Source of the DNA: a virus
Direction: 5' to 3' (one strand)
Virus record (IMG/VR): IMGVR_UViG_3300037264_003220
Location: 1-64,000 of that record
DNA length: 64,000 nucleotides
Shown piece after piece: positions 1-64,000 of this stretch. Every line of letters begins with the position of its first letter. Positions within the stretch are counted from its first letter, which is position 1. The position numbers and the translations under genes are program-made. The notes beneath the pieces were generated by a model. That model had not been told where the DNA came from. It worked only from the letters and a program-made list of their open reading frames with translations, and did no database searches.

Positions 1-11
1 TTCCTAGTTGT

Positions 12-200
12 TCATTTTTTTCTTCGTCTTCGCTTAATTAATAAACCTCTACATGAACGAGTTTTGCCGCAATGTAATTTAGAACGACTAATAACTGCCG
101 TGTTTCCACAATCACAACGACAATACACATAGTCGTATATTGAAGCGTCAGCAATCACAACCAATCGACCAACTCTACTTCCTATAACTATATTATTCAT
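12..200 (-). pseudogene. Truncated HNH homing-endonuclease N-terminus (zinc ribbon only)
   Basis: A 62-residue ORF opens with IGSRVGRLVV and a CRCDCG...C zinc-ribbon half, the same N-terminus as the full HNH proteins at 794-1618 and 3962-4573. It ends in a basic RRRRKK tail soon after the second Cys pair, which reads CRG instead of CGC. The GGRGI, HTIERIDN and C-terminal helix-turn-helix parts are all absent. The start overlaps the stop of the upstream gene by 8 bp, the usual arrangement of these insertions. I read it as a decayed or truncated homing endonuclease; a free-standing zinc-ribbon protein is possible. The longer reading frame upstream of this ATG is a shadow of the next gene. Confidence 0.6.
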
Positions 201-651
201 CTTTGATATCCTTGAATGCCTGCAATCGGTTACGCGTTTTTCCCAACAAATCATGCTCAATAACATCGGCAGCCTTAAATAAAGCAATGCGTTCCGGCGA
301 GCCGCCCTTCTCTCGCTCCGCCAGCATGTGGAGATAAGCCAGGGCGTCGCCAATGCCGTCCCGATGATTTCTGATAAGCTTTTCTTCGACTTCTGGTTTC
401 CTAAAGCCACAAGAGACAAACGCATATAAGCCCAGTAAATATCTGTCACTCACAGGCTCGCCACTTACAAACCTGCGTAAGGTTTCACCGCACACCTCTG
501 CAAACCTATTACCTTCAATGGCGCATGAAGATAAAGCTTCCTGGAACATTGCTATATCATCAGGAGGCAATGCTTTTAAATATCCAGCCGCCATTTCTGC
601 CGCTGGGTGCGGTTCGCCATCTTTTAATGTGCCTCGTTCTATTTCTGACAT
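193..651 (-). CDS. Hypothetical phage protein
   Basis: A 152-residue soluble, mostly helical, acidic protein with no signal peptide or membrane segment and no motif I recognise. GGAGG sits 6 nt before the ATG at 651, which favours that start over the in-frame ATG at 657, which directly abuts the GGAGG. The gene follows a 51-residue ORF by 2 nt and overlaps the zinc-ribbon remnant downstream, so it belongs to a leftward accessory operon. Function unknown. Confidence 0.8.
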   Translation of the reverse strand: MSEIERGTLKDGEPHPAAEMAAGYLKALPPDDIAMFQEALSSCAIEGNRFAEVCGETLRRFVSGEPVSDRYLLGLYAFVSCGFRKPEVEEKLIRNHRDGIGDALAYLHMLAEREKGGSPERIALFKAADVIEHDLLGKTRNRLQAFKDIKDE

Positions 652-653
652 AT

Positions 654-809
654 TCATCCTCCAATTTTTGCGTCTGATACCTGATTATCAGGAATCGGCT
701 TAAAGCCTGCCATCATTTGTCCAATTTGTCGCGTTGTTAAACCTGCGCTGGGCGTGTGCATCGGCTCTGGAAAGAGCCATCGCCAAAATGATTTCAATTT
801 TTTTTGCAT
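654..809 (-). CDS. Small hypothetical protein, 51 aa
   Basis: The ORF encodes a basic N-terminus (MQKKLKSFWRWLFPEP) followed by a polar tail ending in DAKIGG. Its last codons carry the GGAGG ribosome-binding site of the next gene. Its start overlaps the end of the HNH fusion ORF by 16 bp, and no good Shine-Dalgarno is visible, so translation is probably coupled. The short aromatic-basic N-terminus could touch membrane, but no full transmembrane segment is present. Function unknown. Confidence 0.55.
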   Translation of the reverse strand: MQKKLKSFWRWLFPEPMHTPSAGLTTRQIGQMMAGFKPIPDNQVSDAKIGG

Positions 810-979
810 TTTTCATACTTCGTTGGGCTGATGGTTTGTTGATGTGACCATTCCAATAAATCCATTACTGTATTTTTAGATGGAAAAAAACTTCGATTGT
901 GCGTTATACAGTCCGCCAATAATTCGTCCAACATGGCATGAAGCATTTTATGTCGCTTGATGTGCTCTTTCTTATTCAT
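794..979 (-). CDS. Internal-start small protein, 61 aa, in frame with the HNH gene
   Basis: An ATG at 979 is preceded by AAAGGAG with a 5-nt spacer, a near-ideal ribosome-binding site, although it lies inside and in frame with the HNH gene. The product begins MNKKEHIKRHKMLHAMLDEL and ends KYEKCKKN; it looks helical with no recognised motif. The simplest reading is a once-independent phage gene whose upstream homing endonuclease lost its stop codon. Both a fusion and a separate small protein would then be made. Function unknown. Confidence 0.55.
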   Translation of the reverse strand: MNKKEHIKRHKMLHAMLDELLADCITHNRSFFPSKNTVMDLLEWSHQQTISPTKYEKCKKN

Positions 980-1618
980 ATTTACTCCTTTAATATGTTC
1001 ATCCCTTCTCATATATTCTTTTGGGCGTATCAATTTTGCGCCTCTGTCTCCATGAAGATAGCGTCGTCTAATAGTCTCATATACCAATCCATTTTTTTCT
1101 GCCAATTCAATTAACGGTACTCCATTATATTTTAGAGAACTTCTTTTATTCCTATTTTGTTCGGCGTAAGTTGCCCACCTGCAATTCTCAGATTTATAAT
1201 CTCCGTCATTGTCGATACGCTCAATCGTATGTTTTGGCGATGGCTTTACGCCCATATCAGCAAAAAAATTATTAAAATTATGCCAACGTTTACAAACTTT
1301 AATCCCACGTCCGCCGTAACGATTGTACGCATGGTTATTTTTATTTTCACAGCGTTGTCTAACCTCCATCCAACAACGATACTCCGAAGAACATCCAGAC
1401 CGACGAGATTGACCATGAATTGTATTTCTTTTTTTAGCTTGGTCGATTTGCAGACATCCACATGATTGAGTATTCTTACTTTGCAAATTACCCGCTCTTA
1501 CAATCACTTTCTTGCCACAATTACATTGGCAAAGCCACGCTTTACACTTACAAGCATGAGCCGCTGATGTAACCACTAAACGACCAAATCTATGACCAAT
1601 ATCAATTTTATTTTTCAT
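794..1618 (-). CDS. HNH homing endonuclease with fused C-terminal extension
   Basis: This 274-residue protein has an N-terminal GHRFGRLVV box, a zinc ribbon (CQCNCG ... CGCL, about residues 28-55), and the HNH core with NRYGGRGIKVCKRW, then HTIERIDNDGDY and NCRWAT (about 95-155). A helix-turn-helix-like segment, ELAEKNGLVYETIRRRY, follows. The family is typical of free-standing phage homing endonucleases that nick or cut DNA at an insertion site. The start at 1618 overlaps the previous gene by 11 bp. Homologues in this window stop soon after the helix-turn-helix, but here the frame continues about 60 residues into an ORF with its own ribosome-binding site (see 794-979). Upstream residues before this Met belong to the overlapping gene's other frame. 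Confidence 0.8.
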   Translation of the reverse strand: MKNKIDIGHRFGRLVVTSAAHACKCKAWLCQCNCGKKVIVRAGNLQSKNTQSCGCLQIDQAKKRNTIHGQSRRSGCSSEYRCWMEVRQRCENKNNHAYNRYGGRGIKVCKRWHNFNNFFADMGVKPSPKHTIERIDNDGDYKSENCRWATYAEQNRNKRSSLKYNGVPLIELAEKNGLVYETIRRRYLHGDRGAKLIRPKEYMRRDEHIKGVNMNKKEHIKRHKMLHAMLDELLADCITHNRSFFPSKNTVMDLLEWSHQQTISPTKYEKCKKN

Positions 1619-2612
1619 CTTTAATTTTCCTGATTTCGTAATCTTTGGTGATAGTTCCATATCTACTGTCGCCACGCACTGCTGGATGCCAGAACCAGGA
1701 ACCACGATATTTTCCAAATAACGGTTTATCAGTGAAATTTTTAAAATGACCCCTGACTATCGAAAGAGCCTGTGGCGTTAAATCCTCGCTACCTTGGTTG
1801 CCTTCTCGGATGATTCGCTTAGGCACGTCCAAGACAAGCGTGTGATGGCGAAATAGCGGGAGCCGCCCGCGACGAATCCTGGCTCGCTGCAAAGCGTCAG
1901 GGATTGGCGGCGCCGCCTGTTCCTTGATTCCACGGGCATGAAGGAAGCTCAGGCTCATACATGGGACGCCCGCCATTGAACGAGCGTATTCGATAGCGCT
2001 TTGATGACCTTGTTCCGCCCGTTCTTTCAGCATTTCCACGAGCCAATTTGAAGGATGACTCATGACTCCTTTACCGTTAATTTCAGGGCTTGCGAATGAT
2101 TCCCCATTCGCCTTGGCGAGCAAAAACGTATTGCCGACGAACATGACCAATTTTTCAACATTGAATCGAACAAACATGGTCATGTGCAAAATCCATTTTA
2201 ATTCCTCTGGCGGCACATCAGCCATATCAAGAAGCGATTGAGCTACATTGTCTGTTCCCTTCAAGCCAAATTTAATCAGCACCGTCATCTTAAGTTCACG
2301 TAAAGTATTTTCTGCTTCTTGCGCGGTTCGACATTCGGCGCTGCTAATTAAAACTCCAATGGTCTGACGATTCTCGTTTGGTAAATTCCATTCCATCCAC
2401 ATTGAGCGATAAGCGGGCGCCACGTTAGGAAAGTCTTTCCAATCCCATTCATTCTTTTTTGCTTCCATATATTCACAAACATTATTGACCTTAAAAACTA
2501 CTGGTTTCTCTCGGTCAAAAAATTCAGACATAAAGTCCGCAGGCAACTCGTTAAAGTTGTTTGGCATCTTTTTTGGGTCGCGCCGCAGTTCAGCAATATC
2601 ATCAATAAGCAT
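1608..2612 (-). CDS. AcrVA2-like / conserved phage protein of unknown function
   Basis: A 334-residue soluble protein. Its C-terminal third carries VRGHFKNF ... GKYRGSWFWHPAVRGD, resembling from memory the C-terminal RGHW...RWQPAV region of the Cas12a inhibitor AcrVA2. Many phage proteins of this length share that ending, and most have no tested activity. The N-terminal region shows no motif I recognise. A GAGG Shine-Dalgarno lies before the ATG, which overlaps the upstream stop by one base (TAATG). An HNH gene starts within its last codons. An anti-CRISPR role is only a hypothesis; an older general phage function is equally possible. Confidence 0.6.
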   Translation of the reverse strand: MLIDDIAELRRDPKKMPNNFNELPADFMSEFFDREKPVVFKVNNVCEYMEAKKNEWDWKDFPNVAPAYRSMWMEWNLPNENRQTIGVLISSAECRTAQEAENTLRELKMTVLIKFGLKGTDNVAQSLLDMADVPPEELKWILHMTMFVRFNVEKLVMFVGNTFLLAKANGESFASPEINGKGVMSHPSNWLVEMLKERAEQGHQSAIEYARSMAGVPCMSLSFLHARGIKEQAAPPIPDALQRARIRRGRLPLFRHHTLVLDVPKRIIREGNQGSEDLTPQALSIVRGHFKNFTDKPLFGKYRGSWFWHPAVRGDSRYGTITKDYEIRKIKDEK

Positions 2613-2803
2613 TACGTTTTCCTCGTTTTAGTGATGGCTTTCAGTTTCATATTTTTCTCATACGCATTAACAGCGCGAGCAATTTTCACCAGTAACTCCT
2701 TGGATTCATATCCTTCAAAAATCAACATACCGTCTGCGGAATGCACTGACCATCCCCATTCGTTTGAAGATAATTTCCATGGTGTCGGCGCGTATTTTTT
2801 CAT
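2612..2803 (-). CDS. Small conserved phage protein, 63 aa
   Basis: It begins MKKYAPTPWKLSSNEWGWSV and contains KIARAVNAYEK, the pattern of a common phage small-protein family (PTPW ... ARAVNAH). No biochemical role is known to me. AAGGAG lies 7 nt before the ATG. Its stop overlaps the start of the AcrVA2-like gene by one base, so the two are translationally coupled. Confidence 0.75.
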   Translation of the reverse strand: MKKYAPTPWKLSSNEWGWSVHSADGMLIFEGYESKELLVKIARAVNAYEKNMKLKAITKTRKT

Positions 2804-2814
2804 AGATAGCTCCT

Positions 2815-3105
2815 TTACAATTCAATGTCGCCGCGAGGAATAAGATTCTCAGCAATGCACCATTCGCATACGTCCGTATTTTCTGGAACACAAAAACACT
2901 CTGACGCTTTATGTTCCGCTAAAAGTGCCTTATAAGAATTAACGGCATTCTCAAGATTCCTCCTGACTCCCAATTCTAAAAGACACATTGTTTGAGGCAG
3001 AGTGCCATGCGGAGGCGTGCCGTAAAGGTCGGTATATTTTTTCCATGCGTCATGAATCCATTGCCCCAGCTGCTCCAGTAACGGTATGGTTGCATTCTTT
3101 TTCAT
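2815..3105 (-). CDS. Hypothetical protein with C-terminal Cys cluster
   Basis: A 96-residue helical protein with a C-terminal cysteine group (CFC ... CEWC) that could bind a metal. GGAGG lies 7 nt before the ATG. The start overlaps the previous gene's stop by 4 bp (ATGA). It belongs to the leftward accessory operon. Function unknown. Confidence 0.75.
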   Translation of the reverse strand: MKKNATIPLLEQLGQWIHDAWKKYTDLYGTPPHGTLPQTMCLLELGVRRNLENAVNSYKALLAEHKASECFCVPENTDVCEWCIAENLIPRGDIEL

Positions 3106-3356
3106 AATGTTTCCTCCATGACTTTGCGTTCAGAATGAATTGCTTCAATATGGGGTCTCCACTCGTGCGGCGTCATGGCGTTAATGTCGCTCTCAAAAGC
3201 GCCGCGAGCTTCACCATAAACCACAACACCAAGCGCTTCGACCGCAGTAAGTTGAGGCTGAGTCTCAATATTAAGCGCATGGCGCATGGACAACGTTGCC
3301 CGTAGCATTGACACAAAATGAGAATCAAGCTCAAGCGTTATTCGTACTTTTTTCAT
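3102..3356 (-). CDS. Hypothetical protein, 84 aa
   Basis: It begins with a short strand, MKKVRITLELDSHFVSMLRA, followed by helices, suggesting a small alpha/beta or ribbon-helix-like DNA-binding shape, but no diagnostic residues confirm this. GAGGAG precedes the ATG. ATGA overlap with the downstream gene. Function unknown. Confidence 0.7.
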   Translation of the reverse strand: MKKVRITLELDSHFVSMLRATLSMRHALNIETQPQLTAVEALGVVVYGEARGAFESDINAMTPHEWRPHIEAIHSERKVMEETL

Positions 3357-3368
3357 ATTCGGCTCCTC

Positions 3369-3521
3369 TTATTTTTTCGCCATGGCAATGGCTTCTTCAA
3401 GTTCATTCATGAACTTATTTTCAAAATAATTGCCGTCGTTATATTTATCTGTTTTGGCGACATAATCCCTGGCTTTAATGACCATAGTAAGCAGAGCTTC
3501 ATTCAATTTATCATTGTCCAT
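3369..3521 (-). CDS. Small hypothetical protein, 50 aa
   Basis: A short ORF encoding MDNDKLNEALLTMVIKARDY ... ELEEAIAMAKK, acidic and helical. AAAGGAG lies upstream with a rather long spacer of 11 nt. It sits 6 bp after the next gene upstream and 12 bp before the start of the following one, filling an otherwise empty gap with matching strand and spacing. No recognised domain; the helix-rich heptad-like pattern could support dimerisation. Confidence 0.65.
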   Translation of the reverse strand: MDNDKLNEALLTMVIKARDYVAKTDKYNDGNYFENKFMNELEEAIAMAKK

Positions 3522-3527
3522 AATCGC

Positions 3528-3941
3528 TCACGCTCCTTTGTGTTTGTTGCTTTTGAATCGAAAAACTCTTTCGACTCGCCTCACTCCAATTCGATTCAAT
3601 TTAACTTCGATGCGACATTTTTTCCCAATTAAGTCTGATATATCCCCGTCACCAATTAATTTACCTTCCGTCATTGCAGAATACCAAGATACAGCCATAT
3701 TTATAGTACACGGATAGGCGGCGACAACTTCATTTTTATATTTTCCTTGCGCAATTTTAAAAAACCATCCTCCCATCCTATTTTTTGAAAATCTTGTAAA
3801 CAAGATATCAGCCAATTTAGCTTTATAAATATCTGGAGGTGCATTCGTATTTGCGTGTAGCAGATGTTCCCTTTCCCTTTGTCGCGCCCATAATACGTGC
3901 ACAGGGTCTACTAGAGGCTCATTTTTATATGTTTTATTCAT
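3528..3941 (-). CDS. Hypothetical protein, 137 aa
   Basis: The protein is basic at its C-terminus (RRVERVFRFKSNKHKGA) and shows a mixed alpha/beta pattern with a conserved-looking GGWFFKIAQGKYKNEVVAAY segment. An AGGAG lies 11 nt before the ATG at 3941. A GTG two codons upstream has better spacing (5 nt) and cannot be excluded as the start. It follows an HNH gene. Function unknown. Confidence 0.7.
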   Translation of the reverse strand: MNKTYKNEPLVDPVHVLWARQREREHLLHANTNAPPDIYKAKLADILFTRFSKNRMGGWFFKIAQGKYKNEVVAAYPCTINMAVSWYSAMTEGKLIGDGDISDLIGKKCRIEVKLNRIGVRRVERVFRFKSNKHKGA

Positions 3942-3961
3942 ATACACTCGCGCTCCTTTAA

Positions 3962-4573
3962 TTATTTTGACCAACCTTGTACACGTCGTATTAACTTTGT
4001 GCCTCGTTCGCCTTTGTGATAGCGCACTCGGACAGTTTCGTAAGATAAATTATGCTTTTGAGCAAAATCAGAAAGATAACAACCATTAACTTGGATTGTT
4101 TTACGTTGATTATTAGATTGCTCTTGCGCCGTTGCCCAACGAATGTTTCCTGGCTCATAATGTCCATCATTATTGATGCGGTCGAGAGATAATTTTGACG
4201 ATGGACGCAAACCAATAGTTGCCTTCAAATCAAACAAGAAATTAACAAAATTGTGCCACGGTGGATGAACTGTGATGTTGCGCCCACCATAATCTTTATA
4301 TGCTTTATCATTCTTGTTTTCACAACGTTGAATCATATGATGCCAAGCTCGATACTCTGGCGACCTTCTGTGAGCAGCATTGTGGCCATGCTTTGTAAGA
4401 AGTTTCACACGCAAACAACCACATGAACGAGTTGTTCCACGACGCAAATTGGATTGATAAGCAATCTGCTCTTTTCCGCAATCGCATCGACAACGCCAGC
4501 GTGCTTGGCTATATTTGCCAGAAGCGACTTTATTTATTACGGTTAAAAGCCCAAATCTATTACCTATGTCCAT
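3962..4573 (-). CDS. HNH homing endonuclease (GGRGI type)
   Basis: A 203-residue protein with GNRFGLLTV, a zinc ribbon (CRCDCG ... CGCL), the HNH core (DYGGRNITVHPPW, then SLDRINNDGHY and NIRWAT) and a C-terminal helix-turn-helix segment (DFAQKHNLSYETVRVRY). All parts expected of an intact member are present. The start at 4573 has GGAGG 8 nt upstream, inside the last codons of the neighbouring gene, which it overlaps by 14 bp. It is inserted at the 3' end of one of two paralogous small genes (4560-4739 and 5198-5353). Confidence 0.85.
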   Translation of the reverse strand: MDIGNRFGLLTVINKVASGKYSQARWRCRCDCGKEQIAYQSNLRRGTTRSCGCLRVKLLTKHGHNAAHRRSPEYRAWHHMIQRCENKNDKAYKDYGGRNITVHPPWHNFVNFLFDLKATIGLRPSSKLSLDRINNDGHYEPGNIRWATAQEQSNNQRKTIQVNGCYLSDFAQKHNLSYETVRVRYHKGERGTKLIRRVQGWSK

Positions 4574-4739
4574 GTTGGCAACCTCCATTCAAATAATGAA
4601 CCCGCTTGGCGGCGTCCTCTCTTGAGTCATGGTCGCTATCGGCGTGCCAGTTCCCGCTTGGGTCGTAGAACCCAACCGTCCAAAGTTCTGGCTCGCTCTT
4701 GATATAAACCCACGTTGTCGATTCCGTTTTATTTTCCAT
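4560..4739 (-). CDS. Small conserved phage protein, paralogue A
   Basis: A 59-residue protein with the core WTVGFYDPSGNWHADSD and AAKRVHYLNGG, a family I recognise only as a common small phage protein. It is clearly paralogous to 5198-5353, sharing most of its core residues. After YLNGG it ends CQHGHR, where paralogue B ends HE; an HNH gene starts within exactly these last codons, so insertion may have altered this C-terminus. AGGAGG lies 4 nt before the ATG at 4739; the longer frame upstream is not needed. Function unknown. Confidence 0.8.
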   Translation of the reverse strand: MENKTESTTWVYIKSEPELWTVGFYDPSGNWHADSDHDSREDAAKRVHYLNGGCQHGHR

Positions 4740-4908
4740 GACGCCTCCTGTGCCTTTGCCAATATTTATGGACGTGCTCATTGGTATGGGTGGCGAACCA
4801 ATCATAAGGAATATCAATCGTCACACGAATCTTGGTTCCGCCGACCTTGGTCTCAAATCGAATCAGTCTTCCCCAGGTTTGTTTTTTCTTCACTTTTTTA
4901 ATTTCCAT
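4729..4908 (-). CDS. Hypothetical basic protein, 59 aa
   Basis: It begins MEIKKVKKKQTWGRLIRFET and ends in a basic QRHRRRHGK tail, with a beta-rich middle (KIRVTIDIPYDWFATH). It overlaps the upstream gene by 19 bp and the downstream gene by 11 bp, and it fills a gap that would otherwise be non-coding. Its last codons supply the AGGAGG of the downstream paralogue A. The high charge suggests nucleic-acid contact, which is inference only. Confidence 0.65.
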   Translation of the reverse strand: MEIKKVKKKQTWGRLIRFETKVGGTKIRVTIDIPYDWFATHTNEHVHKYWQRHRRRHGK

Positions 4909-5198
4909 AATCGTTGAAAAGTTACTCGTGGAATTTTTGAACGCCGCCTGTCGGCACTGTCTTGAAAAACCACGTCGCCGCCATCTATGCCAGTTATGAC
5001 CACTTCTCTATTCCCTTTAATGTAATGCCCGCCAACCTGAATGCGTCGCTCTAAAATCTTTTGCACATATGGACATGCGTATTGCTTATCGCGAAGCACG
5101 GGCTGGTCTTGGGCGTTAATAAGAATTGAATGGAACCCGTGTTGAGGGCATTGCCAGTATTGCACTTCGCCATTCGATGAAAATTGTTTCGATTTCAT
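4890..5198 (-). CDS. Hypothetical protein with CPQH zinc-like motif
   Basis: A 102-residue protein with CPQHGFH near residue 17 and CPYV near 42, possibly one split zinc site. A KOW/SH3-like beta segment follows (GGHYIKGNREVVITGIDGGDVVFQD). The start overlaps the stop of paralogue B by one base (TAATG), so the two are coupled. The C-terminal codons overlap the next ORF. Function unknown. Confidence 0.7.
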   Translation of the reverse strand: MKSKQFSSNGEVQYWQCPQHGFHSILINAQDQPVLRDKQYACPYVQKILERRIQVGGHYIKGNREVVITGIDGGDVVFQDSADRRRSKIPRVTFQRLWKLKK

Positions 5199-5353
5199 TA
5201 CTCATGACCGCCATTTAAATAATGCACTCGTTTTGCTGCTTCGTCACTATCAGAATAGTCGCTTTCGGGATGCCATTTTCCTTGAGGGTCGTAAAATCCT
5301 ACTGTCCATAAATTTGGTTCAGTTTGTTTATAAACCCATACTGAATTTTCCAT
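5198..5353 (-). CDS. Small conserved phage protein, paralogue B
   Basis: A 51-residue protein beginning MENSVWVYKQTEPNLWTVGF, with AAKRVHYLNGGHE at the end. It aligns without gaps over its core to 4560-4739. AGGAGG lies a few bases before the ATG. The leader also carries TGAGCGAGA, a motif shared with the leaders at 7947 and 8419. It represents the probable undisturbed form of the duplicated gene. Confidence 0.8.
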   Translation of the reverse strand: MENSVWVYKQTEPNLWTVGFYDPQGKWHPESDYSDSDEAAKRVHYLNGGHE

Positions 5354-5365
5354 TGAAGCCTCCTT

Positions 5366-5374
5366 TCTCGCTCA
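5366..5374 (-). promoter_or_regulatory. Leader motif TGAGCGAGA upstream of paralogue B
   Basis: On the minus strand TGAGCGAGA is followed immediately by AAGGAGG and the ATG of paralogue B. The same word precedes the ribosome-binding sites of the SprT-like gene and of the HNH gene at 8419. Its function, if any, is unknown; it could be a shared translation-leader element or trace of recombination. Confidence 0.35.
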
Positions 5375-5394
5375 CTCGTTTAAGTTCCCTATCC

Positions 5395-5416
5395 CTGCCC
5401 TCCTGAAGGAGGGCAG
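5395..5416 (-). terminator. Perfect 9-bp hairpin after the DUF932 gene
   Basis: CTGCCCTCC and GGAGGGCAG form a perfect GC-rich 9-bp stem with a 4-nt loop, 10 bp after the stop codon of the DUF932 gene. There is no T-run after it in either direction, so it is not a canonical intrinsic terminator. It may be a weak terminator, an attenuator or an mRNA stability hairpin between two leftward genes. Confidence 0.45.
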
Positions 5417-5426
5417 AGGAGAGAGC

Positions 5427-6431
5427 TTACTTCGCCAATTCCAAGGCAACGTCCCACGCTTTTTGCTTAAGCACGGCTCCGCTACCCATCAAAAGTGACT
5501 TCGTGCGATTTTCCTCAGAGCCACGGGTCTGCCGATAGAAGTCAGCATATTCAACCACGGCATTCAACCCACCCCAAAGCGTGCCCCGCACGCCAGGAAT
5601 TTCGGTTCCCTTGCCATGCTCGAACAAGCCGGACACTTCCTCCATGATATTGAAGATGTTCGTCTTTGCCCGTCCTTCCTCGTCGCCCTTGGGAGCCAAA
5701 CCAAGGGTCTTGAGATAATCCTTGAATGCGCCTTGGGTCAATTGAACCGTGGCAAGTCTCTTAGAGGCTTCGGCAAAAATCTTTTCTTTCGCCGAGATAA
5801 CGCCAAGAGCCTGACGAACTTCTTCGATTTTAAGACCCATTGAGGCGGTGTGACGCAGAGCAACGGAGATTTCATTGTCATTGCTTGTCAACGCCATGTT
5901 GAGCGTGTTTTGACAAACAACCCGAATGCCCGTCCATTTCACAATGACCGAGCCGGAGCCATCATGACGGTTCATGAGGAGCAGGTATTTTTCGGTGATA
6001 TCATTTTTGACGGTCTCAATAACACCGTTTAGCTTGGCAAGAATCCAAACTATTTCGCCGTCGCCCAAGGCTCCTGCCGTATGATAAATGGCTTCTTTGA
6101 TTCCAACCAGGGCATCGGTAAGGTGAAACGCTTCCTTATTTTGAAGCACGGTGTAACGGTCGCCCACAACGCCAAGAGGCGTGTTGGTGTCTTTGCGGAC
6201 GGTCGCCCACTTATTGGGAACCTTTTTGAGGTTGTCGACGCTCACGTCATGACCCATGCCCGTATAGGCGTAGATGGGTTTTTTTTCGACTTCGTAATTC
6301 AACCCTGCCAATTCAATTGCCTGTGCCGAAGTCATAGCGTTCTCAACGTGCGTCCCTAAGCTATGCCAAGGCTTTTCTCCCGTGTATGCCATGCTGACTT
6401 TCCCATTCGTTACATTCAGATTATGCGCCAT
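5427..6431 (-). CDS. DUF932 / phage-plasmid-like protein (TIGR03299 type)
   Basis: A 334-residue protein opening MAHNLNVTNGKVSMAYTGEK with PWHSLGTHV, the signature start of the DUF932 family found on phages and plasmids. Length matches the family. The role of DUF932 is unresolved; some members are linked to DNA metabolism or recombination. AAGGAGG precedes the ATG with good spacing, and the conserved phage promoter element lies at 6469-6499, making this the first gene of a leftward transcript. A GC-rich hairpin follows its stop. Confidence 0.85.
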   Translation of the reverse strand: MAHNLNVTNGKVSMAYTGEKPWHSLGTHVENAMTSAQAIELAGLNYEVEKKPIYAYTGMGHDVSVDNLKKVPNKWATVRKDTNTPLGVVGDRYTVLQNKEAFHLTDALVGIKEAIYHTAGALGDGEIVWILAKLNGVIETVKNDITEKYLLLMNRHDGSGSVIVKWTGIRVVCQNTLNMALTSNDNEISVALRHTASMGLKIEEVRQALGVISAKEKIFAEASKRLATVQLTQGAFKDYLKTLGLAPKGDEEGRAKTNIFNIMEEVSGLFEHGKGTEIPGVRGTLWGGLNAVVEYADFYRQTRGSEENRTKSLLMGSGAVLKQKAWDVALELAK

Positions 6432-6468
6432 TTTAGTGCCTCCTTAAATCAATTTGCTCCCTCAATAG

Positions 6469-6499
6469 AGAATACGATTGACTGTTCCAAACCATAAAT
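6469..6499 (-). promoter_or_regulatory. Conserved phage promoter element (copy B)
   Basis: On the minus strand the sequence reads ATTTATG, 11 nt, then TCAATCGTATTCT, located 38 bp upstream of the DUF932 ATG. The same two boxes at the same spacing occur at 9334-9364 and 58422-58452, each just upstream of a gene in the matching orientation. Spacing and sequence do not fit a standard sigma-70 promoter, so a phage-encoded or phage-modified polymerase specificity is plausible. Confidence 0.7.
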
Positions 6500-6626
6500 C
6501 CAAAACGACGCTATTTATAAGCGTGTTTATTAGAGCAATCAAAAAGGTCAAATACTGCATCTCAATGCTTTGTTTGAGCCTGTTATATCCCGCCATCGAG
6601 TCGATTCTCTTTTCGTAAAATTGAGA

Positions 6627-6836
6627 ATGTCAGTTGAACAATTCAAATTCAAACGCTGTGAATATTGCGGGCGCAACATGGTCATCTTGCATATTGAGTT
6701 GACGCGCCGCGCCTGTCGACCTCGGTGCATACGCACGGGGCGATGCGCATCATGTAAAAAAATTAACACCGACCCATGTCCTGACACAAAACATGAAGGT
6801 CATAAATGTGACCGCTCAATTTGGATTCATGAATGA
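6627..6836 (+). CDS. Small Cys-rich hypothetical protein
   Basis: A 69-residue plus-strand ORF with CEYCG, then several further Cys residues (ACRPRC, CASC, CPD, KC), suggesting one or two zinc sites. It overlaps the next plus-strand gene by 4 bp (ATGA), which supports it. The Shine-Dalgarno is weak and the start is chosen for position only; an ATG at 6570 is also in frame. Overlapping minus-strand frames look like antisense shadows. Confidence 0.5.
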   Translation: MSVEQFKFKRCEYCGRNMVILHIELTRRACRPRCIRTGRCASCKKINTDPCPDTKHEGHKCDRSIWIHE

Positions 6837-7036
6837 AAATTAAAGATATCAAGTTGAACAAAAGGCGATACTGCCGCGAAGATTTCGCGCCAGGAGAATT
6901 TCTGATTTTTAAATTCATTGGCGCCGAGTGGGTCGTCGCCATAAACGAAGCAGGCAAAGAAGTCGTCCTTCCTAAGCCAAGCGAAAAGAATGATGAGTGG
7001 TTATTTTTTGACAATGAAGTTATTGAAGACGATTAA
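6833..7036 (+). CDS. Hypothetical acidic protein, 67 aa
   Basis: The product has a beta-rich core (GEFLIFKFIGAEWVVAINEA) and a strongly acidic end (FFDNEVIEDD), typical of small phage proteins. The start overlaps the preceding stop (ATGA), with GGAT about 6 nt upstream. It ends 4 bp from the stop of a convergent minus-strand gene. Function unknown. Confidence 0.7.
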   Translation: MKIKDIKLNKRRYCREDFAPGEFLIFKFIGAEWVVAINEAGKEVVLPKPSEKNDEWLFFDNEVIEDD

Positions 7037-7040
7037 TTTT

Positions 7041-7226
7041 TTACGACGGTTGCCATGACACCTTTTTTGTTCGTTTATTGTAAGTGTACTCCCCGATTCC
7101 TTTAACAGATATTTGACGCTTCTGCTGCCCCGCATGGCGAGCCAAGACCCTTCTCCAAGCAGATAATTCGTCAATTAATTCCAACACTCTTTTAAGTCCG
7201 GCAACTGATAATTCACAAGTAGACAT
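7041..7226 (-). CDS. Small hypothetical protein, 61 aa
   Basis: A 61-residue protein with a helical N-terminal half (GLKRVLELIDELSAWRRVLA) and a basic C-terminus (YNKRTKKVSWQPS). AAGGAG lies upstream of the ATG. Convergent with the plus-strand pair to its left. No recognised domain. Confidence 0.65.
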   Translation of the reverse strand: MSTCELSVAGLKRVLELIDELSAWRRVLARHAGQQKRQISVKGIGEYTYNKRTKKVSWQPS

Positions 7227-7260
7227 AATTTCTCCTTATTCTAATTTGATTAAAAATGTC

Positions 7261-7947
7261 TTATCCCATGCTGTCTGGCAATTGTCCTGGATACTTGAAT
7301 CCGCCTGGAGCGTCTAGTGTCGGCTCCTCACGCACGGGAGCCGTTGCCTTCTTTGCTTGATGCCACATGCGCTTCGCCAGAGACCGCTGCGCCTTGCTAA
7401 TGGCTGTTTTAATCCTTTTGCTTTTTGTCTCTAACTTTTTAATTTTCTTCTTAAGCTGTTCAATTTTATAGGCAGGAGTTTGGCGGATGGCTTTAAGTTT
7501 GCTGGCTCGGTCTTCATGCTTCTTCTGTGATTCAATTTTCTTTTCGACTTCAACATTCATCCTGTCTACCATGGTCTGCGCCTCGGCACGCGCCTTGTCT
7601 ATGAATTGCCTTGCTTCGCAGTAAACTTTAATGAGTGCCTTCTTAAACGTGCCTCTATGCCCGCGCCCTTTGAATTTTTCATAGTTCAAAATATGCGCCA
7701 CTTCATGATAGATAGTCCCAAGGCAACACCAGTGACCCGCTTTGGGCAGGCGAATATAGAGACGGTAAGTGCTCGTGTAGGCTTTGCCTCCAGAATTGTT
7801 TAAATCACATTCAACGCCAATGTCGGGAAGATTGAATTTCTTAGCAATAATGCGAGGTAGGAATATTCGTTCGGGGTATGGAATGCTGATTTCCCTTTCG
7901 GCAGGAAAAGAATCTCGTTCCCAATTATAAATTTCAAGACGTGCCAT
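7261..7947 (-). CDS. SprT-like zinc metalloprotease-domain protein
   Basis: A 228-residue protein. Residues about 75-110 hold YHEVAHILNY, the HExxH zincin site, followed by GRGHRGTFKKAL, where the His supplies the third zinc ligand as in SprT/Spartan-type domains. The C-terminal half (about 115-205) is long, charged and Lys-rich with heptad-like spacing, so probably coiled coil. SprT-like proteins are linked to DNA-protein crosslink cleavage, but phage versions are untested. AGGAGG precedes the ATG, and the TGAGCGAGA leader motif lies just upstream. An HNH gene ends immediately before this leader. Confidence 0.8.
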   Translation of the reverse strand: MARLEIYNWERDSFPAEREISIPYPERIFLPRIIAKKFNLPDIGVECDLNNSGGKAYTSTYRLYIRLPKAGHWCCLGTIYHEVAHILNYEKFKGRGHRGTFKKALIKVYCEARQFIDKARAEAQTMVDRMNVEVEKKIESQKKHEDRASKLKAIRQTPAYKIEQLKKKIKKLETKSKRIKTAISKAQRSLAKRMWHQAKKATAPVREEPTLDAPGGFKYPGQLPDSMG

Positions 7948-7952
7948 AATTC

Positions 7953-7977
7953 CTCCTATTCGCTCTCGCTCATTATT
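7953..7977. repeat. 25-bp direct repeat, left copy, beside HNH gene
   Basis: This 25-bp stretch matches 8427-8451 at 24 of 25 positions, in the same orientation. It contains the ribosome-binding site region of the SprT-like gene and the TAA stop codon of the HNH gene. Together the copies bracket the HNH ORF. Confidence 0.8.
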
Positions 7978-8419
7978 CGATATGAAGACGGCTAAATGAC
8001 ATTGGTCTTGATAAGCGCTTTCCTCTGTCTCCTGCGCGATGGTAACGACACCAAGCAGTTGTATATTTCAAATTATTTTTATTGGCAAAATCTTTTAAAT
8101 ACAGTCCATTAATTTTAATCGTTCTACGCATATTTCGATTTTGTTCTTTTTGCGTAGCCCACTTGCAATTTTTTGGTTCATAGTTGCCATTATTGTCGAT
8201 GCGCTCAAGCGTGTGTTCCGGCGAAGGCTTTAATCCCATATCGGCTAAAAAGTTCTTGAATTTATGCCAACGTTTACAGACTTTAATTCCTCGACCGCCG
8301 TAATTTTTATAAGCTTTATTGTTTTTATTTTCGCAACGTTGCAATATATTGTTCCAAGAATTATATTTTGGCAAAATTCCTTGTTGCAATTTTAAGGTAG
8401 GATTACATTTTTGATGCAA
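7973..8419 (-). CDS. HNH homing endonuclease, short form lacking the zinc ribbon
   Basis: A 148-residue protein with the HNH core (NYGGRGIKVCKRW, HTLERIDNNGNY, NCKWAT) and the C-terminal helix-turn-helix segment (DFANKNNLKYTTAWCRY). The N-terminal RFGRLVV box and Cys-rich ribbon of its relatives are missing. The only start is TTG at 8419, with AGGAG 7 nt upstream. The gene is bracketed by 25-bp direct repeats: one supplies its own ribosome-binding site, the other contains its stop and the next gene's ribosome-binding site. It is probably an N-terminally deleted insertion; catalytic residues remain, so activity is possible. Confidence 0.75.
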   Translation of the reverse strand: MHQKCNPTLKLQQGILPKYNSWNNILQRCENKNNKAYKNYGGRGIKVCKRWHKFKNFLADMGLKPSPEHTLERIDNNGNYEPKNCKWATQKEQNRNMRRTIKINGLYLKDFANKNNLKYTTAWCRYHRAGDRGKRLSRPMSFSRLHIE

Positions 8420-8426
8420 TGATATT

Positions 8427-8451
8427 CTCCTATGCGCTCTCGCTCATTATT
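8427..8451. repeat. 25-bp direct repeat, right copy, beside HNH gene
   Basis: The partner of 7953-7977 with one mismatch (T to G at position 8). On the minus strand it holds TGAGCGAGAGCG followed by AGGAG, which serves the TTG start of the HNH gene. This fits duplication of the SprT-like gene's leader during insertion. Confidence 0.8.
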
Positions 8452-8505
8452 AAGTTTAGCATATTTGCCCACTAAATTACAATCTAATAACTAAATTACA
8501 ATCTA

Positions 8506-8721
8506 CTAACTTATTCCCACATATCCGGCAATAGTCGCGTCTAGCGTCTTGGCTCCTCCATTATGAACCTCGCAAGCCTGTTTGATTTTCCGATGCAAAA
8601 ACACCTCCACGGCATAGAGAAAGCTTCGCCCTACCCGCTTGCCATTGGCTTTGGCGATGGCTTTGACCATCTTTTTATTGATGATGCTCTTATGAACAAT
8701 GCGTGTCTTTTTCTCAATCAT
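8506..8721 (-). CDS. Probable histone-fold small protein
   Basis: A 71-residue basic protein. From about residue 17 it reads MVKAIAKANGKRVGRSFLYA, then a long helix (VEVFLHRKIKQACEVHN), then GAKTLDATIAGYV. This matches the order helix 1, loop, long helix 2, K-T loop, helix 3 of archaeal and bacterial single-domain histones, including the AKT(L/I) segment equivalent to the RKT loop. Bacterial relatives bind or coat DNA. The ATG at 8721 has GGAGG 6 nt upstream; longer frames are not needed. Fold assignment is from pattern, not alignment; other helical phage proteins could look similar. Confidence 0.55.
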   Translation of the reverse strand: MIEKKTRIVHKSIINKKMVKAIAKANGKRVGRSFLYAVEVFLHRKIKQACEVHNGGAKTLDATIAGYVGIS

Positions 8722-8741
8722 GACGTTCCTCCTTATTATTA

Positions 8742-9314
8742 CTATGCCCTTTCTGAAATACGAGCAGTGCCATCCTTGCGCCACTTCTTGATGCCCAAAA
8801 ACTTCCTCGCGCAGTCCTGACCAATATACATAGCATGAACCTGTCCATTGGCGTCTTTGCCATGCACAGGCACAAATCCACTCGCTTTGATGTGCTTTTG
8901 ACACAGCCCGCAATGGTTATTGACCCCGCCAAATCTTGAATCAAATTTTGTCCCTGCTTCCCATTGAGGGTAGCCAATCCAAACCTTCATAGGCTTCCAA
9001 GTCACGACTTCGCCAGTCCCATACCCTCTGCGGTTCGTGGGGCATGTTGGACATTTACCATATGGTAAAGACATGATTTGTTTTTGTCTATCATTCCAAT
9101 CGTAATAATTTTTAGAGCTAGAAATTTTATTGATAGCCAGAGAGCCATCTTGCTCAAAGTGAGCTTCACCAATCCCATAGCAAGTTGGGCATTGTTTTTT
9201 TACAGGCATGTCGCGCATTTCTTGAACCCATTTGATTTCAACCAAGCCCCAATCGTCCGGCTTAGTTCCCATGAGTTCAAGCGTCTTCAATCCTTTTTCA
9301 CTATGTTTGTCCAT
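8742..9314 (-). CDS. DnaJ-like zinc-ribbon protein, function unknown
   Basis: A 190-residue protein with CPTCYGIG (about residue 42) and CPTCPTNRRGYGTG (about 87), the CxxCxGxG pattern of DnaJ-type zinc ribbons. A second Cys pair, CGLCQKH, follows (about 135), then GQDCARKFLGIKKW. No J domain is present, so it is not a DnaJ co-chaperone. Promoter copy A lies 20 bp upstream of its ATG, making it the first gene of a leftward operon that continues into the histone-fold gene. A role in handling nucleic acid or protein is inferred from the zinc ribbons only. Confidence 0.75.
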   Translation of the reverse strand: MDKHSEKGLKTLELMGTKPDDWGLVEIKWVQEMRDMPVKKQCPTCYGIGEAHFEQDGSLAINKISSSKNYYDWNDRQKQIMSLPYGKCPTCPTNRRGYGTGEVVTWKPMKVWIGYPQWEAGTKFDSRFGGVNNHCGLCQKHIKASGFVPVHGKDANGQVHAMYIGQDCARKFLGIKKWRKDGTARISERA

Positions 9315-9333
9315 ATTGGTTTCCTCTTACTAT

Positions 9334-9364
9334 AGAATACGATTGAGATGTCCAAAGCATAAAT
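9334..9364 (-). promoter_or_regulatory. Conserved phage promoter element (copy A)
   Basis: On the minus strand: ATTTATG, 11 nt, TCAATCGTATTCT, ending 20 bp upstream of the zinc-ribbon gene's ATG. The boxes and spacing are identical to copies B (6469-6499) and C (58422-58452). With B, the 11-nt spacer also shares TTTGGA. It drives the leftward operon away from the divergent helicase gene. Confidence 0.7.
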
Positions 9365-9399
9365 TATTTTTGCATCTATAAATATGAGCATTTTTGATG

Positions 9400-9429
9400 T
9401 TGCAAAAATAGCCACAAATGCGGTAAGAT
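9400..9429 (+). promoter_or_regulatory. Possible sigma-70-like promoter for the helicase operon
   Basis: TTGCAA at 9400-9405 and TAAGAT at 9424-9429 are 18 bp apart, near the host consensus. If used, transcription would begin around 9436, so translation would have to start at the ATG at 9440 or 9446 with almost no leader. This is a weak candidate based on consensus alone; the real start site could lie further upstream. Confidence 0.3.
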
Positions 9430-11122
9430 GGACAACTCCATGAACATGAAAGCTGAAATTTTGCCGCGAGACCAATTCTCTTTTTTTATTAGATTCCAAT
9501 ACGACATGGCTTTGATTGAACTCGTCAGGAGCATTCCTGGATGCTCTTGGGACAAGAAATCAAAATGTTGGATAGGGCGCTATATTTTTTACGATATGGT
9601 CACAGGCGCTCTATTAAAAAAGGGAGTCGAAATTATTGAACGCCCACAAGCCAACCAAGCTCTAAAGGCATTCCACGCCTTTCAGGGCGAACTTGAAAAT
9701 ACGAAAAAACTCGACGGTAACGATTGCTTCATGCTCACCAAAATTAAACTTGACCCGCATCAATGTGTCGGTTCAGCCTTCCTTGCTATCGGTGAAAGAG
9801 TTTTACTTGCTGATGCTGTTGGTCTCCAAAAAACAGCCACTGCCATTAATGCTTGCTTGATTCTCAAGAATCTCCGTGATGTTAAAAAAGTCTTATATGT
9901 CACATTGAACACTTTAAAATTCCAAGTTCAAGAAGAAATTCACAAATTCACAGACGAGCGGGCGCTGGTGATTGACGGCAGTAAAGATGAGAGAGCGGCG
10001 ACATTTGAGCAATGGGAAGCTGGGAATACCATGTTTCTCATAGTCAATTATGAAGCCATCCATTCCTATTTTGAATTATTCGGTCGAGCCAGACCAGAAA
10101 TCATTATCGCTGATGAAGTCAGCCGCGCCAAAAATTGGCAATCCAAAACCTCTAAAGCCTTACGCAAAATTCCGTCTCGATATTTTTGGGCTATGGGCGC
10201 CACGCCACTGGAAAATAATTTCGATGAAGTGTTCAGTATTTTGAAAATCGTCAATCCTGAGCTTCTTGGCAACCGAACAAACTTCATTAATTTTTACGCA
10301 AAAATAGGATTTTTCGGCGAAATCAAGGGATGGCACACGGATAGAATAAAAGATTTTGCCAATCGCATTCAACCTTATATGCTTCAGCGCACCAATGAAG
10401 ACATTGGGCGGACATTGCCAAACACGAATGTTCTGCATCATTGGATGGAGTTATCTCAAGACCAGCGCAGGGTTTATGAAGATTTGAAAGTCAAATCAAA
10501 ACAAACCATTACCGTCGGTGATACGACATATAGCCAAATGATTTCCGTGTTGGTTAAACTTAGAGAGGCGTGCGACTTCGCAGACCTTGGCGACGCAAAC
10601 GCGAGCGGCGCCAGCACCAAGCTCGAAGAATTAATGCGAATCATCAAGGAATCTAAACACGATGATAAAATAATTGTATTCACGCAATGGTTGCAGGCTG
10701 CTAACAGAATAAGCGACCGCCTCACGAGAGATAAGATAAGCCATGTTTTGATTTCCGGCAAAGTTAAAGGAGCGGAACGCCATGACACTCTCAACCATTT
10801 CAAAAAAATGCCTTCCTTAAAAGTCCTTGTTACCACGGATTGCTTGGCTTGGGGTATCAATTTACAGGAATGCAACAAAATGGTTATTTTCGACTTGCTT
10901 TACACGCCGTCTAAAATGACCCAGCGCGTTGGTCGTATACGACGTTATGGACAAAAGCGCGAAATGACTGTTCACACGCTTCTTTGCAAGAACACGGTCG
11001 AAGAAAAAATGCTCGATATCTTGTCTCGCAAACAAGGATATTCAGAAATGCTGTTCGACCCTATGGCAAAAAATGTTAAATTATCAGCCAGTGATTTAAA
11101 GAAAATAATATTGAGCGCATAG
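9428..11122 (+). CDS. SNF2-family DNA helicase/translocase (SMARCAL1-like)
   Basis: A 564-residue superfamily 2 enzyme. The first 75 residues (FIRFQYDMALIELVRSIPGC, SKCWIGRY) resemble the HARP/annealing domain of SMARCAL1-type proteins. ATPase motifs follow: LLADAVGLQKT (motif I, about 138), IIADEVS (motif II, about 227), ATPLEN (III, about 259). The second RecA lobe has VFTQW, TTDCLAWGINLQ and QRVGRIRRYGQK (about 400-530). Motif I has Q for the usual G and motif II is DEVS rather than DEAH. Such enzymes translocate on DNA and can anneal or remodel forks. No clear Shine-Dalgarno precedes the ATG at 9428; ATGs at 9440 and 9446 are alternatives. It heads a rightward operon with a helicase-loader-like gene. 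Confidence 0.85.
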   Translation: MDNSMNMKAEILPRDQFSFFIRFQYDMALIELVRSIPGCSWDKKSKCWIGRYIFYDMVTGALLKKGVEIIERPQANQALKAFHAFQGELENTKKLDGNDCFMLTKIKLDPHQCVGSAFLAIGERVLLADAVGLQKTATAINACLILKNLRDVKKVLYVTLNTLKFQVQEEIHKFTDERALVIDGSKDERAATFEQWEAGNTMFLIVNYEAIHSYFELFGRARPEIIIADEVSRAKNWQSKTSKALRKIPSRYFWAMGATPLENNFDEVFSILKIVNPELLGNRTNFINFYAKIGFFGEIKGWHTDRIKDFANRIQPYMLQRTNEDIGRTLPNTNVLHHWMELSQDQRRVYEDLKVKSKQTITVGDTTYSQMISVLVKLREACDFADLGDANASGASTKLEELMRIIKESKHDDKIIVFTQWLQAANRISDRLTRDKISHVLISGKVKGAERHDTLNHFKKMPSLKVLVTTDCLAWGINLQECNKMVIFDLLYTPSKMTQRVGRIRRYGQKREMTVHTLLCKNTVEEKMLDILSRKQGYSEMLFDPMAKNVKLSASDLKKIILSA

Positions 11123-11132
11123 GAGATGGAGC

Positions 11133-11342
11133 ATGAAATTATCATATGAAAGAACATTGAGTGATAAAAACTCAATGGGGCGTATCGACACTCGACGATT
11201 CAAAAGTGAAGTCGAAATTGATACTTTTGACGTTGACGAAATTATTAAACAAAAACGCATGAAACAAGCCGTGAAAGACCTTCACATAGCCGAGGCAATT
11301 ATGCTGGACACAATCGTTCTTCAAGATGAGGATGGAAAATAA
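11133..11342 (+). CDS. Small hypothetical protein, 69 aa
   Basis: The product is charged, with IDTRRFKSEVEIDTFDVDEI and a helical C-terminus ending DEDGK. AGGAG lies about 7 nt before the ATG. It sits between the helicase and the AAA+ gene; its stop overlaps the next start by one base (TAATG). Its position suggests a replication or recombination accessory role, but no motif supports one. Confidence 0.7.
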   Translation: MKLSYERTLSDKNSMGRIDTRRFKSEVEIDTFDVDEIIKQKRMKQAVKDLHIAEAIMLDTIVLQDEDGK

Positions 11343-12151
11343 TGGGCGGGCTAGAAGAAGCTTTAGAAATAGAAAAATCAAAGCTCAAACGCAAATGTCC
11401 TCAATGTTCCAAATACGCAGAACTCTTAACTGAGTGCAAGCGCAAATGCCGCGAAATTTACAAGCTCTACATCAAATATGCCTTTGCGAATATCCCGCGC
11501 GAACTGTGGGCGCTTGAATTGGAAGACTTCGACATCAAAGTGCCATACATTAAAGCAGACGAAATAGCTCAACGTAAAAAAACACTCGAAGACGTTCGTT
11601 ATTACATCAAAAATTTTCAAAATGCCTATGAAAATGGTCTAGGCTTGATTATTTACGGAACCCACGGTTCCGGCAAATCCATGCTGACCGCCTGCGTACT
11701 TAAAGAAGCAATATTCCAGGGTAAAAAAGTTCTCATGAGAGATTTTAATGACATCCTGAGTTACATCCGCAAAAACGATAAATTTGCTTCAAATGAATTA
11801 AATATCGAAAAAGAATTTGAAGAAATGGACGTTTATTGTATTGAGAATTTCGGCGTCAATCAGTTTTTAATCAGACCTGACATTAACGCCAAGGAAGATA
11901 AATTCATGCGCGGCCCGAATTACATCACGCGCGAAATTTCCAGATTACTTGATAAGCGCCGCCGCTTCATGTCTCCCACCATCATCACCACTTATTACGA
12001 CATTGACGCTTTAAAAGATGCTCAAGATGAAGAAGGACGCCAGCTCTTAAGCGTCTTCTTCGGCAACTCTCAACGTCTGAATGTCCCTGGCTCGGATTAT
12101 CGAAAACATGTGCTCCAGCCCAACATCAAGCAACGACTCGCCAACTCCTGA
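11342..12151 (+). CDS. DnaC/IstB-like AAA+ ATPase (helicase-loader type)
   Basis: A 269-residue protein. The N-terminus has Cys pairs (KCPQC, ECKRKC) suggestive of a zinc site. The AAA+ core begins near residue 100 with LIIYGTHGSGKSMLTACVLK (Walker A), and the expected Walker B reads VYCIENFG rather than IDDIG. The C-terminal region has a possible arginine-finger stretch (REISRLLDKRRR) and a sensor-like TIITTYYD. DnaC-like proteins load replicative helicases onto DNA. The neighbouring SNF2 gene supports a DNA-replication role. The loss of the second Asp in Walker B is unusual. Confidence 0.75.
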   Translation: MGGLEEALEIEKSKLKRKCPQCSKYAELLTECKRKCREIYKLYIKYAFANIPRELWALELEDFDIKVPYIKADEIAQRKKTLEDVRYYIKNFQNAYENGLGLIIYGTHGSGKSMLTACVLKEAIFQGKKVLMRDFNDILSYIRKNDKFASNELNIEKEFEEMDVYCIENFGVNQFLIRPDINAKEDKFMRGPNYITREISRLLDKRRRFMSPTIITTYYDIDALKDAQDEEGRQLLSVFFGNSQRLNVPGSDYRKHVLQPNIKQRLANS

Positions 12152-12602
12152 CAATCCTCTCATTTGGAAGCCAGTGCCAGGGTTCCCCTATTATCTGGTC
12201 AGCGAGAATGGAATTTTAATAACTATCCCGCGTCAGTTAAGTAAGCACAAAACGCAAATTGTTTGTCCACATATAGGAGTGGATGGCGGATTTTATTACA
12301 GGTTATGGTCTCATAACAAAAGAACGCTTTTTTCAGCCCAATCTCTTGTCGCCAGAGCATTTTTAAAGCCATTTGATGTCCTGTCTCGCTTAGAGGCTCA
12401 AATAATAGATGAGTCCAAGCCACTCCACGCCGATAATTTGAGATACGTGTATCTTCAAAATCCACGAAGGAGACGACGAATCAGGGAAGGGTGGGCACAA
12501 TTACGGGCACGACGAAGAAGCGCGGGTTGGAAATTACCATCGAAACGTCAAAAACAAGCCCCACACGCGCCGCCCATCGACAATCTTGGTCACGGACACT
12601 GA
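12108..12602 (+). CDS. NUMOD4-containing protein, probable degenerate homing endonuclease
   Basis: About 164 residues. IWKPVPGFPYYLVSENGILI (about 17-40) is a NUMOD4 DNA-binding motif. LVARAFLKPF follows, the part that normally leads into an HNH core. The core itself has decayed: EAQIIDESKPLHADNLRYV keeps only the final N-L-R-Y-V shadow of the usual N-H-I-D-G and N-N pattern. The C-terminus is very basic (RRRRRIREGW). It overlaps the AAA+ gene by 44 bp if it starts at 12108. The start is uncertain, since no strong Shine-Dalgarno is visible. Likely a relic of NUMOD4-HNH type, still possibly DNA-binding. Confidence 0.6.
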   Translation: MCSSPTSSNDSPTPDNPLIWKPVPGFPYYLVSENGILITIPRQLSKHKTQIVCPHIGVDGGFYYRLWSHNKRTLFSAQSLVARAFLKPFDVLSRLEAQIIDESKPLHADNLRYVYLQNPRRRRRIREGWAQLRARRRSAGWKLPSKRQKQAPHAPPIDNLGHGH

Positions 12603-12636
12603 CGGCAGGCGGTTGATAAGTTTTAAAGCCCGATTT

Positions 12637-12705
12637 GCGAGAGCAAGAATCTTATTGTTCATTTTACAATGAACATTCGGCAAGAGTGAACATTCTTGCT
12701 CTCGC
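12637..12705. terminator. Long inverted repeat between convergent operons
   Basis: A perfect 14-bp inverted repeat (GCGAGAGCAAGAAT at 12637-12650 and its complement at 12692-12705) encloses a second hairpin: 8 bp with a 4-nt loop at 12656-12675. It lies between the end of the rightward helicase operon and the end of the leftward lysis genes, the expected place for a bidirectional terminator. A short T-run (TTAATTTTT) follows on the plus strand. CCCG/CGGG extensions flank the outer stem. Confidence 0.7.
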
Positions 12706-12714
12706 GCGGGTTCG

Positions 12715-13170
12715 TTAATTTTTGGGCTGTTCTGGAAGCACATTGGTCGGCTGCTGACCGCCAAGGTTTTGCGCAAGCGCCATAATAACGGCAATGGCAG
12801 CCAAAGAAGCTTTCACCCAATTCGGGTCGATGCCTCCGGCTTGCAAAGACAGCAAGGAAGCGCTTGCAATCGCCAAAATACCAGACCAGAGCCGCGTGGA
12901 AATGAACAGCGGCGCCGTCCCCACCATATCGGCATTTTTGATGGCTCGCAGCACCTGGTAAACAAAGGTAATGGCTACAGTGACCATTAAGGCTGTCGTG
13001 GCAGGCAAAAATCCGCCCGCATACGTGCCCAAAGTCGCAAGCGTAGCGAATACGGAAATCCACCATGTTAGCGTCTTCCACCCCGTCTTGAGTTGCTTCA
13101 TCTGCCCAACCAATTCAATGGCTGGCTTTCTGACAGCAAACAAGAGCTTGATTTTGTCAACAATTCCCAT
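12715..13170 (-). CDS. Holin-like membrane protein
   Basis: A 151-residue protein with a basic N-terminus (KIKLLFAVRKPAIELV) and about four hydrophobic helices near residues 33-53, 55-75, 85-108 and 112-130. The charged, Pro-rich tail is cytoplasmic-looking. It lies one gene away from a GH73-like endolysin at the end of the late block, the typical holin position. Multi-span small membrane proteins there usually form the inner-membrane lesion that releases the endolysin. AAGGAG before the ATG lies in the last codons of the upstream gene. Family not identified. Confidence 0.6.
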   Translation of the reverse strand: MGIVDKIKLLFAVRKPAIELVGQMKQLKTGWKTLTWWISVFATLATLGTYAGGFLPATTALMVTVAITFVYQVLRAIKNADMVGTAPLFISTRLWSGILAIASASLLSLQAGGIDPNWVKASLAAIAVIMALAQNLGGQQPTNVLPEQPKN

Positions 13171-13486
13171 AATTTCTCCTTTTTTTCATGACTGAATATA
13201 AAATACGAATTCCTTGAATAAGGCTGTTCCGGCGGAAGCGAACCTGCATAGCCGGACACTCAATTTCATTAACTTTTGATGGAGGGATACCGCGTTTTTT
13301 GGCAATTTCAACAGCCGTCATCCACATATATTTCAATTCAGTGTTGGATAAACTGTCAGATGTTTGAATCTCAAATACCAGCCTATCCCAGTGCTCAATG
13401 TCGAGCAAAATCACTTTTGGTTTGGCTCGCTCCGGCAAACTTCTTAACTCATCTTCGATGAGCGAGGCAACGAGCACCTCTCGCAT
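13157..13486 (-). CDS. Hypothetical protein, 109 aa, between lysis genes
   Basis: A soluble, mixed alpha/beta, basic C-terminus protein with no motif I recognise. It overlaps the holin-like gene by 14 bp and its final codons encode that gene's ribosome-binding site. It follows the endolysin stop by one base. The Shine-Dalgarno at its own start is poor, so translation is probably coupled to the endolysin gene. A lysis-control role is suggested only by position. Confidence 0.65.
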   Translation of the reverse strand: MREVLVASLIEDELRSLPERAKPKVILLDIEHWDRLVFEIQTSDSLSNTELKYMWMTAVEIAKKRGIPPSKVNEIECPAMQVRFRRNSLIQGIRILYSVMKKRRNYGNC

Positions 13487-13487
13487 G

Positions 13488-14270
13488 TTAAACCAGAACA
13501 GAGTCTATTTTAGTCTTCAAGTCGGCTTTGGCTGTAAGAATGGAACAAAGACTCGTCAGCTCTCCGGCGTACTTAGGGTTGGTCGCCCATTGATACTTGC
13601 CGCCAGTAAGCCAAAAAAAGTATTTATCTGGCACGTTCCGCCAGCTATATGATTGAGGGTACATCCTTTGAATTTTATCGCAATAGAAAATAAGAGCTTC
13701 TTCAGTCGAGTCCCAATCAATAAATTCTCTCGTGGTTGACAAGCGGACATAGCAATACCCTGGCTTGGAAGGATTAACAGGCTGCACTTCAAAATCATGG
13801 GCGCCAGGGAACTGCCTCTTGGCATATGCGATTGCCTTGGCATTGAGGTCTTTGTCGTTTGGGTCAGGGATGACGTATTTCACGAATTCATGCGTTGGGA
13901 TATGCAAAATTTTGCCTCCCCAATTGTTTGGCATGGTGATGCCGAAGAAATTGTTGTTGCCAATGATGTGTTCAAAGCCGCCAGATTCATTCCAGGCATG
14001 AGTCAAAACAGCGTAAAAATCAAACCCACGGCTCTTAAGGATGCCCGCTGACTTGATAAAGCGGTCGAGCGGCGAGCTGTTCAACGGCGCTGGGGTGGCT
14101 GGTTTGACGGCAGGGGGAGCCTTAACTGGCTCTATGTTCGGCGCAACTGGAATCGCCTGAACTTGAGGGGCGATGGGAGGGATTGGAGAAGATGGCAGCG
14201 GCGCCAAGGGAGGCGGAGCCTTGAGCAACCATCCCGTCATTATTCGCCATATATTCGTCAGGAGTCCCAT
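13488..14270 (-). CDS. Endolysin, GH73-like glucosaminidase
   Basis: A 260-residue protein. The N-terminus is weakly hydrophobic (NIWRIMTGWLL) and is followed by a long Pro/Ala-rich linker (about 18-65). The catalytic part begins near residue 66 and shows HAWNESGGF followed by NNNFFGI, the E-S-G...N-N-x-F-G-I signature of GH73 N-acetylglucosaminidases with the catalytic Glu. WATNPKYAGEL near the C-terminus is the family's usual terminal motif. It would cut the peptidoglycan glycan strand. The Pro-rich spacer could anchor or extend the enzyme. No strong Shine-Dalgarno precedes the ATG at 14270, and a stop lies just upstream in frame. Confidence 0.8.
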   Translation of the reverse strand: MGLLTNIWRIMTGWLLKAPPPLAPLPSSPIPPIAPQVQAIPVAPNIEPVKAPPAVKPATPAPLNSSPLDRFIKSAGILKSRGFDFYAVLTHAWNESGGFEHIIGNNNFFGITMPNNWGGKILHIPTHEFVKYVIPDPNDKDLNAKAIAYAKRQFPGAHDFEVQPVNPSKPGYCYVRLSTTREFIDWDSTEEALIFYCDKIQRMYPQSYSWRNVPDKYFFWLTGGKYQWATNPKYAGELTSLCSILTAKADLKTKIDSVLV

Positions 14271-14379
14271 AATAAATTGTTTTTACAAAACTGCACTGGC
14301 ACGACAAATCATAACCGCCAAGGGAACACGGCCACTCAACTTTGACCAGCCTCGTCCGGCAATTTGGGCACAACATCAA
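14122..14379 (-). CDS. Possible zinc-ribbon ORF overlapping the endolysin start
   Basis: An 85-residue frame starting MMLCPNCRTRLVKVEWPCSL with CQCSF next, a credible one-site zinc ribbon. It overlaps the upstream gene by 44 bp and the endolysin N-terminus by 149 bp in another frame. Its C-terminal half is low-complexity and may be only the shadow of the endolysin's Pro-rich linker. It fills the 65-bp gap between two genes. Overlapping gene or chance; I lean slightly towards a real short gene. Confidence 0.4.
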   Translation of the reverse strand: MMLCPNCRTRLVKVEWPCSLGGYDLSCQCSFVKTIYYGTPDEYMANNDGMVAQGSASLGAAAIFSNPSHRPSSSGDSSCAEHRAS

Positions 14380-14818
14380 TTATCTCGCCACCCATAGGCG
14401 CTTTTTCGCCAGCGGCATGATTCTTGAGTTCTTGTTCAATTTGGCTGACCTTGTTCGCATCAATAAGCCCTTGAGTAATCGACGGAGCCGTTGCTTGAAC
14501 CAACATTCTTTTGACTGAGTTTTGCATCGCCTTCTCTGCCGCTTCAGGAGGCGAAATATCTATTAAAGTGTTGCGCACTTCCTGTATGGCGACGCCTGTT
14601 TGCATGGTTCGTTGAGATACCTCAATGGCTCCAATAAGAAGCCATGGTATGACACAATCGCCCTTATCAAATTCTTCATTGGTCTGCGGGTTCTTTCCTC
14701 TGACGTGCCGCCACCATTGGCATTTCCCGCGCTCAGCCGTTCTTTCGTCTTCCCCGAAATCCTTACGCCAGCCGTCAAGACACGGCATCCCGTTAATCGG
14801 GCAATGTAAATGAGCCAT
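14336..14818 (-). CDS. Cys-rich conserved phage protein, 160 aa
   Basis: The N-terminus carries HCPINGMPCLDGWRKDF, then GKCQWWRHVRGKNPQTNEEF and DCVIPWLLIGAIE, a pattern I recall in many phage proteins of unknown role. The four conserved Cys residues likely bind metal. QTGVAIQEVRNTL follows. The C-terminus is variable. It is located at the lysis/fibre boundary and is co-transcribed with both. Confidence 0.75.
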   Translation of the reverse strand: MAHLHCPINGMPCLDGWRKDFGEDERTAERGKCQWWRHVRGKNPQTNEEFDKGDCVIPWLLIGAIEVSQRTMQTGVAIQEVRNTLIDISPPEAAEKAMQNSVKRMLVQATAPSITQGLIDANKVSQIEQELKNHAAGEKAPMGGEIIDVVPKLPDEAGQS

Positions 14819-14841
14819 GATAATCTCCTATGTTCTGTTTT

Positions 14842-16266
14842 TCAGTTTTTCTGTGCAACAATAACGTCTAAATATTGAAAAGTGAATGTTCCCAGGATGC
14901 TGTCTGTCCCAGGAGCTTGAGAACTTGTGCCAGGCGCTTGAGAATCAGTCGCTGGGGTCGCATTGCCTGTGGCTGCGCCATGGGTATGGCTTCCTTGCGT
15001 ATCAGTTCCTGTGGACGCTTGAACGCTTGTGCTGCCGCCAGCGTAACTTCCCGTATTGATTGCATTGGATAGGAAATATTGGAAAGGCTGTGATAAAACC
15101 CCAAGTGGCGAACCGCCACCAAAAATCATGACATTTGTACCTGTGGCAACAATGTCCCCTGAATATCCCCATGGCGGTGATGGATTCCCAGCAACAACGT
15201 GGGTGTCCGACCCAGCAACATTAGCTCTTAAAACATGAGTTGCGTGCTTGTGGTCAATGGCTGATTGAGTAATGGGATGCGTATGGCTATTGATGGTGTG
15301 GCTATGAGACCCGTCAGCGCTGATTCCGTGAGAGTGACTATTGACCGTATGAGCATGACTGTTGACCGTGTGCGAGTGAGAATTAACGGTATGGCTGTGA
15401 GACAGGGCGAAGCCAGCTGACAAGGCAGACGACCCACCTGTGCCTCCACCCGCGCCATTGACGACGCGCAAGGCTCTATCGTTCATGGAAACAACTTGAG
15501 TCCATCCAGAAGGAGGCGCCGCCATGTAAAACACTTGGACAGTGCCTGTCTGGTTGAACCCTATACCAGACCCAGCGTAAGACGCTGAATTGATTCTGTC
15601 TTGATTGATTGAGCCTGCTTTAATGCGAGTTCCGTCAATATTGAAGTCCGTAAAGCGCTGGCGGTAAGGAACTGGGAAGTCTCCAACAACAAGCATGGAA
15701 CTTCCAATGAAATAAGTTCCAGTTTGAAGGTCGGTTTGCGTGGAATAAAACACTAAAATATTGAGCGTGGTCGCGCTGGCGCTCATAACCTTGGTAATGT
15801 TTAAGGTTTGGTAAGAAGCTCCGCCAGGGTGATATCCACTGTACGACACAGAAATTCCATCATCAATGCCGACACGAACGACATTGGCAAGAGAGCTATA
15901 AACGCGAACGGACAAGGAAACGGTTTGCCCTTTATAATTTAAAGGGTTTATGACGGCCTGAGAAATAGACAGAGCGCCGGAACCAACGCCAATATTGGTG
16001 ACGACGACTTTCATGGCGTAATTGCCGACATCAACCTGGGCGCCAATATCTCCCGTAGCAGCCCTGTTGACCGTGAAAGATGGAGGAGTCGCGCCGGATT
16101 TGAATGCCAACCATGCGTCTAAGGTCGCAGACCCATTAGTTGGATTGGTGTAGAGCGTACCGCCATTCACTTGGTCGGTATCAAAGCCTCCATTTAAAAG
16201 GAGATTTTCATGAACGCCATACGCTTTGACGCTGCCCCTCGGCGATATCTCCCAAAATAATCCCAT
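14842..16266 (-). CDS. Tail fibre with carbohydrate-binding-like module and HxH-rich tip
   Basis: A 474-residue fibre protein. The N-terminal part (about 20-200) is the NLLLNGGFD ... YAMKVVVTN jelly-roll-like module also seen in 18910-20388, 20398-22101 and 30034-31233. Near residue 250 comes FYMAAPPSGWTQV, the tail-collar-type motif, then a run of S-H-S-H/S-H-T-H pairs (about 290-335). In T4 gp12 and gp37, such His pairs coordinate metal ions along a trimeric needle, so this probably forms a receptor-binding tip. The Ser/Thr/Gly/Ala-rich end fits a beta-stranded trimer. Confidence 0.75.
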   Translation of the reverse strand: MGLFWEISPRGSVKAYGVHENLLLNGGFDTDQVNGGTLYTNPTNGSATLDAWLAFKSGATPPSFTVNRAATGDIGAQVDVGNYAMKVVVTNIGVGSGALSISQAVINPLNYKGQTVSLSVRVYSSLANVVRVGIDDGISVSYSGYHPGGASYQTLNITKVMSASATTLNILVFYSTQTDLQTGTYFIGSSMLVVGDFPVPYRQRFTDFNIDGTRIKAGSINQDRINSASYAGSGIGFNQTGTVQVFYMAAPPSGWTQVVSMNDRALRVVNGAGGGTGGSSALSAGFALSHSHTVNSHSHTVNSHAHTVNSHSHGISADGSHSHTINSHTHPITQSAIDHKHATHVLRANVAGSDTHVVAGNPSPPWGYSGDIVATGTNVMIFGGGSPLGVLSQPFQYFLSNAINTGSYAGGSTSVQASTGTDTQGSHTHGAATGNATPATDSQAPGTSSQAPGTDSILGTFTFQYLDVIVAQKN

Positions 16267-16290
16267 GACTGACTCCTTGTCTGTTTTCTT

Positions 16291-16677
16291 TTAAGATTGC
16301 TGCAAATTACAAAATTGAACGCTTTGTAAATCGCATTCATTTTGAATGATGGATGAAGCCAATTCTATTTGAGTTCCCGTTGTCGGCAATCCTCGCCCAA
16401 GAGCAATGGCTTGAACTTCTCCAAGCGTCAACGACATCATTCTGAGGTAATGCAGATATTGCGACCTTGGCCCGCCTGCCAATGGATATTGGCTCATGGT
16501 TCCGCATGTTTTGCACTCAACATTGATTTGTGAAAAATTGGTTAATCCATTAGAGTTGACGGAATATGGCAATGTCGCCACATCAATATCTTGACTGATA
16601 CCATCATTGTGCACGACATCAACTTTGTACCCACCCACATCGGTCATGTTTAAAACGTATACGGTTTGAACTGGCAT
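16291..16677 (-). CDS. Hypothetical protein within the fibre cluster
   Basis: A 128-residue protein beginning MPVQTVYVLNMTDVGGYKVD, beta-rich at first, with ECKTCGTM in the middle and helical, Cys-containing end (CDLQSVQFCNLQQS). It may be a fibre chaperone or a small fibre-associated subunit, judged by position between two fibre genes. No family recognised. Confidence 0.65.
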   Translation of the reverse strand: MPVQTVYVLNMTDVGGYKVDVVHNDGISQDIDVATLPYSVNSNGLTNFSQINVECKTCGTMSQYPLAGGPRSQYLHYLRMMSLTLGEVQAIALGRGLPTTGTQIELASSIIQNECDLQSVQFCNLQQS

Positions 16678-16706
16678 TTCTTTTTCCTCCTAATTATTTT
16701 CTTAAA

Positions 16707-17156
16707 TTAATAAGCAACCAAGTGCGCACTAAAATTCGTATCACCTGCGCTGCCGCCACCGACAGAAACGGTTTTGGTTCCGCCCGAAACTGCGACGGTC
16801 ACATAAGCAGTGTCGCCAGCCCCCATATCACAAAGAACAGGGAAATTAATTGATAGGCTGCCAGTGGCTGCCGCAACGCCATCAAAAATTAAATAAGTTC
16901 TAGCCGTAGTGATTAAGCTAATTTTTCTACCTGTATGAGTTACTAACAAAGCTTCCAAATAAACAGTTACGTTGAATTGATATTTCCCTGCAACAGGAGC
17001 GGTAAATGTGTACGTTGAAATATTGTAATTATTCGCAATATCAAAACGCTCTGTGGCGAATGGAACCGTGACGATAGTCCCGTCGCCAGTTGCATTGGTC
17101 GTCTGCCCGACATAACTGGCTAAAAAAGCGACTGATTCAATATTTGTTCGTGACAT
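16707..17156 (-). CDS. C1q/TNF-like jelly-roll fibre subunit
   Basis: A 149-residue protein. TVPFATERFDIANNY followed by YTFTAPVAGKYQFNVTVYL is the F...FD..N.Y...FTAP..G.Y.F pattern of C1q-like trimeric jelly rolls, and the closing strands FSAHLVAY complete the fold. C1q-like domains trimerise and often bind receptors. As a stand-alone domain it could be a fibre cap or separate knob. It is encoded between two fibre genes. Confidence 0.7.
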   Translation of the reverse strand: MSRTNIESVAFLASYVGQTTNATGDGTIVTVPFATERFDIANNYNISTYTFTAPVAGKYQFNVTVYLEALLVTHTGRKISLITTARTYLIFDGVAAATGSLSINFPVLCDMGAGDTAYVTVAVSGGTKTVSVGGGSAGDTNFSAHLVAY

Positions 17157-17168
17157 AAAAACACCTTT

Positions 17169-18872
17169 TTAAAATATGCTTAATTTATAACCCAAAACCC
17201 AAGCATCATATTCATAATTTGTTCTATTGGTTGCCGTGCTAAAATATTTTGCACGATAAATACATTCAGGAGCCGATTCATTAAATATTGGAATCCATTT
17301 TGTTCCACTGGTTCGGATGACATCTGCATTTTGATATATCGAACTATTTGCCATTAAAGTCGGCGCTCCGCTACCAGGGCTGACGCCTCCAAATTCTCCT
17401 CCAGCATATAAGATAACAGTTCTAGTGCCTGCTACAGAATAAGTAGCTGTCAAAGTGGCAAAAATATATGCCTGCCAAGCAATCAAAGGAGGGATTCTCG
17501 AAGAAATATCAACATCAATGCTGGTGTTGTCGTGAGTTGTATCAGTCAACACTAATTGGTCGAGAGAGTAATACACGGTGTCATCAACCTGAAGTGTTTC
17601 AATAATATTTCCTGAACCATCTGTGCGCACCGCTCCAAGAAGGAGTTTATAAATATATCCAGTGGGCAAAGTGGGCGCTGTTTGACTTAACGAATAAAGC
17701 GCCCCTGTATTAGTCCCATTGGAAATCAGCCATACGTAATACCATGTATTGATAGCGACTGAGCCTACATCAAGTCCATTGACCACTCCAATATTGGTTA
17801 TGTTTGTTGTCACGATACTACCAGGAGCATTGGACACGAATACATTTCCAAGAGTATCGAACATCGCAGCCCACCACCACAACACGTGATTGCCAACCGC
17901 GCTTATATTTGAAATTCGTAATTTTTGAACGTAAGGAGCGTGAGCGTAGACGCCAGGGATAGGAGCAAGAGAACTTTTGGTAAAAATAAAACTGACTTTT
18001 TGACCAGCTATTAACGCATTATTAAAAGTGACAATTAAAGAACTGGTTTCTTGATAATCGACAGTCGCTCCTTTGGTCTGAACCTGACCATCAACGGTCA
18101 CTGTCAATGTGTTGTTCCCAGCAACATACGAATTCGCAAGATTAAACACTGTCGTCGAGCCTGTGTAATTATTTAAAGCAGTTCCGACAACGTAATCTTC
18201 TCTATATGTGACCGCTGCTGGAAGTGGGTCGCTCCCAGTAGGGCTATGAGTCGCGGCATGAGCAAAATTAGGTTGAACACCTTGGGCAATAAATATGACG
18301 TTTTCGCCAAGAGTACGACCCGTAAAAAATGTTACCGTGGTGCTGTTCGTTTCAACGTAATCAACACCAATAAGCAATCGCAATCCGCCGGAATAAACCT
18401 GAAGGGCGCCGGAACCGACAAGATATGAAAAATTCAAATTGAACACGGTTTGGCTTGCCGTGGCGACAAATGATTGGGATGACTGTGTTGGGAAAACGAT
18501 ATTGGTCGTAATCGGGTAGAAAGCCAAAAGTGACGAGCCAGTAAGCGGAGCTGGAGTCATGGTGAAGCCAGGAAGACTGGGTTGCTCAAAAAAGTCGACT
18601 CCATTTTGCATGACCAAGCCATCGCGAGACACAATGAGCTGTCCTGCCGCAAATACGTCTGGCAAGGTATAAGTTAAATTGGAGCCATTAATGGAACCAG
18701 TCGGGACAACATTGACTTTTTGGAGAGTTCCGGCGCCAGCGGCAGTCCACGTCACGCCATCGTAAGCATAAAGAGTTTTGATGTCAGTCTTATAAAATAA
18801 ACGACCAGGGGCTAAATCTATTTGAGGGAAGTTTAATCCAGAAATATCAAGTTCTTGAGATTTTATGCTCAT
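17169..18872 (-). CDS. Tail fibre protein
   Basis: A 567-residue beta-rich protein. Residues 15-50 (PQIDLAPGRLFYKTDIKTLYAYDGVTWTAAG) are a common fibre N-terminal shape. Then come three related blocks of the form FNL.. Y..G...L.V..DG (about 65-300), consistent with repeated beta modules. The C-terminus (IPIFNESAPECIYRAKYFST) is unique. Likely a receptor-binding fibre or its shaft. Confidence 0.7.
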   Translation of the reverse strand: MSIKSQELDISGLNFPQIDLAPGRLFYKTDIKTLYAYDGVTWTAAGAGTLQKVNVVPTGSINGSNLTYTLPDVFAAGQLIVSRDGLVMQNGVDFFEQPSLPGFTMTPAPLTGSSLLAFYPITTNIVFPTQSSQSFVATASQTVFNLNFSYLVGSGALQVYSGGLRLLIGVDYVETNSTTVTFFTGRTLGENVIFIAQGVQPNFAHAATHSPTGSDPLPAAVTYREDYVVGTALNNYTGSTTVFNLANSYVAGNNTLTVTVDGQVQTKGATVDYQETSSLIVTFNNALIAGQKVSFIFTKSSLAPIPGVYAHAPYVQKLRISNISAVGNHVLWWWAAMFDTLGNVFVSNAPGSIVTTNITNIGVVNGLDVGSVAINTWYYVWLISNGTNTGALYSLSQTAPTLPTGYIYKLLLGAVRTDGSGNIIETLQVDDTVYYSLDQLVLTDTTHDNTSIDVDISSRIPPLIAWQAYIFATLTATYSVAGTRTVILYAGGEFGGVSPGSGAPTLMANSSIYQNADVIRTSGTKWIPIFNESAPECIYRAKYFSTATNRTNYEYDAWVLGYKLSIF

Positions 18873-18909
18873 TTTATTTCCTCAATAAGGATATTCAAAA
18901 AATTCATCA

Positions 18910-20388
18910 TTATGCGACCTCCGCTTGCCAGGTTGCGTTGTTGGCAGTTCCAATCATTATAGCGCCTGCCGTTCCATTGGAAACTACGTTGATAGAGAAT
19001 CCTCTTTTCGATAAGCCATTCCCAGTAATTGAAGAATATGGGCCACTTGTGCTTCCAGCAGTCACAGTCATAGTTGGAATAGCGAATTTTTCAACAGCAA
19101 AATTAATTGGGAGTCTCCAATCTGTTGCAGTTGTAACAGTGAAAGACGCAATAAAGCTTGGATTGGTTTCATAATATCTTTGGCATCTTGCCATGTCGAT
19201 TTGCGGGTCTGCTGGAACAAAAGTAATTGGTGTCGTCCCGACAATCGCCATTGCATTATCAACATAAAAAGTTCCAACACTGACTCCATCGTTTATGAGT
19301 CCAAAATAAAAGTTCATAGCAGTCGGAATGCTTGGCATTATCATGGTTGCCGTTAAAGTTTCCCAATTTCCAGAGCCAGAATGTGGCTGAGACTTCTTTA
19401 CGTTAGTGCCGTCATATATTTGTACAGTGAAAATATTTGCTACTGAACATTTGACGCGTACAGAGAGGCTCACGTTCAGACCGCTATAATTCAAATAATT
19501 TTCAATAGCCTGTGAAAAATAAATACCAGTAGCGCCACCGACCACTGTTACGTCTAATTTCCAAGACGCTCCTGCGCCGTCAACAATTGACGTTTCTTTA
19601 GATATCGTAAATGTGGGAGTTCCATCTTTGCCCATTTTCCAGCGGTCGGCTGAATATGTAGACGTAGCAGGAGAACTAAAAGAAGTTCCTCTTTGCCAAA
19701 TATCAAATGAACCATTAGCAAGAATATTGGGAACGTTATCTTGCAAATCAGATACGGCTCCGATTTTGACTTTTTCAATTTCAGTATGGCCCGCGACATA
19801 ATTCATCGCGGCGCTGCCTATGACCAGCATAACTGAATCAATGTACCCCGTTGAAATGGCAACGTTCGCTGCTTGAATCATGCCTATGCTAAAATATATT
19901 ACCGTAACTGTAGCACTGATGGCTCTTGTCACTGTAAGGGTCTCATAATTTCCAGACCCTGAATGATAGGACGAAAAAGTAGCGCCCAAGCTGTCACCAA
20001 TATTGATTCTCCATTTATTGGCTGTCGACGTTTTAATTCTGGCGCTTAACGTTAAAGTCTGGCCGCGAACGGATTGAGCGAACAATACAGATGGGACTTG
20101 TTCAATATAAACGCCGTCGTTGATGCCGCTACCCGCATTGGTGCAATTTATTTTTACCGCATAAACGCCGCTATCTATTAAAGTTGTTTCAGCAGAAACG
20201 TCTGCGGTTGGCTGAGTCCCTGCCGCACTTTTGACATACGTCCACGCATCAGCAATCCGAGTTGATGGAACAGGGTTTGTAAAAGTTAATCCACGGCTCC
20301 AATTATCAAATCCGCCATTGGCGATAAGATTCTGATAAGGAGTATTCGTCGGGTCTAATGCTCTTGCTGGAACAAATGTTTCACTCAT
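18910..20388 (-). CDS. Tail fibre with two carbohydrate-binding-like modules
   Basis: A 492-residue protein with two copies of the same module: NLIANGGFDNWSRG at about residue 20 and NILANGSFDIWQRG at about 224. Each is followed by DAW/DRW, Y.S ... G.YETLT, and a Y.D..M....Y closing segment. This is the general layout of jelly-roll carbohydrate-binding modules. The C-terminal 100 residues are a separate beta domain. Likely recognises surface glycans. The same module appears in three neighbouring genes. Confidence 0.75.
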   Translation of the reverse strand: MSETFVPARALDPTNTPYQNLIANGGFDNWSRGLTFTNPVPSTRIADAWTYVKSAAGTQPTADVSAETTLIDSGVYAVKINCTNAGSGINDGVYIEQVPSVLFAQSVRGQTLTLSARIKTSTANKWRINIGDSLGATFSSYHSGSGNYETLTVTRAISATVTVIYFSIGMIQAANVAISTGYIDSVMLVIGSAAMNYVAGHTEIEKVKIGAVSDLQDNVPNILANGSFDIWQRGTSFSSPATSTYSADRWKMGKDGTPTFTISKETSIVDGAGASWKLDVTVVGGATGIYFSQAIENYLNYSGLNVSLSVRVKCSVANIFTVQIYDGTNVKKSQPHSGSGNWETLTATMIMPSIPTAMNFYFGLINDGVSVGTFYVDNAMAIVGTTPITFVPADPQIDMARCQRYYETNPSFIASFTVTTATDWRLPINFAVEKFAIPTMTVTAGSTSGPYSSITGNGLSKRGFSINVVSNGTAGAIMIGTANNATWQAEVA

Positions 20389-20397
20389 AAATTAACC

Positions 20398-22101
20398 TCA
20401 TGAAGCCGTTGCCGTCCAATTAAATGCCATTCTAACAGGTCTCTGTCCACCTATGGTCTTTGAAGCTCTCAAAGAAAATCCGCGTAACAAATGGTCAGTG
20501 ATGCCAAGAACAAAAGTGTAACTTGATACCGCATTCGTCAGTCCCAGCCCATCCTCGTAAATCTGCACATTGCTCAATGCGAGCACGGGGTTGGATAGCT
20601 TTATCGTATTAAAATCAATGTCGTCATCAATATAATAAGTTGTGTCGTCTGATGCTCCATATTTCGAAAAATCATTATAGCCAAGTTCAAAATATCTTTG
20701 GCAGCGCTGCCATTCTTCGGCAGGGCTGAGAGGAGCGAACGCCAATGCAGACGTGCTTTGAGAAAACATGGCATTGTCGATATAGCAAGTTTGGCTGGCA
20801 CTTATCTCAATTGAAACAGACAAAGATGAAATGCTGGCTCCGATGGTTCTCAGGGCAGTTAAAGTTTCATATGAGCCTGTGCCGACATTGACAGATGAAG
20901 AAGTCGAGCCATTGCTGTCGGTTATTTTGACGATAATTGTTCCTACGGTTCCTGGTCTCACACGAACCGTCAATGAGACATCTTGACCTTGAAGTTCTTT
21001 AAAATTTTCAATGCTTTGGGATATCGACACCACGCCAGACGATATCGTAGAAATGACTTTCATAGCATACGCACTTCTATCCACGGCAGTGCCTTCCTGA
21101 GAAACCGTGGCAGCGTTCGAGCCGAGAGCCAAGCTCCAACGGTCGGCAGTGACGCCATTGGATGTAAAACCGTTGGCGCCCCGCTGCCAAATACTAAATC
21201 CGCCATTCCCAAGAATATTTATAGTCGCACTGCCAGACCCTACAGTGATATTTGAAATGCGAATTTTGTTCCCTGCGGTCAATGTTTCAAGCAGGATATT
21301 CGTCCCGCCTTCGAAATTCACGTTATCAGTTAAGGTGATGCCGCCGACCTGAGCAATGGTCGTAACAACATTCCCAGCCGCTATTTTATCCGAAGTGACC
21401 GCATTGATAGCCAATTTTGAATTGATAACGGCAGAGTCGGAAATGTTTGTAGAAGTGACGGCATTGGTGGATAATTTCGGATTCGTTACCGCTGAATCGG
21501 TGATATTGGTCGTCGCTACAGCATTGACAGCAAGCTTGGAATTGATGACAGCAGAATCTGAAATATTCGTAGAAGTGACCGCATTGACCGCTATTTTTGG
21601 ATTCGTTACAGCAGAGTCGGTAATGTTTGATGTCGCCACTGAGTTGACAGCAAGCTTGGAATTGATGACAGCAGAATCTGAAATATTTGCCGACGTAATG
21701 GCATTGACCGCTATTTTTGGATTCGTTATGGCAGAGTCAGTGACATTGGTCGTCGCTACCGAATTAACAGCAAGCTTGGAATTGATAACGGCAGAATCTG
21801 AAATATTCGTAGAAGTGACAGCGTTGATGGCGAGCTTGGGATTTGTGACAGCAGAGTTTGAAAGCTCTAAAGTGTCAACAGCTCCAGGGGCAATGTCTTG
21901 AGCGATAACAGTGCCATCTGCGATTTTATCTGATGTGACGGAATTGGGTGCGAGCTTGTCATTGGTGATGGCTTGGTCTCTCACCTTTTGAGTGATGATG
22001 GCGCCATCTTCAATTTGAGTCAGACCAACCACCCCGTTAGCGATAACGGGCTGGGTGACTGATTGAGCGCCTAATTCCTGATTTTGGACAAATGTTCGCA
22101 T
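20398..22101 (-). CDS. Tail fibre with 20-residue repeats and one carbohydrate-binding-like module
   Basis: A 567-residue protein. Residues about 60-260 are built of 20-residue units alternating between NISDSAVINSKLAVNSVATT-like and NITDSAVTNPKIAVNAVTST-like forms. The regular Val/Leu/Ile spacing suggests a trimeric beta-helical shaft. The C-terminal half holds the ILGNGGFSIWQRG module. The repeat array is also visible in the DNA at 120-bp period. The N-terminal region shares text with the next fibre gene, so the two were partly duplicated or recombined. Confidence 0.75.
   Translation of the reverse strand: MRTFVQNQELGAQSVTQPVIANGVVGLTQIEDGAIITQKVRDQAITNDKLAPNSVTSDKIADGTVIAQDIAPGAVDTLELSNSAVTNPKLAINAVTSTNISDSAVINSKLAVNSVATTNVTDSAITNPKIAVNAITSANISDSAVINSKLAVNSVATSNITDSAVTNPKIAVNAVTSTNISDSAVINSKLAVNAVATTNITDSAVTNPKLSTNAVTSTNISDSAVINSKLAINAVTSDKIAAGNVVTTIAQVGGITLTDNVNFEGGTNILLETLTAGNKIRISNITVGSGSATINILGNGGFSIWQRGANGFTSNGVTADRWSLALGSNAATVSQEGTAVDRSAYAMKVISTISSGVVSISQSIENFKELQGQDVSLTVRVRPGTVGTIIVKITDSNGSTSSSVNVGTGSYETLTALRTIGASISSLSVSIEISASQTCYIDNAMFSQSTSALAFAPLSPAEEWQRCQRYFELGYNDFSKYGASDDTTYYIDDDIDFNTIKLSNPVLALSNVQIYEDGLGLTNAVSSYTFVLGITDHLLRGFSLRASKTIGGQRPVRMAFNWTATAS
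21400..21870. repeat. Tandem 120-bp DNA repeat in fibre gene
   Basis: CAAGCTTGGA recurs at 21531, 21651 and 21771, exactly 120 bp apart, within a longer array of near-identical 120-bp units (two 60-bp protein repeats each). Related units recur at about 22500-22700 and 24200-24700 in the neighbouring gene. Such arrays allow length change by recombination. Confidence 0.8.
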
Positions 22102-22114
22102 TGATTACTCCATT

Positions 22115-25100
22115 TTACAGCGAATATATTCCACTTGCTATAATTTTACTCGTATTCGCTGGCACAAAAGTGAAAGCGACATTCAATTGATTGGTCAAAT
22201 ACGTCACTGCGTAATCGTCCGTTACGAATCTTAACACGCCGTTTACGAACACCATCTCATGCCCAGATGTTGGAGTCCCTGGAAGATTGAATACAAAAAT
22301 ATTCGTCAACCCGTCAGGAGAATTAACAGGAAGAACATTGGTAAAGTGTTGATGTTGAGCTGCGAATACTTCGCTCGCCAATTGCGTCAAACCAACGGCG
22401 CCTGCTGCAATCTTCGGTTGAGTCACTGCCAAATCACGAATTAAGGCAGTTGTAATGGATTGAAGCTCGATTTCTGTCAATCCGACGGCGCCAGCCGATA
22501 TTTTGGATTGAGTAATGGCAGAATCCGAAATATTGGTCGAAGTCACTGCGTTGACAGCTAATTTTGAATTGGTAACGGCTGAGTCCGTGATATTGACCGT
22601 GGCAACCGCATTGACGGCAAGCTTTGAGTTCGTCACGGCGAGATTGGACAATTCTAACGTGTCTATGGCTCCTGGAGCGATATCGGCGGCAATGACAGTC
22701 CCGTCGGCAATCTTGTCAGACGTGACCGAATTAGGAGCTAATTTGGCATTGGTGACAGCCAAATCACGAATCAGGCTGGAGATAATGGATTGCAGCTCAA
22801 TCTGCGTCAACCCAACAGCTCCATTGGCAATCCCTGCGCCATTGACCAAGTTCCATGCCAGATTCCCATTCCCGTCATTCTGGGGGAACGTGTTCGACAA
22901 GCCTTGGGCGCCAGGAAGCGCGATAGGATAGGAAGTGACGGCTGCTGGCGCATGAACGGAAATGGCATTTGTCCCTGCTCCAGTTTGTTGAAGTTGCAGG
23001 CTGCCTTTCAGATTTATATCTTGAATAGGAAGACTTGGAGAGCCGACGCTGCGCGTGTTCCCAGTATCAGGAGTCAGGTCTTGATTAAACGCCACATTGG
23101 TCAGATTATTGAGAGCGGTTGATGCTTTTGCATCCAATTGAGTCTGGACATTCCCTGTCAAAGTCGATAGGTAGGATGCTTGCGTGGCAGTCAGGTGATA
23201 ATATTCATTACCAGTCCCGCCTTGCAATCCAGCCAAATCATTGTGACGAGTGACGAGCGGAGTGTGAATGTGGGAATAATGAGTCGTTCCGTCATGAACA
23301 AGATTAATGGTGATGTTGCCAACATTCGTCGTCCGACCATAAAACCGAACCGATAACTCATCTGTCGCGCCAAACCCAGTATAGGCAGGCTGAGCCGTGA
23401 GAACATTTTCAAGAGTCACAGTTGTATCGTTGATTTCTCCAGATTCAACTTGAAATAGATTTCGATGCACGGCATACGCGACGCTGGATTCATTGACATA
23501 CCCGCTTGGCGTTGCGATGGTAACAATCGAAGATGACGTGAATCCTGTAACTTGAAAGGTTTGAGTTGGAGTTTCAATATAGCCGGATAGAGTCATATCC
23601 GCATTGGCATCACCAGCGAGGAATGGAGTGCCGCCAGTAATGGTCGCCAAGCGACTTGTCCCAGACCCTGTGATAGTTACGGTGCCTGCTCCTAAAAAGC
23701 GACGCAAGACTTGCGAGACAATGGTCGAAGTTCCAGATACGACATCGACATACCGATACAAATCAAATTCCCAAATACCGCCATCAAGCTGAGTTCGTCC
23801 TAACGGAGCAGATAAATATCCGCTAATAATGTCCGTGGAATTATTGACGACGACACTATCAGAATGCTCAAGAGCTGTGTCTGGAGCAAATGACAATGTG
23901 AAATTACCATCTGACGACGGCAGGTCATTTAAGAAATAAATAACGCCCGCGCCCGCTGACGTATTGACAGGAGTTCCATTTACCCACTCTATTCCATTAT
24001 ATTGGATGACATCATTCACCGCAGGAGACGCAATAATGACATCGCTCAATTGAGACAGATTCAAAGACATGACTTCAATGCGGATGGCGTTAGAGATGCC
24101 ATCAGAGGTTACGGAGATAGATGGGCTGCCAGCCAATTGAACATTGTCGGTTAAAGTCAGCTGACCATAGGCGGCGATGGTTTTAACAACTTGTCCAGCC
24201 GCTATTTTGTCGCTTGTGACGGCGTTGACCGCTAATTTAGGGTTCGTCACTGCGGAATTGGAAAGTTCCAAAGTATCAACAGCGCTCGGCGCCAGGTCTA
24301 CGGCGATAACAGTTCCATCGGCAATTTTATCGGACGTAACAGAGTTCGGAGCCAGCTTCACATTTGTGACAGCGAAATCACGAATGAGGTTGGTGATAAT
24401 GGCTTGAAGTTCGATTTGCGTAAGCCCGACCGCCCCATCAGAAATTTTCGATTGAATAATTGAGCTGTCACTTATGTTGGTTGACGTTACCGCGTTGACG
24501 GCAAGTTTAGGATTCGTGACGGCAGAGTCAGTAATATTCGCAGTCGCCACGGCATTGGCAGCTAATTTGGGATTGGTGACGGCAGAATTGGACAACTCCA
24601 AAGTGTCGACCGCGCTGGGAGCCAAATCAACAGCAATCACGGTTCCATCAGCAATTTTGTCGGAGGTCACAGAGTTGGGAGCCAACTTCGCATTGGTAAC
24701 GGCGAAATCACGAATCAAATTTGTCACTATGGCTTCAAGTTCTATTTGCGTTACTCCAACAGCCTGAGATGCGATTTTTGGTTGAGTCACGGCTTGGTCG
24801 CGCAATAAACCTGTCAAAATGGCTTGGCTTTCAATTTGCGTCAAACCTACCGCAGCGTTAGCAATCTTCCCTTGCGTCACAGACGTGTCTTGAAGTTTTC
24901 CAGTTGAAACAGACACATCCTGAAGTTGACCTGTCGAAATAGATAGCGCGGCGATTTTCGTATTGGTGACAGAATTATCAGCCAAGAGCGCGTTCGTTAT
25001 AGCTTGATTTTCAATCTGGCTCGTACCAACGGCGCCAGATGAAATATGAAGTTGCGTAATGGCATTGATTTGAATGGCAATCCCAGGAACCGAACGCGGG

Positions 25101-25969
25101 GCGAGAACAGGAGTAATAGTGGTCAAGCCTTGAACGATTTCTTGTATTTGGGTTTCCAAAGGAACTGTTAAATGAGCGTTACCAAGATTGGTCAAGACGG
25201 GAGACGTGTAAATGTCTTTGGCGAGCTGGTTAATATTGAGAACTTCTGTAAGGTCGACAGTCCCATTGAAAAATTTGTCACTGGCAGCAAAAGACTCATC
25301 AACAGTATTCATGTTGTAACGCTGGAGATATTGCCAATCAATGACGGTTAATCCTTGCGGGATAGGAGTGACGACTTCAGGTAAATTTGGAGCCTGAGTA
25401 TAAAATGTCAAGAACCATTGCGTAATTCCTGGGTATTCATAAGTGATGCGAGCGTAAATTTCTAAAGAATTAGTGAGCGCGGGTTCGCCAGTATAAGCGT
25501 CTCGTATATAAGCTTGGTTCTTAGGAGAGTCAGCAATAATGCCTTCTCCGACACCTGCCGATGTAGCAGGAGTCGTGGTCAAACCAATAATGCTGGTTAC
25601 TTCCGTATTGGTCATCCCTTGGGAAAGCGCCAATCCATTTGCCTGAACATAGCTGGTTATTTTTTTATATTGAAGGACGGCTTGCTTGGCAGTGGTGTCG
25701 AGTTTGATTCCAATAACAGCGCCATCAATAATATTGGACGAACTAATGGCGTTATCAGCCATTTTTGCGTTGGTAATGGCATTATGTTCAATCTGAGTAA
25801 TACCGACAGCTTCATTGGCTATTTTGAGTTGTGACACGGAAAGGCTGCCAAGCTTGGAATTTGTGACCGCAGAATCGGTCAAGGCGTTCGTGGTGACGGA
25901 ATTAACCGCCATCTTGGTCGCTATTATCGCATCATCTTTTATGTCATCAGATTGAATAAATGTACGCAT
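22115..25969 (-). CDS. Very long tail fibre with shaft repeats
   Basis: A 1,284-residue fibre, the longest protein in the window. The N-terminus and several internal stretches consist of the same S-A-V-T-N-x-K-L / S-D-K-I-A-D-G-T-V units as 20398-22101, including three copies of the APNSVTSDKIADGTV block. The middle holds a globular beta region (about 640-900) and RHNDLAGLQGGTGNEYYHL (about 930), a motif common in phage fibres. The C-terminus (VFVNGVLRFVTDDYAVTYL) resembles a fibre-tip domain shared with the next gene. Likely the main side tail fibre. Confidence 0.75.
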   Translation of the reverse strand: MRTFIQSDDIKDDAIIATKMAVNSVTTNALTDSAVTNSKLGSLSVSQLKIANEAVGITQIEHNAITNAKMADNAISSSNIIDGAVIGIKLDTTAKQAVLQYKKITSYVQANGLALSQGMTNTEVTSIIGLTTTPATSAGVGEGIIADSPKNQAYIRDAYTGEPALTNSLEIYARITYEYPGITQWFLTFYTQAPNLPEVVTPIPQGLTVIDWQYLQRYNMNTVDESFAASDKFFNGTVDLTEVLNINQLAKDIYTSPVLTNLGNAHLTVPLETQIQEIVQGLTTITPVLAPRSVPGIAIQINAITQLHISSGAVGTSQIENQAITNALLADNSVTNTKIAALSISTGQLQDVSVSTGKLQDTSVTQGKIANAAVGLTQIESQAILTGLLRDQAVTQPKIASQAVGVTQIELEAIVTNLIRDFAVTNAKLAPNSVTSDKIADGTVIAVDLAPSAVDTLELSNSAVTNPKLAANAVATANITDSAVTNPKLAVNAVTSTNISDSSIIQSKISDGAVGLTQIELQAIITNLIRDFAVTNVKLAPNSVTSDKIADGTVIAVDLAPSAVDTLELSNSAVTNPKLAVNAVTSDKIAAGQVVKTIAAYGQLTLTDNVQLAGSPSISVTSDGISNAIRIEVMSLNLSQLSDVIIASPAVNDVIQYNGIEWVNGTPVNTSAGAGVIYFLNDLPSSDGNFTLSFAPDTALEHSDSVVVNNSTDIISGYLSAPLGRTQLDGGIWEFDLYRYVDVVSGTSTIVSQVLRRFLGAGTVTITGSGTSRLATITGGTPFLAGDANADMTLSGYIETPTQTFQVTGFTSSSIVTIATPSGYVNESSVAYAVHRNLFQVESGEINDTTVTLENVLTAQPAYTGFGATDELSVRFYGRTTNVGNITINLVHDGTTHYSHIHTPLVTRHNDLAGLQGGTGNEYYHLTATQASYLSTLTGNVQTQLDAKASTALNNLTNVAFNQDLTPDTGNTRSVGSPSLPIQDINLKGSLQLQQTGAGTNAISVHAPAAVTSYPIALPGAQGLSNTFPQNDGNGNLAWNLVNGAGIANGAVGLTQIELQSIISSLIRDLAVTNAKLAPNSVTSDKIADGTVIAADIAPGAIDTLELSNLAVTNSKLAVNAVATVNITDSAVTNSKLAVNAVTSTNISDSAITQSKISAGAVGLTEIELQSITTALIRDLAVTQPKIAAGAVGLTQLASEVFAAQHQHFTNVLPVNSPDGLTNIFVFNLPGTPTSGHEMVFVNGVLRFVTDDYAVTYLTNQLNVAFTFVPANTSKIIASGIYSL

Positions 25970-25978
25970 GGTTTCTCC

Positions 25979-26746
25979 TTAAACTGAATTATAACTTGCT
26001 AAAATTTTCGACCCAATCGCTGGGGCGAATGTAAAACTCAACCCGTTAGCGCCAAACAACGTATAATCTTCGGCAGCGCCAAAATTCCTTAATACTCCAT
26101 CAATGAAAATTTCTTCTGTTCCAGCCGTAAATGAGTCTGGAGTCGTGAATTGATTGTTAAATCCATCCAGCGACCCAGATACGGGTTGGCGATATTTTCT
26201 GTTAATCGACCCGCCATTAACGTCAAATAAAAACTTATTATTCGGCGTGTCCTGAGTAATGACGATATTACTCCCCGACACCAATACTATATCTCCTTGA
26301 AGACCAACAATGGCTCCAGTAACAGCAAGGGTGTTCACGCCGGACGACACGGCTCCCCCAGGCCCACCAAGGAACGAGCGAGTGTCGACAACAGAAATGA
26401 CGTTCGCAGGCCCAGTGAATACTCGCGCCAGTGGAACTGACAACGACGGGAACCCAGATACATTGAAAGTGATGACGCCGACATTGCTGACGAACACAAA
26501 ATTGGTCGTGTTTGGGGATAGCGTCAGCGCTGTCTGACCAAGGAACGGATAAATAGAACCACCAATTTGAACCTGACCAGGAGCAACGTTGACCTTTAAT
26601 CCCCCAGCCACCGTCACCTGGAGAGCAATGTTGATGGTCGCTAAGCTATCTGAAATATCAAAGTTGCGGCGAAGTGGAGCATCCCACGCCTGGTCTCCGT
26701 GACTAGGCTTCTCAAATCCGGCGTTAGGCGTAAATGTACTAGCCAT
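25979..26746 (-). CDS. Tail fibre/adaptor protein
   Basis: A 255-residue protein starting MASTFTPNAGFEKPSHGDQA with AWDAPLRRNFDISDSL, a pattern seen at fibre N-termini that dock to the baseplate. Its C-terminus (EEIFIDGVLRNFGAAEDYTL) matches the tip-like end of the 1,284-residue fibre. AAGGAG before its ATG lies in the last codons of the homing-endonuclease gene, with which it overlaps by 8 bp. Confidence 0.7.
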   Translation of the reverse strand: MASTFTPNAGFEKPSHGDQAWDAPLRRNFDISDSLATINIALQVTVAGGLKVNVAPGQVQIGGSIYPFLGQTALTLSPNTTNFVFVSNVGVITFNVSGFPSLSVPLARVFTGPANVISVVDTRSFLGGPGGAVSSGVNTLAVTGAIVGLQGDIVLVSGSNIVITQDTPNNKFLFDVNGGSINRKYRQPVSGSLDGFNNQFTTPDSFTAGTEEIFIDGVLRNFGAAEDYTLFGANGLSFTFAPAIGSKILASYNSV

Positions 26747-27497
26747 TTTTAATTCTCCTTAAAACAGTATCAATGTTATTGACATCATGCTCCCAGATGA
26801 CAGCACATTTATATCCATGCTTAAGATAATAATCTTTACGTTCAAATTCATCACAATATTTTTGCGTTCTATTAGGAAAGTGCTCTGGACATCCATGCCA
26901 ATAACAGCCAAAAATTTCAACAATAATCTTTCTTTGTTTATGAATGAAATCTGGATTTTTAGAACCTATCCAATGTTTGCCATTGCCAACATATGAAAAT
27001 GGTAATTTTTCTTTTAAAGCAATTTTTTTAAACATTAATTCTGGTTGAGTCGGGCGAACATTACGATTAAAATTTGATGCGTTTTTAACACGAGCCGATG
27101 TGTTTGTCTTATATTTTTTAAGCAATTTTTCACTCACTCTTTGTTTGGCTTCAGGCGTCCATCGAACAATAATTCTTTTCTTTTTTGATGGCGTTCTGCC
27201 AAAAAGCAATCCAAGTCTTTCTATTCTATGACTCACGCTAAATTCACTGCGTTCAAGTTTAATTGCGATTTCTTTAGCAAAAAGTTTTTTAGCGTTTTTC
27301 CTTAAAAAATCATCTTCATATTCTGTCCAAAGACGATGACGATGTTCTTTCTTGACAATCGTCCCATTCTGTTTAAGAAGTCTAATAATTTTTTGCATAG
27401 TGTCTTTGCACATCCCAGGAGCCGATTCGCGCGTACTTTGATTTGAACGATAATAGTTCAAGACTTTTTCTTGTATTTCTGGTTTTTGAAAAATCAT
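26739..27497 (-). CDS. Vsr-fold (EDxHD-type) homing endonuclease
   Basis: A 252-residue protein. The N-terminal half has helix-turn-helix-like segments, including a Myb/SANT-like LWTEYEDDFLRKNAKKLF. The C-terminal half is a Vsr-like nuclease: NPDFIHKQRKIIVEIFGCYW, then HGCPEHF, and KCAVIWEHDV, matching the D, FGCYWH and WE(H/C) elements of Vsr. Phage homing endonucleases of this fold (I-Bth0305I class) cut conserved phage genes. The start overlaps the upstream stop (ATGA) and its own end overlaps the next gene's start, with that gene's AGGAG in its last codons. Related to 41124-42032 and 54269-55024. Confidence 0.8.
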   Translation of the reverse strand: MIFQKPEIQEKVLNYYRSNQSTRESAPGMCKDTMQKIIRLLKQNGTIVKKEHRHRLWTEYEDDFLRKNAKKLFAKEIAIKLERSEFSVSHRIERLGLLFGRTPSKKKRIIVRWTPEAKQRVSEKLLKKYKTNTSARVKNASNFNRNVRPTQPELMFKKIALKEKLPFSYVGNGKHWIGSKNPDFIHKQRKIIVEIFGCYWHGCPEHFPNRTQKYCDEFERKDYYLKHGYKCAVIWEHDVNNIDTVLRRIKNG

Positions 27498-28861
27498 GCC
27501 ATTATCACAATAGTGCCTGCATTATCTTTAACTGTTTTAACCTGCCCATCCGCCAAATTAAGCCACCGACGACCAGGAAATAAATCAATCGTAAGCGGGT
27601 CAGTGAAGCGAAGTTCGGTATTGTTTTCGCCAGTAATCGCGCGTAAATCTTTCGGAGTTCTTAAAGCTGAATTATCAGGATTACGAATATTCCCTCCGCC
27701 GCCAGCTGGGTCGAATGGAAGCCAATTTACGGCGAACAGAGGTAAATATTTATTAACAACGACAGTGTTCGCATAATCTGTCGTGATAGCGACATTACCG
27801 CTATTATCCAAATATCCATAATATGTGTTGGTCAATTGTCCAGCGAAAGAAATCGTAATAGGGTTGACGCCGCTCATGATGTTGATAGCTGCTTTTCGAA
27901 TGCCATTCACGTACACAGTTTCAGTGGCGGCGAGATTTTGAATATTAAGAAAATCGTTTCCTGGGTCAACAATAATGATTTGTGGATAAAGACCGCTGGT
28001 CAACAAAGTCGCGTCCGGCATGATGATTTTGTTGTCGTGAGTTTCTTTTTGATAAAGCTCATTCAATGGTTCTAAGCTGGACACGATGCCGAGGTCTGCC
28101 AAGGTAAGACCGTGAGGATTGACTGGGGTGATTGTTCCTGTTCCAATGGAGCGAACATGGTCATCCACGACATGCAATTCTTCAGCGCCATAGGCAGTTA
28201 CGGCGTCAGAGCGGTCAGCTTTCGGCGTTTTCGTTTTAACTGTTTGAAATTTCAGCAGCGCATAAGTTCTGTTCGTATATGAAATATTAACCGATGGAAT
28301 TGGATTCCCGATGCCTTGTCCTTTGACAGACCCGACATAAACGGCGTTCGCGAGAGGAGTGATGATGGGGTCGTTAATTGTGCTGATGATGACTTGATAC
28401 CCGTCAGTTTGCCGAGTGAAGAATTTTTCAGATGTAATCGGATGAATGGAAATTTGAGAAACGTCGATTGTTTGCAAATACTGAATCCAGATATAATTCA
28501 GCGCATTGAGAGTGTAATCCACCAAAGGAACGGCGATATTTCCAGTTGATTGAGGGGTCGGCTTGCCGGAACCAGGGTCTGTTTTAGATGGGTTTGTTGG
28601 GTCATAAAGAACGTTCGCATCAATAACGATTCTTTCTCCGCCAAAATACGCCACGCCAAAACTAATATCAACGCGAGTCTGGTCTAGAATATTCGGAGTC
28701 ATGGTCATTTCGAAGGCGCCGCCCGATTCTGAATGGACGACGCCATTGCCGACATAATCAGACAATCTTTCCTTGATTGCTTGCTGCGTTTGTTGGCTTA
28801 AAGATACGTTAAAATCCTCAACGTATGGTTCTGTCCCGCTGGCGAGTATCAATCCCTTCAT
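27494..28861 (-). CDS. Baseplate-associated or fibre-connector protein
   Basis: A 455-residue beta-rich protein. Internal text DDHVRSIGTGTITPVNPHG followed by LTLADLG is a pattern I associate with tail-fibre and baseplate-adaptor proteins. The first 30 residues (YVEDFNVSLSQQTQQAIKER) look helical and could anchor to the baseplate. The C-terminus ends in small beta strands. It sits between the baseplate cluster and the fibres, fitting a connector. Confidence 0.6.
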   Translation of the reverse strand: MKGLILASGTEPYVEDFNVSLSQQTQQAIKERLSDYVGNGVVHSESGGAFEMTMTPNILDQTRVDISFGVAYFGGERIVIDANVLYDPTNPSKTDPGSGKPTPQSTGNIAVPLVDYTLNALNYIWIQYLQTIDVSQISIHPITSEKFFTRQTDGYQVIISTINDPIITPLANAVYVGSVKGQGIGNPIPSVNISYTNRTYALLKFQTVKTKTPKADRSDAVTAYGAEELHVVDDHVRSIGTGTITPVNPHGLTLADLGIVSSLEPLNELYQKETHDNKIIMPDATLLTSGLYPQIIIVDPGNDFLNIQNLAATETVYVNGIRKAAINIMSGVNPITISFAGQLTNTYYGYLDNSGNVAITTDYANTVVVNKYLPLFAVNWLPFDPAGGGGNIRNPDNSALRTPKDLRAITGENNTELRFTDPLTIDLFPGRRWLNLADGQVKTVKDNAGTIVIMA

Positions 28862-28907
28862 GACAACACCCCTAAAAATTTTTCTTTCATATTTATTTTC
28901 CTTATCA

Positions 28908-30026
28908 TCATGTTGTAAAAACCAGTTCTACCTTAGAGTCTGCCGGAATTAATTGAATTATCAACTGTCTGAGATAATCCTGGTCAATCGCTAATCCGAA
29001 AGTGTTATGCACAGTCAGAATGAAAGCATGAGCTTTTTCAGCTTTACTGTAAATAGTAACGATTGGGGAAAGGGTTGGGTTCAGCGGGTCGCGAATATAA
29101 TAATGCGGTCTATTGGGTTCTGGGTCTGTTTTGGAAAAAATTCTCCACCCAGTTAAATCTTTGATTTGAATGATATCCGGCTCTCGACAAGTAAAGGCTT
29201 TAACGATTTTATTAACAGCGCTGATGGTGCCGGAATATTCATAAGCGTCTTTAAGCTGAATCAACTGCTCTCTATATTCTTGGAGGGTTTGATTGCGCGG
29301 GGAGAAGCTGTAAAGAATGCCAAAATTGTTGTACAGGGATTCGTCGCGAACGGACTCAAGATAGATGTCACGCTTCGCCCTTATAGATTCGAAGGACATC
29401 TCCTCGATTTGACGAGCGTACTCTTTGGCTAAAATATAAACGTAGGTGCTATTAACATCCTTCGTATAGACATTCTCATCAGGATACGTTGCAAAAATTC
29501 TGTTGGTTATATCGGTTTTCAGGCTATCGTCTCTTGTGAGCGTCTGGGTGTCCGTCCAAGGACTTTCCAGAGTTGCACTCAATACACGAACCCTCCAATA
29601 ATATGGAATAGTTTGGTCTTCAGCTCTAATTGGGAATGCCACCTCATAAGAAATGACAAGTTGTCCCTTGCTGTATCCTACTAAACCACGGGCGCCTCCA
29701 GTAAAGCCGCCAATGCCGAATCCGTCATCTCCGAAGCCGCCAATGCCAAATCCTGTAACAGCATCCATCCCATTGAAGCATCTGAGATTTGGGCTTGAGA
29801 AAGTCGGGTCGGTGTCGATGCAAAGTTCAAAGTCATACTGATTGAATGGGGCTGGAGAGCCGCCGACACAAGTGGTGCAACATTGCAATGTCCACAAGAA
29901 CACGTAAGCATTCTCAGATGCGCCCAAATATGAGCGCGGATTTAAAGGAGTCAACACGCTTATTTTTGGAACAAATTGCGTGTTAAAAAGACTCGTGTTG
30001 AATTGTGATGTATTAAACCTTGCCAT
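28908..30026 (-). CDS. Baseplate wedge/tail protein I-like
   Basis: A 372-residue protein. After an N-terminal region with repeated FNTS (SQFNTSLFNTQF) and an Fn3-like beta domain (about 25-170), residues about 190-290 read RDESLYNNFGILYSF ... YREQLIQLKDAYEYSGTISA, then VNKIVKAFT, the pattern of P2 gpI-like and wedge proteins that join baseplate and fibres. A Gly/Phe-rich insertion (GFGIGGFGDDGFGIGGF) is present near residue 95. Order next to gp25-like and J-like genes supports a baseplate role. Confidence 0.65.
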   Translation of the reverse strand: MARFNTSQFNTSLFNTQFVPKISVLTPLNPRSYLGASENAYVFLWTLQCCTTCVGGSPAPFNQYDFELCIDTDPTFSSPNLRCFNGMDAVTGFGIGGFGDDGFGIGGFTGGARGLVGYSKGQLVISYEVAFPIRAEDQTIPYYWRVRVLSATLESPWTDTQTLTRDDSLKTDITNRIFATYPDENVYTKDVNSTYVYILAKEYARQIEEMSFESIRAKRDIYLESVRDESLYNNFGILYSFSPRNQTLQEYREQLIQLKDAYEYSGTISAVNKIVKAFTCREPDIIQIKDLTGWRIFSKTDPEPNRPHYYIRDPLNPTLSPIVTIYSKAEKAHAFILTVHNTFGLAIDQDYLRQLIIQLIPADSKVELVFTT

Positions 30027-30033
30027 TAAATTT

Positions 30034-31233
30034 TTAAACCACCTCGGCTGCCCATGATGCTAAAGTCGACAATCCAATTCCATATTCGCCAACGATTGTT
30101 GGTGTTATTGATAACGTAAAGCCAGTGATAAATGGTGCCGTTGTTCCAACGCTGGTGACATTAGCTATCGTGCCATTCACAACGGTCACGCTCGGTAAGG
30201 ACGCCTTTATCGCTCTATAAACGACAGGAGAATATTGAGCATTGGTCGACCCTGCATAAGCTCTCAATGAAAATTGATTCGATTCATAATATCTCAAACA
30301 CCGTGACCAATCATCGGCGCTCTGGAAGGGCTGATATTCCATTGGCTTAGAGCCATTCACGAGCATGGCAGAATCAAGCCAAAATTGACTCAATGAAGGG
30401 GATATGTCAGCGAACCCAATACCGACTTCAAGAAATGCCGAGCCAACAGGAACCGTATACGTACAAGTCAAACGCTGCCAAGCCGTCCCTCCTGAATGAG
30501 CCACAGAAAAAGAAGTCGCTGGAGTGGCATTAGAGATAAATGCTTTGATTCCTGGGACAGTAGATTTAACCCAGATTGAAAATGAAACCGTTTTCCCTAT
30601 GAAATCTTGATAATTTTCAACAAATTGTCGAATGAAATAAGATGTAGACCCGCCCACGGCAGAGATTTGACTGGAAAGAGACGCGCTGCCGAGATTGATA
30701 TTGGGAGCGGATGTGTCCTTGGTTATGGTAAATGACGGGGCGCCGGAATAACTCACCTTCCACTTATCTGCCGTAAAAGCGTCAGTGATGGGGCTGGCAA
30801 AAGAAGCGCCGCGCTGCCAGATTTCAAACCCAGGGTTGACCAATAAATTATTAAAAGCATTCAATCGAATGCCATTTACAAGGTCATTTTCAATGGCTTC
30901 AACTTCATCTTGAATTGAATTATGATGAAGCGCGACATGGTTGACAGCCACGGAAACACCCGACACATGAGTTGCTGCCGTCGTTCCATCTGCTCCGCGA
31001 GTATACCCAGTCAAATTGTTGCCGGAGATGCCAGTGTAAGTGACAATTTCACCGTCTTCAATAGTGACGACCCCAGCCGTCGGCATCCCTGCGGTACTCA
31101 CAACGGCGATGCCGCTTCCTGCCGTATTATCTCCGCTGGCTCCAAGGCTGCCATTCAAAGTCGTGGCGAAATTGTTTATGGCTCGCGGGATGTTTATATC
31201 TGAAACGACCGCATTAGGATATTGAGCTGTCAT
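30034..31233 (-). CDS. Fibre protein with carbohydrate-binding-like module
   Basis: A 399-residue protein. Residues about 40-90 contain GMPTAGVVTIEDGEIVTYTG, then LTGYTRGADGTTAATH, a common phage structural motif. The module LLVNPGFEIWQRG begins near residue 130 and ends with SAMLVNGSKPMEYQPF. The gene lies inside the baseplate block, between gp25-like and wedge genes, so this glycan-binding-like protein may be fixed directly to the baseplate. Confidence 0.7.
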   Translation of the reverse strand: MTAQYPNAVVSDINIPRAINNFATTLNGSLGASGDNTAGSGIAVVSTAGMPTAGVVTIEDGEIVTYTGISGNNLTGYTRGADGTTAATHVSGVSVAVNHVALHHNSIQDEVEAIENDLVNGIRLNAFNNLLVNPGFEIWQRGASFASPITDAFTADKWKVSYSGAPSFTITKDTSAPNINLGSASLSSQISAVGGSTSYFIRQFVENYQDFIGKTVSFSIWVKSTVPGIKAFISNATPATSFSVAHSGGTAWQRLTCTYTVPVGSAFLEVGIGFADISPSLSQFWLDSAMLVNGSKPMEYQPFQSADDWSRCLRYYESNQFSLRAYAGSTNAQYSPVVYRAIKASLPSVTVVNGTIANVTSVGTTAPFITGFTLSITPTIVGEYGIGLSTLASWAAEVV

Positions 31234-31988
31234 TATTGTACCCTCATTTGTAAATTTACGTTCACTGCTTGAAACGTCCCCACCAACACTTCAATAACAA
31301 TGTCAATCAATCTTGGGTCTTGGCTATTCGTGTTGATGGATAAGTTGTTTAACCCAAGAACAATTTCTTCTGCTGGCAAAATATCTATTTCCTGAGCTTG
31401 AATTTGAATCAAGCTCTGTACCGCATTGACGATAGACTGCTGAAGCTTGAAAAAAATCGTCGGCGTCAACTTTTCTCCAATGGCTGAGTTTAACGTGCTC
31501 CCATAATCAGGATTGAAAACGTTATTCCCGATGACAGTCAATAGCATCTTTAAAATATTCTGCCTCGCTCTGTCTATTCCTGTCAAAGTTGTCAGCTGAC
31601 CAAGCCTGTCAAAATTAACGTCTTTGACGAATTTAAGCCCCAAGCATTTAGGGCAGGTCGTCAAAGGCGTCAAATAATCAACTTCGTAAATCTTGTTCGG
31701 GATGACTGATGTCAACCCCTCAACAAAATTAACTCCTGGAGCAAATAAGAGATTGTTGAACTGCAATCTCTGGCTCCCCTGAAGAACAAAATCAGTTATC
31801 CCGTCCAAGAAAAACACATAGTTCGGATTCTGCTCTGTGTTGTAATGCTCTCGAACCTGAATCTCGTTCGTGTTCATATTGGTCGGGAACCTCAAATCCG
31901 CGTAATAAAACGGACTCATCCCATCCAGCATTATGACTTCATCACGGATGTGGTGGTCGCAAACAGTGTTAATTTGCAAATCAATCAT
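31233..31988 (-). CDS. gp25-like baseplate wedge protein
   Basis: A 251-residue protein. The C-terminal 120 residues have LLTVIGNNVFNPDYGSTL, then NSAIGEKL and a conserved strand-helix end, the gp25/gpW-like fold of contractile baseplates that nucleates sheath attachment. It carries an extra 110-residue N-terminal part with LTTCPKCLGLKF, possibly a single metal-binding knuckle. The start follows the J-like gene's stop directly (shared base). Together they form the conserved wedge core. Confidence 0.8.
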   Translation of the reverse strand: MIDLQINTVCDHHIRDEVIMLDGMSPFYYADLRFPTNMNTNEIQVREHYNTEQNPNYVFFLDGITDFVLQGSQRLQFNNLLFAPGVNFVEGLTSVIPNKIYEVDYLTPLTTCPKCLGLKFVKDVNFDRLGQLTTLTGIDRARQNILKMLLTVIGNNVFNPDYGSTLNSAIGEKLTPTIFFKLQQSIVNAVQSLIQIQAQEIDILPAEEIVLGLNNLSINTNSQDPRLIDIVIEVLVGTFQAVNVNLQMRVQ

Positions 31989-33433
31989 TAAATCACCGAC
32001 ATCCCAAGTAAACTATTCCCATCAAGCCGCAAATACTCAGTCAAACTCGCCTGGACGAATTGGTTGCTGCCTGACGACCCGCGCCGCGCCAATGTCGCGA
32101 ATGGAACCACAATGGATGCCACCCCAGGAACCTGGCTCCGAATCTGGTACACCAAATCGCTTTGTTCCACTTTCGCTCCCAAACCGCCAGAATTGACAAT
32201 GGTATTTAAGGCGTTGATGACGCTTGTCAGCACGGCGCCCTTGTCATACCCGCCATTGGCGACCGCAGTGAACCCAATGTCTATTATGACCATTGTTGCC
32301 TCTTTAGCTAAAGTGTCTGCTGTTAAAATTTGGTTGTTTGGGTCGTCCAAAATCAACTGCGTGTCTGGGACGTTTTTGTCGTAAATATATGCCACGGTGA
32401 ATAAAGAGGCATTATCTGGCTTCATCCCAGGAATTGTCCATTGAACCGCGTCTAAAGATTTGACGGATTTGGCATAGGGGGAGGTCGTATCGTTCACCAA
32501 GGCATAATCGACTCCTTGTGAAAATGTGAACGGTACTGAGTTCGACAATCCGAGAACTCCAACAATGGACAATACGGGCTTATTATCGAGCACGTAGGTC
32601 AACTGTGAATTGTAAAATGTAGTGACTTGCTGGGCTTGAATCGGGTTCGTGCCCAATAGATAAATGTCAACCTCGTTCCCAAATTGAGTGCGCACCGCCT
32701 CGGCATCATTCGGGCCTACCACGGAAGCATCCTGAACCCCTTGCTGACTGATGACCAAACTTCGATACCCCGCCTTGGTTCCCAAATTACGAGCTTCCGC
32801 TTTGGCTATGACTCTTTGAGCCAAAGCAGTGTTGCTCTCAATATCCAACCCGCCTGAAGTCGCCAGCCTATTTGTGATGGAATTGATACCAGGAACGGGC
32901 TGTTGAAGAACGACAACGTTATTGGAACCGACGTTCCCTGACGCTCCAGCAAACACGGCTATAATGGACGCGGTAACGTCATACGTGCCATAGGTCAAAT
33001 CCTGAACGGCTGTCGACTTCAAAAAGACAGTCTGGCTGGTCACAAATTGAACCACGGAACCATCGGCTTGGCTTCGAGTGCTGACAACGACGCCTCCAGA
33101 GCCATCACTGGCTCCGATTTGAATATCGGCAGTGGGTTTATTGAAAGCCGAAAACGTGACGAATCCAGTGGCGTAAGCAGGCTGTTTACGAGACAAATTG
33201 TAATTGGCAGCCAAAGCGTCCATTTCTTCAGTAGTGAGGTCTGCGGCAAAAGCGACAGACTGAGCTTGTTGCAGCGTGGCGATGCTGGAGTAAGCGCTTG
33301 CAATTTCATTGGCTACGGCTTCAATAACGATATCGCGGAGGACGGTTCCCTCTAAAATATCCGCGTCTGGGCGCTTCAGCTTTATGTATGACTCCATGTC
33401 TGACACTATGTCTGCAAATGATTTGATTGCCAT
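31988..33433 (-). CDS. Baseplate J-like (gp6-like) wedge protein
   Basis: A 481-residue protein. ILEGTVLRDIVIEAVANEIA (about 25-45), then LDALAANYNLSRKQPA-like text and ATSGGLDIESNTALAQRVIA (about 190) are hallmarks of the Baseplate_J family. These proteins dimerise to form the wedge ring that holds fibres and triggers sheath contraction. Its gene order, next to gp25-like, is strongly conserved in contractile tails. Confidence 0.85.
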   Translation of the reverse strand: MAIKSFADIVSDMESYIKLKRPDADILEGTVLRDIVIEAVANEIASAYSSIATLQQAQSVAFAADLTTEEMDALAANYNLSRKQPAYATGFVTFSAFNKPTADIQIGASDGSGGVVVSTRSQADGSVVQFVTSQTVFLKSTAVQDLTYGTYDVTASIIAVFAGASGNVGSNNVVVLQQPVPGINSITNRLATSGGLDIESNTALAQRVIAKAEARNLGTKAGYRSLVISQQGVQDASVVGPNDAEAVRTQFGNEVDIYLLGTNPIQAQQVTTFYNSQLTYVLDNKPVLSIVGVLGLSNSVPFTFSQGVDYALVNDTTSPYAKSVKSLDAVQWTIPGMKPDNASLFTVAYIYDKNVPDTQLILDDPNNQILTADTLAKEATMVIIDIGFTAVANGGYDKGAVLTSVINALNTIVNSGGLGAKVEQSDLVYQIRSQVPGVASIVVPFATLARRGSSGSNQFVQASLTEYLRLDGNSLLGMSVI

Positions 33434-33435
33434 AA

Positions 33436-34686
33436 TTAACCCACCTTTGTAATAACTGAGCCGATTTGCGCAGGCGTCAGCGGTATGACTGGAGGCGCTG
33501 AAATTGCTGAACCAGGCCCATTAACAACTCCAGGAACCACATGAGTATGCGTATTAAATAAGGGCGCCAATATATCAGCCAACACAGCCGGATGAATTGC
33601 CAGCGGCCCACCTAAATTCACCATTGACCCGCTTGCACCAATATTTACATTGGTGCCAGTTAAGGTAATATTTTGACTTTGCACAATAACGTTATTATCT
33701 CGAATGTCGACCATGGTTCCATTTGGAGATTTTACCGTCGTCCCCCCAATTCCATCCATCGTCACTATGCCGCCAGCTGCGTCCGTGGCAACCATCGAAC
33801 CATCAGGCTTTAACACAATCGACACTTCTTTTCCATTTGCCGATACCTTAATAGTGTATAAATCATTTGCGATATGCGTTTCTTTCCCAACTGTAGTTGT
33901 TTGAATATCTTTTGGAACAGTAACGCTCATGCTTCCTTCTGCATCGACTTGAACATTGAATCCGCTTTTATGCGTAGCGTCATAATTTACATCTTGCTGA
34001 TTAAAGGATTGTTTCTTCTCATCTTTTCTACGAATTGTTGCCGTTTCTTCATTGGCCGCGATAAGAAATAAATCATTAAGACGAGCCGTGCCTAAAGTGA
34101 CATCCCATATTTTTTCTTTTTCAGTGGCACTATCAATCGTCAAATTTTGAACATTATTGTCTTCTACATCGTCACGCACCTGACGAATAATAGTCCGCAA
34201 ATTGGCAAATCTGTCCATATAAATCTCTGCGCCTTGAAATGATTTTAAAAATACTTCCCCGCCAGTGAGGTAACGCGTTGGTCTATAAAGAATCTCGCCC
34301 CCAGACACTTCAGACGCAGACGGAGGCAGACGATTCCCTTGAGCATCAATAGAGCCGCGTTCATAATAAGGATTGCCCTGAAGATAACCGACAATGACCG
34401 CATATCCACCAGGTCTAAAGCCAACAACGACAATATCGCCAGTGCGAGGATAAGCGAAGATTCCCCAACCTTGACCAGACGCGGGGAACGTTAAAGGAAT
34501 CTGGTCAACAGTGCCAAGACGAGTATCTACCCATTGAACTTGAGCCGTCCCATATGTTTGACGACGAGACGAACCACCTTGTTGAGGCGCGTTATAATCA
34601 ATTTGCGTCAACACTCCAATGCGCAAATATTCATAAAAGTTAGTTTTTTCTGTTCCTGAATAAGGCGATGAAAAAAGTTCATTCAT
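33436..34686 (-). CDS. Baseplate central spike protein (gp5/gpV-like)
   Basis: A 416-residue protein. Residues about 20-110 (RIGVLTQIDYNAP ... GWGIFAYPRTGDIVVVGF) form an OB-fold typical of spike proteins. The C-terminal region (about 230-390) is rich in short beta repeats (VTMDGIGGTTVKSPNG, IRDNNVIVQSQNITLTGTNV), fitting a triangular beta-helix. NTHTHVVPG near the end gives the H-x-H pair that binds iron at spike tips. The start at 34686 avoids an upstream TTG; no strong Shine-Dalgarno is visible. It pierces the outer membrane or cell surface on contraction. Confidence 0.8.
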   Translation of the reverse strand: MNELFSSPYSGTEKTNFYEYLRIGVLTQIDYNAPQQGGSSRRQTYGTAQVQWVDTRLGTVDQIPLTFPASGQGWGIFAYPRTGDIVVVGFRPGGYAVIVGYLQGNPYYERGSIDAQGNRLPPSASEVSGGEILYRPTRYLTGGEVFLKSFQGAEIYMDRFANLRTIIRQVRDDVEDNNVQNLTIDSATEKEKIWDVTLGTARLNDLFLIAANEETATIRRKDEKKQSFNQQDVNYDATHKSGFNVQVDAEGSMSVTVPKDIQTTTVGKETHIANDLYTIKVSANGKEVSIVLKPDGSMVATDAAGGIVTMDGIGGTTVKSPNGTMVDIRDNNVIVQSQNITLTGTNVNIGASGSMVNLGGPLAIHPAVLADILAPLFNTHTHVVPGVVNGPGSAISAPPVIPLTPAQIGSVITKVG

Positions 34687-34687
34687 A

Positions 34688-36991
34688 TTAATGAGCCAAT
34701 GTCTGAGTCGTATCAAAATTAGTATTTGTCGGCATACCTGTTATTTTTGTCGCTTTAGTGCTTGCATTTTTATTATCTGCGGCAACTTGACCAGCGATAT
34801 AGGCTTTTTCTATAGCTAAAGCATCTGCGAAATCAATATCGACGCCATATTCCCAAATATACCCACCATAATAAAATGGACTTAAACTTGGAGATAACGC
34901 TTCTTTTGTGAACAATTTTTGTGGGTTATAAATATGAGCAATTTCATCAGGACTATACCCATTTACTTTCATTGTCGACAAAATAGAATTATAAGCAAGG
35001 TTTAATTGCCCAGCAGATAAAACAGTAAAAATTTCATTTTTTAAAATATCTCTATCGAGTTTGCGTTGCATCACATTTCTATTTTCATCGTTTGAGGCGA
35101 CAACAAAAACGCCAGCGCCCGTCACGACACTTCCAGCAATAAGACCAGCCAAATCAAGGACGGGCATTCGTCGATAAGTTAAATTCATTCTGCATGTATA
35201 ACGAGAACCAGGAGCAATTGAATGCTCGATAGAGTCAACATAAAAAAGCATATTGCTTGATTTCAAATAAATGTAATTCCCTACACGATAACGCGAATCT
35301 CCAATTACTTCCAAAGAACCACCAGAGAAAGCTTTGCGATTAATTCTATTTAGCACCGAACTCGCCCAGACATTCAAGCTTGCATTAGTGATTAAGCCGA
35401 TAACTGGCTGAATGTTCAGCATTTTTTCGCCATATTTTTTAATAAGACGATTATCTTTGATGTATCCAAAAATACCTAAAGCATCCAAATTGGTGCCCAG
35501 TCGAATTTTCCAATTTCCTGTCACGACAGCTACATTAGCGATGTCTGTATTATCTTCATAAGTGTTTTCTTGATAAATATCAGTATCGGCTATGGCATTA
35601 ATATTTGCAGGATTAACTAATTGTTGAAGACTAACATTCACAGGACGGAATCGAACCACTCCTTCTTCAGTAGCAAAAAATTCAAAATTAACTATATTGG
35701 CAAACTCTTGAAATAATTTTTGAACCTCTTTCCATTCGGAAATCCACAAATCAAAACCATTTCTAAAAGCTACATCATAGGCTGGCTGAGCCGTACCTTC
35801 AATGACCATAATTGGTTTTTTAACAAAATTAGAAGCTTGAGCAGTTACAAGTGCTTTAGTGTTTTTAAAAATTTGTGTGCCTTGAACTTTCATCCCAGTA
35901 GAGCCAGATGTGTCAATATATTGTGTTATGTTGTTACTTCTGTCGTCTTCGATTTTTTTACGCAAATTAGCTATTTCAGTGTCAATAGCATCACCTCGCT
36001 CAATGCCGACATTGCCTGAATTAATCGCTCCAGCTAAATTTTGAGTTTGAGTTGAGAAAAAATTCTTTTGTTTATAAAGAACGTTGTATTGGTTGATTGA
36101 GGACGAAATAGATGGGATTGAATTAATTGTTGAAAAAGAAAAAGCTCCTACATTGCTAACGACCTTCTCAACAGCTTCGGCGCCGCCGCCATCACCTTGA
36201 ACCCATGGAAAAACAAAAGCGCTTAACGGTATATATTGAGCCTCTGGGTCTCGGTCAATAAGTGCCTTGCGAATTGCCACGCGAGAATATCGCAATCTTT
36301 TAGTCACATCTTCACAATCAAGATTGATTGTGTTTTGATTTGGCGCCTTGTTGCGCGTCACTTTATTAATGAAGCCAGTAAAACATACACGCAAAACATT
36401 ATTTTTATCTGGCAATCGAATTACAATAATATCGTCTGCTTCAAAAATTGTTTTTCCGACGAGAAGTGTATTTTTTTGAAAACAATATTTGTTTAAATCA
36501 TTTTTAATTGTCACGGAAGCAGAGCCAGCAGAACTCACTGACAATCTAGTAGACACATTCAAAACATCCTCAATGCCATCTATAGCTGATGAACGAACCC
36601 TCACCGCCCATGCAGGTCTGCTTAAATCAATAATTCCGAGAGCGACAATATCAATATAAGACGCATTGATGTAAAGCTGAACTGGAGCCGCATCTAAAGC
36701 TGGAGTAAAACCTGGGCCAATCGCCGAAGTACGAATTGGGAATGTTCCTGGTGATGGTCGAGTATCTATAATTGGCTGAAGAATGACATCTTTTCTTTTA
36801 AAAATAAAATCAAGCTTGCCCTTAATAGTCGATATAAATTCAGAGTAATAGCTTTGAAAATTCTTCAATTCCGTATCATAATCTTGCGGCAAAGCTCGAA
36901 GCTGCTTAATAACGAAAACGTCAAATTCTCTATCAAGAGCGATTTGATTTTCAACCAACGCATCTTTGCCGCCTGCTGGATAAATATTCAC
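34688..36991 (-). CDS. Baseplate hub protein (gp27/gpD-like)
   Basis: A 767-residue protein. The middle part shows SSAGSASVTIKND, VIRLPDKNNVLRVCFTGFIN and TINLDCEDVTKRLRYSR, which fit a hub barrel domain. Later FFATEEGVVRFRPVN and YVDSIEHSIAPGSRYTCRMN match the second hub barrel. Hub proteins form the tube-like base that carries the spike. At 767 residues it is longer than P2 gpD, with added N- and C-terminal regions. The spike gene follows by one base. Confidence 0.75.
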   Translation of the reverse strand: MNIYPAGGKDALVENQIALDREFDVFVIKQLRALPQDYDTELKNFQSYYSEFISTIKGKLDFIFKRKDVILQPIIDTRPSPGTFPIRTSAIGPGFTPALDAAPVQLYINASYIDIVALGIIDLSRPAWAVRVRSSAIDGIEDVLNVSTRLSVSSAGSASVTIKNDLNKYCFQKNTLLVGKTIFEADDIIVIRLPDKNNVLRVCFTGFINKVTRNKAPNQNTINLDCEDVTKRLRYSRVAIRKALIDRDPEAQYIPLSAFVFPWVQGDGGGAEAVEKVVSNVGAFSFSTINSIPSISSSINQYNVLYKQKNFFSTQTQNLAGAINSGNVGIERGDAIDTEIANLRKKIEDDRSNNITQYIDTSGSTGMKVQGTQIFKNTKALVTAQASNFVKKPIMVIEGTAQPAYDVAFRNGFDLWISEWKEVQKLFQEFANIVNFEFFATEEGVVRFRPVNVSLQQLVNPANINAIADTDIYQENTYEDNTDIANVAVVTGNWKIRLGTNLDALGIFGYIKDNRLIKKYGEKMLNIQPVIGLITNASLNVWASSVLNRINRKAFSGGSLEVIGDSRYRVGNYIYLKSSNMLFYVDSIEHSIAPGSRYTCRMNLTYRRMPVLDLAGLIAGSVVTGAGVFVVASNDENRNVMQRKLDRDILKNEIFTVLSAGQLNLAYNSILSTMKVNGYSPDEIAHIYNPQKLFTKEALSPSLSPFYYGGYIWEYGVDIDFADALAIEKAYIAGQVAADNKNASTKATKITGMPTNTNFDTTQTLAH

Positions 36992-37659
36992 GCCGCACCT
37001 GCCGAAAGAAATCCTGGAGCGCTCGTGATAGCTTGAATTGGGCCTGCCATGGCAAGCTTGGCGCTGTCAGGAAAATTCACCAAAAGCTGACGACAAATAT
37101 AATCTGTCGATGAAAATGTCACTACAAATTCAAAGCTGTAATCGTAGACACGAGGTCTATCAATCTGTTCAGACCAAGAAAATGACGTAAAAAATCCAAG
37201 ATAAAGCGTATAGCGGTAAACGATAAATGACTGAGCCAAATCTTTTAAACTCTTTTGTTTCTGACCAGTCACTTGGTCTTGAATTGATTTTTCTCCAGAA
37301 TTTAAGTTCGTAACAGATGAGCCAGCCGGAAGCGTGTTTGGACTGAACATCTTCATAAAACTCACCATACGTTCTTTGTCAATTTTAAACAACTGTTGAA
37401 GCTTCAAAATTTGATAATCCACCATGGCAAAATCAGTAGCTGTTCCGACTTTCCTGGTTGTCCAACCAACGCAAGAGATAACATCAGGTCGATTGCCCCA
37501 ATGCTCATACACGAAAGAGCCAAGAGTTTGCGCTTCAGAAAATGATTTACGAGACGTAATTCTAAAATTTTGAGGATTTGGCTTGGTGATAATCAAAAAA
37601 GGAACAGTCGAGTTCCCAATAATCATCTGCGAAACTAAATCACGAGCACTAAAAGCCAT
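36988..37659 (-). CDS. Probable tube-baseplate junction protein
   Basis: A 223-residue protein with VPFLIITKPNPQNFRITSRK and VYRYTLYLGFFTSFSWSEQI, then YDYSFEFVVTFSSTDY, a beta barrel pattern like tube-initiator and hub-adaptor proteins. It overlaps the hub gene by 4 bp and the tape-measure gene by one base, the usual place for such a protein. Identity inferred from position; sequence shows only beta-rich structure. Confidence 0.55.
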   Translation of the reverse strand: MAFSARDLVSQMIIGNSTVPFLIITKPNPQNFRITSRKSFSEAQTLGSFVYEHWGNRPDVISCVGWTTRKVGTATDFAMVDYQILKLQQLFKIDKERMVSFMKMFSPNTLPAGSSVTNLNSGEKSIQDQVTGQKQKSLKDLAQSFIVYRYTLYLGFFTSFSWSEQIDRPRVYDYSFEFVVTFSSTDYICRQLLVNFPDSAKLAMAGPIQAITSAPGFLSAGAA

Positions 37660-39782
37660 TAGTTGCTCCCCCTATCTGTAGCTTGTGAAAATTGAAATTT
37701 CTTACGAAGCGCCATTACCACGGCTTCAATCAATGCTTCTGGATTTCCACCTGTCGATGTGACGTTCACATTTACGGTTGTTCCTTGGCCGCCAGATTGT
37801 GAGCCTTGCACAGGTTGTCTAGTTGATGTCGAAGTTGTGGTCTGTCTTTGTGCCGGAGCCACAGGAGTCGTGATATTTGGCAAATTTGGTATTAATGTAA
37901 ATTTTGCAATGTCCATCGTGTTCGATACAGGATTCGCCATGAATTTTTTTTCAGGAACGCCCATGCGCTCCTGCTGTCTCCTCAAAGCTTCTTGATTTGC
38001 TATCTCAGGAGGCATGATTTTTGACAATGAAATTTTTTCTTTTTGTGTTCGTTCTGATTCTTCGTGAAGGACACTTTGAATCTTTTTTAATTTAACTTGA
38101 GATTCAACGTCCCCGTGTGCCGCTTTCTCTCGAAGGTCAGAAAGTTCAGCTGAACGATATTTAGTTTTTGCCGCAAAAGCTTCTTCTTTAGCTCCGCCTC
38201 CTCCACCAAATAAAGTCACCCTAAATGCTGTGGCTTCACTGACGGCTTTTAAAGCGTCCGCTATCGCTCTCGTGCTTAAACTCGTATCCTTGGCGAATCC
38301 AATTAAATCAGCAGTTTGTTCGGCTGGGTCTTTGCCTCCCGCTTTCTTGATTTCAGCTTGCATCTTTGCTAAATCATTAACGCCGTCAACAATATTGTTC
38401 AAACTTTCATTCGATAAACTTTGAAGACTTTTTAACGCAGGGAATTCCTGCATTGTGAGTCTCATCGCTCCCATTTTTTCTTCTGAAGTTGCTCCGGCAG
38501 GAGTGATTTGATTCGCTAAAGCTTTCATGGTATTGACTTGAAGCTCAAGTAGAGCAGCTGGGTCTTTGCCTCCCATCATTCCAATGGCTCCCAATGGACT
38601 CATATTTCGTGGAATATTAGGCGTTCGCACATTCATTTGCTGCGCCAAAGCATAAATACCAGCCTGACGACCAAAATCTGCTTGGCGCATGGCTCCTGCC
38701 ATCTGCGAAAATTGTTGAATCGACATAACGCCACTTATTAATTCTTTACCGAATTTGCGAACAATGGCTTCAGAAAAAGACACTTCTTTGGTGTAATTTA
38801 CAGTCGATTGAGATAATTCTGTCACAAGGCTCGTGTACATGTTTGTTGACATTCCAGCGGCTTTTGCCCCGTTTTCAAAGCCCATCAATGTCGCTCCAGC
38901 TTTATTGGCGGACATCCCAAATCTCTGAATCAAATTAATTGTAGCGGCTTGAGCGACATCCTGAGATACATTTGCGACTGTGGCGAAAGCAGCCGAAACT
39001 TCGGCAGCCTTCATAACCAGGCTTGTTCCCATATTGTTAAAATTGGCTCCGAACACACGAGTCATGGCAAGAACTTCGTCAGCAGCTTGCGTCGAAGTAC
39101 GTCCCATTAAAATAAGGTTGGCGATAGTTTTTCCTGAAGCTTCGCGTAATTCGTCGGTGGCTTGATATGCGCGTACCCCGCCAAAACCAGCGGCGCCGCC
39201 AACTCGTCCTTGACCAATCCCCATCATTCCAATTGTCGCCCTGCGAGTTTGGATGTCGATATTCTCAATTCCTTTGGCTAAGTCAAGACCGACGCCAGCC
39301 CAGCCATATCTCATACTGGTGAAATTGCCCGTAGCTTGTTTGGCAAGTTCATTCATTGAAATCATCCCGCCTGCAAGCTTTCGTTTGAAATCAGTTATCG
39401 TCATCGTCCCAAGGTCAAATTCTTTAGAAACACTATTAAGACGACGACCAAATAAATCCATCCCCGCAGCCAGTTTCTCAGGGGCTACCCCCATTGAGCG
39501 TAGCGCTTGGCTCATTTGTTCAAGACCTCGCCTAGCGCTAGAATAAGACATAGCAGATTGAGCATTGGCTTCAATTAAACCCAATATTGATTTTTTTGCT
39601 TCATCAGTTTTGAAGCCCATTAATTCTAATTCAAGATTTAAGTCACGAGTGGTCGTATTGTATTTTCTCGTGGCTGAATCTATGCGACCAATCTGCTCCA
39701 ATAAGCCTTTAATTGTTTTTTGCATTGCTTCAAGGCTTGTTGAGTCAACTGGCTGTTGCGGATTTGTGGGGTCAATTGCCAT
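37659..39782 (-). CDS. Tail tape-measure protein
   Basis: A 707-residue mostly helical protein: coiled N-terminus (GLLEQIGRIDSATRKYNTTT), a long alpha-helical middle with Ala/Met-rich segments, and Gly-rich joints (GGAAGFGGVRAY). A Ser/Thr/Gln linker lies near residue 660, with a short conserved C-terminus. It follows the frameshifted chaperone gene directly, the standard order. By the usual rule of about 0.15 nm per residue the tail tube would be near 100 nm, short for a phage with so many fibre genes. No transmembrane or lysozyme domain seen. Confidence 0.85.
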   Translation of the reverse strand: MAIDPTNPQQPVDSTSLEAMQKTIKGLLEQIGRIDSATRKYNTTTRDLNLELELMGFKTDEAKKSILGLIEANAQSAMSYSSARRGLEQMSQALRSMGVAPEKLAAGMDLFGRRLNSVSKEFDLGTMTITDFKRKLAGGMISMNELAKQATGNFTSMRYGWAGVGLDLAKGIENIDIQTRRATIGMMGIGQGRVGGAAGFGGVRAYQATDELREASGKTIANLILMGRTSTQAADEVLAMTRVFGANFNNMGTSLVMKAAEVSAAFATVANVSQDVAQAATINLIQRFGMSANKAGATLMGFENGAKAAGMSTNMYTSLVTELSQSTVNYTKEVSFSEAIVRKFGKELISGVMSIQQFSQMAGAMRQADFGRQAGIYALAQQMNVRTPNIPRNMSPLGAIGMMGGKDPAALLELQVNTMKALANQITPAGATSEEKMGAMRLTMQEFPALKSLQSLSNESLNNIVDGVNDLAKMQAEIKKAGGKDPAEQTADLIGFAKDTSLSTRAIADALKAVSEATAFRVTLFGGGGGAKEEAFAAKTKYRSAELSDLREKAAHGDVESQVKLKKIQSVLHEESERTQKEKISLSKIMPPEIANQEALRRQQERMGVPEKKFMANPVSNTMDIAKFTLIPNLPNITTPVAPAQRQTTTSTSTRQPVQGSQSGGQGTTVNVNVTSTGGNPEALIEAVVMALRKKFQFSQATDRGSN

Positions 39783-40150
39783 TATTCAATCACCTGCATA
39801 GAATCGCCTTCGTCTTCATTTTCGTCTTCTCCCTCAAACACGATGTCGCCCAAATTAATTTTGGACACATCAATTCCTTGAGACCTAAGCATGTCAAGAT
39901 ATTCCGACTTCCGCTGTTCCTGATATCGCTTTTTACCTTCTTTTTCTTTTTCCATCCCTGACCATAGCTCATAGTTGACCCATGGCAGCAAGGACTTGAT
40001 TCTGTCCCCTAATTCCTCCTCGTCGGCAACGATGTTTTCACGAGACCAATCCCAATGAACAGCTTCAAACTCGCTTATTAAGCGGGCTGGAGTTGCGCCG
40101 AGTTTTGAGCAGACTTTCCAGAGGAGTCTGCCGATTGGCCCCTTGAGGAG
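39782..40150 (-). CDS. Tail chaperone gpT-like region, read by -1 frameshift
   Basis: Downstream of the slippery site the -1 frame stays open for 122 codons. It begins KGPIGRLLWKVCSKLGATPA and includes SEFEAVHWDW and LPWVNYELWSGMEKEK, the sequence typical of the T part of lambda gpGT-like proteins. Fused to the first 130 residues of the 40078-40539 ORF it gives a 252-residue product. The stop overlaps the tape-measure start by one base. An internal ATG at 39991 is less likely to be used. Confidence 0.8.
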   Translation of the reverse strand, partial: LLKGPIGRLLWKVCSKLGATPARLISEFEAVHWDWSRENIVADEEELGDRIKSLLPWVNYELWSGMEKEKEGKKRYQEQRKSEYLDMLRSQGIDVSKINLGDIVFEGEDENEDEGDSMQVIE

Positions 40151-40539
40151 TTTTTTAGTGAATCAAGCTCCTTCCCACGTTCCTGTACCAGGTCGGAATA
40201 GCAATAGGTGAAAATGTATTCCACCATGCTCCAATCCATATCAGACAGGACTTGCTCAACGGCTTGCGCAACCGCCATTGAAGGGTCATTCCTTAATTTC
40301 TCACGCACTTCCGGCTGACCATCAATAGGGACATTATTAATGGATACCATTGAACGCGCGAGAATCGGAATTTTCGATGTCTCAATTTGAGACATATAAT
40401 CCAACCCTCTATTGCCAGTGACTCTGCTTATTTCCGCCTGTTCTCCGGCTGTCAAAGTCTGCATCATCACTTTCGCCTCTCCGACCTGGTACTCTTTCAA
40501 TTTGCGTTGACCAAGCAACGCGTCTATAAGCTTTTGCAT
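40078..40539 (-). CDS. Tail assembly chaperone, gpG-like
   Basis: A 153-residue protein with MQKLIDALLGQRKLKEYQVG at its start and a compact helical body, ending in a Ser/Gln-rich tail (NSSRGQSADSSGKSAQNSAQ). It lies just upstream of the tape-measure gene and carries a slippery heptamer near its end, so it is the short form of a G/GT pair. Such chaperones coat the tape measure during tail assembly and are not in the virion. Confidence 0.8.
   Translation of the reverse strand: MQKLIDALLGQRKLKEYQVGEAKVMMQTLTAGEQAEISRVTGNRGLDYMSQIETSKIPILARSMVSINNVPIDGQPEVREKLRNDPSMAVAQAVEQVLSDMDWSMVEYIFTYCYSDLVQERGKELDSLKNSSRGQSADSSGKSAQNSAQLQPA
40150..40156 (-). promoter_or_regulatory. Programmed -1 frameshift site A AAA AAC
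   Basis: On the minus strand the coding frame reads CTA AAA AAC, so A AAA AAC sits exactly in the phase needed for tandem -1 slippage. An AAGGAG lies 11 nt upstream, the distance at which an internal Shine-Dalgarno stimulates -1 frameshifting in dnaX. The -1 frame then runs open to the tape-measure start. No obvious downstream pseudoknot was found by eye. Confidence 0.8.
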
Positions 40540-40587
40540 AATTTCTCCCCTTCAGTGTTCTGTTTTCGAATCACTTCATGTCAAGGC

Positions 40588-41127
40588 TTAGAAGCCTTGA
40601 GATTGAAGCGCTGGCGTCTCAACTTGACCGTAAACAATGGTGGCGTTTTCGATTTCTCGAATATCTCCGCCGGACACGTCACGAGTCGAGTCGTATCTGC
40701 TAATCCAAGCATCCTTGTATATCTTCTGCACCACTTCAGTGGCTGGCGCCGAGATATTGGGAGTGCCATCTTGATTGAATTGAGGCGTCGACACGCTTTC
40801 ATGGATTTCAAAAGGCGTATCCATTTCAAAGAGCGTTTGCGTCCCAACTTTGGCTCCGAGAGCTTCCATGAGGTTCGCCCGATACAGCCGAATCCTTTTC
40901 ACGGTAAGCGATTTTTCCCTGACAAGACCAGGAACCATTTCAAATGGTTCGCCAATTCTCTTGCCAAGCGTCGTACCAATCTCAAACGAGGCGGTTACGT
41001 CCCTCGATTCAGACGGGTTGATGGTTTGGATAGCGCCTACATCAACAAGTGCTCCTGCACTATTTTTCACCCTGATGATGTAGGAGGTCGCTAACTGTAT
41101 TCTTGTACTGGCTGGCTTGATGCTCAT
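40588..41127 (-). CDS. Tail tube protein
   Basis: A 179-residue beta-rich protein, encoded after the sheath gene and before the chaperone, the standard tube position. Segments such as SYIIRVKNSAGALVDVGAIQ and NATIVYGQVETPA fit a tube beta-barrel, but no diagnostic motif was recognised. AGGAGG before the ATG lies in the last codons of the homing-endonuclease gene, overlapping it by 4 bp. Confidence 0.7.
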   Translation of the reverse strand: MSIKPASTRIQLATSYIIRVKNSAGALVDVGAIQTINPSESRDVTASFEIGTTLGKRIGEPFEMVPGLVREKSLTVKRIRLYRANLMEALGAKVGTQTLFEMDTPFEIHESVSTPQFNQDGTPNISAPATEVVQKIYKDAWISRYDSTRDVSGGDIREIENATIVYGQVETPALQSQGF

Positions 41128-42032
41128 TTCGTGTTTCCTCCTGTAATAAATAATTTAGAAATTATTTCTTCGGCAGTTCGTGATTTCAGTTCATGTTCCC
41201 AAATGATTTTTGATTGAATGCCATATTTTGCAAATGCTTTAGTTCTAAATTCAGCATCTTTTTGCTGTTCTACTTCTTTATTAGGATGGCATTTTGGACA
41301 ACCATGCCAATAACAGCCAAAAAGCTCAACGACTTCTTTCTTCCCGTTTACATTGACAAAATCTGGGTTCATGTTTTCAACCCAAAATTTGCCATTGCCA
41401 ACATACTGATAAGGAAGTTTGAATTTTGCAAATGCTTTGATGAATTTTCCTTCAAAACCATTCGGGTGGCTTTGCCCAAATCCACCATGCCCAAGTCTAC
41501 GAATCGCGTGCTCTCTAAGATTATTTTTGACTTTATCTTGATTCGCCCAAAGAGTGACTGCTTTAGAAATATTCCGACAAGTTTCTTTTGACCTTTTTTT
41601 ACCTGTATGCAATTTGCTGATAAATTTCTTGAATTTTTGTGAACGTTTTTTTCCAAGCCATGAGCCGGAATGAGTCGAATACCATTTGTTCAATGATAAG
41701 CTGGTTTTCTTTTTCCATTCATCAGTATGATGCTTGCCAAATAAATAATGTTTTAGACCAGATTGAGCCTTGCTCATTTTTCTTTTTGTCGTTTCGGAAT
41801 GATGCTTCCCAAGCATTCCATATGTTGCGCATCTTGCATCGCCCTTGCGTTGTTCGCTCATTTTTCTTTTTGTTTTTTCACTATGGCGTTTCCCTTTCAT
41901 TGGGCTGATTCTTCCAATTTGGCTTAAACCAATATTGGCTCTACGCTCGGCAGACAATGTTCTGCCGAGTTTCGCCAGACGCATTTTGCGCCTAGTTTTC
42001 TCAGATATATGACTACCGAGCATAGAACTCAT
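41124..42032 (-). CDS. Vsr-fold homing endonuclease with NUMOD3 repeats
   Basis: A 302-residue protein. The N-terminal half has at least five NUMOD3-type repeats of the form GKxHSExTKxKMS (KGKRHSEKTKRKMSEQRKG, GKHHSETTKRKMS), which contact DNA. The C-terminal half is the Vsr-like nuclease: NPDFVNVNGKKEVVELFGCY, then WHGCPKCHPN and KIIWEHEL. It splits the conserved tube-sheath gene pair and ends in an ATGA overlap with the tube gene, supplying its AGGAGG. Related to 26739-27497 and 54269-55024. Confidence 0.85.
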   Translation of the reverse strand: MSSMLGSHISEKTRRKMRLAKLGRTLSAERRANIGLSQIGRISPMKGKRHSEKTKRKMSEQRKGDARCATYGMLGKHHSETTKRKMSKAQSGLKHYLFGKHHTDEWKKKTSLSLNKWYSTHSGSWLGKKRSQKFKKFISKLHTGKKRSKETCRNISKAVTLWANQDKVKNNLREHAIRRLGHGGFGQSHPNGFEGKFIKAFAKFKLPYQYVGNGKFWVENMNPDFVNVNGKKEVVELFGCYWHGCPKCHPNKEVEQQKDAEFRTKAFAKYGIQSKIIWEHELKSRTAEEIISKLFITGGNTK

Positions 42033-42045
42033 TATTGTTGCCTTA

Positions 42046-43398
42046 TTATAGTGCCGAGTTCACGAATATACTGAACGAAACATTCACGAAACGAAGTGGA
42101 AACACGGGCGCGATTTCAAACGACACATTCACCTGGCGCGGGTCAACAGAGTCAAGTTTGGCACTGATATTGCGGAACGCCGTAATAAGAGTCGAGCTGA
42201 TGAAGTTCGACAGAATCGCCTGAACACTGGCTTGAATATTGCTCAGACTTCCTGTCAACAGCTTCGTACCGATGTATCGGGTATTCAGCGTGTCTCTTAC
42301 GACTTTACGCAATAAGTCTTTGATGCGCCGAACACTGGGTTCGACACGTTCAATGCTGGATGTGTCAGTCGTCGACGCTTCCTTCACATAGACTCCATTG
42401 GAATCCTGTTGGAGGATAGTCACGCCAGAGCGAAGCATGAACAGAATTTCGCTTCTGATGTATTTGTAGCTATTCACGTCGAGACGAGACGGCAGCCGTT
42501 TCCGTAGAAGCGGCGTAGCCGCGTCATTGGCGGTTTCAATGCCAGCAAGAGCCGCCCCAGCATAAACTGAGGAAACCACGAGCCGAGCATCAGTAGTCGT
42601 TCCCACATCTTTCAACGTAATCCCGACAGACGGAGGAGCAACCATATTCACGCGGTCGCTATTGATTCCGTCAGCAAGAGTGCCAATGGTCTGCACGGTG
42701 TCATTCAGATTCGCCGGAGCAATCCAAGCATGACGTTCTTTCTGATTGAAGTCGGTCGACATCGCCTGCACATGGTTAATGACGGCGCTTCTCACTTGCG
42801 TATTGGTCACGCCAGTCACAATCAAGGTATCAACTTCTTCCCGCTCTAATTGAGTCAAGGCATCAATATACGAGCTGGTCTGCCCATCAACGGCTTGACA
42901 GGTGACGACGATGGTTCCGTCTCCTCCTGATTCAAATGTCAACAGCGCAGCCAAAGTGATTTCGCTGATGACCCCATTATTCAATTCTGCTCCGTAAATC
43001 GCTCGAACATCGTCAATGCTGAACAATGTTTTCGGCGTGTAATAAGTGGCGTCTTTCACTAATTTATACGACACATAATAAAGCGCCGCCGTAGAAGGCT
43101 GTTGACCAATCCACACAATCGTATTGTTGACGATGTTGTAGTCAACTCCTGCTACAAAGTCGAAAAACCCTGGGGAACTTCCCACTCCAAGAACCGAAGC
43201 GACGTTGCTGACGGTCGTGTTTGGGATAGTGTCAGTGCCGTTGAAGGCACCTTTGGTCACTTCGGCATTATCCACTTCCACGGTGGCGCTCGCAGTGCCG
43301 ACAATCCCAGTGACATTCACTGTCCCCGCTCCAATCGCCAACGACGGGTTTTCAATTTCAGAAACAACCACACCAGATTCTCTAACTGTTACTGACAT
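42046..43398 (-). CDS. Tail sheath protein
   Basis: A 450-residue protein. Its N-terminus (MSVTVRESGVVVSEIENPSL) is typical of sheath proteins. Internal ATYYTPKTLFSIDDVRAIYG and VVTCQAVDGQTSSYIDALTQ are in the expected positions. The C-terminal domain, which forms the sheath-sheath handshake, is complete (FRNISAKLDSVDPRQVNVSF). The length fits many contractile tails. AGGAGG lies before the ATG. Confidence 0.85.
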   Translation of the reverse strand: MSVTVRESGVVVSEIENPSLAIGAGTVNVTGIVGTASATVEVDNAEVTKGAFNGTDTIPNTTVSNVASVLGVGSSPGFFDFVAGVDYNIVNNTIVWIGQQPSTAALYYVSYKLVKDATYYTPKTLFSIDDVRAIYGAELNNGVISEITLAALLTFESGGDGTIVVTCQAVDGQTSSYIDALTQLEREEVDTLIVTGVTNTQVRSAVINHVQAMSTDFNQKERHAWIAPANLNDTVQTIGTLADGINSDRVNMVAPPSVGITLKDVGTTTDARLVVSSVYAGAALAGIETANDAATPLLRKRLPSRLDVNSYKYIRSEILFMLRSGVTILQQDSNGVYVKEASTTDTSSIERVEPSVRRIKDLLRKVVRDTLNTRYIGTKLLTGSLSNIQASVQAILSNFISSTLITAFRNISAKLDSVDPRQVNVSFEIAPVFPLRFVNVSFSIFVNSAL

Positions 43399-43412
43399 AA
43401 TAATCCTCCTCT

Positions 43413-44090
43413 TTAAAAGTTCGGGTCTGTAATACCATCAACAATCGTTATAAGACCGTTGACATCTGGTATTTGAATCTTGTCAATCAATTCAGCTTCG
43501 GCTATGGACAATGTGTCTTCAAATTCGGTGTAAACTTCAACATTCAATTCGTGAGAGAAAATAGGGTCATTGCCTATTTTTTCATAACTTTCTCCGACAA
43601 GATTAATATCGGTTATCTCAATTCCAGCAATTCTGAATTTTTCAAAAACCAAAAATCGCAGCGCCGAGATAAGCTTATCCGTAATTCTCTCAACTTTCTT
43701 GGGGTTATAATCATAGACCTTAATGTTGACGCTCAAATTTAATGGGCCGCCGTATCTTTCGCCTACGACTCCTGTCTGAGTCATGCCGTTTAAAAATACG
43801 TCACCCATCAATGGCTCTTGAAACTCTCTATTCAAGGAACGGAAGAAGCTTCTCCCGCCGACAATATCAACCACGATAATGGGATAAATTCGGAACTGAA
43901 CAGGAAAATGCTCAACTACGGTAATCTTCGTCGTCTTGTTGTCGGCGTTCCAAGTAAAGTCTGTATCAGACGCCGGAACAGGCGGTGACTGTTCAGGAAA
44001 TTGCGCGTCCGGCAACCCGCTTATGGCGAAAAATTGCTGGATTATGCTGATGAACGTCATTCGTGTAAATCGTTTCGCGCGTAAAATCAT
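43413..44090 (-). CDS. Probable tail completion/terminator protein
   Basis: A 225-residue protein. Its hydrophobic N-terminus (MTFISIIQQFFAISGLPDAQ) may be helical, then a beta-rich body with DIVGGRSFFRSLNREFQEPL. It lies directly upstream of the sheath gene, where tail terminator and completion proteins are usually found. The ATG at 44090 follows AGGAGG with 9-nt spacing and overlaps the upstream stop (TGATG); an earlier GTG is less likely. Confidence 0.55.
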   Translation of the reverse strand: MILRAKRFTRMTFISIIQQFFAISGLPDAQFPEQSPPVPASDTDFTWNADNKTTKITVVEHFPVQFRIYPIIVVDIVGGRSFFRSLNREFQEPLMGDVFLNGMTQTGVVGERYGGPLNLSVNIKVYDYNPKKVERITDKLISALRFLVFEKFRIAGIEITDINLVGESYEKIGNDPIFSHELNVEVYTEFEDTLSIAEAELIDKIQIPDVNGLITIVDGITDPNF

Positions 44091-44974
44091 CAGCACGCCC
44101 CTCCTTGTAAATATGGAGCCAACAAGTCTGGCGCTATCAATTGTGGATGTTTATAAGCCAAGTCTGTACGTTCCAGCTCATTCATTTCAAAATCCTGATG
44201 CGTAATCAGGTCACGTTGAAAATAAGGCGTCACGTTCAAAATTTCAAATCGTCTATTTTCTCGGTCAATCAAAATATCCCTATCATGCAGTCTAGGCGTC
44301 CAAATCGTCCATGACCGTGGAACTCGCTGCTTCCTGAGTCCATACGTCGCCAGTTCTTTCAAAGCTGCCATGTTGTAATACCGAACCCTAATTTTGATAG
44401 GGTTAAAATAAGTCACTGTGTCGGCGCGACCATAATCTTCTTCTGTGTTGGCATTGATTTCTTTCTGTTGGCGCTTAAACAGCCAAAAATCGCCGCCATC
44501 CTGCTCCAAAAGCCACATATTTCGGCGCCTTATTTCTTCAAAGAAAAATTTCTGCTGGATGTTGGTCGGATACATGCCGCTGCGCGATTCAATCGTGACC
44601 GTGCTAATTTTTGTCTGTGGGGCTGTGAAAGTCATATTCATATCCCCAAAAGGAGACACGTCAAACGCTGGCAAATTCTCATATGTAATCGGATTCGACG
44701 GCGGACTTTCACCAAGCAAATTCACCGACGTAACGGAATAATACGGGTCTGTGTCGATAATAATAGGGACATTGCTATCTAAGAAACTCGTCGACTGAAT
44801 CAAAGACACATTCAATTTCGTGAAATCACCATACGGCGTATAATTTCGATAAACATTAAATCCGCTCACGCCATTGAGTGCGTCCCAATAAAGACGCACT
44901 TGCGTCTCAGGGAGATTTTGCCCTGTTGCCAACAGATTGCGAGCTATGACGTTACTAGGCGGTACGCATGACAT
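44090..44974 (-). CDS. Fn3-like domain neck or virion protein
   Basis: A 294-residue protein. Residues about 15-105 form a fibronectin-III-like domain (VRLYWDALNGVSGFNVYRNY, then SPPSNPITYEN). The C-terminal part (about 180-285) is a distinct basic, mixed domain (RSWTIWTPRLHDRDILIDRE) of the sort seen in neck proteins. Fn3 modules are common on virion surfaces. It is encoded just before the tail-completion gene. Start at 44974 has GGAG 9 nt upstream. Confidence 0.6.
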   Translation of the reverse strand: MSCVPPSNVIARNLLATGQNLPETQVRLYWDALNGVSGFNVYRNYTPYGDFTKLNVSLIQSTSFLDSNVPIIIDTDPYYSVTSVNLLGESPPSNPITYENLPAFDVSPFGDMNMTFTAPQTKISTVTIESRSGMYPTNIQQKFFFEEIRRRNMWLLEQDGGDFWLFKRQQKEINANTEEDYGRADTVTYFNPIKIRVRYYNMAALKELATYGLRKQRVPRSWTIWTPRLHDRDILIDRENRRFEILNVTPYFQRDLITHQDFEMNELERTDLAYKHPQLIAPDLLAPYLQGGAC

Positions 44975-45449
44975 AATCAATAACTCCACTCGATGCTAAT
45001 TCATTCGGACTGACCAGTGTCTCTTTCACAGATGTCAATGGGAACCCTGCCTTTTTATAAGCTTCATCAACCCATCCAGAACAAACTTGGTGACAATGCA
45101 AAAGTCCCATTCTTCCCAAAACCATATCAATAAAGCTGTAATGCTCTCCAATATTCAAATAACACCATGAAATAGCTCGTGTTTTAATAATGTCTCCACA
45201 CATGGGTCGATAAATAACTTTCGCTCTTATATCATCAGCGATGAATCGAAATCGTGGGCGCGGCCACACCATTTCAACCGCTAAATCAGGCTCGGTACTC
45301 ACCATCGCCACATGTGTATACCCTGGATAAGTCATCTTCCCCATCTCGCCACCAATCTTCTGAAGCCAGGAAAATATTCGATGTTTCCAATTCCCATCAT
45401 CTGGATAAAAAATCAAATCTCCTGGCTTCAAAATACTCACTGCGTTCAT
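44955..45449 (-). CDS. YiiX-like permuted NlpC/P60 papain-fold protein
   Basis: A 164-residue protein. It begins MNAVSILKPGDLIFY and carries YTHVAMVS with an early His, then a Glu (DLAVEM), and a later Cys in HQVCSGWVDEAYKKAG. His before Cys is the order of permuted NlpC/P60 proteins such as YiiX. These cleave or transfer amide or ester bonds; some phage ones cut peptidoglycan cross-links. Active-site residues look intact. The ATG at 45449 overlaps the upstream stop (ATGA). Could be a virion peptidoglycan hydrolase or a maturation factor. Confidence 0.65.
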   Translation of the reverse strand: MNAVSILKPGDLIFYPDDGNWKHRIFSWLQKIGGEMGKMTYPGYTHVAMVSTEPDLAVEMVWPRPRFRFIADDIRAKVIYRPMCGDIIKTRAISWCYLNIGEHYSFIDMVLGRMGLLHCHQVCSGWVDEAYKKAGFPLTSVKETLVSPNELASSGVIDYVMRTA

Positions 45450-46087
45450 TGAAAAAATTCCGTTAAAATATTGAAATATTTTATTTCTGTCGCGCTTAGT
45501 CCATTCGGACAATAACAATGAACCCGAAGTTTCATATATGTCGGGAATGCCATTGATTCATCACTAAGAAAGCTTAATTGAACTCCTGATGCAGTGTGAA
45601 CATTCTGAATCATATTTGGCATCAACATTTGGTCTGTTGGATTCATTAAAACGTCGGCGCTAATGTAATCATTTTCGTCATTAAAGTTTGAATAAAGATG
45701 CCCGCCACGGAAATAAACCGTTGCAGGCCAAGACAAATCTACAAATGAATATGTCATTCCTGGCGCCACAATTGCTTGAAATCCTTTCCATTTGTTGTAA
45801 GTATTTGCAGGCTGCGGAGAAATGGATACCCTAGCGGGGCGCCCAACCCCTGCGCGAATAATCAAAGATTGATTAAATGAAGCCATGTAATTATTCTCGA
45901 ATTCCGTAGCATCTGGATTCGCACTTCCGTCAATTAATTTAGGCAAATCGTATTGCCAATTAATGCCATTAGAGTCAGGCCCAACGAGACGGTAAGAGCT
46001 ACCAATATCAACATACTGATTGGTAAGTCCTTTAGAAATAATGCAGAGATTTTTAAAGTCAGCCCACGTTTTAATTATTAATTCCAT
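45446..46087 (-). CDS. Hypothetical virion-associated protein
   Basis: A 213-residue beta-rich protein with a jelly-roll-like pattern (YSFVDLSWPATVYFRGGHLY). No catalytic motif is seen. ATG at 46087 follows GGAGG and overlaps the upstream stop (TAATG). Located between a long repeat protein and the papain-fold gene, so probably part of the virion or its assembly machinery. Confidence 0.6.
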   Translation of the reverse strand: MELIIKTWADFKNLCIISKGLTNQYVDIGSSYRLVGPDSNGINWQYDLPKLIDGSANPDATEFENNYMASFNQSLIIRAGVGRPARVSISPQPANTYNKWKGFQAIVAPGMTYSFVDLSWPATVYFRGGHLYSNFNDENDYISADVLMNPTDQMLMPNMIQNVHTASGVQLSFLSDESMAFPTYMKLRVHCYCPNGLSATEIKYFNILTEFFQ

Positions 46088-49000
46088 TAAACTTCCTCCA
46101 CCCATTCCACAACATAACTAAAGTTCCCACCTGTAACGGTGACTCCATTAAAGTTGACGGCTACCCCTTCTCCCGCGCCGCGCAAAGTAATAGCTTTATC
46201 TGGTTTAAGAGCCAAAAATAAATCATAAGGCGGAGAAGTCGTAGCGCCAGATGAGCCAGGTGCGACAGCTGGAATCATCATGCGGTATGACGCTGTTGTC
46301 CCGACTGCCGCGCCAAGCCCAGTCGGATTAGCCGTATAAGAACGAACTGTTGCCGTGGCTGCCGCATCTGTCGAATCATGCGAGACAGCTGTTTGCAAAG
46401 CAGATGTCCCACCCGTGTTCACGGCGGAACGTTTAATTAAACGCACATCTTCAATGCTTTGAGTTGTTTGCGAACCAGATATGGCAATTCGCATAATGCG
46501 AATAGTTTTTGTTGCAGACCCATAAATCGTAAACACATCTGTTGCTGTTGCCGCAGAAGCAATGCTGGGAGCAGAAGCGGAATACGTAACTTGTTCTGAC
46601 GTGCCTTGCAAAGCAACCTTTAAACTGCCCGCTTGCGTCAATGCTCGCGGTAACGCTTCAACAACTGGGCACAGCGCAGTCAATAATCTCAAATAAGTTG
46701 TCGCTATCGCTCCATTATTCGTTACCAATATTCTGAAATATAAACACACGGCTTGAAATGTCCTGCCGTCTCCAATTCCAGCTCGCGGAGTGAATGAATC
46801 AACAATATCCCAATTAACATTGTCGGTTGATTGTTGAACTTGAATAGTGCAATCCTGGCTCGCAATGAAATTAATTTGTATCCCAGAAATTCCTACAGTT
46901 GTTTCACCAGCGCCTGTAAAAGTAGCCCCAGCAGCCAAATTTGCAGTAGAGTTATTAGATTGAGATGTTTCAACATCCTGAGTAATGCCAACAGCTAAAT
47001 AACGATTGTTGTTCCGAACTATCCCTTCCATATACCCAACGCCATCTGTCACTCGAACAGGCAAATAATTTAAAGCAGAAAGCGTTAAACCATTTACAAG
47101 TGTCAAGTTTTCAGGAATCGCTGTTTGGTCTGCGGCAACGACAACAGGTAAAGACCCGCTCATTGCTTTTTGCCCATTTGTAAGACCAATAACGGCAGAC
47201 GAAACAATGGTGGTAAGTTGACTGACCTGCTGCGATTCATAAAGTTGAATCGTCGTCAATTGAGACACTTCAAGTGCCACGGCAGCATTCAAATTACTTA
47301 ACTGCGTTATCTCTTGAGACATTAAAACATTGGCTGTTAATCCATTTACGACCTGTTGACTATTGGACGAATTCAATGTGCTGAGTTGGGCAACTTCTTG
47401 AGCCAATGTCGTATTGATTGTCGTTAATTGAGTTATTTCTAAAACTACGGCAGCGTTAAGATTTGAAAGCTCAGTGACTTCTTGACTCGATAAAACTATT
47501 TGAGCCGCTTGAGCTGACGCCGTTGCCACGGAAGTATTAAGAGTTGACAATTGAGCCACTTGTTGACTTTCATAAAGTTGGATGGTTGTGAGCTGCCCCA
47601 CTTCAACGGACACAGCCATATTTAAGTTAGAAAGTTGAGTAATTTGTTGAGAAACAAGAATATTTTCAGCACTCTCAAAACCAGTGTTTGAAATAATTTG
47701 AGATAGCTGAGAGACCTCTTGAGCCAACAAAGAGACCTGGTTATCGCTGGACGTGTTCAATGTTGAAAGCTGAGCAACCTCTTGGACTAAAGTCGTATTG
47801 ACAGTCGTTAATTGAGAAACCTCTAAAGCAACGGCTAAATTGAGATTGGTTAATTGATTAACCTGTTGAACCATCAAATAAACATCCGAATCTGGCGTCG
47901 TCAAAAGTTGTGATAACTGAGAAACTTCTTGCGCTCCATATAATTGCAATGTCGATAATTGAGTTATCTCCTGAGATAAATAGGGACGAGTGTCGATTGA
48001 TGGAGACCCCGTATTGGTCATAATCTGAGACAACTGAGAAATTTCCTGGGAGCCGTATAGTTCAAGCGTTGTCATTTGAGTCACAACGTTTGACAGCCTG
48101 GCATCAATCGAAGTCAATTGCGAAACCTGTTGAGCCTCGTAAATTCCAATCGTGGTCAGTTGAGCCACTTCCAGAGAAACAGACACCTCAAGATTGCTGA
48201 GTTGACCAACTTGCTGAGCGCCATAAAGCTCAAGCGTTGATAATTGAGTTATTTCCTGAGCTAAATAAGGGCGAATGTCGACTTGAGAAACGCCAGTGTT
48301 GGCGATAATTTGAGAAAGCTGCCCTACCTCTTGAACCAATAAAGTTGTCTGAGCATCTTGTTTATTTTGAACTTGCGTAAGCTGTCCGACCTGCTGCGAT
48401 TCATAAAGTTCGATTGTCGTTAATTGAGTAACGACAGTGGACAGGCGCCCATCAATACTGGTCAATTGCGCGACCTGTTCGTACTCATACAGACCGATAG
48501 TCGTCAATTGACTAACTTCTAAAACAACGGAAACATTCAAATCGTTGAGTTGTGAGATTTGTTGAGAGCCATAAAATTCAATCGTGGAAAGCTGAGAAAC
48601 TTGCTGATTTAAGATGGGCCTCGTATCAATATCGGCTACGCCAGTGTTGGTGATAATTTGACTTAATTGTGAAATTTCATGAGATAATAATACGGTCTGG
48701 TCTTGCTGGTTTGTTTCGACCTGAGAAAGTTGAGCAACCTGTTGATTGGCGACAACAACAATATTGGTTAAACCGTCTTGAAGTGATTCTGTTGTAGATT
48801 TAATTTTGTCGAAAGTTTGAGTAAATCCATCGGCAATGGTGGCGATAGAAACGCGATTCAATAATTCCAATTCATCCGTATTAAGATTTATGCTGTCGAC
48901 GTTAATAGACAGCCCAGCCAATGATTGCAGGATGCTTAACTGAGTCGCTTCTGTAGAAACGCGAATTTGAATATCGGACAATTGACCGACTTCTTGAGTC

Positions 49001-49197
49001 AATAATAAAGATATGTCACTTAATTGACTGACTTGCTGAATCGTCCCAGTAGTTTCGACCGCTATTTTATTAAGCGCATCCGAATCTTCCTGAGATAAAT
49101 TGACAGTGCCTACTCTCGCCGATATTTCTCTGCCAGTTGTGCCGTCGGCATTATGAATATTGACATCGTTGCCGCCTGTTATTCCACCAAAACTCAT
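46087..49197 (-). CDS. Very long 14-residue-repeat fibre/whisker protein
   Basis: A 1,036-residue protein. From about residue 90 to 670 it is mostly a 14-residue repeat of the form QVSQLTTIELYESQ, a two-heptad period that fits a long rod. The last 350 residues are two beta-rich domains (ITQDVETSQSNNSTANLAAG, FTIYGSATKTIRIMRIAISG) that could be head- or ligand-binding. The N-terminal part is paralogous to 49194-50471 (shared NTDELELL ... ADG). ATG at 49197 has GGAGG 6 nt upstream. Rod-like neck whisker or fibre. Confidence 0.65.
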   Translation of the reverse strand: MSFGGITGGNDVNIHNADGTTGREISARVGTVNLSQEDSDALNKIAVETTGTIQQVSQLSDISLLLTQEVGQLSDIQIRVSTEATQLSILQSLAGLSINVDSINLNTDELELLNRVSIATIADGFTQTFDKIKSTTESLQDGLTNIVVVANQQVAQLSQVETNQQDQTVLLSHEISQLSQIITNTGVADIDTRPILNQQVSQLSTIEFYGSQQISQLNDLNVSVVLEVSQLTTIGLYEYEQVAQLTSIDGRLSTVVTQLTTIELYESQQVGQLTQVQNKQDAQTTLLVQEVGQLSQIIANTGVSQVDIRPYLAQEITQLSTLELYGAQQVGQLSNLEVSVSLEVAQLTTIGIYEAQQVSQLTSIDARLSNVVTQMTTLELYGSQEISQLSQIMTNTGSPSIDTRPYLSQEITQLSTLQLYGAQEVSQLSQLLTTPDSDVYLMVQQVNQLTNLNLAVALEVSQLTTVNTTLVQEVAQLSTLNTSSDNQVSLLAQEVSQLSQIISNTGFESAENILVSQQITQLSNLNMAVSVEVGQLTTIQLYESQQVAQLSTLNTSVATASAQAAQIVLSSQEVTELSNLNAAVVLEITQLTTINTTLAQEVAQLSTLNSSNSQQVVNGLTANVLMSQEITQLSNLNAAVALEVSQLTTIQLYESQQVSQLTTIVSSAVIGLTNGQKAMSGSLPVVVAADQTAIPENLTLVNGLTLSALNYLPVRVTDGVGYMEGIVRNNNRYLAVGITQDVETSQSNNSTANLAAGATFTGAGETTVGISGIQINFIASQDCTIQVQQSTDNVNWDIVDSFTPRAGIGDGRTFQAVCLYFRILVTNNGAIATTYLRLLTALCPVVEALPRALTQAGSLKVALQGTSEQVTYSASAPSIASAATATDVFTIYGSATKTIRIMRIAISGSQTTQSIEDVRLIKRSAVNTGGTSALQTAVSHDSTDAAATATVRSYTANPTGLGAAVGTTASYRMMIPAVAPGSSGATTSPPYDLFLALKPDKAITLRGAGEGVAVNFNGVTVTGGNFSYVVEWVEEV

Positions 49198-50471
49198 ACG
49201 GTTCCTCCATTTGCATAAATCTGCAAATTCGTCGTCACTGTAGTTGTGACGTATATTTTTTCCGCGTTCTGCCAATTAAAATCAAATTGACCCTTAAACA
49301 CGGGAATCGGCGTACTCAATGTTGAATTAAATTTCACAGATACTGGCTGCGACACCGACAAATAAACATCCTGCATCCGTGCGCCAAAATCATAAAGAAC
49401 GTCCGTTAATCCAGCTGCCTGAGTCGCCTCATTTACATAATACTTTCCATGAGGCGAAGCGATAGTGACACTAACAGAAAGCCCTTCCAAAGTTTGCAGG
49501 ACGCTCAACTGCGTCACTTCTTGATTTAACGTCGTTGAACTAAAGTTGAAACACAGTCCCTGCAAATCTTGAAGGATGCTCAACTGCGTCACTTCCTGAG
49601 CCAAAGAAGGAGCGTCAAAATTGATGCACAATCCTTCCAACTCTTGAAGAATACTCAGTTGCGTCGTTTCTTGAGCCAATGCCGGAGAGTCAAATGTCAA
49701 TCCTTGCAGCTGGCTTAAAATACTAAGCTGAGTGACCTCAGTTGAAACACGAATTTGAATATCTGAAAGTTGAGTCACTTCTTGAGATAAAAGACTCTCA
49801 ACGCTTAAAGACTGTTGACGAATAAGACTCTCCAATGTGCTCAACTGCGTCACTTCCTGGGCGACCAAAGTAATAATATTGGTCAACCCTTCGAGCAGCT
49901 CAAGCTTCATGTCAGTCAATCCGTCTTGAATGGAGATAGTGGACGATTGCATGGTCGCCAACATGAGCGTTATTCCATCGGCAACCGTGGCAGTGTTAAG
50001 CCTCATCAATAATTCAAGCTCGTCCGTGTTGACATCAATCTTCCCAATATTGATGCACAGCCCGTTTAAGGCACTTATAATGTTTGTCATGCCTTCGCTA
50101 TTGGAAACAATCAGCTTATCCAAAAGCGCAATTTGTGTAAGCTGGCTAGATTCCTGAGCCAACGTCGGACTTTCAACGCTCAGGCTCCACATCCCATCCG
50201 CATTTGGTAATGCTTCAAGGTCATGCTTTAACCCTTGAGTGTCAATTCCCTGAATAATAACTTTGCCAATGGTGATTGGCGGCAGCGAAATTTCCGTATT
50301 AACCGTCAGCGCGTATTGGTCTGTGGTTCCGTCGACCAACGCAACTTGCAGCGGGACAATCACTCCATCAGAGCGCTGCCCCGCCAATACAGAAACCCAT
50401 TCCGAGTCTGCGCTCCTCGGAAAGTGTTTCTTATTGAGATTCGGATGCCATTCAGGGAATGTTTCTGACAA
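49194..50471 (-). CDS. Repeat fibre/whisker protein, shorter paralogue
   Basis: A 425-residue protein with the same V-T-Q-L-S-I-L repeat as 46087-49197 and the same NTDELELLMRLNTATVADGI block. It has a unique N-terminal domain (SEWVSVLAGQRSDGVIVPLQ) and a short beta C-terminus. It starts at TTG, with AGGAG 9 nt upstream. The two may form a mixed rod or be alternative whiskers. ATGA overlap with the longer paralogue. Confidence 0.65.
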   Translation of the reverse strand: MSETFPEWHPNLNKKHFPRSADSEWVSVLAGQRSDGVIVPLQVALVDGTTDQYALTVNTEISLPPITIGKVIIQGIDTQGLKHDLEALPNADGMWSLSVESPTLAQESSQLTQIALLDKLIVSNSEGMTNIISALNGLCINIGKIDVNTDELELLMRLNTATVADGITLMLATMQSSTISIQDGLTDMKLELLEGLTNIITLVAQEVTQLSTLESLIRQQSLSVESLLSQEVTQLSDIQIRVSTEVTQLSILSQLQGLTFDSPALAQETTQLSILQELEGLCINFDAPSLAQEVTQLSILQDLQGLCFNFSSTTLNQEVTQLSVLQTLEGLSVSVTIASPHGKYYVNEATQAAGLTDVLYDFGARMQDVYLSVSQPVSVKFNSTLSTPIPVFKGQFDFNWQNAEKIYVTTTVTTNLQIYANGGTV

Positions 50472-50472
50472 T

Positions 50473-52932
50473 TTAGGCTACTCCTGCTGGTTCAAGTTTT
50501 TGCTGTTGAATCTTTTGAAGCATGGCGTCAGTAGCCTTCAAGTTATCTTCGATTTTTTTAACATGAGACGAATGGCTATTGGAACTAATAGCTTCTTTGG
50601 CTTTCACAAAAGCGTCTTTCGCTTCCACGTATTTACCTTTGTTGAAAAGAATGACTCCGATATCGTTCCAGGCTCCCCACAGTTTCGGGTCAAGCTCCAC
50701 CGTCTTTTGATACAACACAAAAGCTTCGTCATATTTTTTGTTGTGATAAAGATGAATCGCGCGAATAAAATAAGGACGTGGGTCTTTGGGAGTCAGTTCA
50801 CACTGGCGCTCCGCCAAAGCGTAATACCAGTCATGCTTGGCTGTCAAAGAATGCTTCTCTTTCAAATATCCGAAGTGGTAAAGAGGAACCTGCGTTCGCA
50901 CTATGTTTACCTTTCTTGATTTCCCCATCTCAGCCAAGCTATCGTCAATGTCCTCATGAACGAGCCGCGTGTAAAATATGCGCGGGTCATTCACGAACAT
51001 GCGTAGCGTCTCTGACAAAACCCAATTGGCATCCCACCCATTCTCGAATGGATTGGCTTGGTAATTCCGAATCGGAACCAAATAAGCGTCGACGTTCTCT
51101 ACTTGCGCCAATTTCCATACATTTAAAAGATGGTCTTTAGGCACGATTTCGTCTGCATCAAGCCTCAAAATCCATGGTTTTGTACAGGCTCTTATGGCAG
51201 CGTTCCGTGGCTCTGAAAAGCCCTTAGACGGGATATCCCATGGAAACTCGACAACGCGGGCGCCCAGAGACTTGGCAATTTCTATGGTCTTATCCGTGCT
51301 GCCTGTGTCGCACACCACAACCTCATCTACAATAGGCAGGGCGCTTTGAATTGCCTGCGCTATGTTCTTTTCCTCATTCTTAGCCATGATAGATAGACTG
51401 ATTTGGTTATAGCGAGGCAGTTTAGACCGCCAATCCTTAAATTTCGTTATTTCGTCAGCCAAACGCTTTTCTTCTTCTTCGGCTCGTTTAGCTTTCACCT
51501 CTGGGGACTCAACCAAGTTCTCCGGCTTCTCCAAATGGTCAGGAGTGAAATATGTGTCAGCCCAGAGCTTATAGCCTGCGCACATCGCACGCACACAGAA
51601 ATCCCTGTCTTCGCCGCGAACGTTGCTGGGGAGGTTTTGAACGCGGCTGTATCCAACGCCACGGCTGATAGGCTCTCTGCCAATCAAGGTGCAGGCGCCG
51701 AGACCTCCAACAGGATACGTCCCAGGGCGTTTTAACATGGATAGGAACTCAGCATTGATTTCATACCCGCCACGAATCCACACATTGGGGAGTGGCTGCG
51801 CATCTTTATGTCCCCAAGTTGCCCAAAATACTTCGGACACGATAGGGCGCTCCAGACCAACCAAATGCTTAAGCAAGCGCGGGTGTTTCATCACGATATC
51901 CGAATCCACCATGAACACGGCTTCGGATTGGAATCTATCTAAAGAGCCAAGCACGCGATTACGCATGAAAGCCATATTCGCCAGCTTCTGGTCTTCCCAG
52001 GAATGCTCTTTATCGCTGGCGTTCCCAAAATTAATGGTCTCTATTTCAACAAGCTTGTAAACCTTGTCTTTGCTCTCTGCCCACTTCTTCAATATCTCAA
52101 ACGTGCCATCCTGAGAGTCATTGACGATAAAATAGAAGCTCAATTTTTCCTTTGGGTAATCCAGCAAGTCCATCCCAGCCAAAAATTTATCAATGACCCA
52201 TTCACGGTTGCGAACCAATGAAGCCACGACAATGTTGGGCCATTCAATTTCATTTCTGAATGGCTTTAATTGAGCTGGCTTAAATATGCTATGGGCGTGC
52301 TCAAGATTGATGCCAGTCGCTCTCTGCAAGTAAAACTCATATTTACGTTCTTTATCTTTATCGTCAGCCCATCCCCAATGATTCAAAAACAAATCAGAGC
52401 GAGCCATGCCGCGCATTGATTGAGACACGTAAGACGGCACGCACCCGCAATGAATGTTGCCAGCGTACCCAAATGGTTTATCCTGATAACGGAACAAACG
52501 CGTAATCAGAGGACTCCAATAGCCATCTGTGCGATATTCGGTTTCATTCCACATGTCCAATAAGCGAACCGAGTACCAGTCATATTCCGTGGTCTTGATA
52601 AGCTCAGGCAATTCTTTAATAAAGCTGTCACTGAAGGTTTCATCGGCATCCTGACTGATTATCCAATCACCGTCTTTGGCGAAGCTTTTAGTCATCTCCC
52701 ATTGCGTATTGCGTAGTTTGGATTCGTCTATTCCAAACATGGATTGCTCATATTGAGACGTGAAAAATTTGACCTTGGGATACGACCGACACAATGATTC
52801 AGTCTTCCCGCCGTCATCGCTCTTGTCATCTAAAACAAGAATCAGGTCGGCAAACGCTGACGCGTTGTCAAGCATCCGCTTCAAATATCTCTCGCTTTCA
52901 TTTCTTACCAACAGTTGAACTATGACACTCAT
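50473..52932 (-). CDS. Multi-domain GT2 glycosyltransferase with TPR tail
   Basis: An 819-residue protein. Three GT-A folds follow each other: residues 1-210 (LLVRNESERYLKRML, then DWIISQDADETF), about 250-470 (VFMVDSDIVMKHPRLL), and about 500-700 (LSIMAKNEEKNIAQAIQSAL, ILRLDADEIVP). Each retains an acidic D-x-D-like sugar-nucleotide site. The C-terminal about 100 residues are TPR repeats (YFIRAIHLYHNKKYDEAFVL). It likely transfers several sugars to a protein or glycan. It is in the structural operon beside a second GT2 gene and a methyltransferase. Confidence 0.8.
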   Translation of the reverse strand: MSVIVQLLVRNESERYLKRMLDNASAFADLILVLDDKSDDGGKTESLCRSYPKVKFFTSQYEQSMFGIDESKLRNTQWEMTKSFAKDGDWIISQDADETFSDSFIKELPELIKTTEYDWYSVRLLDMWNETEYRTDGYWSPLITRLFRYQDKPFGYAGNIHCGCVPSYVSQSMRGMARSDLFLNHWGWADDKDKERKYEFYLQRATGINLEHAHSIFKPAQLKPFRNEIEWPNIVVASLVRNREWVIDKFLAGMDLLDYPKEKLSFYFIVNDSQDGTFEILKKWAESKDKVYKLVEIETINFGNASDKEHSWEDQKLANMAFMRNRVLGSLDRFQSEAVFMVDSDIVMKHPRLLKHLVGLERPIVSEVFWATWGHKDAQPLPNVWIRGGYEINAEFLSMLKRPGTYPVGGLGACTLIGREPISRGVGYSRVQNLPSNVRGEDRDFCVRAMCAGYKLWADTYFTPDHLEKPENLVESPEVKAKRAEEEEKRLADEITKFKDWRSKLPRYNQISLSIMAKNEEKNIAQAIQSALPIVDEVVVCDTGSTDKTIEIAKSLGARVVEFPWDIPSKGFSEPRNAAIRACTKPWILRLDADEIVPKDHLLNVWKLAQVENVDAYLVPIRNYQANPFENGWDANWVLSETLRMFVNDPRIFYTRLVHEDIDDSLAEMGKSRKVNIVRTQVPLYHFGYLKEKHSLTAKHDWYYALAERQCELTPKDPRPYFIRAIHLYHNKKYDEAFVLYQKTVELDPKLWGAWNDIGVILFNKGKYVEAKDAFVKAKEAISSNSHSSHVKKIEDNLKATDAMLQKIQQQKLEPAGVA

Positions 52933-53642
52933 TTTAAGTCTCCTTTCATTTTTTCGATTTTCAATTCCTCTAATATCACTGACGTGGTTACTGATTTGGC
53001 ATGTTCCAAATCAAAACCAACTGCTCTACCGTCGAGATAAAATTTTTGTTTAGCCAGTCTCTTGGCTTCGTCCGCCCAGCCCCAATGAATAATTTTCACG
53101 TCACGTCGCTCTATGCCATTGTGACTTTGCAAGATGTATTGCGGCAACAATGGAATATGATTAACGCCAGCGGGCAAATTTGCTGGTTCATCTTGATATC
53201 TAAAAAATATCTCTTTGACCGGAGACCACATGCCGTCCACGCGAAAATGTGTTGGCGACCACATGTCTAAAATTCTGAATCTATACCAGTCATAAATTCC
53301 TTTGGTTAGGTCGTCGACGACCTGAGCAAATGATTTATCCATTTCTTCGTCGGCGTCAAGAACGAGAATCCAGTCGCCCTTCTTCGCCACTTCACGAACT
53401 TTCTCCCATTGGACTTCACGCAACTTCGGTTCATTGATAGGGTACATGGACACATCAAACGAGGATTCATGAAAAATAACTTTTGGGTATGATTTAAAGA
53501 GAAACTTTGTCGCGCCTCCGTCGTTGCTTTTATCATCCAGTACCACAAAAGAATCAACAATGTCTCGAACGGATTCCAACACTCGCTCAATATAAGGCGA
53601 ATGGGCTTCGTTCTTCACTATCATAGTGGCTATAATCGACAT
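52929..53642 (-). CDS. GT2 family glycosyltransferase
   Basis: A 237-residue protein with one GT-A domain: MSIIATMIVKNEAHSPYIER at the start, DSFVVLDDKSNDGGATKFLF, and WILVLDADEEMDKSF with the D-x-D site. It resembles the first domain of the neighbouring 819-residue enzyme, so it may be a single-domain paralogue. Both overlap by 4 bp. Acceptor unknown. Confidence 0.8.
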   Translation of the reverse strand: MSIIATMIVKNEAHSPYIERVLESVRDIVDSFVVLDDKSNDGGATKFLFKSYPKVIFHESSFDVSMYPINEPKLREVQWEKVREVAKKGDWILVLDADEEMDKSFAQVVDDLTKGIYDWYRFRILDMWSPTHFRVDGMWSPVKEIFFRYQDEPANLPAGVNHIPLLPQYILQSHNGIERRDVKIIHWGWADEAKRLAKQKFYLDGRAVGFDLEHAKSVTTSVILEELKIEKMKGDLK

Positions 53643-54272
53643 TTATTTCTCCACGGCAAAAGCATAAACCGCTAATTGGTCAACGTGGCAATCAACATCA
53701 TATTCGCGGCTACGCAAAACATCCACTGGCATGACGGGATTGACGCCAAGGTTCTTGGCGAACCTGACAAAGTTATCCAACGAAAAATCATACGGACTTG
53801 GTTCGATGCTGACATCCACAGTCAAATAGAATTTTCCACCAGGTTTTATCACTCTCATACATTCATTAAATGGAATCATGGGGTCGTCGCCAACATGCTC
53901 CAAAACGCTGATACAAAATGCAGCATCAAAACTGCAATCTTGGAACGGCATTTTTCTTATGTCGGCAACGCACGCAGAAAGGTTGGCAATCTCTTTCTCG
54001 TGCACGACCACGGCTGAGTCAATATCCACGTTAATGACTTGCTTGGCTTTTTTGCACAGGTACTTTTGAAGCACGGAATGTCCGGCGCCAGCATCAAGAA
54101 CTTTATGAGTTTCATTCAACCAATTACTTTGAATAATCGCCCAAGGATATTCGACTTGTCTACTCCATGCTAAGCGACCATGATTTAAAATTTCTAAATC
54201 AGATTTAATTTTTATGAAATCTGGGTCACTCAACCACGTTTTCAACATAAATCCATGATTCATTATTTTCAT
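53643..54272 (-). CDS. Class I SAM-dependent methyltransferase
   Basis: A 209-residue protein with motif I VLDAGAGHSVLQKYL, an acidic motif II strand end (VINVDIDS), motif for adenine binding (ACVADIRKMPFQDCSFD) and post-motif (FCISVLEHV, RVIKPGGKFYLTVD). It belongs to the Methyltransf_11-like group that modifies small molecules or sugars. Given its glycosyltransferase neighbours, sugar methylation is likely. The homing endonuclease upstream overlaps by 4 bp. Confidence 0.8.
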   Translation of the reverse strand: MKIMNHGFMLKTWLSDPDFIKIKSDLEILNHGRLAWSRQVEYPWAIIQSNWLNETHKVLDAGAGHSVLQKYLCKKAKQVINVDIDSAVVVHEKEIANLSACVADIRKMPFQDCSFDAAFCISVLEHVGDDPMIPFNECMRVIKPGGKFYLTVDVSIEPSPYDFSLDNFVRFAKNLGVNPVMPVDVLRSREYDVDCHVDQLAVYAFAVEK

Positions 54273-55024
54273 TTGCTTAACCTTTTAATGAGACAATCAC
54301 GAAAATTTGACTTATTTAGCTCGTGTTCCCAAATAACCTTACAATTAAACCCATATCGTTTAAATGCTGCCACTCTTTGTTGACGATTATTTTTTATCCC
54401 GCCAACTCCGCCATTGGGATAACATTTTTGACAACCATGCCAATAACAACCAAAAAGCTCAACGACTTCTTTCTTCCCATTTACATTGACGAAATCTGGA
54501 TTCATCCATCCAACGGTAAAGCTACCATCGCCGACATATTTATATGGCAAATTGGCGTCGTCAATAATTTTTTGCAATTCTAGTTCCGTCTTATTCGGCT
54601 TCATAGAAAACTTGCCATCATTCATCATTTGCGCCGCCACTTCTCTATGAAGCTTCATCATGGTTTTACTTTTATGAAACTTTTTCATTTTCAAAAGTTC
54701 TTCTTTTGTATGCTTGCGACCAAAGGTCGGACTTTTACTGCCAGACAAGCCATACATAGGGTTATTTTTTCCAATTTTCAATTCAGAGATTCTTTTCAAT
54801 CGAGAATCTGTTTCTTTAGTAAGACCATAATTCCACAATTTTTTCCCATAAGACGGATTATCTTTCCCGAACATCACATGCTTATTTTTTCTCATGCGTT
54901 CTTTCGTTGCTTCACTGTGCTTCTTCCCATAAAAAGAATTATCAGCGCCCATCCTTGAAACAGAAATACGCTTCATGCCAGGATGTAAATCCTTTGTAAT
55001 TCCTTTATTCCAAGCTATTCGCAT
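54269..55024 (-). CDS. Vsr-fold homing endonuclease with NUMOD3 repeats
   Basis: A 251-residue protein. NUMOD3-like repeats at the N-terminus (FYGKKHSEATKERMRKN, FGRKHTKEELLKMKKF) lead to the Vsr-like nuclease NPDFVNVNGKKEVVELFGCY with WHGCQKCYPN and KVIWEHEL. The nuclease half is very close to that of 41124-42032, suggesting a recent common origin. It ends in an ATGA overlap with the methyltransferase start. The Shine-Dalgarno at its own start is poor. Confidence 0.85.
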   Translation of the reverse strand: MRIAWNKGITKDLHPGMKRISVSRMGADNSFYGKKHSEATKERMRKNKHVMFGKDNPSYGKKLWNYGLTKETDSRLKRISELKIGKNNPMYGLSGSKSPTFGRKHTKEELLKMKKFHKSKTMMKLHREVAAQMMNDGKFSMKPNKTELELQKIIDDANLPYKYVGDGSFTVGWMNPDFVNVNGKKEVVELFGCYWHGCQKCYPNGGVGGIKNNRQQRVAAFKRYGFNCKVIWEHELNKSNFRDCLIKRLSK

Positions 55025-55027
55025 TAT

Positions 55028-55912
55028 TTATTCTATGACGTTAAGCTCGTGCGCCCAGAATGCGCCTTCTTTCCCGTCATTCCACTTTATCGCGAAAGAG
55101 CCATCCTTGTTTTTCTTCTGAACTGTCCCAATGGCGTTTCCTTTGGCAACTTTAGCAAGACGAGTCACGGGCTTATATCCTTCTTCTTTTGGAACGGAGA
55201 ATGAGGCTTTCTTTTCCATCTGCGGAACACTGAGAACGCTCAAAACGGCGCTCGCGATACGCAAAGACGTTTCCCGCTTCTTATTTGTTTCAATGAATTC
55301 ATCCAAAGATGTTTTGTCTGAAACAGCGCCAAACTTTTTGAAAGAACAAAATTCTTTCGCATTGGCTTTGAGATAAAACGGACACGGCTCGTCTCCGCTT
55401 GTTCCCCTGCACGCTTTCACTTCAATCTTACTGGTGTCGATAGGACAGGTAACGCATTCAGCTTTCAACTCAGCAAACACTTCAATCCCTGGTCTGGCTT
55501 TCTGGGCATTCTCAATTTGCACAAGAGAGAATCCGGCTTCCCAATCCAAGTCAAGAATCTTCGCTTTGCGATTACCATATTTCTTGGCAATGTATGCCAA
55601 AACTTCCTTACCAATAACATTCGCGTCCCATTTGGTATTATTGGCATCTTTCAAATCCCACTGCGCAGCTACAAACAACGAATCGTCCTGCGACGAATAA
55701 TGAGACCATTGTTCAGTCACCTTCCCAGCATCGACCGCCATGTATTCCTGCGGCTCATTCTGAGGTCTGGCTTCCCATATGGTTTTTGCCGTATTCCACT
55801 TCCATGTTTTACCAGCCCCAGCATCGGTCATCGGTTTTGGAACGGCTGGCTTATCTGCCACCCTTGTGTGTCTTTGCTCCTTTATTTGTTGGAGCCTATC
55901 TTTAATATTCAT
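55028..55912 (-). CDS. Hypothetical virion-block protein with KOW-like end
   Basis: A 294-residue protein. The middle has Cys pairs (ECVTCPIDTSKIEVKACRG and CPFYLKANAKEFCSF) that may bind metal. The C-terminus, GTVQKKNKDGSFAIKWNDGK followed by EGAFWAHELNVIE, fits a small KOW/SH3-like barrel also seen at 59060-59467. The N-terminus is Pro/Lys-rich. Located among structural genes; function unknown. Confidence 0.65.
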   Translation of the reverse strand: MNIKDRLQQIKEQRHTRVADKPAVPKPMTDAGAGKTWKWNTAKTIWEARPQNEPQEYMAVDAGKVTEQWSHYSSQDDSLFVAAQWDLKDANNTKWDANVIGKEVLAYIAKKYGNRKAKILDLDWEAGFSLVQIENAQKARPGIEVFAELKAECVTCPIDTSKIEVKACRGTSGDEPCPFYLKANAKEFCSFKKFGAVSDKTSLDEFIETNKKRETSLRIASAVLSVLSVPQMEKKASFSVPKEEGYKPVTRLAKVAKGNAIGTVQKKNKDGSFAIKWNDGKEGAFWAHELNVIE

Positions 55913-55953
55913 TGTGTGTTCCTCCTCCTCGATTTAAAACTACGATACGACGA

Positions 55954-57936
55954 TTACTTTGGTTTTTTAACGCAAAGCGACCGCCGATTCATGTAATCTT
56001 CAACTTCGAACATTTCATCAGTCATTGGGTCTTTCACTGTCGGTTCTCTGAAAAAAACCATTACCTGCCATCTATTGAGCGGCTGCACAAATATTGCCAT
56101 GGCTTTATAAAACGGGACGCATTTTGAGCCGTCGTCATTTAATAAATGCCCATTCAAATCAGGCTGGCTCTCAGAAGGAACCCCATCGGGTAAGACGGGA
56201 CGGCTGGTAGATTTTTGTTCAGGGGCTTTCTTTTGCGGCGCCTTTTCTTCTGATTGCTCTTGAGAATATTCGCTTTGCGGAGTCGAGATTTTGGTTTGTT
56301 TAAATCTTTCATTGGCTACTCCTGTAATCACCCCAGAAGCGTCGTCAATCATCTCTTGCGCGTTCTCATAAATGGCAGTCAGTGACGTTCTGAAATCAAT
56401 CAAATTATCCGCTATTTCTTCAGGGTCGACTATTTGCAAACTGCCGTCGGACGTGTCATTGTCGACAGCCCAAAACAAACGCCCATCAGCTGAATCTATG
56501 TGACCAACGGCTCGATACAATCCTAAGCCAGGCTTATACTCATCCCAATCTATAACGATTTCATTGGGGCTAAAAAATCCAGACGCCTCGCGAATGCCGT
56601 AATCCATCCTGGTCATCAACCCTTTGCTTTCAAGAGCGCTTTCTTCGTAATAACGCCAATCCAAATCTTTCAAAACTTCATCATCGGTTTTGCGACGCAC
56701 GAATTCGATTTCATTGGGATGAACTTCAAAAATGGTTTGACCATTTATCGGAGTCTCCCATCGAACCACGATATCAACATCCGCTTCATGGTGCATTTTA
56801 GAAATCGCAATGACCTCGCCCTGAGTCTTCGTGTTGATATCTTTGACGATATCGCCAACGCTTAAGGTCAAGGTCTTGTCTATTTCAGAGCCAAGCTTCA
56901 TCAAAGAATAATTCCCGTATCCATCCTGAACAAAGGTTCCTTTGCGCAGGAAGCTAAACAAGGAATCCATGGGGTATTTTTGATGAGACTGGCGCAGTAG
57001 CTCGGCTAAATAAGGGGTGATACGCTGGATAAAGATGGGCTGCTGGAGCGGAGAGACTTCGCCATGACTCAAGGTCACGGCTTTGATGGCTGCCAATTCT
57101 TTCTTGTCTCTCACGAGCGGCAGAATATTGTCGATTGAAAATGAAACGCTATTTGCCGTAATCTTGAACTCGCGCCGAAGCCACGGATTATAAACGGCTC
57201 GCACGAACATAGGAGACACGGAAGCGACAGGCGTATAGAAATTCACATCACTCCCAGCGTCACCTGGTACGTCTTCAACAAGATTCTTGGGCACGCGCAT
57301 AACTGCAATTTGGTAGCCCTTATGATTCGAGGCAATACTGAGAGAATCCGATAGTGTTTCATCGGCTTTTAACCCTGTCATGGTCGGGTCTGTGAATCTG
57401 TCCACGGCGGCGTAGAGCGTCAAAAAAGATTGAGCTGACGACTTATAAGAAATCCCCAAATACTGCTCCACCAAAGACCAGGCAGCGTCAATCTTGCCCT
57501 GGTCAATCAATTTTTTGAATTGAGCAATATCTTCCTCGTCAGCCTGCTGTAAAAACTTGGCTGTTTCCATGACTCCCATCCATCCAGGATAAAACACGGA
57601 ACGGCGCCGTAGCCGAGATTGAACAGTTCCTTCCGGCTTGCTTACGGATACGATACAGGCTGGGTCTATGATTTTCTTGGCATAGATTCCCAGAGGTTCA
57701 ATGATTGTCACAGCGTCTTTAGGAACATCCAACTCGACTACGGCAGGCTTTCCGAGCATGGCGTCTGGGAAAGCCAGTTTAAAATCATCACTGACGTTTG
57801 ATTGAATCAACGCAAATGAAAGAGCTTCGTCAAACGAATCTGTTAAAAAGGCGGGCTGCTTGTTTGACCAATCCCAAATTCCAATTTTCGCCACTTTGCT
57901 GGCTATAATGTCCGTCGTTCCGTAAAAGAGTTTCAT
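55954..57936 (-). CDS. Large virion-block protein with ART-like N-terminus
   Basis: A 660-residue protein. Residues 1-110 resemble the ADP-ribosyltransferase fold: LFYGTTDIIASKV, AFLTDSFDEALSFALIQ, KPAVVELDVPKDAV, as in Y-H-G-T...L-T-D...V-x-L-x-V. The usual His is Tyr here, so activity is doubtful. The middle (about 110-470) is a large mixed region with KOW-like SVGDIVKDINTKTQGEVIAI, then a Lys/Gln-rich linker and a C-terminal domain (KAMAIFVQPLNRWQVMVFFR). Co-transcribed with a minor-head-like gene. Perhaps an injected or capsid-internal protein. Confidence 0.55.
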   Translation of the reverse strand: MKLFYGTTDIIASKVAKIGIWDWSNKQPAFLTDSFDEALSFALIQSNVSDDFKLAFPDAMLGKPAVVELDVPKDAVTIIEPLGIYAKKIIDPACIVSVSKPEGTVQSRLRRRSVFYPGWMGVMETAKFLQQADEEDIAQFKKLIDQGKIDAAWSLVEQYLGISYKSSAQSFLTLYAAVDRFTDPTMTGLKADETLSDSLSIASNHKGYQIAVMRVPKNLVEDVPGDAGSDVNFYTPVASVSPMFVRAVYNPWLRREFKITANSVSFSIDNILPLVRDKKELAAIKAVTLSHGEVSPLQQPIFIQRITPYLAELLRQSHQKYPMDSLFSFLRKGTFVQDGYGNYSLMKLGSEIDKTLTLSVGDIVKDINTKTQGEVIAISKMHHEADVDIVVRWETPINGQTIFEVHPNEIEFVRRKTDDEVLKDLDWRYYEESALESKGLMTRMDYGIREASGFFSPNEIVIDWDEYKPGLGLYRAVGHIDSADGRLFWAVDNDTSDGSLQIVDPEEIADNLIDFRTSLTAIYENAQEMIDDASGVITGVANERFKQTKISTPQSEYSQEQSEEKAPQKKAPEQKSTSRPVLPDGVPSESQPDLNGHLLNDDGSKCVPFYKAMAIFVQPLNRWQVMVFFREPTVKDPMTDEMFEVEDYMNRRSLCVKKPK

Positions 57937-58376
57937 ATGTTCGTCTCCCCCTGAAGTCCAAAACTATCAACACGAATGGGCCTTAATTCAGCATTGTCGC
58001 GGCAATAAATGATGAGAGAACAACTTTTGTCGCCAGGATGTGAGCGCTCAAATAGAGGGGCGTCGTGCATCAGACCACTCAAAAACTGCGTCAAGTCCCA
58101 ACGCTGCCCATGCAAAGCCACGCACACGTCATGGGTCGACGCGCCGCTGTCCCATTGCACGGTGTCATATCCGCGTGATTGAAGGCTTTGCAAAATCGGG
58201 CGCGACATGTCCTTGCGGTGATTGCCTGGCCCAGGCCCAGTTTGCACAGTAGGAGATTTTGGGGTCTTCTTGGGCGCGGGTGTTTGAGTTGGCGACAGCT
58301 TGCGCTTAAGCCAATTCCAAGCGTCTCCGATTCCGAGAGCTTTTCTGGTGATATTTGAGACCGTTGTCCAGCTCAT
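57933..58376 (-). CDS. Minor head protein-like, C-terminal domain
   Basis: A 147-residue protein. The second half reads HDVCVALHGQRWDLTQFLSG, then HDAPLFERSHPGDKSCSLII, recalling the C-terminal region of Mu F / SPP1 gp7-like minor head proteins (C...L-G..W ... P...HP.C.C). The N-terminal half is a basic/Pro-rich linker. It would be a short form without the main gpF domain. Overlaps the next gene by 4 bp. Confidence 0.5.
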   Translation of the reverse strand: MSWTTVSNITRKALGIGDAWNWLKRKLSPTQTPAPKKTPKSPTVQTGPGPGNHRKDMSRPILQSLQSRGYDTVQWDSGASTHDVCVALHGQRWDLTQFLSGLMHDAPLFERSHPGDKSCSLIIYCRDNAELRPIRVDSFGLQGETNI

Positions 58377-58421
58377 TTTTATCGTCCCTCAAAAACAATC
58401 TTATAAATCAATACGTTTTTC

Positions 58422-58452
58422 ATTTATGATTCACGCAACTCAATCGTATTCT
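58422..58452 (+). promoter_or_regulatory. Conserved phage promoter element (copy C)
   Basis: Plus-strand ATTTATG, 11 nt, TCAATCGTATTCT, 20 bp before the ATG of the membrane-protein gene. It matches copies A and B in both boxes and spacing, though here it fires against the surrounding late transcript. It lies in the 97-bp gap between divergent genes. Confidence 0.75.
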
Positions 58453-58472
58453 TTAAGTAGGAGGGTACAAAT

Positions 58473-58943
58473 ATGAAACCGAACAAAGTCTGGTTCCCGC
58501 AATTGGGAAAATATGTCGAAGTCAGCTACAAGCCTTTCAAATGTCAAGCATGGGAAAGCCTGCAAAACACTCATAAAAGCAGTTACTGGTCTAACTTCAA
58601 CGTCTTCGAGTTTCTGTTTCGACTTGTCGTTTTCTTGTTCGTATTCCTGCCACTCAGTTACTTCTGTCTCGCCGTTTATTTCGGCATGTTTGGTGCAAAA
58701 TGGGGCTTCATTATCATTGGCGTCGCCTACTGTCTTATCATTGCGTGCATCTTGAGCAACACCAAGCCAACGCAATTCATTCCCACTGTTGGGATGATTA
58801 TTCAAGGTACTGCTTTGTTGCCATTCCTATTCATTGGCGGATTCATCCTGGGGCAAGCCCCTTTCGGAAGTTCCACCATTGCGGGCATCGGCGCAAGCCT
58901 TGTGTCAGCATCCCCTCCAGGGAGTAAAAGCCATGACAATTAA
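58473..58943 (+). CDS. Multi-pass membrane protein on its own promoter
   Basis: A 156-residue protein with a soluble N-terminus (about 1-42), then hydrophobic helices near residues 45-70, 72-100 and 110-135. GGAGGG lies 7 nt before the ATG, and promoter copy C lies directly upstream. It is the only plus-strand gene with its neighbour in this 50-kb leftward block. Membrane proteins placed like this often alter the host envelope (for example superinfection exclusion), but no family was recognised. Confidence 0.75.
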   Translation: MKPNKVWFPQLGKYVEVSYKPFKCQAWESLQNTHKSSYWSNFNVFEFLFRLVVFLFVFLPLSYFCLAVYFGMFGAKWGFIIIGVAYCLIIACILSNTKPTQFIPTVGMIIQGTALLPFLFIGGFILGQAPFGSSTIAGIGASLVSASPPGSKSHDN

Positions 58944-59088
58944 TCTTCTCAAAAACTTCATCCGTTACAAATTGGGGCTGTCCAAAACGTCCTTCAAGGG
59001 TCGCCGTCCCTGGCTCATCCTGTTTTGGACATGCCTCTGGCTCGACCTATCTCGATTCTTTACCCGCCATCCCTCGGAGGCTGAGTAA
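58933..59088 (+). CDS. Small membrane-associated protein, 51 aa
   Basis: A short ORF with a basic N-terminus (MTINLLKNFIRYKLGLSKTS) and one hydrophobic segment (PWLILFWTCLWLDLSRFF). GGAG lies 8 nt before the ATG. It overlaps the membrane-protein gene by 11 bp and the convergent minus-strand gene by 29 bp. Could be a partner of the upstream membrane protein. Function unknown. Confidence 0.6.
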   Translation: MTINLLKNFIRYKLGLSKTSFKGRRPWLILFWTCLWLDLSRFFTRHPSEAE

Positions 59089-59467
59089 CCCTGTCCATTA
59101 TCTCTGAATGACCTGCCGGAGGGCTGGCGGGGTCGATGATGGGCTGATTCTTGTATTTGGGTCTCAACCTATCTCGTTCCCTGGTATATCCCTGCGCCGC
59201 GTCTTCCTCGGTGGTTGGGTCGGCGCCCATGGCTGATGGGGACTCGCCTTCACCGTCATCCGTAAAATTATCCCCAGTTTGAACCGTAGAAGGATTGGCA
59301 TCGTTCAAATCCCAACGACCAGCTTCAATATCGGCAGACGTAATGACCCAATGGGAATCAAGACCATAAACGCGGCTGCGCAGCCCGATTTTGCCGTTTT
59401 GAAGCCATTTCACAAAACCATGGCGATGCCCCACTTTGTCAATCAACCAATCCCCGACTTTAAGCAC
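59060..59467 (-). CDS. KOW/SH3-like domain hypothetical protein
   Basis: A 135-residue protein. Residues 1-45 (VGDWLIDKVGHRHGFVKWLQ) fit a KOW-like small barrel, followed by a disordered, acidic and Pro-rich tail (DDGEGESPSAMGADPTTEED). Similar barrels occur in 55028-55912 and 62760-64000. Its 3' end overlaps the plus-strand gene convergent to it. Confidence 0.65.
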   Translation of the reverse strand: MLKVGDWLIDKVGHRHGFVKWLQNGKIGLRSRVYGLDSHWVITSADIEAGRWDLNDANPSTVQTGDNFTDDGEGESPSAMGADPTTEEDAAQGYTRERDRLRPKYKNQPIIDPASPPAGHSEIMDRVTQPPRDGG

Positions 59468-59666
59468 CAGCGGTCTCCTTTTGAGCCTTGAACGCTTTCA
59501 TTTCATCAACCGTGTCGAATCTTGGACACTTGCCCTTTACCAGTTCCTTGGTGCTGACGATGCAATGGCACACCGAACACCGCAATATGCCAATGTAAAC
59601 ACCAAACAAATCCCGCTTACTTAGCGGGCATTGGCTACACACTTCGTTTGAAACGACGAATGCCAT
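59460..59666 (-). CDS. Small zinc-ribbon protein
   Basis: A 68-residue protein with CSQCPLSKRDLFGVYIGILR, then CSVCHCIVSTKELVKGKCPR, a two-knuckle zinc ribbon I associate with small phage and plasmid proteins. The start at 59666 is chosen to limit overlap with the upstream gene; the Shine-Dalgarno is weak. Function unknown. Confidence 0.65.
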   Translation of the reverse strand: MAFVVSNEVCSQCPLSKRDLFGVYIGILRCSVCHCIVSTKELVKGKCPRFDTVDEMKAFKAQKETAGA

Positions 59667-59859
59667 TTTGACTCGATATTTTGAATTTCTGTCTATGTTC
59701 CAACAAATGCGGTGCGCAAAGAACATGACCTGGAGCCGCCTTCTCTTTGCACAGAGGGCATAATCCCATTCTTTTTAAACACTCGTATTGCTGTTTCGCA
59801 TTACAAGCAAAGACTGAGACTCGTCCATTCCCGTTCGGGCCGCAAGCCGTTTTTTTCAT
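59635..59859 (-). CDS. Small Cys-rich protein, 74 aa
   Basis: The ORF has ACGPNGNGRVSVFACN at its start and LCPLCKEKAAPGHVLCAPHL in the middle, a likely zinc site, with a basic C-terminus (KISSQNGIRRFKRSV). It overlaps neighbours by a few bases on each side (ATGA at 59856-59859). Function unknown. Confidence 0.6.
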   Translation of the reverse strand: MKKTACGPNGNGRVSVFACNAKQQYECLKRMGLCPLCKEKAAPGHVLCAPHLLEHRQKFKISSQNGIRRFKRSV

Positions 59860-61283
59860 CTTTTGGTAAAGTCTGTCGGAACCAAGCCTTTTTCAATGTT
59901 GCCAATAATGGCGTCAAAACACCCTTTACAGTCAAACCTGTAATGAGCCAATTTAATCAAGTCCACATCTTTCCGGCTGGCAAATTTCTTCGCCATTTCA
60001 ACGCTGACCGCGCTCACTTCGTCCTGGCTCGCAATCTTCTTCGCAAACTCCGGCTCGGCGCTGGCTCGCTTGCTGATGGATTCGATAATCGTCTTCGCCA
60101 AGTCAGCTTCAGGAACCGATGCTTCGATTTTGACTTCAGCAGTCGTCGGAGCGGCAGTTGCCGTGGTCGTCACGCAATCAAGGCATGAAGTATAAGCAGC
60201 CTGCTTCTTGGTTTTGCCTTTCTGACCCTTGAACCCAGCGTCAGCGATTTTGGCTTCCACGCATTTATCCAGGGCTTCCGCTTCTTCGCGCGTCTTGGCA
60301 ACCACGTGGATGCCTTCGTCCCGCTTCATGAATCCGCCCATGGCTTCCTTCCAGCCGCCCATTTGACGAGGTTTCACTCGGTCAAGAGTGCGGGCAATGG
60401 CGGTAATCATCTTGTCGATTCTTTCCACCATGTTATTGGAAGACTCAATCCCGATATGAGCAAGAGCCTTGCCGAACATTTCCTGGTCGACAGTCTCATT
60501 GGTGGCTTGGCAGTAAAACCCGTAGAGAGTGGCATATTCATTCGCCATCTCAGAGTAAGAAGCAAACCGCGAAGGAAGCGCTGGTTCCGCATCCTGAACT
60601 TCAGGATTTTTCAACCAAGCATTGATTTTTTCCAAGCTGGCATCCTTCTCAGTCATCTTCTTGCCTTTCTCTTTGTAATCTTCGCCGCTTACATCTGATT
60701 TATGAGTTTCAGATTTGATGGCGCCTTGGTCGCCTTCCGGCGCCTTGGTCTTTTCTTGATTGCCTTCTTCTTTATATTCCTCGCCAATCTTTTCATCTTT
60801 GGTGGTTTTCTGAGAAATAGATTTCTGGTCTCCGCTCGGTTCATCAAGAACCTTGGTCGACTCTCCATCTTTTTCCTTAAAGTCATATCCAATGGATTTA
60901 TCCGTTGTGCCTGGTTTGATATCCTTGTTGGCTACGCCAGGAGTCGCGTCGGCTTTCTTAAGCCATTTCGCTGTCATGGTCTTGCCTTCAGACATGACAT
61001 CGAGCGCCGGAGCTTCTGTGGTGGTTTTCTGCGAGATTGCTTTCTGGTCTCCTTCAGGAGCGTTGGTCTTTTCCTGGTTGTCGACGCGTTTGTATTCCGC
61101 GCCAATAGCTTCGTCCGGCTTCGTTGTTTCTTTGGGTTCTGCCTGAGTTCCTTCCGGCTCGTCCATTATTTTCGCTTTATCTTCTTCTTTAAATTCTTGC
61201 CCAATCGTTGAATCTTCCGTCCCTGGTTTAATGTCCTTGTTAGGAACGCCCGTGGTTACATCTGCTTTTTTAGACCATTGCAT
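59856..61283 (-). CDS. Probable virion protein with internal N-terminal duplication
   Basis: A 475-residue protein. The first 190 residues are two copies of about 104 residues: W-x-KKAD-x-T-x-GV-x-NKDIKPGT starts at residue 3 and again at 107, with matching EGDQKAISQKTT and GEEYK blocks. These are highly charged and probably disordered. Residues about 210-400 form a helical domain (ALPSRFASYSEMANEYATLY) with Cys pairs (AAYTSCLDCVTT). The C-terminus has another Cys pair (FDCKGCFDAI). AAGGAGG precedes the ATG. Between neck-type genes; may be a decoration or internal head protein. Confidence 0.6.
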   Translation of the reverse strand: MQWSKKADVTTGVPNKDIKPGTEDSTIGQEFKEEDKAKIMDEPEGTQAEPKETTKPDEAIGAEYKRVDNQEKTNAPEGDQKAISQKTTTEAPALDVMSEGKTMTAKWLKKADATPGVANKDIKPGTTDKSIGYDFKEKDGESTKVLDEPSGDQKSISQKTTKDEKIGEEYKEEGNQEKTKAPEGDQGAIKSETHKSDVSGEDYKEKGKKMTEKDASLEKINAWLKNPEVQDAEPALPSRFASYSEMANEYATLYGFYCQATNETVDQEMFGKALAHIGIESSNNMVERIDKMITAIARTLDRVKPRQMGGWKEAMGGFMKRDEGIHVVAKTREEAEALDKCVEAKIADAGFKGQKGKTKKQAAYTSCLDCVTTTATAAPTTAEVKIEASVPEADLAKTIIESISKRASAEPEFAKKIASQDEVSAVSVEMAKKFASRKDVDLIKLAHYRFDCKGCFDAIIGNIEKGLVPTDFTKR

Positions 61284-61382
61284 TGTGATTCCTCCTTAAA
61301 TTAACTTTATAAGTTCATTCGGCTTTTGCTCGGTGAATCACCAACGCATCCGCCATTTACGACAGAAATCTTTTCGTTTTCT

Positions 61383-62147
61383 TTATCGACCCATCGAATT
61401 AAAAATATCGAGAATGTTCGAAACGCCTCTCGACATGACGCCGCCAATACCGACGGGCAATTGCATAGTGCCGACGCTCTCGCCTTGGAACGCAAATTCA
61501 AGTTTGATAAGAGCCAGAAGGTCGTTCACTATTTTTTGCACGTTCGTCAGCGCCTGATTTATTTTGGCGCCACGGTCAATATTGAGAGACAATCCGTTGT
61601 CGCTGTAACTGAAGTCGTTGATGGAAAGCCCCAGGTATTTATTCATCAGCGTAAACAACTGAGCCAAATACATCAACATGGCTTCATACCCGCAGCAAGG
61701 GAAATTCTCAATAGTGAAGCACGTCACAGGCGGATAAATATTGAAGGCGCCAAGCGCGAAATTAAGACCGACGAGAAGCTCTTGGTCTGTAAATTGCTTC
61801 CCCGTATTTGGGTCGGCGGTCAAAACAGTTCCCAACATCTCCCTGAGCAGGTAAACGAGACGCGCTTCTTTCGGCGTCAGGTCGAGAAAGGCAGGGTTAT
61901 ATCCAGAAGCTTGATTCGCAACTGAATCAAAAAACTTAATGGTATAGAATTTATCCCTGCCATTCTCGGCTGAACTGTCGACATAAGAAGTGATAAACGC
62001 GGGCGGGCAATTCGCAATTCCAGAAGGAACCGTGGCAATCAGGAAATAAGGGTTCGCTTCTGAAGTTGACCGATAAATCTGAATCTGGTCATAATTGGCT
62101 TGACCAGCGATACTCGGCGGAATTGTCCAGTTTATCTGTGTGCTCAA
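61383..62147 (-). CDS. Probable neck/virion protein with Fn3-like domain
   Basis: A 254-residue protein. The first 90 residues resemble a fibronectin-III-like domain (YDQIQIYRSTSEANPYFLIA ... YTIKFFDSVANQ), like that at 44090-44974. Residues about 95-230 are helical with a conserved-looking VTCFTIENFPCCGYEAMLMY and a Gly-rich end. The mix of a surface domain with a helical body fits a head-completion or neck role. It overlaps the upstream gene by 4 bp. Confidence 0.55.
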   Translation of the reverse strand: MSTQINWTIPPSIAGQANYDQIQIYRSTSEANPYFLIATVPSGIANCPPAFITSYVDSSAENGRDKFYTIKFFDSVANQASGYNPAFLDLTPKEARLVYLLREMLGTVLTADPNTGKQFTDQELLVGLNFALGAFNIYPPVTCFTIENFPCCGYEAMLMYLAQLFTLMNKYLGLSINDFSYSDNGLSLNIDRGAKINQALTNVQKIVNDLLALIKLEFAFQGESVGTMQLPVGIGGVMSRGVSNILDIFNSMGR

Positions 62148-62740
62148 GAAGCCTCCTCGTGGGCCGCGTCGTCAACCAATATTTCAGGAACAGAATCATC
62201 CTTCACTATAATGACCTTCCGCTTCCCTTCCTTCATTTCATCAGGGTTCATCACAACCACGGGCAAGCACATGACTCCGCCATGTTCAACCAAAGGAAGC
62301 TTGAACCATTTTCTTTTGGCAGAGGCATATCCGTACATGTGCTCATTCTTGCGGCTATCGTCCTTTTCGTAAGGCGGCAACACGCCATAGCTGTGAACCT
62401 TGATGCGAGCTTCCAATTGTTCGTCAGGAACATCGACAGAGCCGAACATAACTTTAAACCAATAGTCTTCCTGTGACGATAAGCGGTTGTCCTCGTGACG
62501 AACCAGAGCCATATCAGTTTCAGGAATTTCAATTTTAATGCCTTCGCCAGAAGCCGTCCCGTATCTCACGGGACGGTAAATGTCATTGTCTTCAACGGCG
62601 ATAGAAATGTTGTCTTTTTGATTCGGGCTTAATCCCTTGGTATCCCACAGAAGCGTGATAAGCTCCTGCGTCCGGCGATAAACTCGCAATCGAATGGGCG
62701 GCTTTTGAAGCTGTCCTTGTGTTGGCGTTGTAATTGTCAT
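62144..62740 (-). CDS. Hypothetical protein in the head/neck block
   Basis: A 198-residue beta-rich protein (PIRLRVYRRTQELITLLWDT ... HMYGYASAKRKWFKLPLVEH) with a charged C-terminus. No recognised motif. It overlaps the Fn3-like gene by 4 bp (ATGA), so both are translated from the same leftward message. Probably a structural or assembly protein by context only. Confidence 0.6.
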   Translation of the reverse strand: MTITTPTQGQLQKPPIRLRVYRRTQELITLLWDTKGLSPNQKDNISIAVEDNDIYRPVRYGTASGEGIKIEIPETDMALVRHEDNRLSSQEDYWFKVMFGSVDVPDEQLEARIKVHSYGVLPPYEKDDSRKNEHMYGYASAKRKWFKLPLVEHGGVMCLPVVVMNPDEMKEGKRKVIIVKDDSVPEILVDDAAHEEAS

Positions 62741-62759
62741 TTCAGTTTTCTCCTAATTA

Positions 62760-64000
62760 TTAAACGATTTGAAGTTGAGCTATCCGTTGTTCAATCATCT
62801 TATGAACGGGAAGTTCATGCGGAATGTGCTCAGCCATAACCGCTAACTTTTCAACGTCATTTTCTTTCACAACAAACATCTTCTGCTCATTCAGACTCTT
62901 GGCTAAAAAATCAACAACAAACTTCGGAGCAGCCTTACTTGCTGTCGGCTTTTCCGCTTGCTTAGCGCCTTCTTTTTGCGCCTTCAGCTTTTTTTGATAA
63001 TTTTTATTCCATAGACGTTTCTTTTCGGTTTGCGACATCTCTCGCGCCGTGTGCTTAATAGCGCTTGATACCATCTCTCCCGTGGTAATTTCTTCACCGC
63101 CAAGAGGATTGGCTTTAGAGCCATTCATCACAATAGAGCTTTCGTCTATTTCAACTTCCGGCACGTCTGATGTTGCAACCGCGCGATGCAGCTTCTCGGA
63201 CACAAGCGTTTCCGAATTGACCAGCTGTCCGTCCATTACTATTTCCACTCCGCCATGCACAGGCGGTCTGCTCTTGACTTCATCAGTGGTGAAGCGCCGC
63301 CCTGAAACAGGCGTATCGACTTCGGGACGTGACGGTCTCCCCTGCATTTGGCTGGCGGGAAGGCTGGTTCGATTACGAATCACGTCATCGGCGTGCATCC
63401 TGGAATTATTCTTAACATCGAAGTTCTTTTGCTGAGCCGGAGTAACCAATCCGCGCTTCAACACTTCAGATGCTTTTAGGGTGGTGCGCTGAGCTTCAGT
63501 AGGCTGACTCACGGCATACTGGTCAACAGTGAGCATCGCGTCTTCAACGGCGTAAGCCACGCGCCCATCGGAGAGCTTGATTTGCCATCGCCCGTCGGTT
63601 CCTCTACGCCCAGATATCTTGCCGGACATATTGGATGGGCCTTTGATGTAAACAAAGTCTCCAATGTTAAATTTTGGATTTACGAACTCAGTTCCTTGGG
63701 ACGCGACCGTGCTGGCGCCGCGCTCTCCCAAATCCTGGACATCAACTCCTTCCGGCACAACGCGCCGTAACGGTGGGTTAAATTCCGGCGTGCGCGACAA
63801 AGGATTAGTCTTGCCGGACTTCTTTAAAGGAGGGAATGATTCTTCAATGTCTTCTTCTTGGGTTAAAATACCCAAATGAAAAAAGCGGCGAAGGTCGCTT
63901 GATTGGCGAACCTCGTCGGCTGAGAAACTACGGCTGACTTCACGAGGCGCAATGCTGGCGGGCCTCGAAAGGTCGTTAATAATGATTGTACTGTCGGTTG
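62760..64000 (-). CDS. Large hypothetical virion-block protein, 5' end off the window
   Basis: The frame is open from its stop at 62760 to the window's right edge, so this is a partial gene of at least 413 codons. The part before residue GILTQ is clearly coding (DLSRPASIAPREVSRSFSAD, then EVRQSSDLRRFFHL), so the TTG at 63875 is not the real start. The middle holds a KOW-like barrel (FNIGDFVYIKGPSNMSGKIS) and a Lys-rich helical region. Position suggests a structural or assembly role near the head genes. Confidence 0.7.
   Translation of the reverse strand, partial: TDSTIIINDLSRPASIAPREVSRSFSADEVRQSSDLRRFFHLGILTQEEDIEESFPPLKKSGKTNPLSRTPEFNPPLRRVVPEGVDVQDLGERGASTVASQGTEFVNPKFNIGDFVYIKGPSNMSGKISGRRGTDGRWQIKLSDGRVAYAVEDAMLTVDQYAVSQPTEAQRTTLKASEVLKRGLVTPAQQKNFDVKNNSRMHADDVIRNRTSLPASQMQGRPSRPEVDTPVSGRRFTTDEVKSRPPVHGGVEIVMDGQLVNSETLVSEKLHRAVATSDVPEVEIDESSIVMNGSKANPLGGEEITTGEMVSSAIKHTAREMSQTEKKRLWNKNYQKKLKAQKEGAKQAEKPTASKAAPKFVVDFLAKSLNEQKMFVVKENDVEKLAVMAEHIPHELPVHKMIEQRIAQLQIV

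What the first reader, a model, noticed from the sequence alone, without database searches (positions are those of the whole stretch)
58422..58452. A three-copy phage promoter element with fixed 11-nt spacing
Elements at 6469-6499 (-), 9334-9364 (-) and 58422-58452 (+) each read ATTTATG, exactly 11 nt, TCAATCGTATTCT. Each lies 20-38 bp upstream of a start codon in the matching orientation. The spacers are mostly different, so the two boxes are conserved, not one long repeat. The layout does not fit sigma-70. It may mark a phage-specific regulon linking left-arm genes to the membrane-gene island.
Basis: seen in the sequence. Interest (0 to 1): 0.75.

Follow-up and report, generated by a model that had tools for sequence, protein, structure and literature searches.

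The report
Three matched promoters in a phage
A large bacterial virus carries three near-identical switch-on signals (promoters) in front of three genes, and two related viruses carry three signals at the same places but in their own spelling, so the signals are real and probably turn on the virus's early genes.

Summary
ATTTATG-N11-TCAATCGTATTCT occurs exactly three times, perfectly, in the window and in the whole 90,280-bp phage record. The next best place has 5 mismatches. All three copies lie just upstream of genes, in matching orientation.

The new evidence is comparative. Two syntenic relatives of 144 and 147 kb carry three elements each, at the same three places: before a DUF932 gene, divergent from an SNF2-type helicase, and before a lone plus-strand membrane gene inside the structural block. 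Each genome has its own sequence version. All nine sites align without gaps on an invariant CGTA. A matrix built from the other two genomes ranks the Q sites 1, 2 and 4 and the R1 sites 1-3; R2 sites fare worse (14, 17, 145).

I read them as bipartite DNA-level promoters, with a -35-like box and a CGTA/TANNNT -10 region 16-18 nt downstream, most likely early promoters read by host RNA polymerase. No sigma factor or RNA polymerase was found in these phages, though the T7-type test had no working control. Which factor reads them is unproven; a cryptic phage factor is the main rival.

The parts
6469..6499 (-). Element A: ATTTATG (6493-6499), N11, TCAATCGTATTCT (6469-6481); C of CGTA at 6476
   Evidence: Exact match; syntenic elements R1 36907(-) and R2 24503(-)
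9334..9364 (-). Element B: ATTTATG-N11-TCAATCGTATTCT in the divergent gap between the 190-aa gene and the SNF2-type helicase; C of CGTA at 9341
   Evidence: Exact match; syntenic elements R1 38919(-) and R2 26966(-)
58422..58452 (+). Element C: ATTTATG-N11-TCAATCGTATTCT before the lone plus-strand gene; C of CGTA at 58445
   Evidence: Exact match; syntenic elements R1 94214(+) and R2 81989(+)
6513..6519 (-). TATAAAT stretch 43 nt upstream of CGTA of element A
   Evidence: also in Q_C and R1_A at the same distance (within 1 nt)
58391..58408 (+). Upstream part of element C: AAAAA tract (58391-58395) and TATAAAT (58402-58408)
   Evidence: A at -52 and -51 in all nine sites
9391..9395 (-). AAAAA tract upstream of element B
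5427..6431 (-). Gene behind element A: DUF932 domain protein, 334 aa (phrog_1221)
   Evidence: PF06067 E=6e-53; the R2 gene in this slot is also DUF932, E=7e-8
8742..9314 (-). Gene behind element B: 190-aa protein with CxxC motifs, no family
58473..58943 (+). Gene behind element C: 156-aa membrane protein, with orthologues in R1 (37%) and R2 (26%)
9428..11122 (+). SNF2-type helicase divergent from element B (synteny anchor)
   Evidence: 62% identical in R1 and R2

Best explanation
The three elements are DNA-level, bipartite promoters, most likely the early promoters of this myovirus lineage. A sigma-type factor on bacterial RNA polymerase contacts the -35-like box (ATTTATG here) and the -10 region around CGTATTCT, 16-18 nt apart. 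Transcription then starts about 7 nt after TATTCT, on the conserved purines. Elements B and A fire leftward into the left-arm block. Element C drives one plus-strand membrane gene inside the structural block, so that this gene is expressed together with the left-arm genes. Shown: the sites, their exact number, their synteny and their within-genome sameness. Inferred: that they are promoters, that they act early, and which sigma reads them.
For: There are exactly three sites in each of three phages at the same three slots, always pointing at the gene. All nine align ungapped with CGTA invariant, A at -52 and -51 invariant, and G 15 nt after the C in 8 of 9. Matrices from two genomes find the third genome's sites: Q ranks 1, 2, 4; R1 ranks 1, 2, 3; R2 ranks 14, 17, 145 among 180,000-290,000 positions. 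Matrices from all nine put the three true sites far above everything else in each genome, though those matrices include the sites. The distance from CGTA to the start codon varies from about 27 to 87 nt while box spacing hardly does, as expected of a promoter and not of a ribosome-binding element. No sigma (PF04542, PF08281, PF04545), multi-subunit RNA polymerase (PF00562, PF00623) or virion RNA polymerase domain passes its cut-off in any of the four records, and the PHROGs families shown name none.
Against: The -35 boxes differ between the phages and match TTGACA poorly in Q. R2 has TATATG, without the final T of a sigma-70 -10. Identity of 20/20 bases in Q, including TCAATCG outside the canonical hexamers, is more than a housekeeping sigma needs. 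No transcript data exist. The host is unknown. The T7-type polymerase search (PF00940) had no control that rang.
Confidence: 0.52

Rival explanations
1. The elements are promoters for a phage-encoded, so far unrecognisable specificity factor (a diverged sigma, or a MotA-like activator that replaces -35 recognition). The factor and its three sites co-diverge in each phage.
For: Within-genome identity averages 65% against 37% between genomes at the same slot; of all 280 ways to group the nine sites into threes, grouping by genome scores highest. CGTA at 16 nt from the -35 box resembles group IV (ECF) sigma layout. Guzina and Djordjevic (PMC4331800) note that promoters of phage-encoded sigma factors are typically well conserved but low in copy number.
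Against: No sigma or RNA polymerase homologue was found. The one weak region-4 hit (R1 35121-35246) lies in a protein that reads as an HNH-type homing endonuclease with a helix-turn-helix end. A dedicated factor for only three sites would be unusual.
Confidence: 0.28
2. The elements are operators: a phage regulator binds over the promoter core and represses or times the three genes.
For: Long within-genome conserved footprint; TCAATCG lies outside the canonical hexamers.
Against: I saw no dyad shared by the nine sites (by eye), and no regulator with a clear DNA-binding domain shared by the three phages turned up in the scans made.
Confidence: 0.08
3. The boxes lie in the 5' leader RNA of transcripts that start upstream at the TATAAAT stretch, and act on translation or mRNA decay.
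For: A TATAAAT, TAAAAAT or TAAAAT stretch lies 41-44 nt upstream in six of nine sites; small hairpins can be drawn between the end of the box and the purine tract.
Against: The upstream stretch is not in all nine, unlike CGTA. Fold energies over -60 to +20 are close to those of shuffles in every site (z -1.4 to 0.7), and over -25 to +25 only R1_C stands out (z -2.7). The distance to the start codon varies widely.
Confidence: 0.08
4. The three copies are recent duplications or gene-conversion products without a common function.
For: R1_A and R1_B are 92% identical over 39 nt, spacer included.
Against: In Q the spacers are 27-55% identical while the boxes are 100%; the slots are kept across phages whose sequences have diverged.
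Confidence: 0.04

Closest known systems
Strong early promoters of lytic phages read by host RNA polymerase (such as T4 early promoters; PMC3014915)
   Same: Stereotyped sequence within the phage, upstream A-rich stretch, -35/-10 geometry, reader presumably the host enzyme (T4 details from own knowledge)
   Different: Only three copies; -35 and -10 are not the sigma-70 consensus; the sequence version differs between relatives
Phage-encoded sigma promoters of phiEco32 and 7-11 (PMC4331800)
   Same: Few, well conserved copies; related but shifted consensus in related phages
   Different: Those phages encode the sigma factor; none is found here. Their motif is short (TAATGTATA / TGATGT), whereas this one is bipartite
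N4 early promoters read by the virion RNA polymerase (PMC4496689, abstract start; promoter details from own knowledge)
   Same: A small set of early promoters
   Different: N4 promoters need a hairpin and a giant virion polymerase; no shared hairpin and no such polymerase domain above cut-off here
T4 middle promoters (MotA box plus -10; own knowledge)
   Same: A non-canonical box replaces the -35 while a -10-like region stays
   Different: No MotA-like protein identified; the box lies at about -34, not -30

Membership tests
Bacterial-type (sigma-dependent) phage promoter | Two conserved boxes with fixed spacing near 16-18 nt | tested here: met
   fixed in Q and R2; R1_C aligns without gaps but its best -35 match sits 1 nt off that of R1_A and R1_B
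Bacterial-type (sigma-dependent) phage promoter | Upstream of genes, oriented toward them, outside coding regions | tested here: met
   (in one search site B of Q is flagged as inside a 70-aa minus-strand ORF that is probably spurious)
Bacterial-type (sigma-dependent) phage promoter | Transcript starts 5-10 nt after the -10 | not testable with these tools
   Needs 5'-end mapping
Housekeeping sigma-70 promoter | TTGACA / TATAAT-like hexamers | tested here: inconclusive
   TATTCT (Q), TATCCT/TAATCT and TTCGCA/TTCACA (R1) are plausible; ATTTATG (Q) and TATATG (R2) are poor
Phage-encoded sigma regulon (phiEco32 type) | A sigma gene in the phage | tested here: not met
   none above cut-off; the Q record is probably incomplete, R1 and R2 are about 145 kb; a very diverged sigma is not excluded
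ECF (group IV) sigma promoter | AAC-containing -35 about 16 nt before CGTA/CGTC | tested here: inconclusive
   CGTA and spacing fit; no AAC-type -35 in the aligned boxes
N4-type virion polymerase promoter | Hairpin promoter and virion RNA polymerase | tested here: not met
   three giant proteins (two of Q, one of R2) gave no polymerase match and a DxDxD-like site is not kept
T7-type polymerase promoter | Single-subunit RNA polymerase gene | tested here: inconclusive
   PF00940 gave none, but its control rang nowhere; the PHROGs families shown for R2 genes outside the structural block name none

The most novel reading that the evidence does not exclude
This phage lineage encodes a specificity factor without recognisable similarity to sigma factors or polymerases. 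It serves only three promoters, and its recognition code has shifted in each phage together with all three sites.
Probability: 0.25. Interest if true: 0.7.

Novelty: new variant of a known kind. Interest (0 to 1): 0.45.

Why it matters
The slots of three promoters are kept across a phage lineage while their sequence changes together within each genome. That is a clean natural experiment on how a promoter code and its reader change together. It marks which genes this uncultured myovirus group probably expresses first, and it gives a way to find such low-copy promoters by comparing relatives.

Tried and rejected
A viral-contig scan for the exact element found nothing. The only genome-contig hit (Nitrospinota contig L113) lies inside a 635-aa gene, reads TTTTATG and shares no protein with the Q record, so I take it as chance. 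Eighty DUF932 loci from other phages carry no such element (best 5 mismatches, matrix scores up to 11.5 against 27-38 for the nine sites, which built the matrix), so the element is not tied to DUF932. Giant proteins as RNA polymerase: no support. Sigma region-4 hit in R1: an HNH-type protein by its sequence. A second R2 motif, ATGAGCGAGAG, looks unrelated. More relatives were sought with portal, capsid, helicase and the 475-aa gene, but only R1, R2 and the 19-kb R3 turned up, besides a 23% helicase match. The membrane gene as query found nothing in viral contigs. Capsid relatives in genome contigs: none.

Full report
Check of the observation. ATTTATG-N11-TCAATCGTATTCT is present without mismatch at 6469-6499 (-), 9334-9364 (-) and 58422-58452 (+); dinucleotide shuffles of the window give 0.02 matches at up to 3 mismatches. 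The record in which the window lies (here Q) is a 90,280-bp virus contig and holds no fourth copy; the next best places have 5 mismatches. Gaps to the ATG are 37, 19 and 20 nt.

What the record is. Portal, major head protein, head protease, tail fibres, a helicase (SNF2-type) and a DnaC-like loader mark a tailed phage. Portal and head protein are distantly related to Bacillus phage G and to large mycobacteriophages; that it is a myovirus is inferred from these relatives.

Relatives. Portal similarity brought in two long contigs, here R1 (144,307 bp) and R2 (146,629 bp), and a 19-kb fragment R3. R1 and R2 match most of the genes of Q in the same order. Neither holds the Q element at up to 3 mismatches. 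The orthologue of the plus-strand membrane gene showed a counterpart upstream. Searching R2 with its own version gave three copies, and only three, at up to 1 mismatch. R1 likewise has three. The nine sites lie in the same slots: A before a DUF932 gene (R2 checked, its R1 counterpart judged by sequence; in Q a different DUF932 subfamily, no tblastn match), B divergent from the helicase, C before the lone plus-strand gene.

Alignment. Anchored on CGTA and without gaps, the nine sites share CGTA, A at -52 and -51, T after CGTA in 8 of 9 and G at +15 in 8 of 9. The flanks of CGTA and the -35-like box are genome-specific: ATTTATG / TCAAT (Q), GTTCGCAC / CAAAA (R1 A and B), TTGCACR / CC-ended (R2). 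Leaving CGTA out, mean identity within a genome is 65%, by slot 37%; no other grouping of the nine into triples does as well. Matrices built without the genome searched rank the true sites 1, 2, 4 (Q), 1, 2, 3 (R1) and 14, 17, 145 (R2). R2 is thus the most diverged, and the support there is weaker. With its own version, R2 sites (1, 4 and 4 mismatches) stand clear of any other place in R2 (10 or more) and of 60 shuffles (7 or more).

Mechanism. Fixed box spacing, a free middle spacer, orientation toward genes and varying leader length fit a promoter read by a two-domain sigma-type factor. They do not fit an RNA leader element (no common stable fold) or an N4-type hairpin promoter. Sigma-70 hexamers are partly matched. 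Strong sigma-70 consensus sites are rare in the gaps of all three genomes, so what drives the other genes is not explained. No sigma factor or polymerase gene above cut-off was found in the four records. The T7-type search is inconclusive because its control rang nowhere, and the structural genes of R2 were not scanned as a set. The family tables were cut at 25 families. Host polymerase is therefore the default reader, and early use is an inference from that.

Limits. Three genomes, no expression data, host unknown, and gene calls are mechanical ORF choices. My confidence that these are promoters of any kind is about 0.8; that the host enzyme alone reads them early, about 0.5.

Noticed in passing
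L098:4461-5765 (-), relative R2: A 434-aa protein with TROVE and Ro60-type vWA domains (RNA-binding Ro60-like protein) in a phage.
   Followed up: partly
L104:17368-17607 (-), relative R2: One of 39 small proteins scanned matches the Acb2/Tad1 hairpin domain (E=1.9e-13); by its sequence most likely this 79-aa protein, a possible anti-CBASS protein.
   Followed up: no
window 7963 and 8437 (-); R2 1053, 14304, 16626, 26631 (-): A second repeated motif, ATGAGCGAGAG, exact at these places; both window copies lie 16-18 nt before gene starts.
   Followed up: partly
window 7261-7947 (-): 228-aa protein kept in all three phages, with a YHExAH motif as in SprT-like zinc proteases and a charged, coiled-coil-like second half.
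   Followed up: partly
L004:15455-16180 (-): 241-aa protein with DUF559/Vsr-like endonuclease domain, without a match in R1 or R2.
   Followed up: no
record 79472-84808 and 85192-88461 (-): Giant proteins (1778 and 1089 aa; 2320 and 1277 aa in R2) with few conserved blocks and no known function.
   Followed up: partly
window 50473-52932 (-): 819-aa protein with a glycosyltransferase-like domain inside the structural block, 75-77% identical in R1 and R2.
   Followed up: no
window 5427-6431 (-) against R2 23256-24416: The slot-A gene is a DUF932 protein in both Q and R2 but of different subfamilies, as if replaced while the promoter slot stayed.
   Followed up: partly
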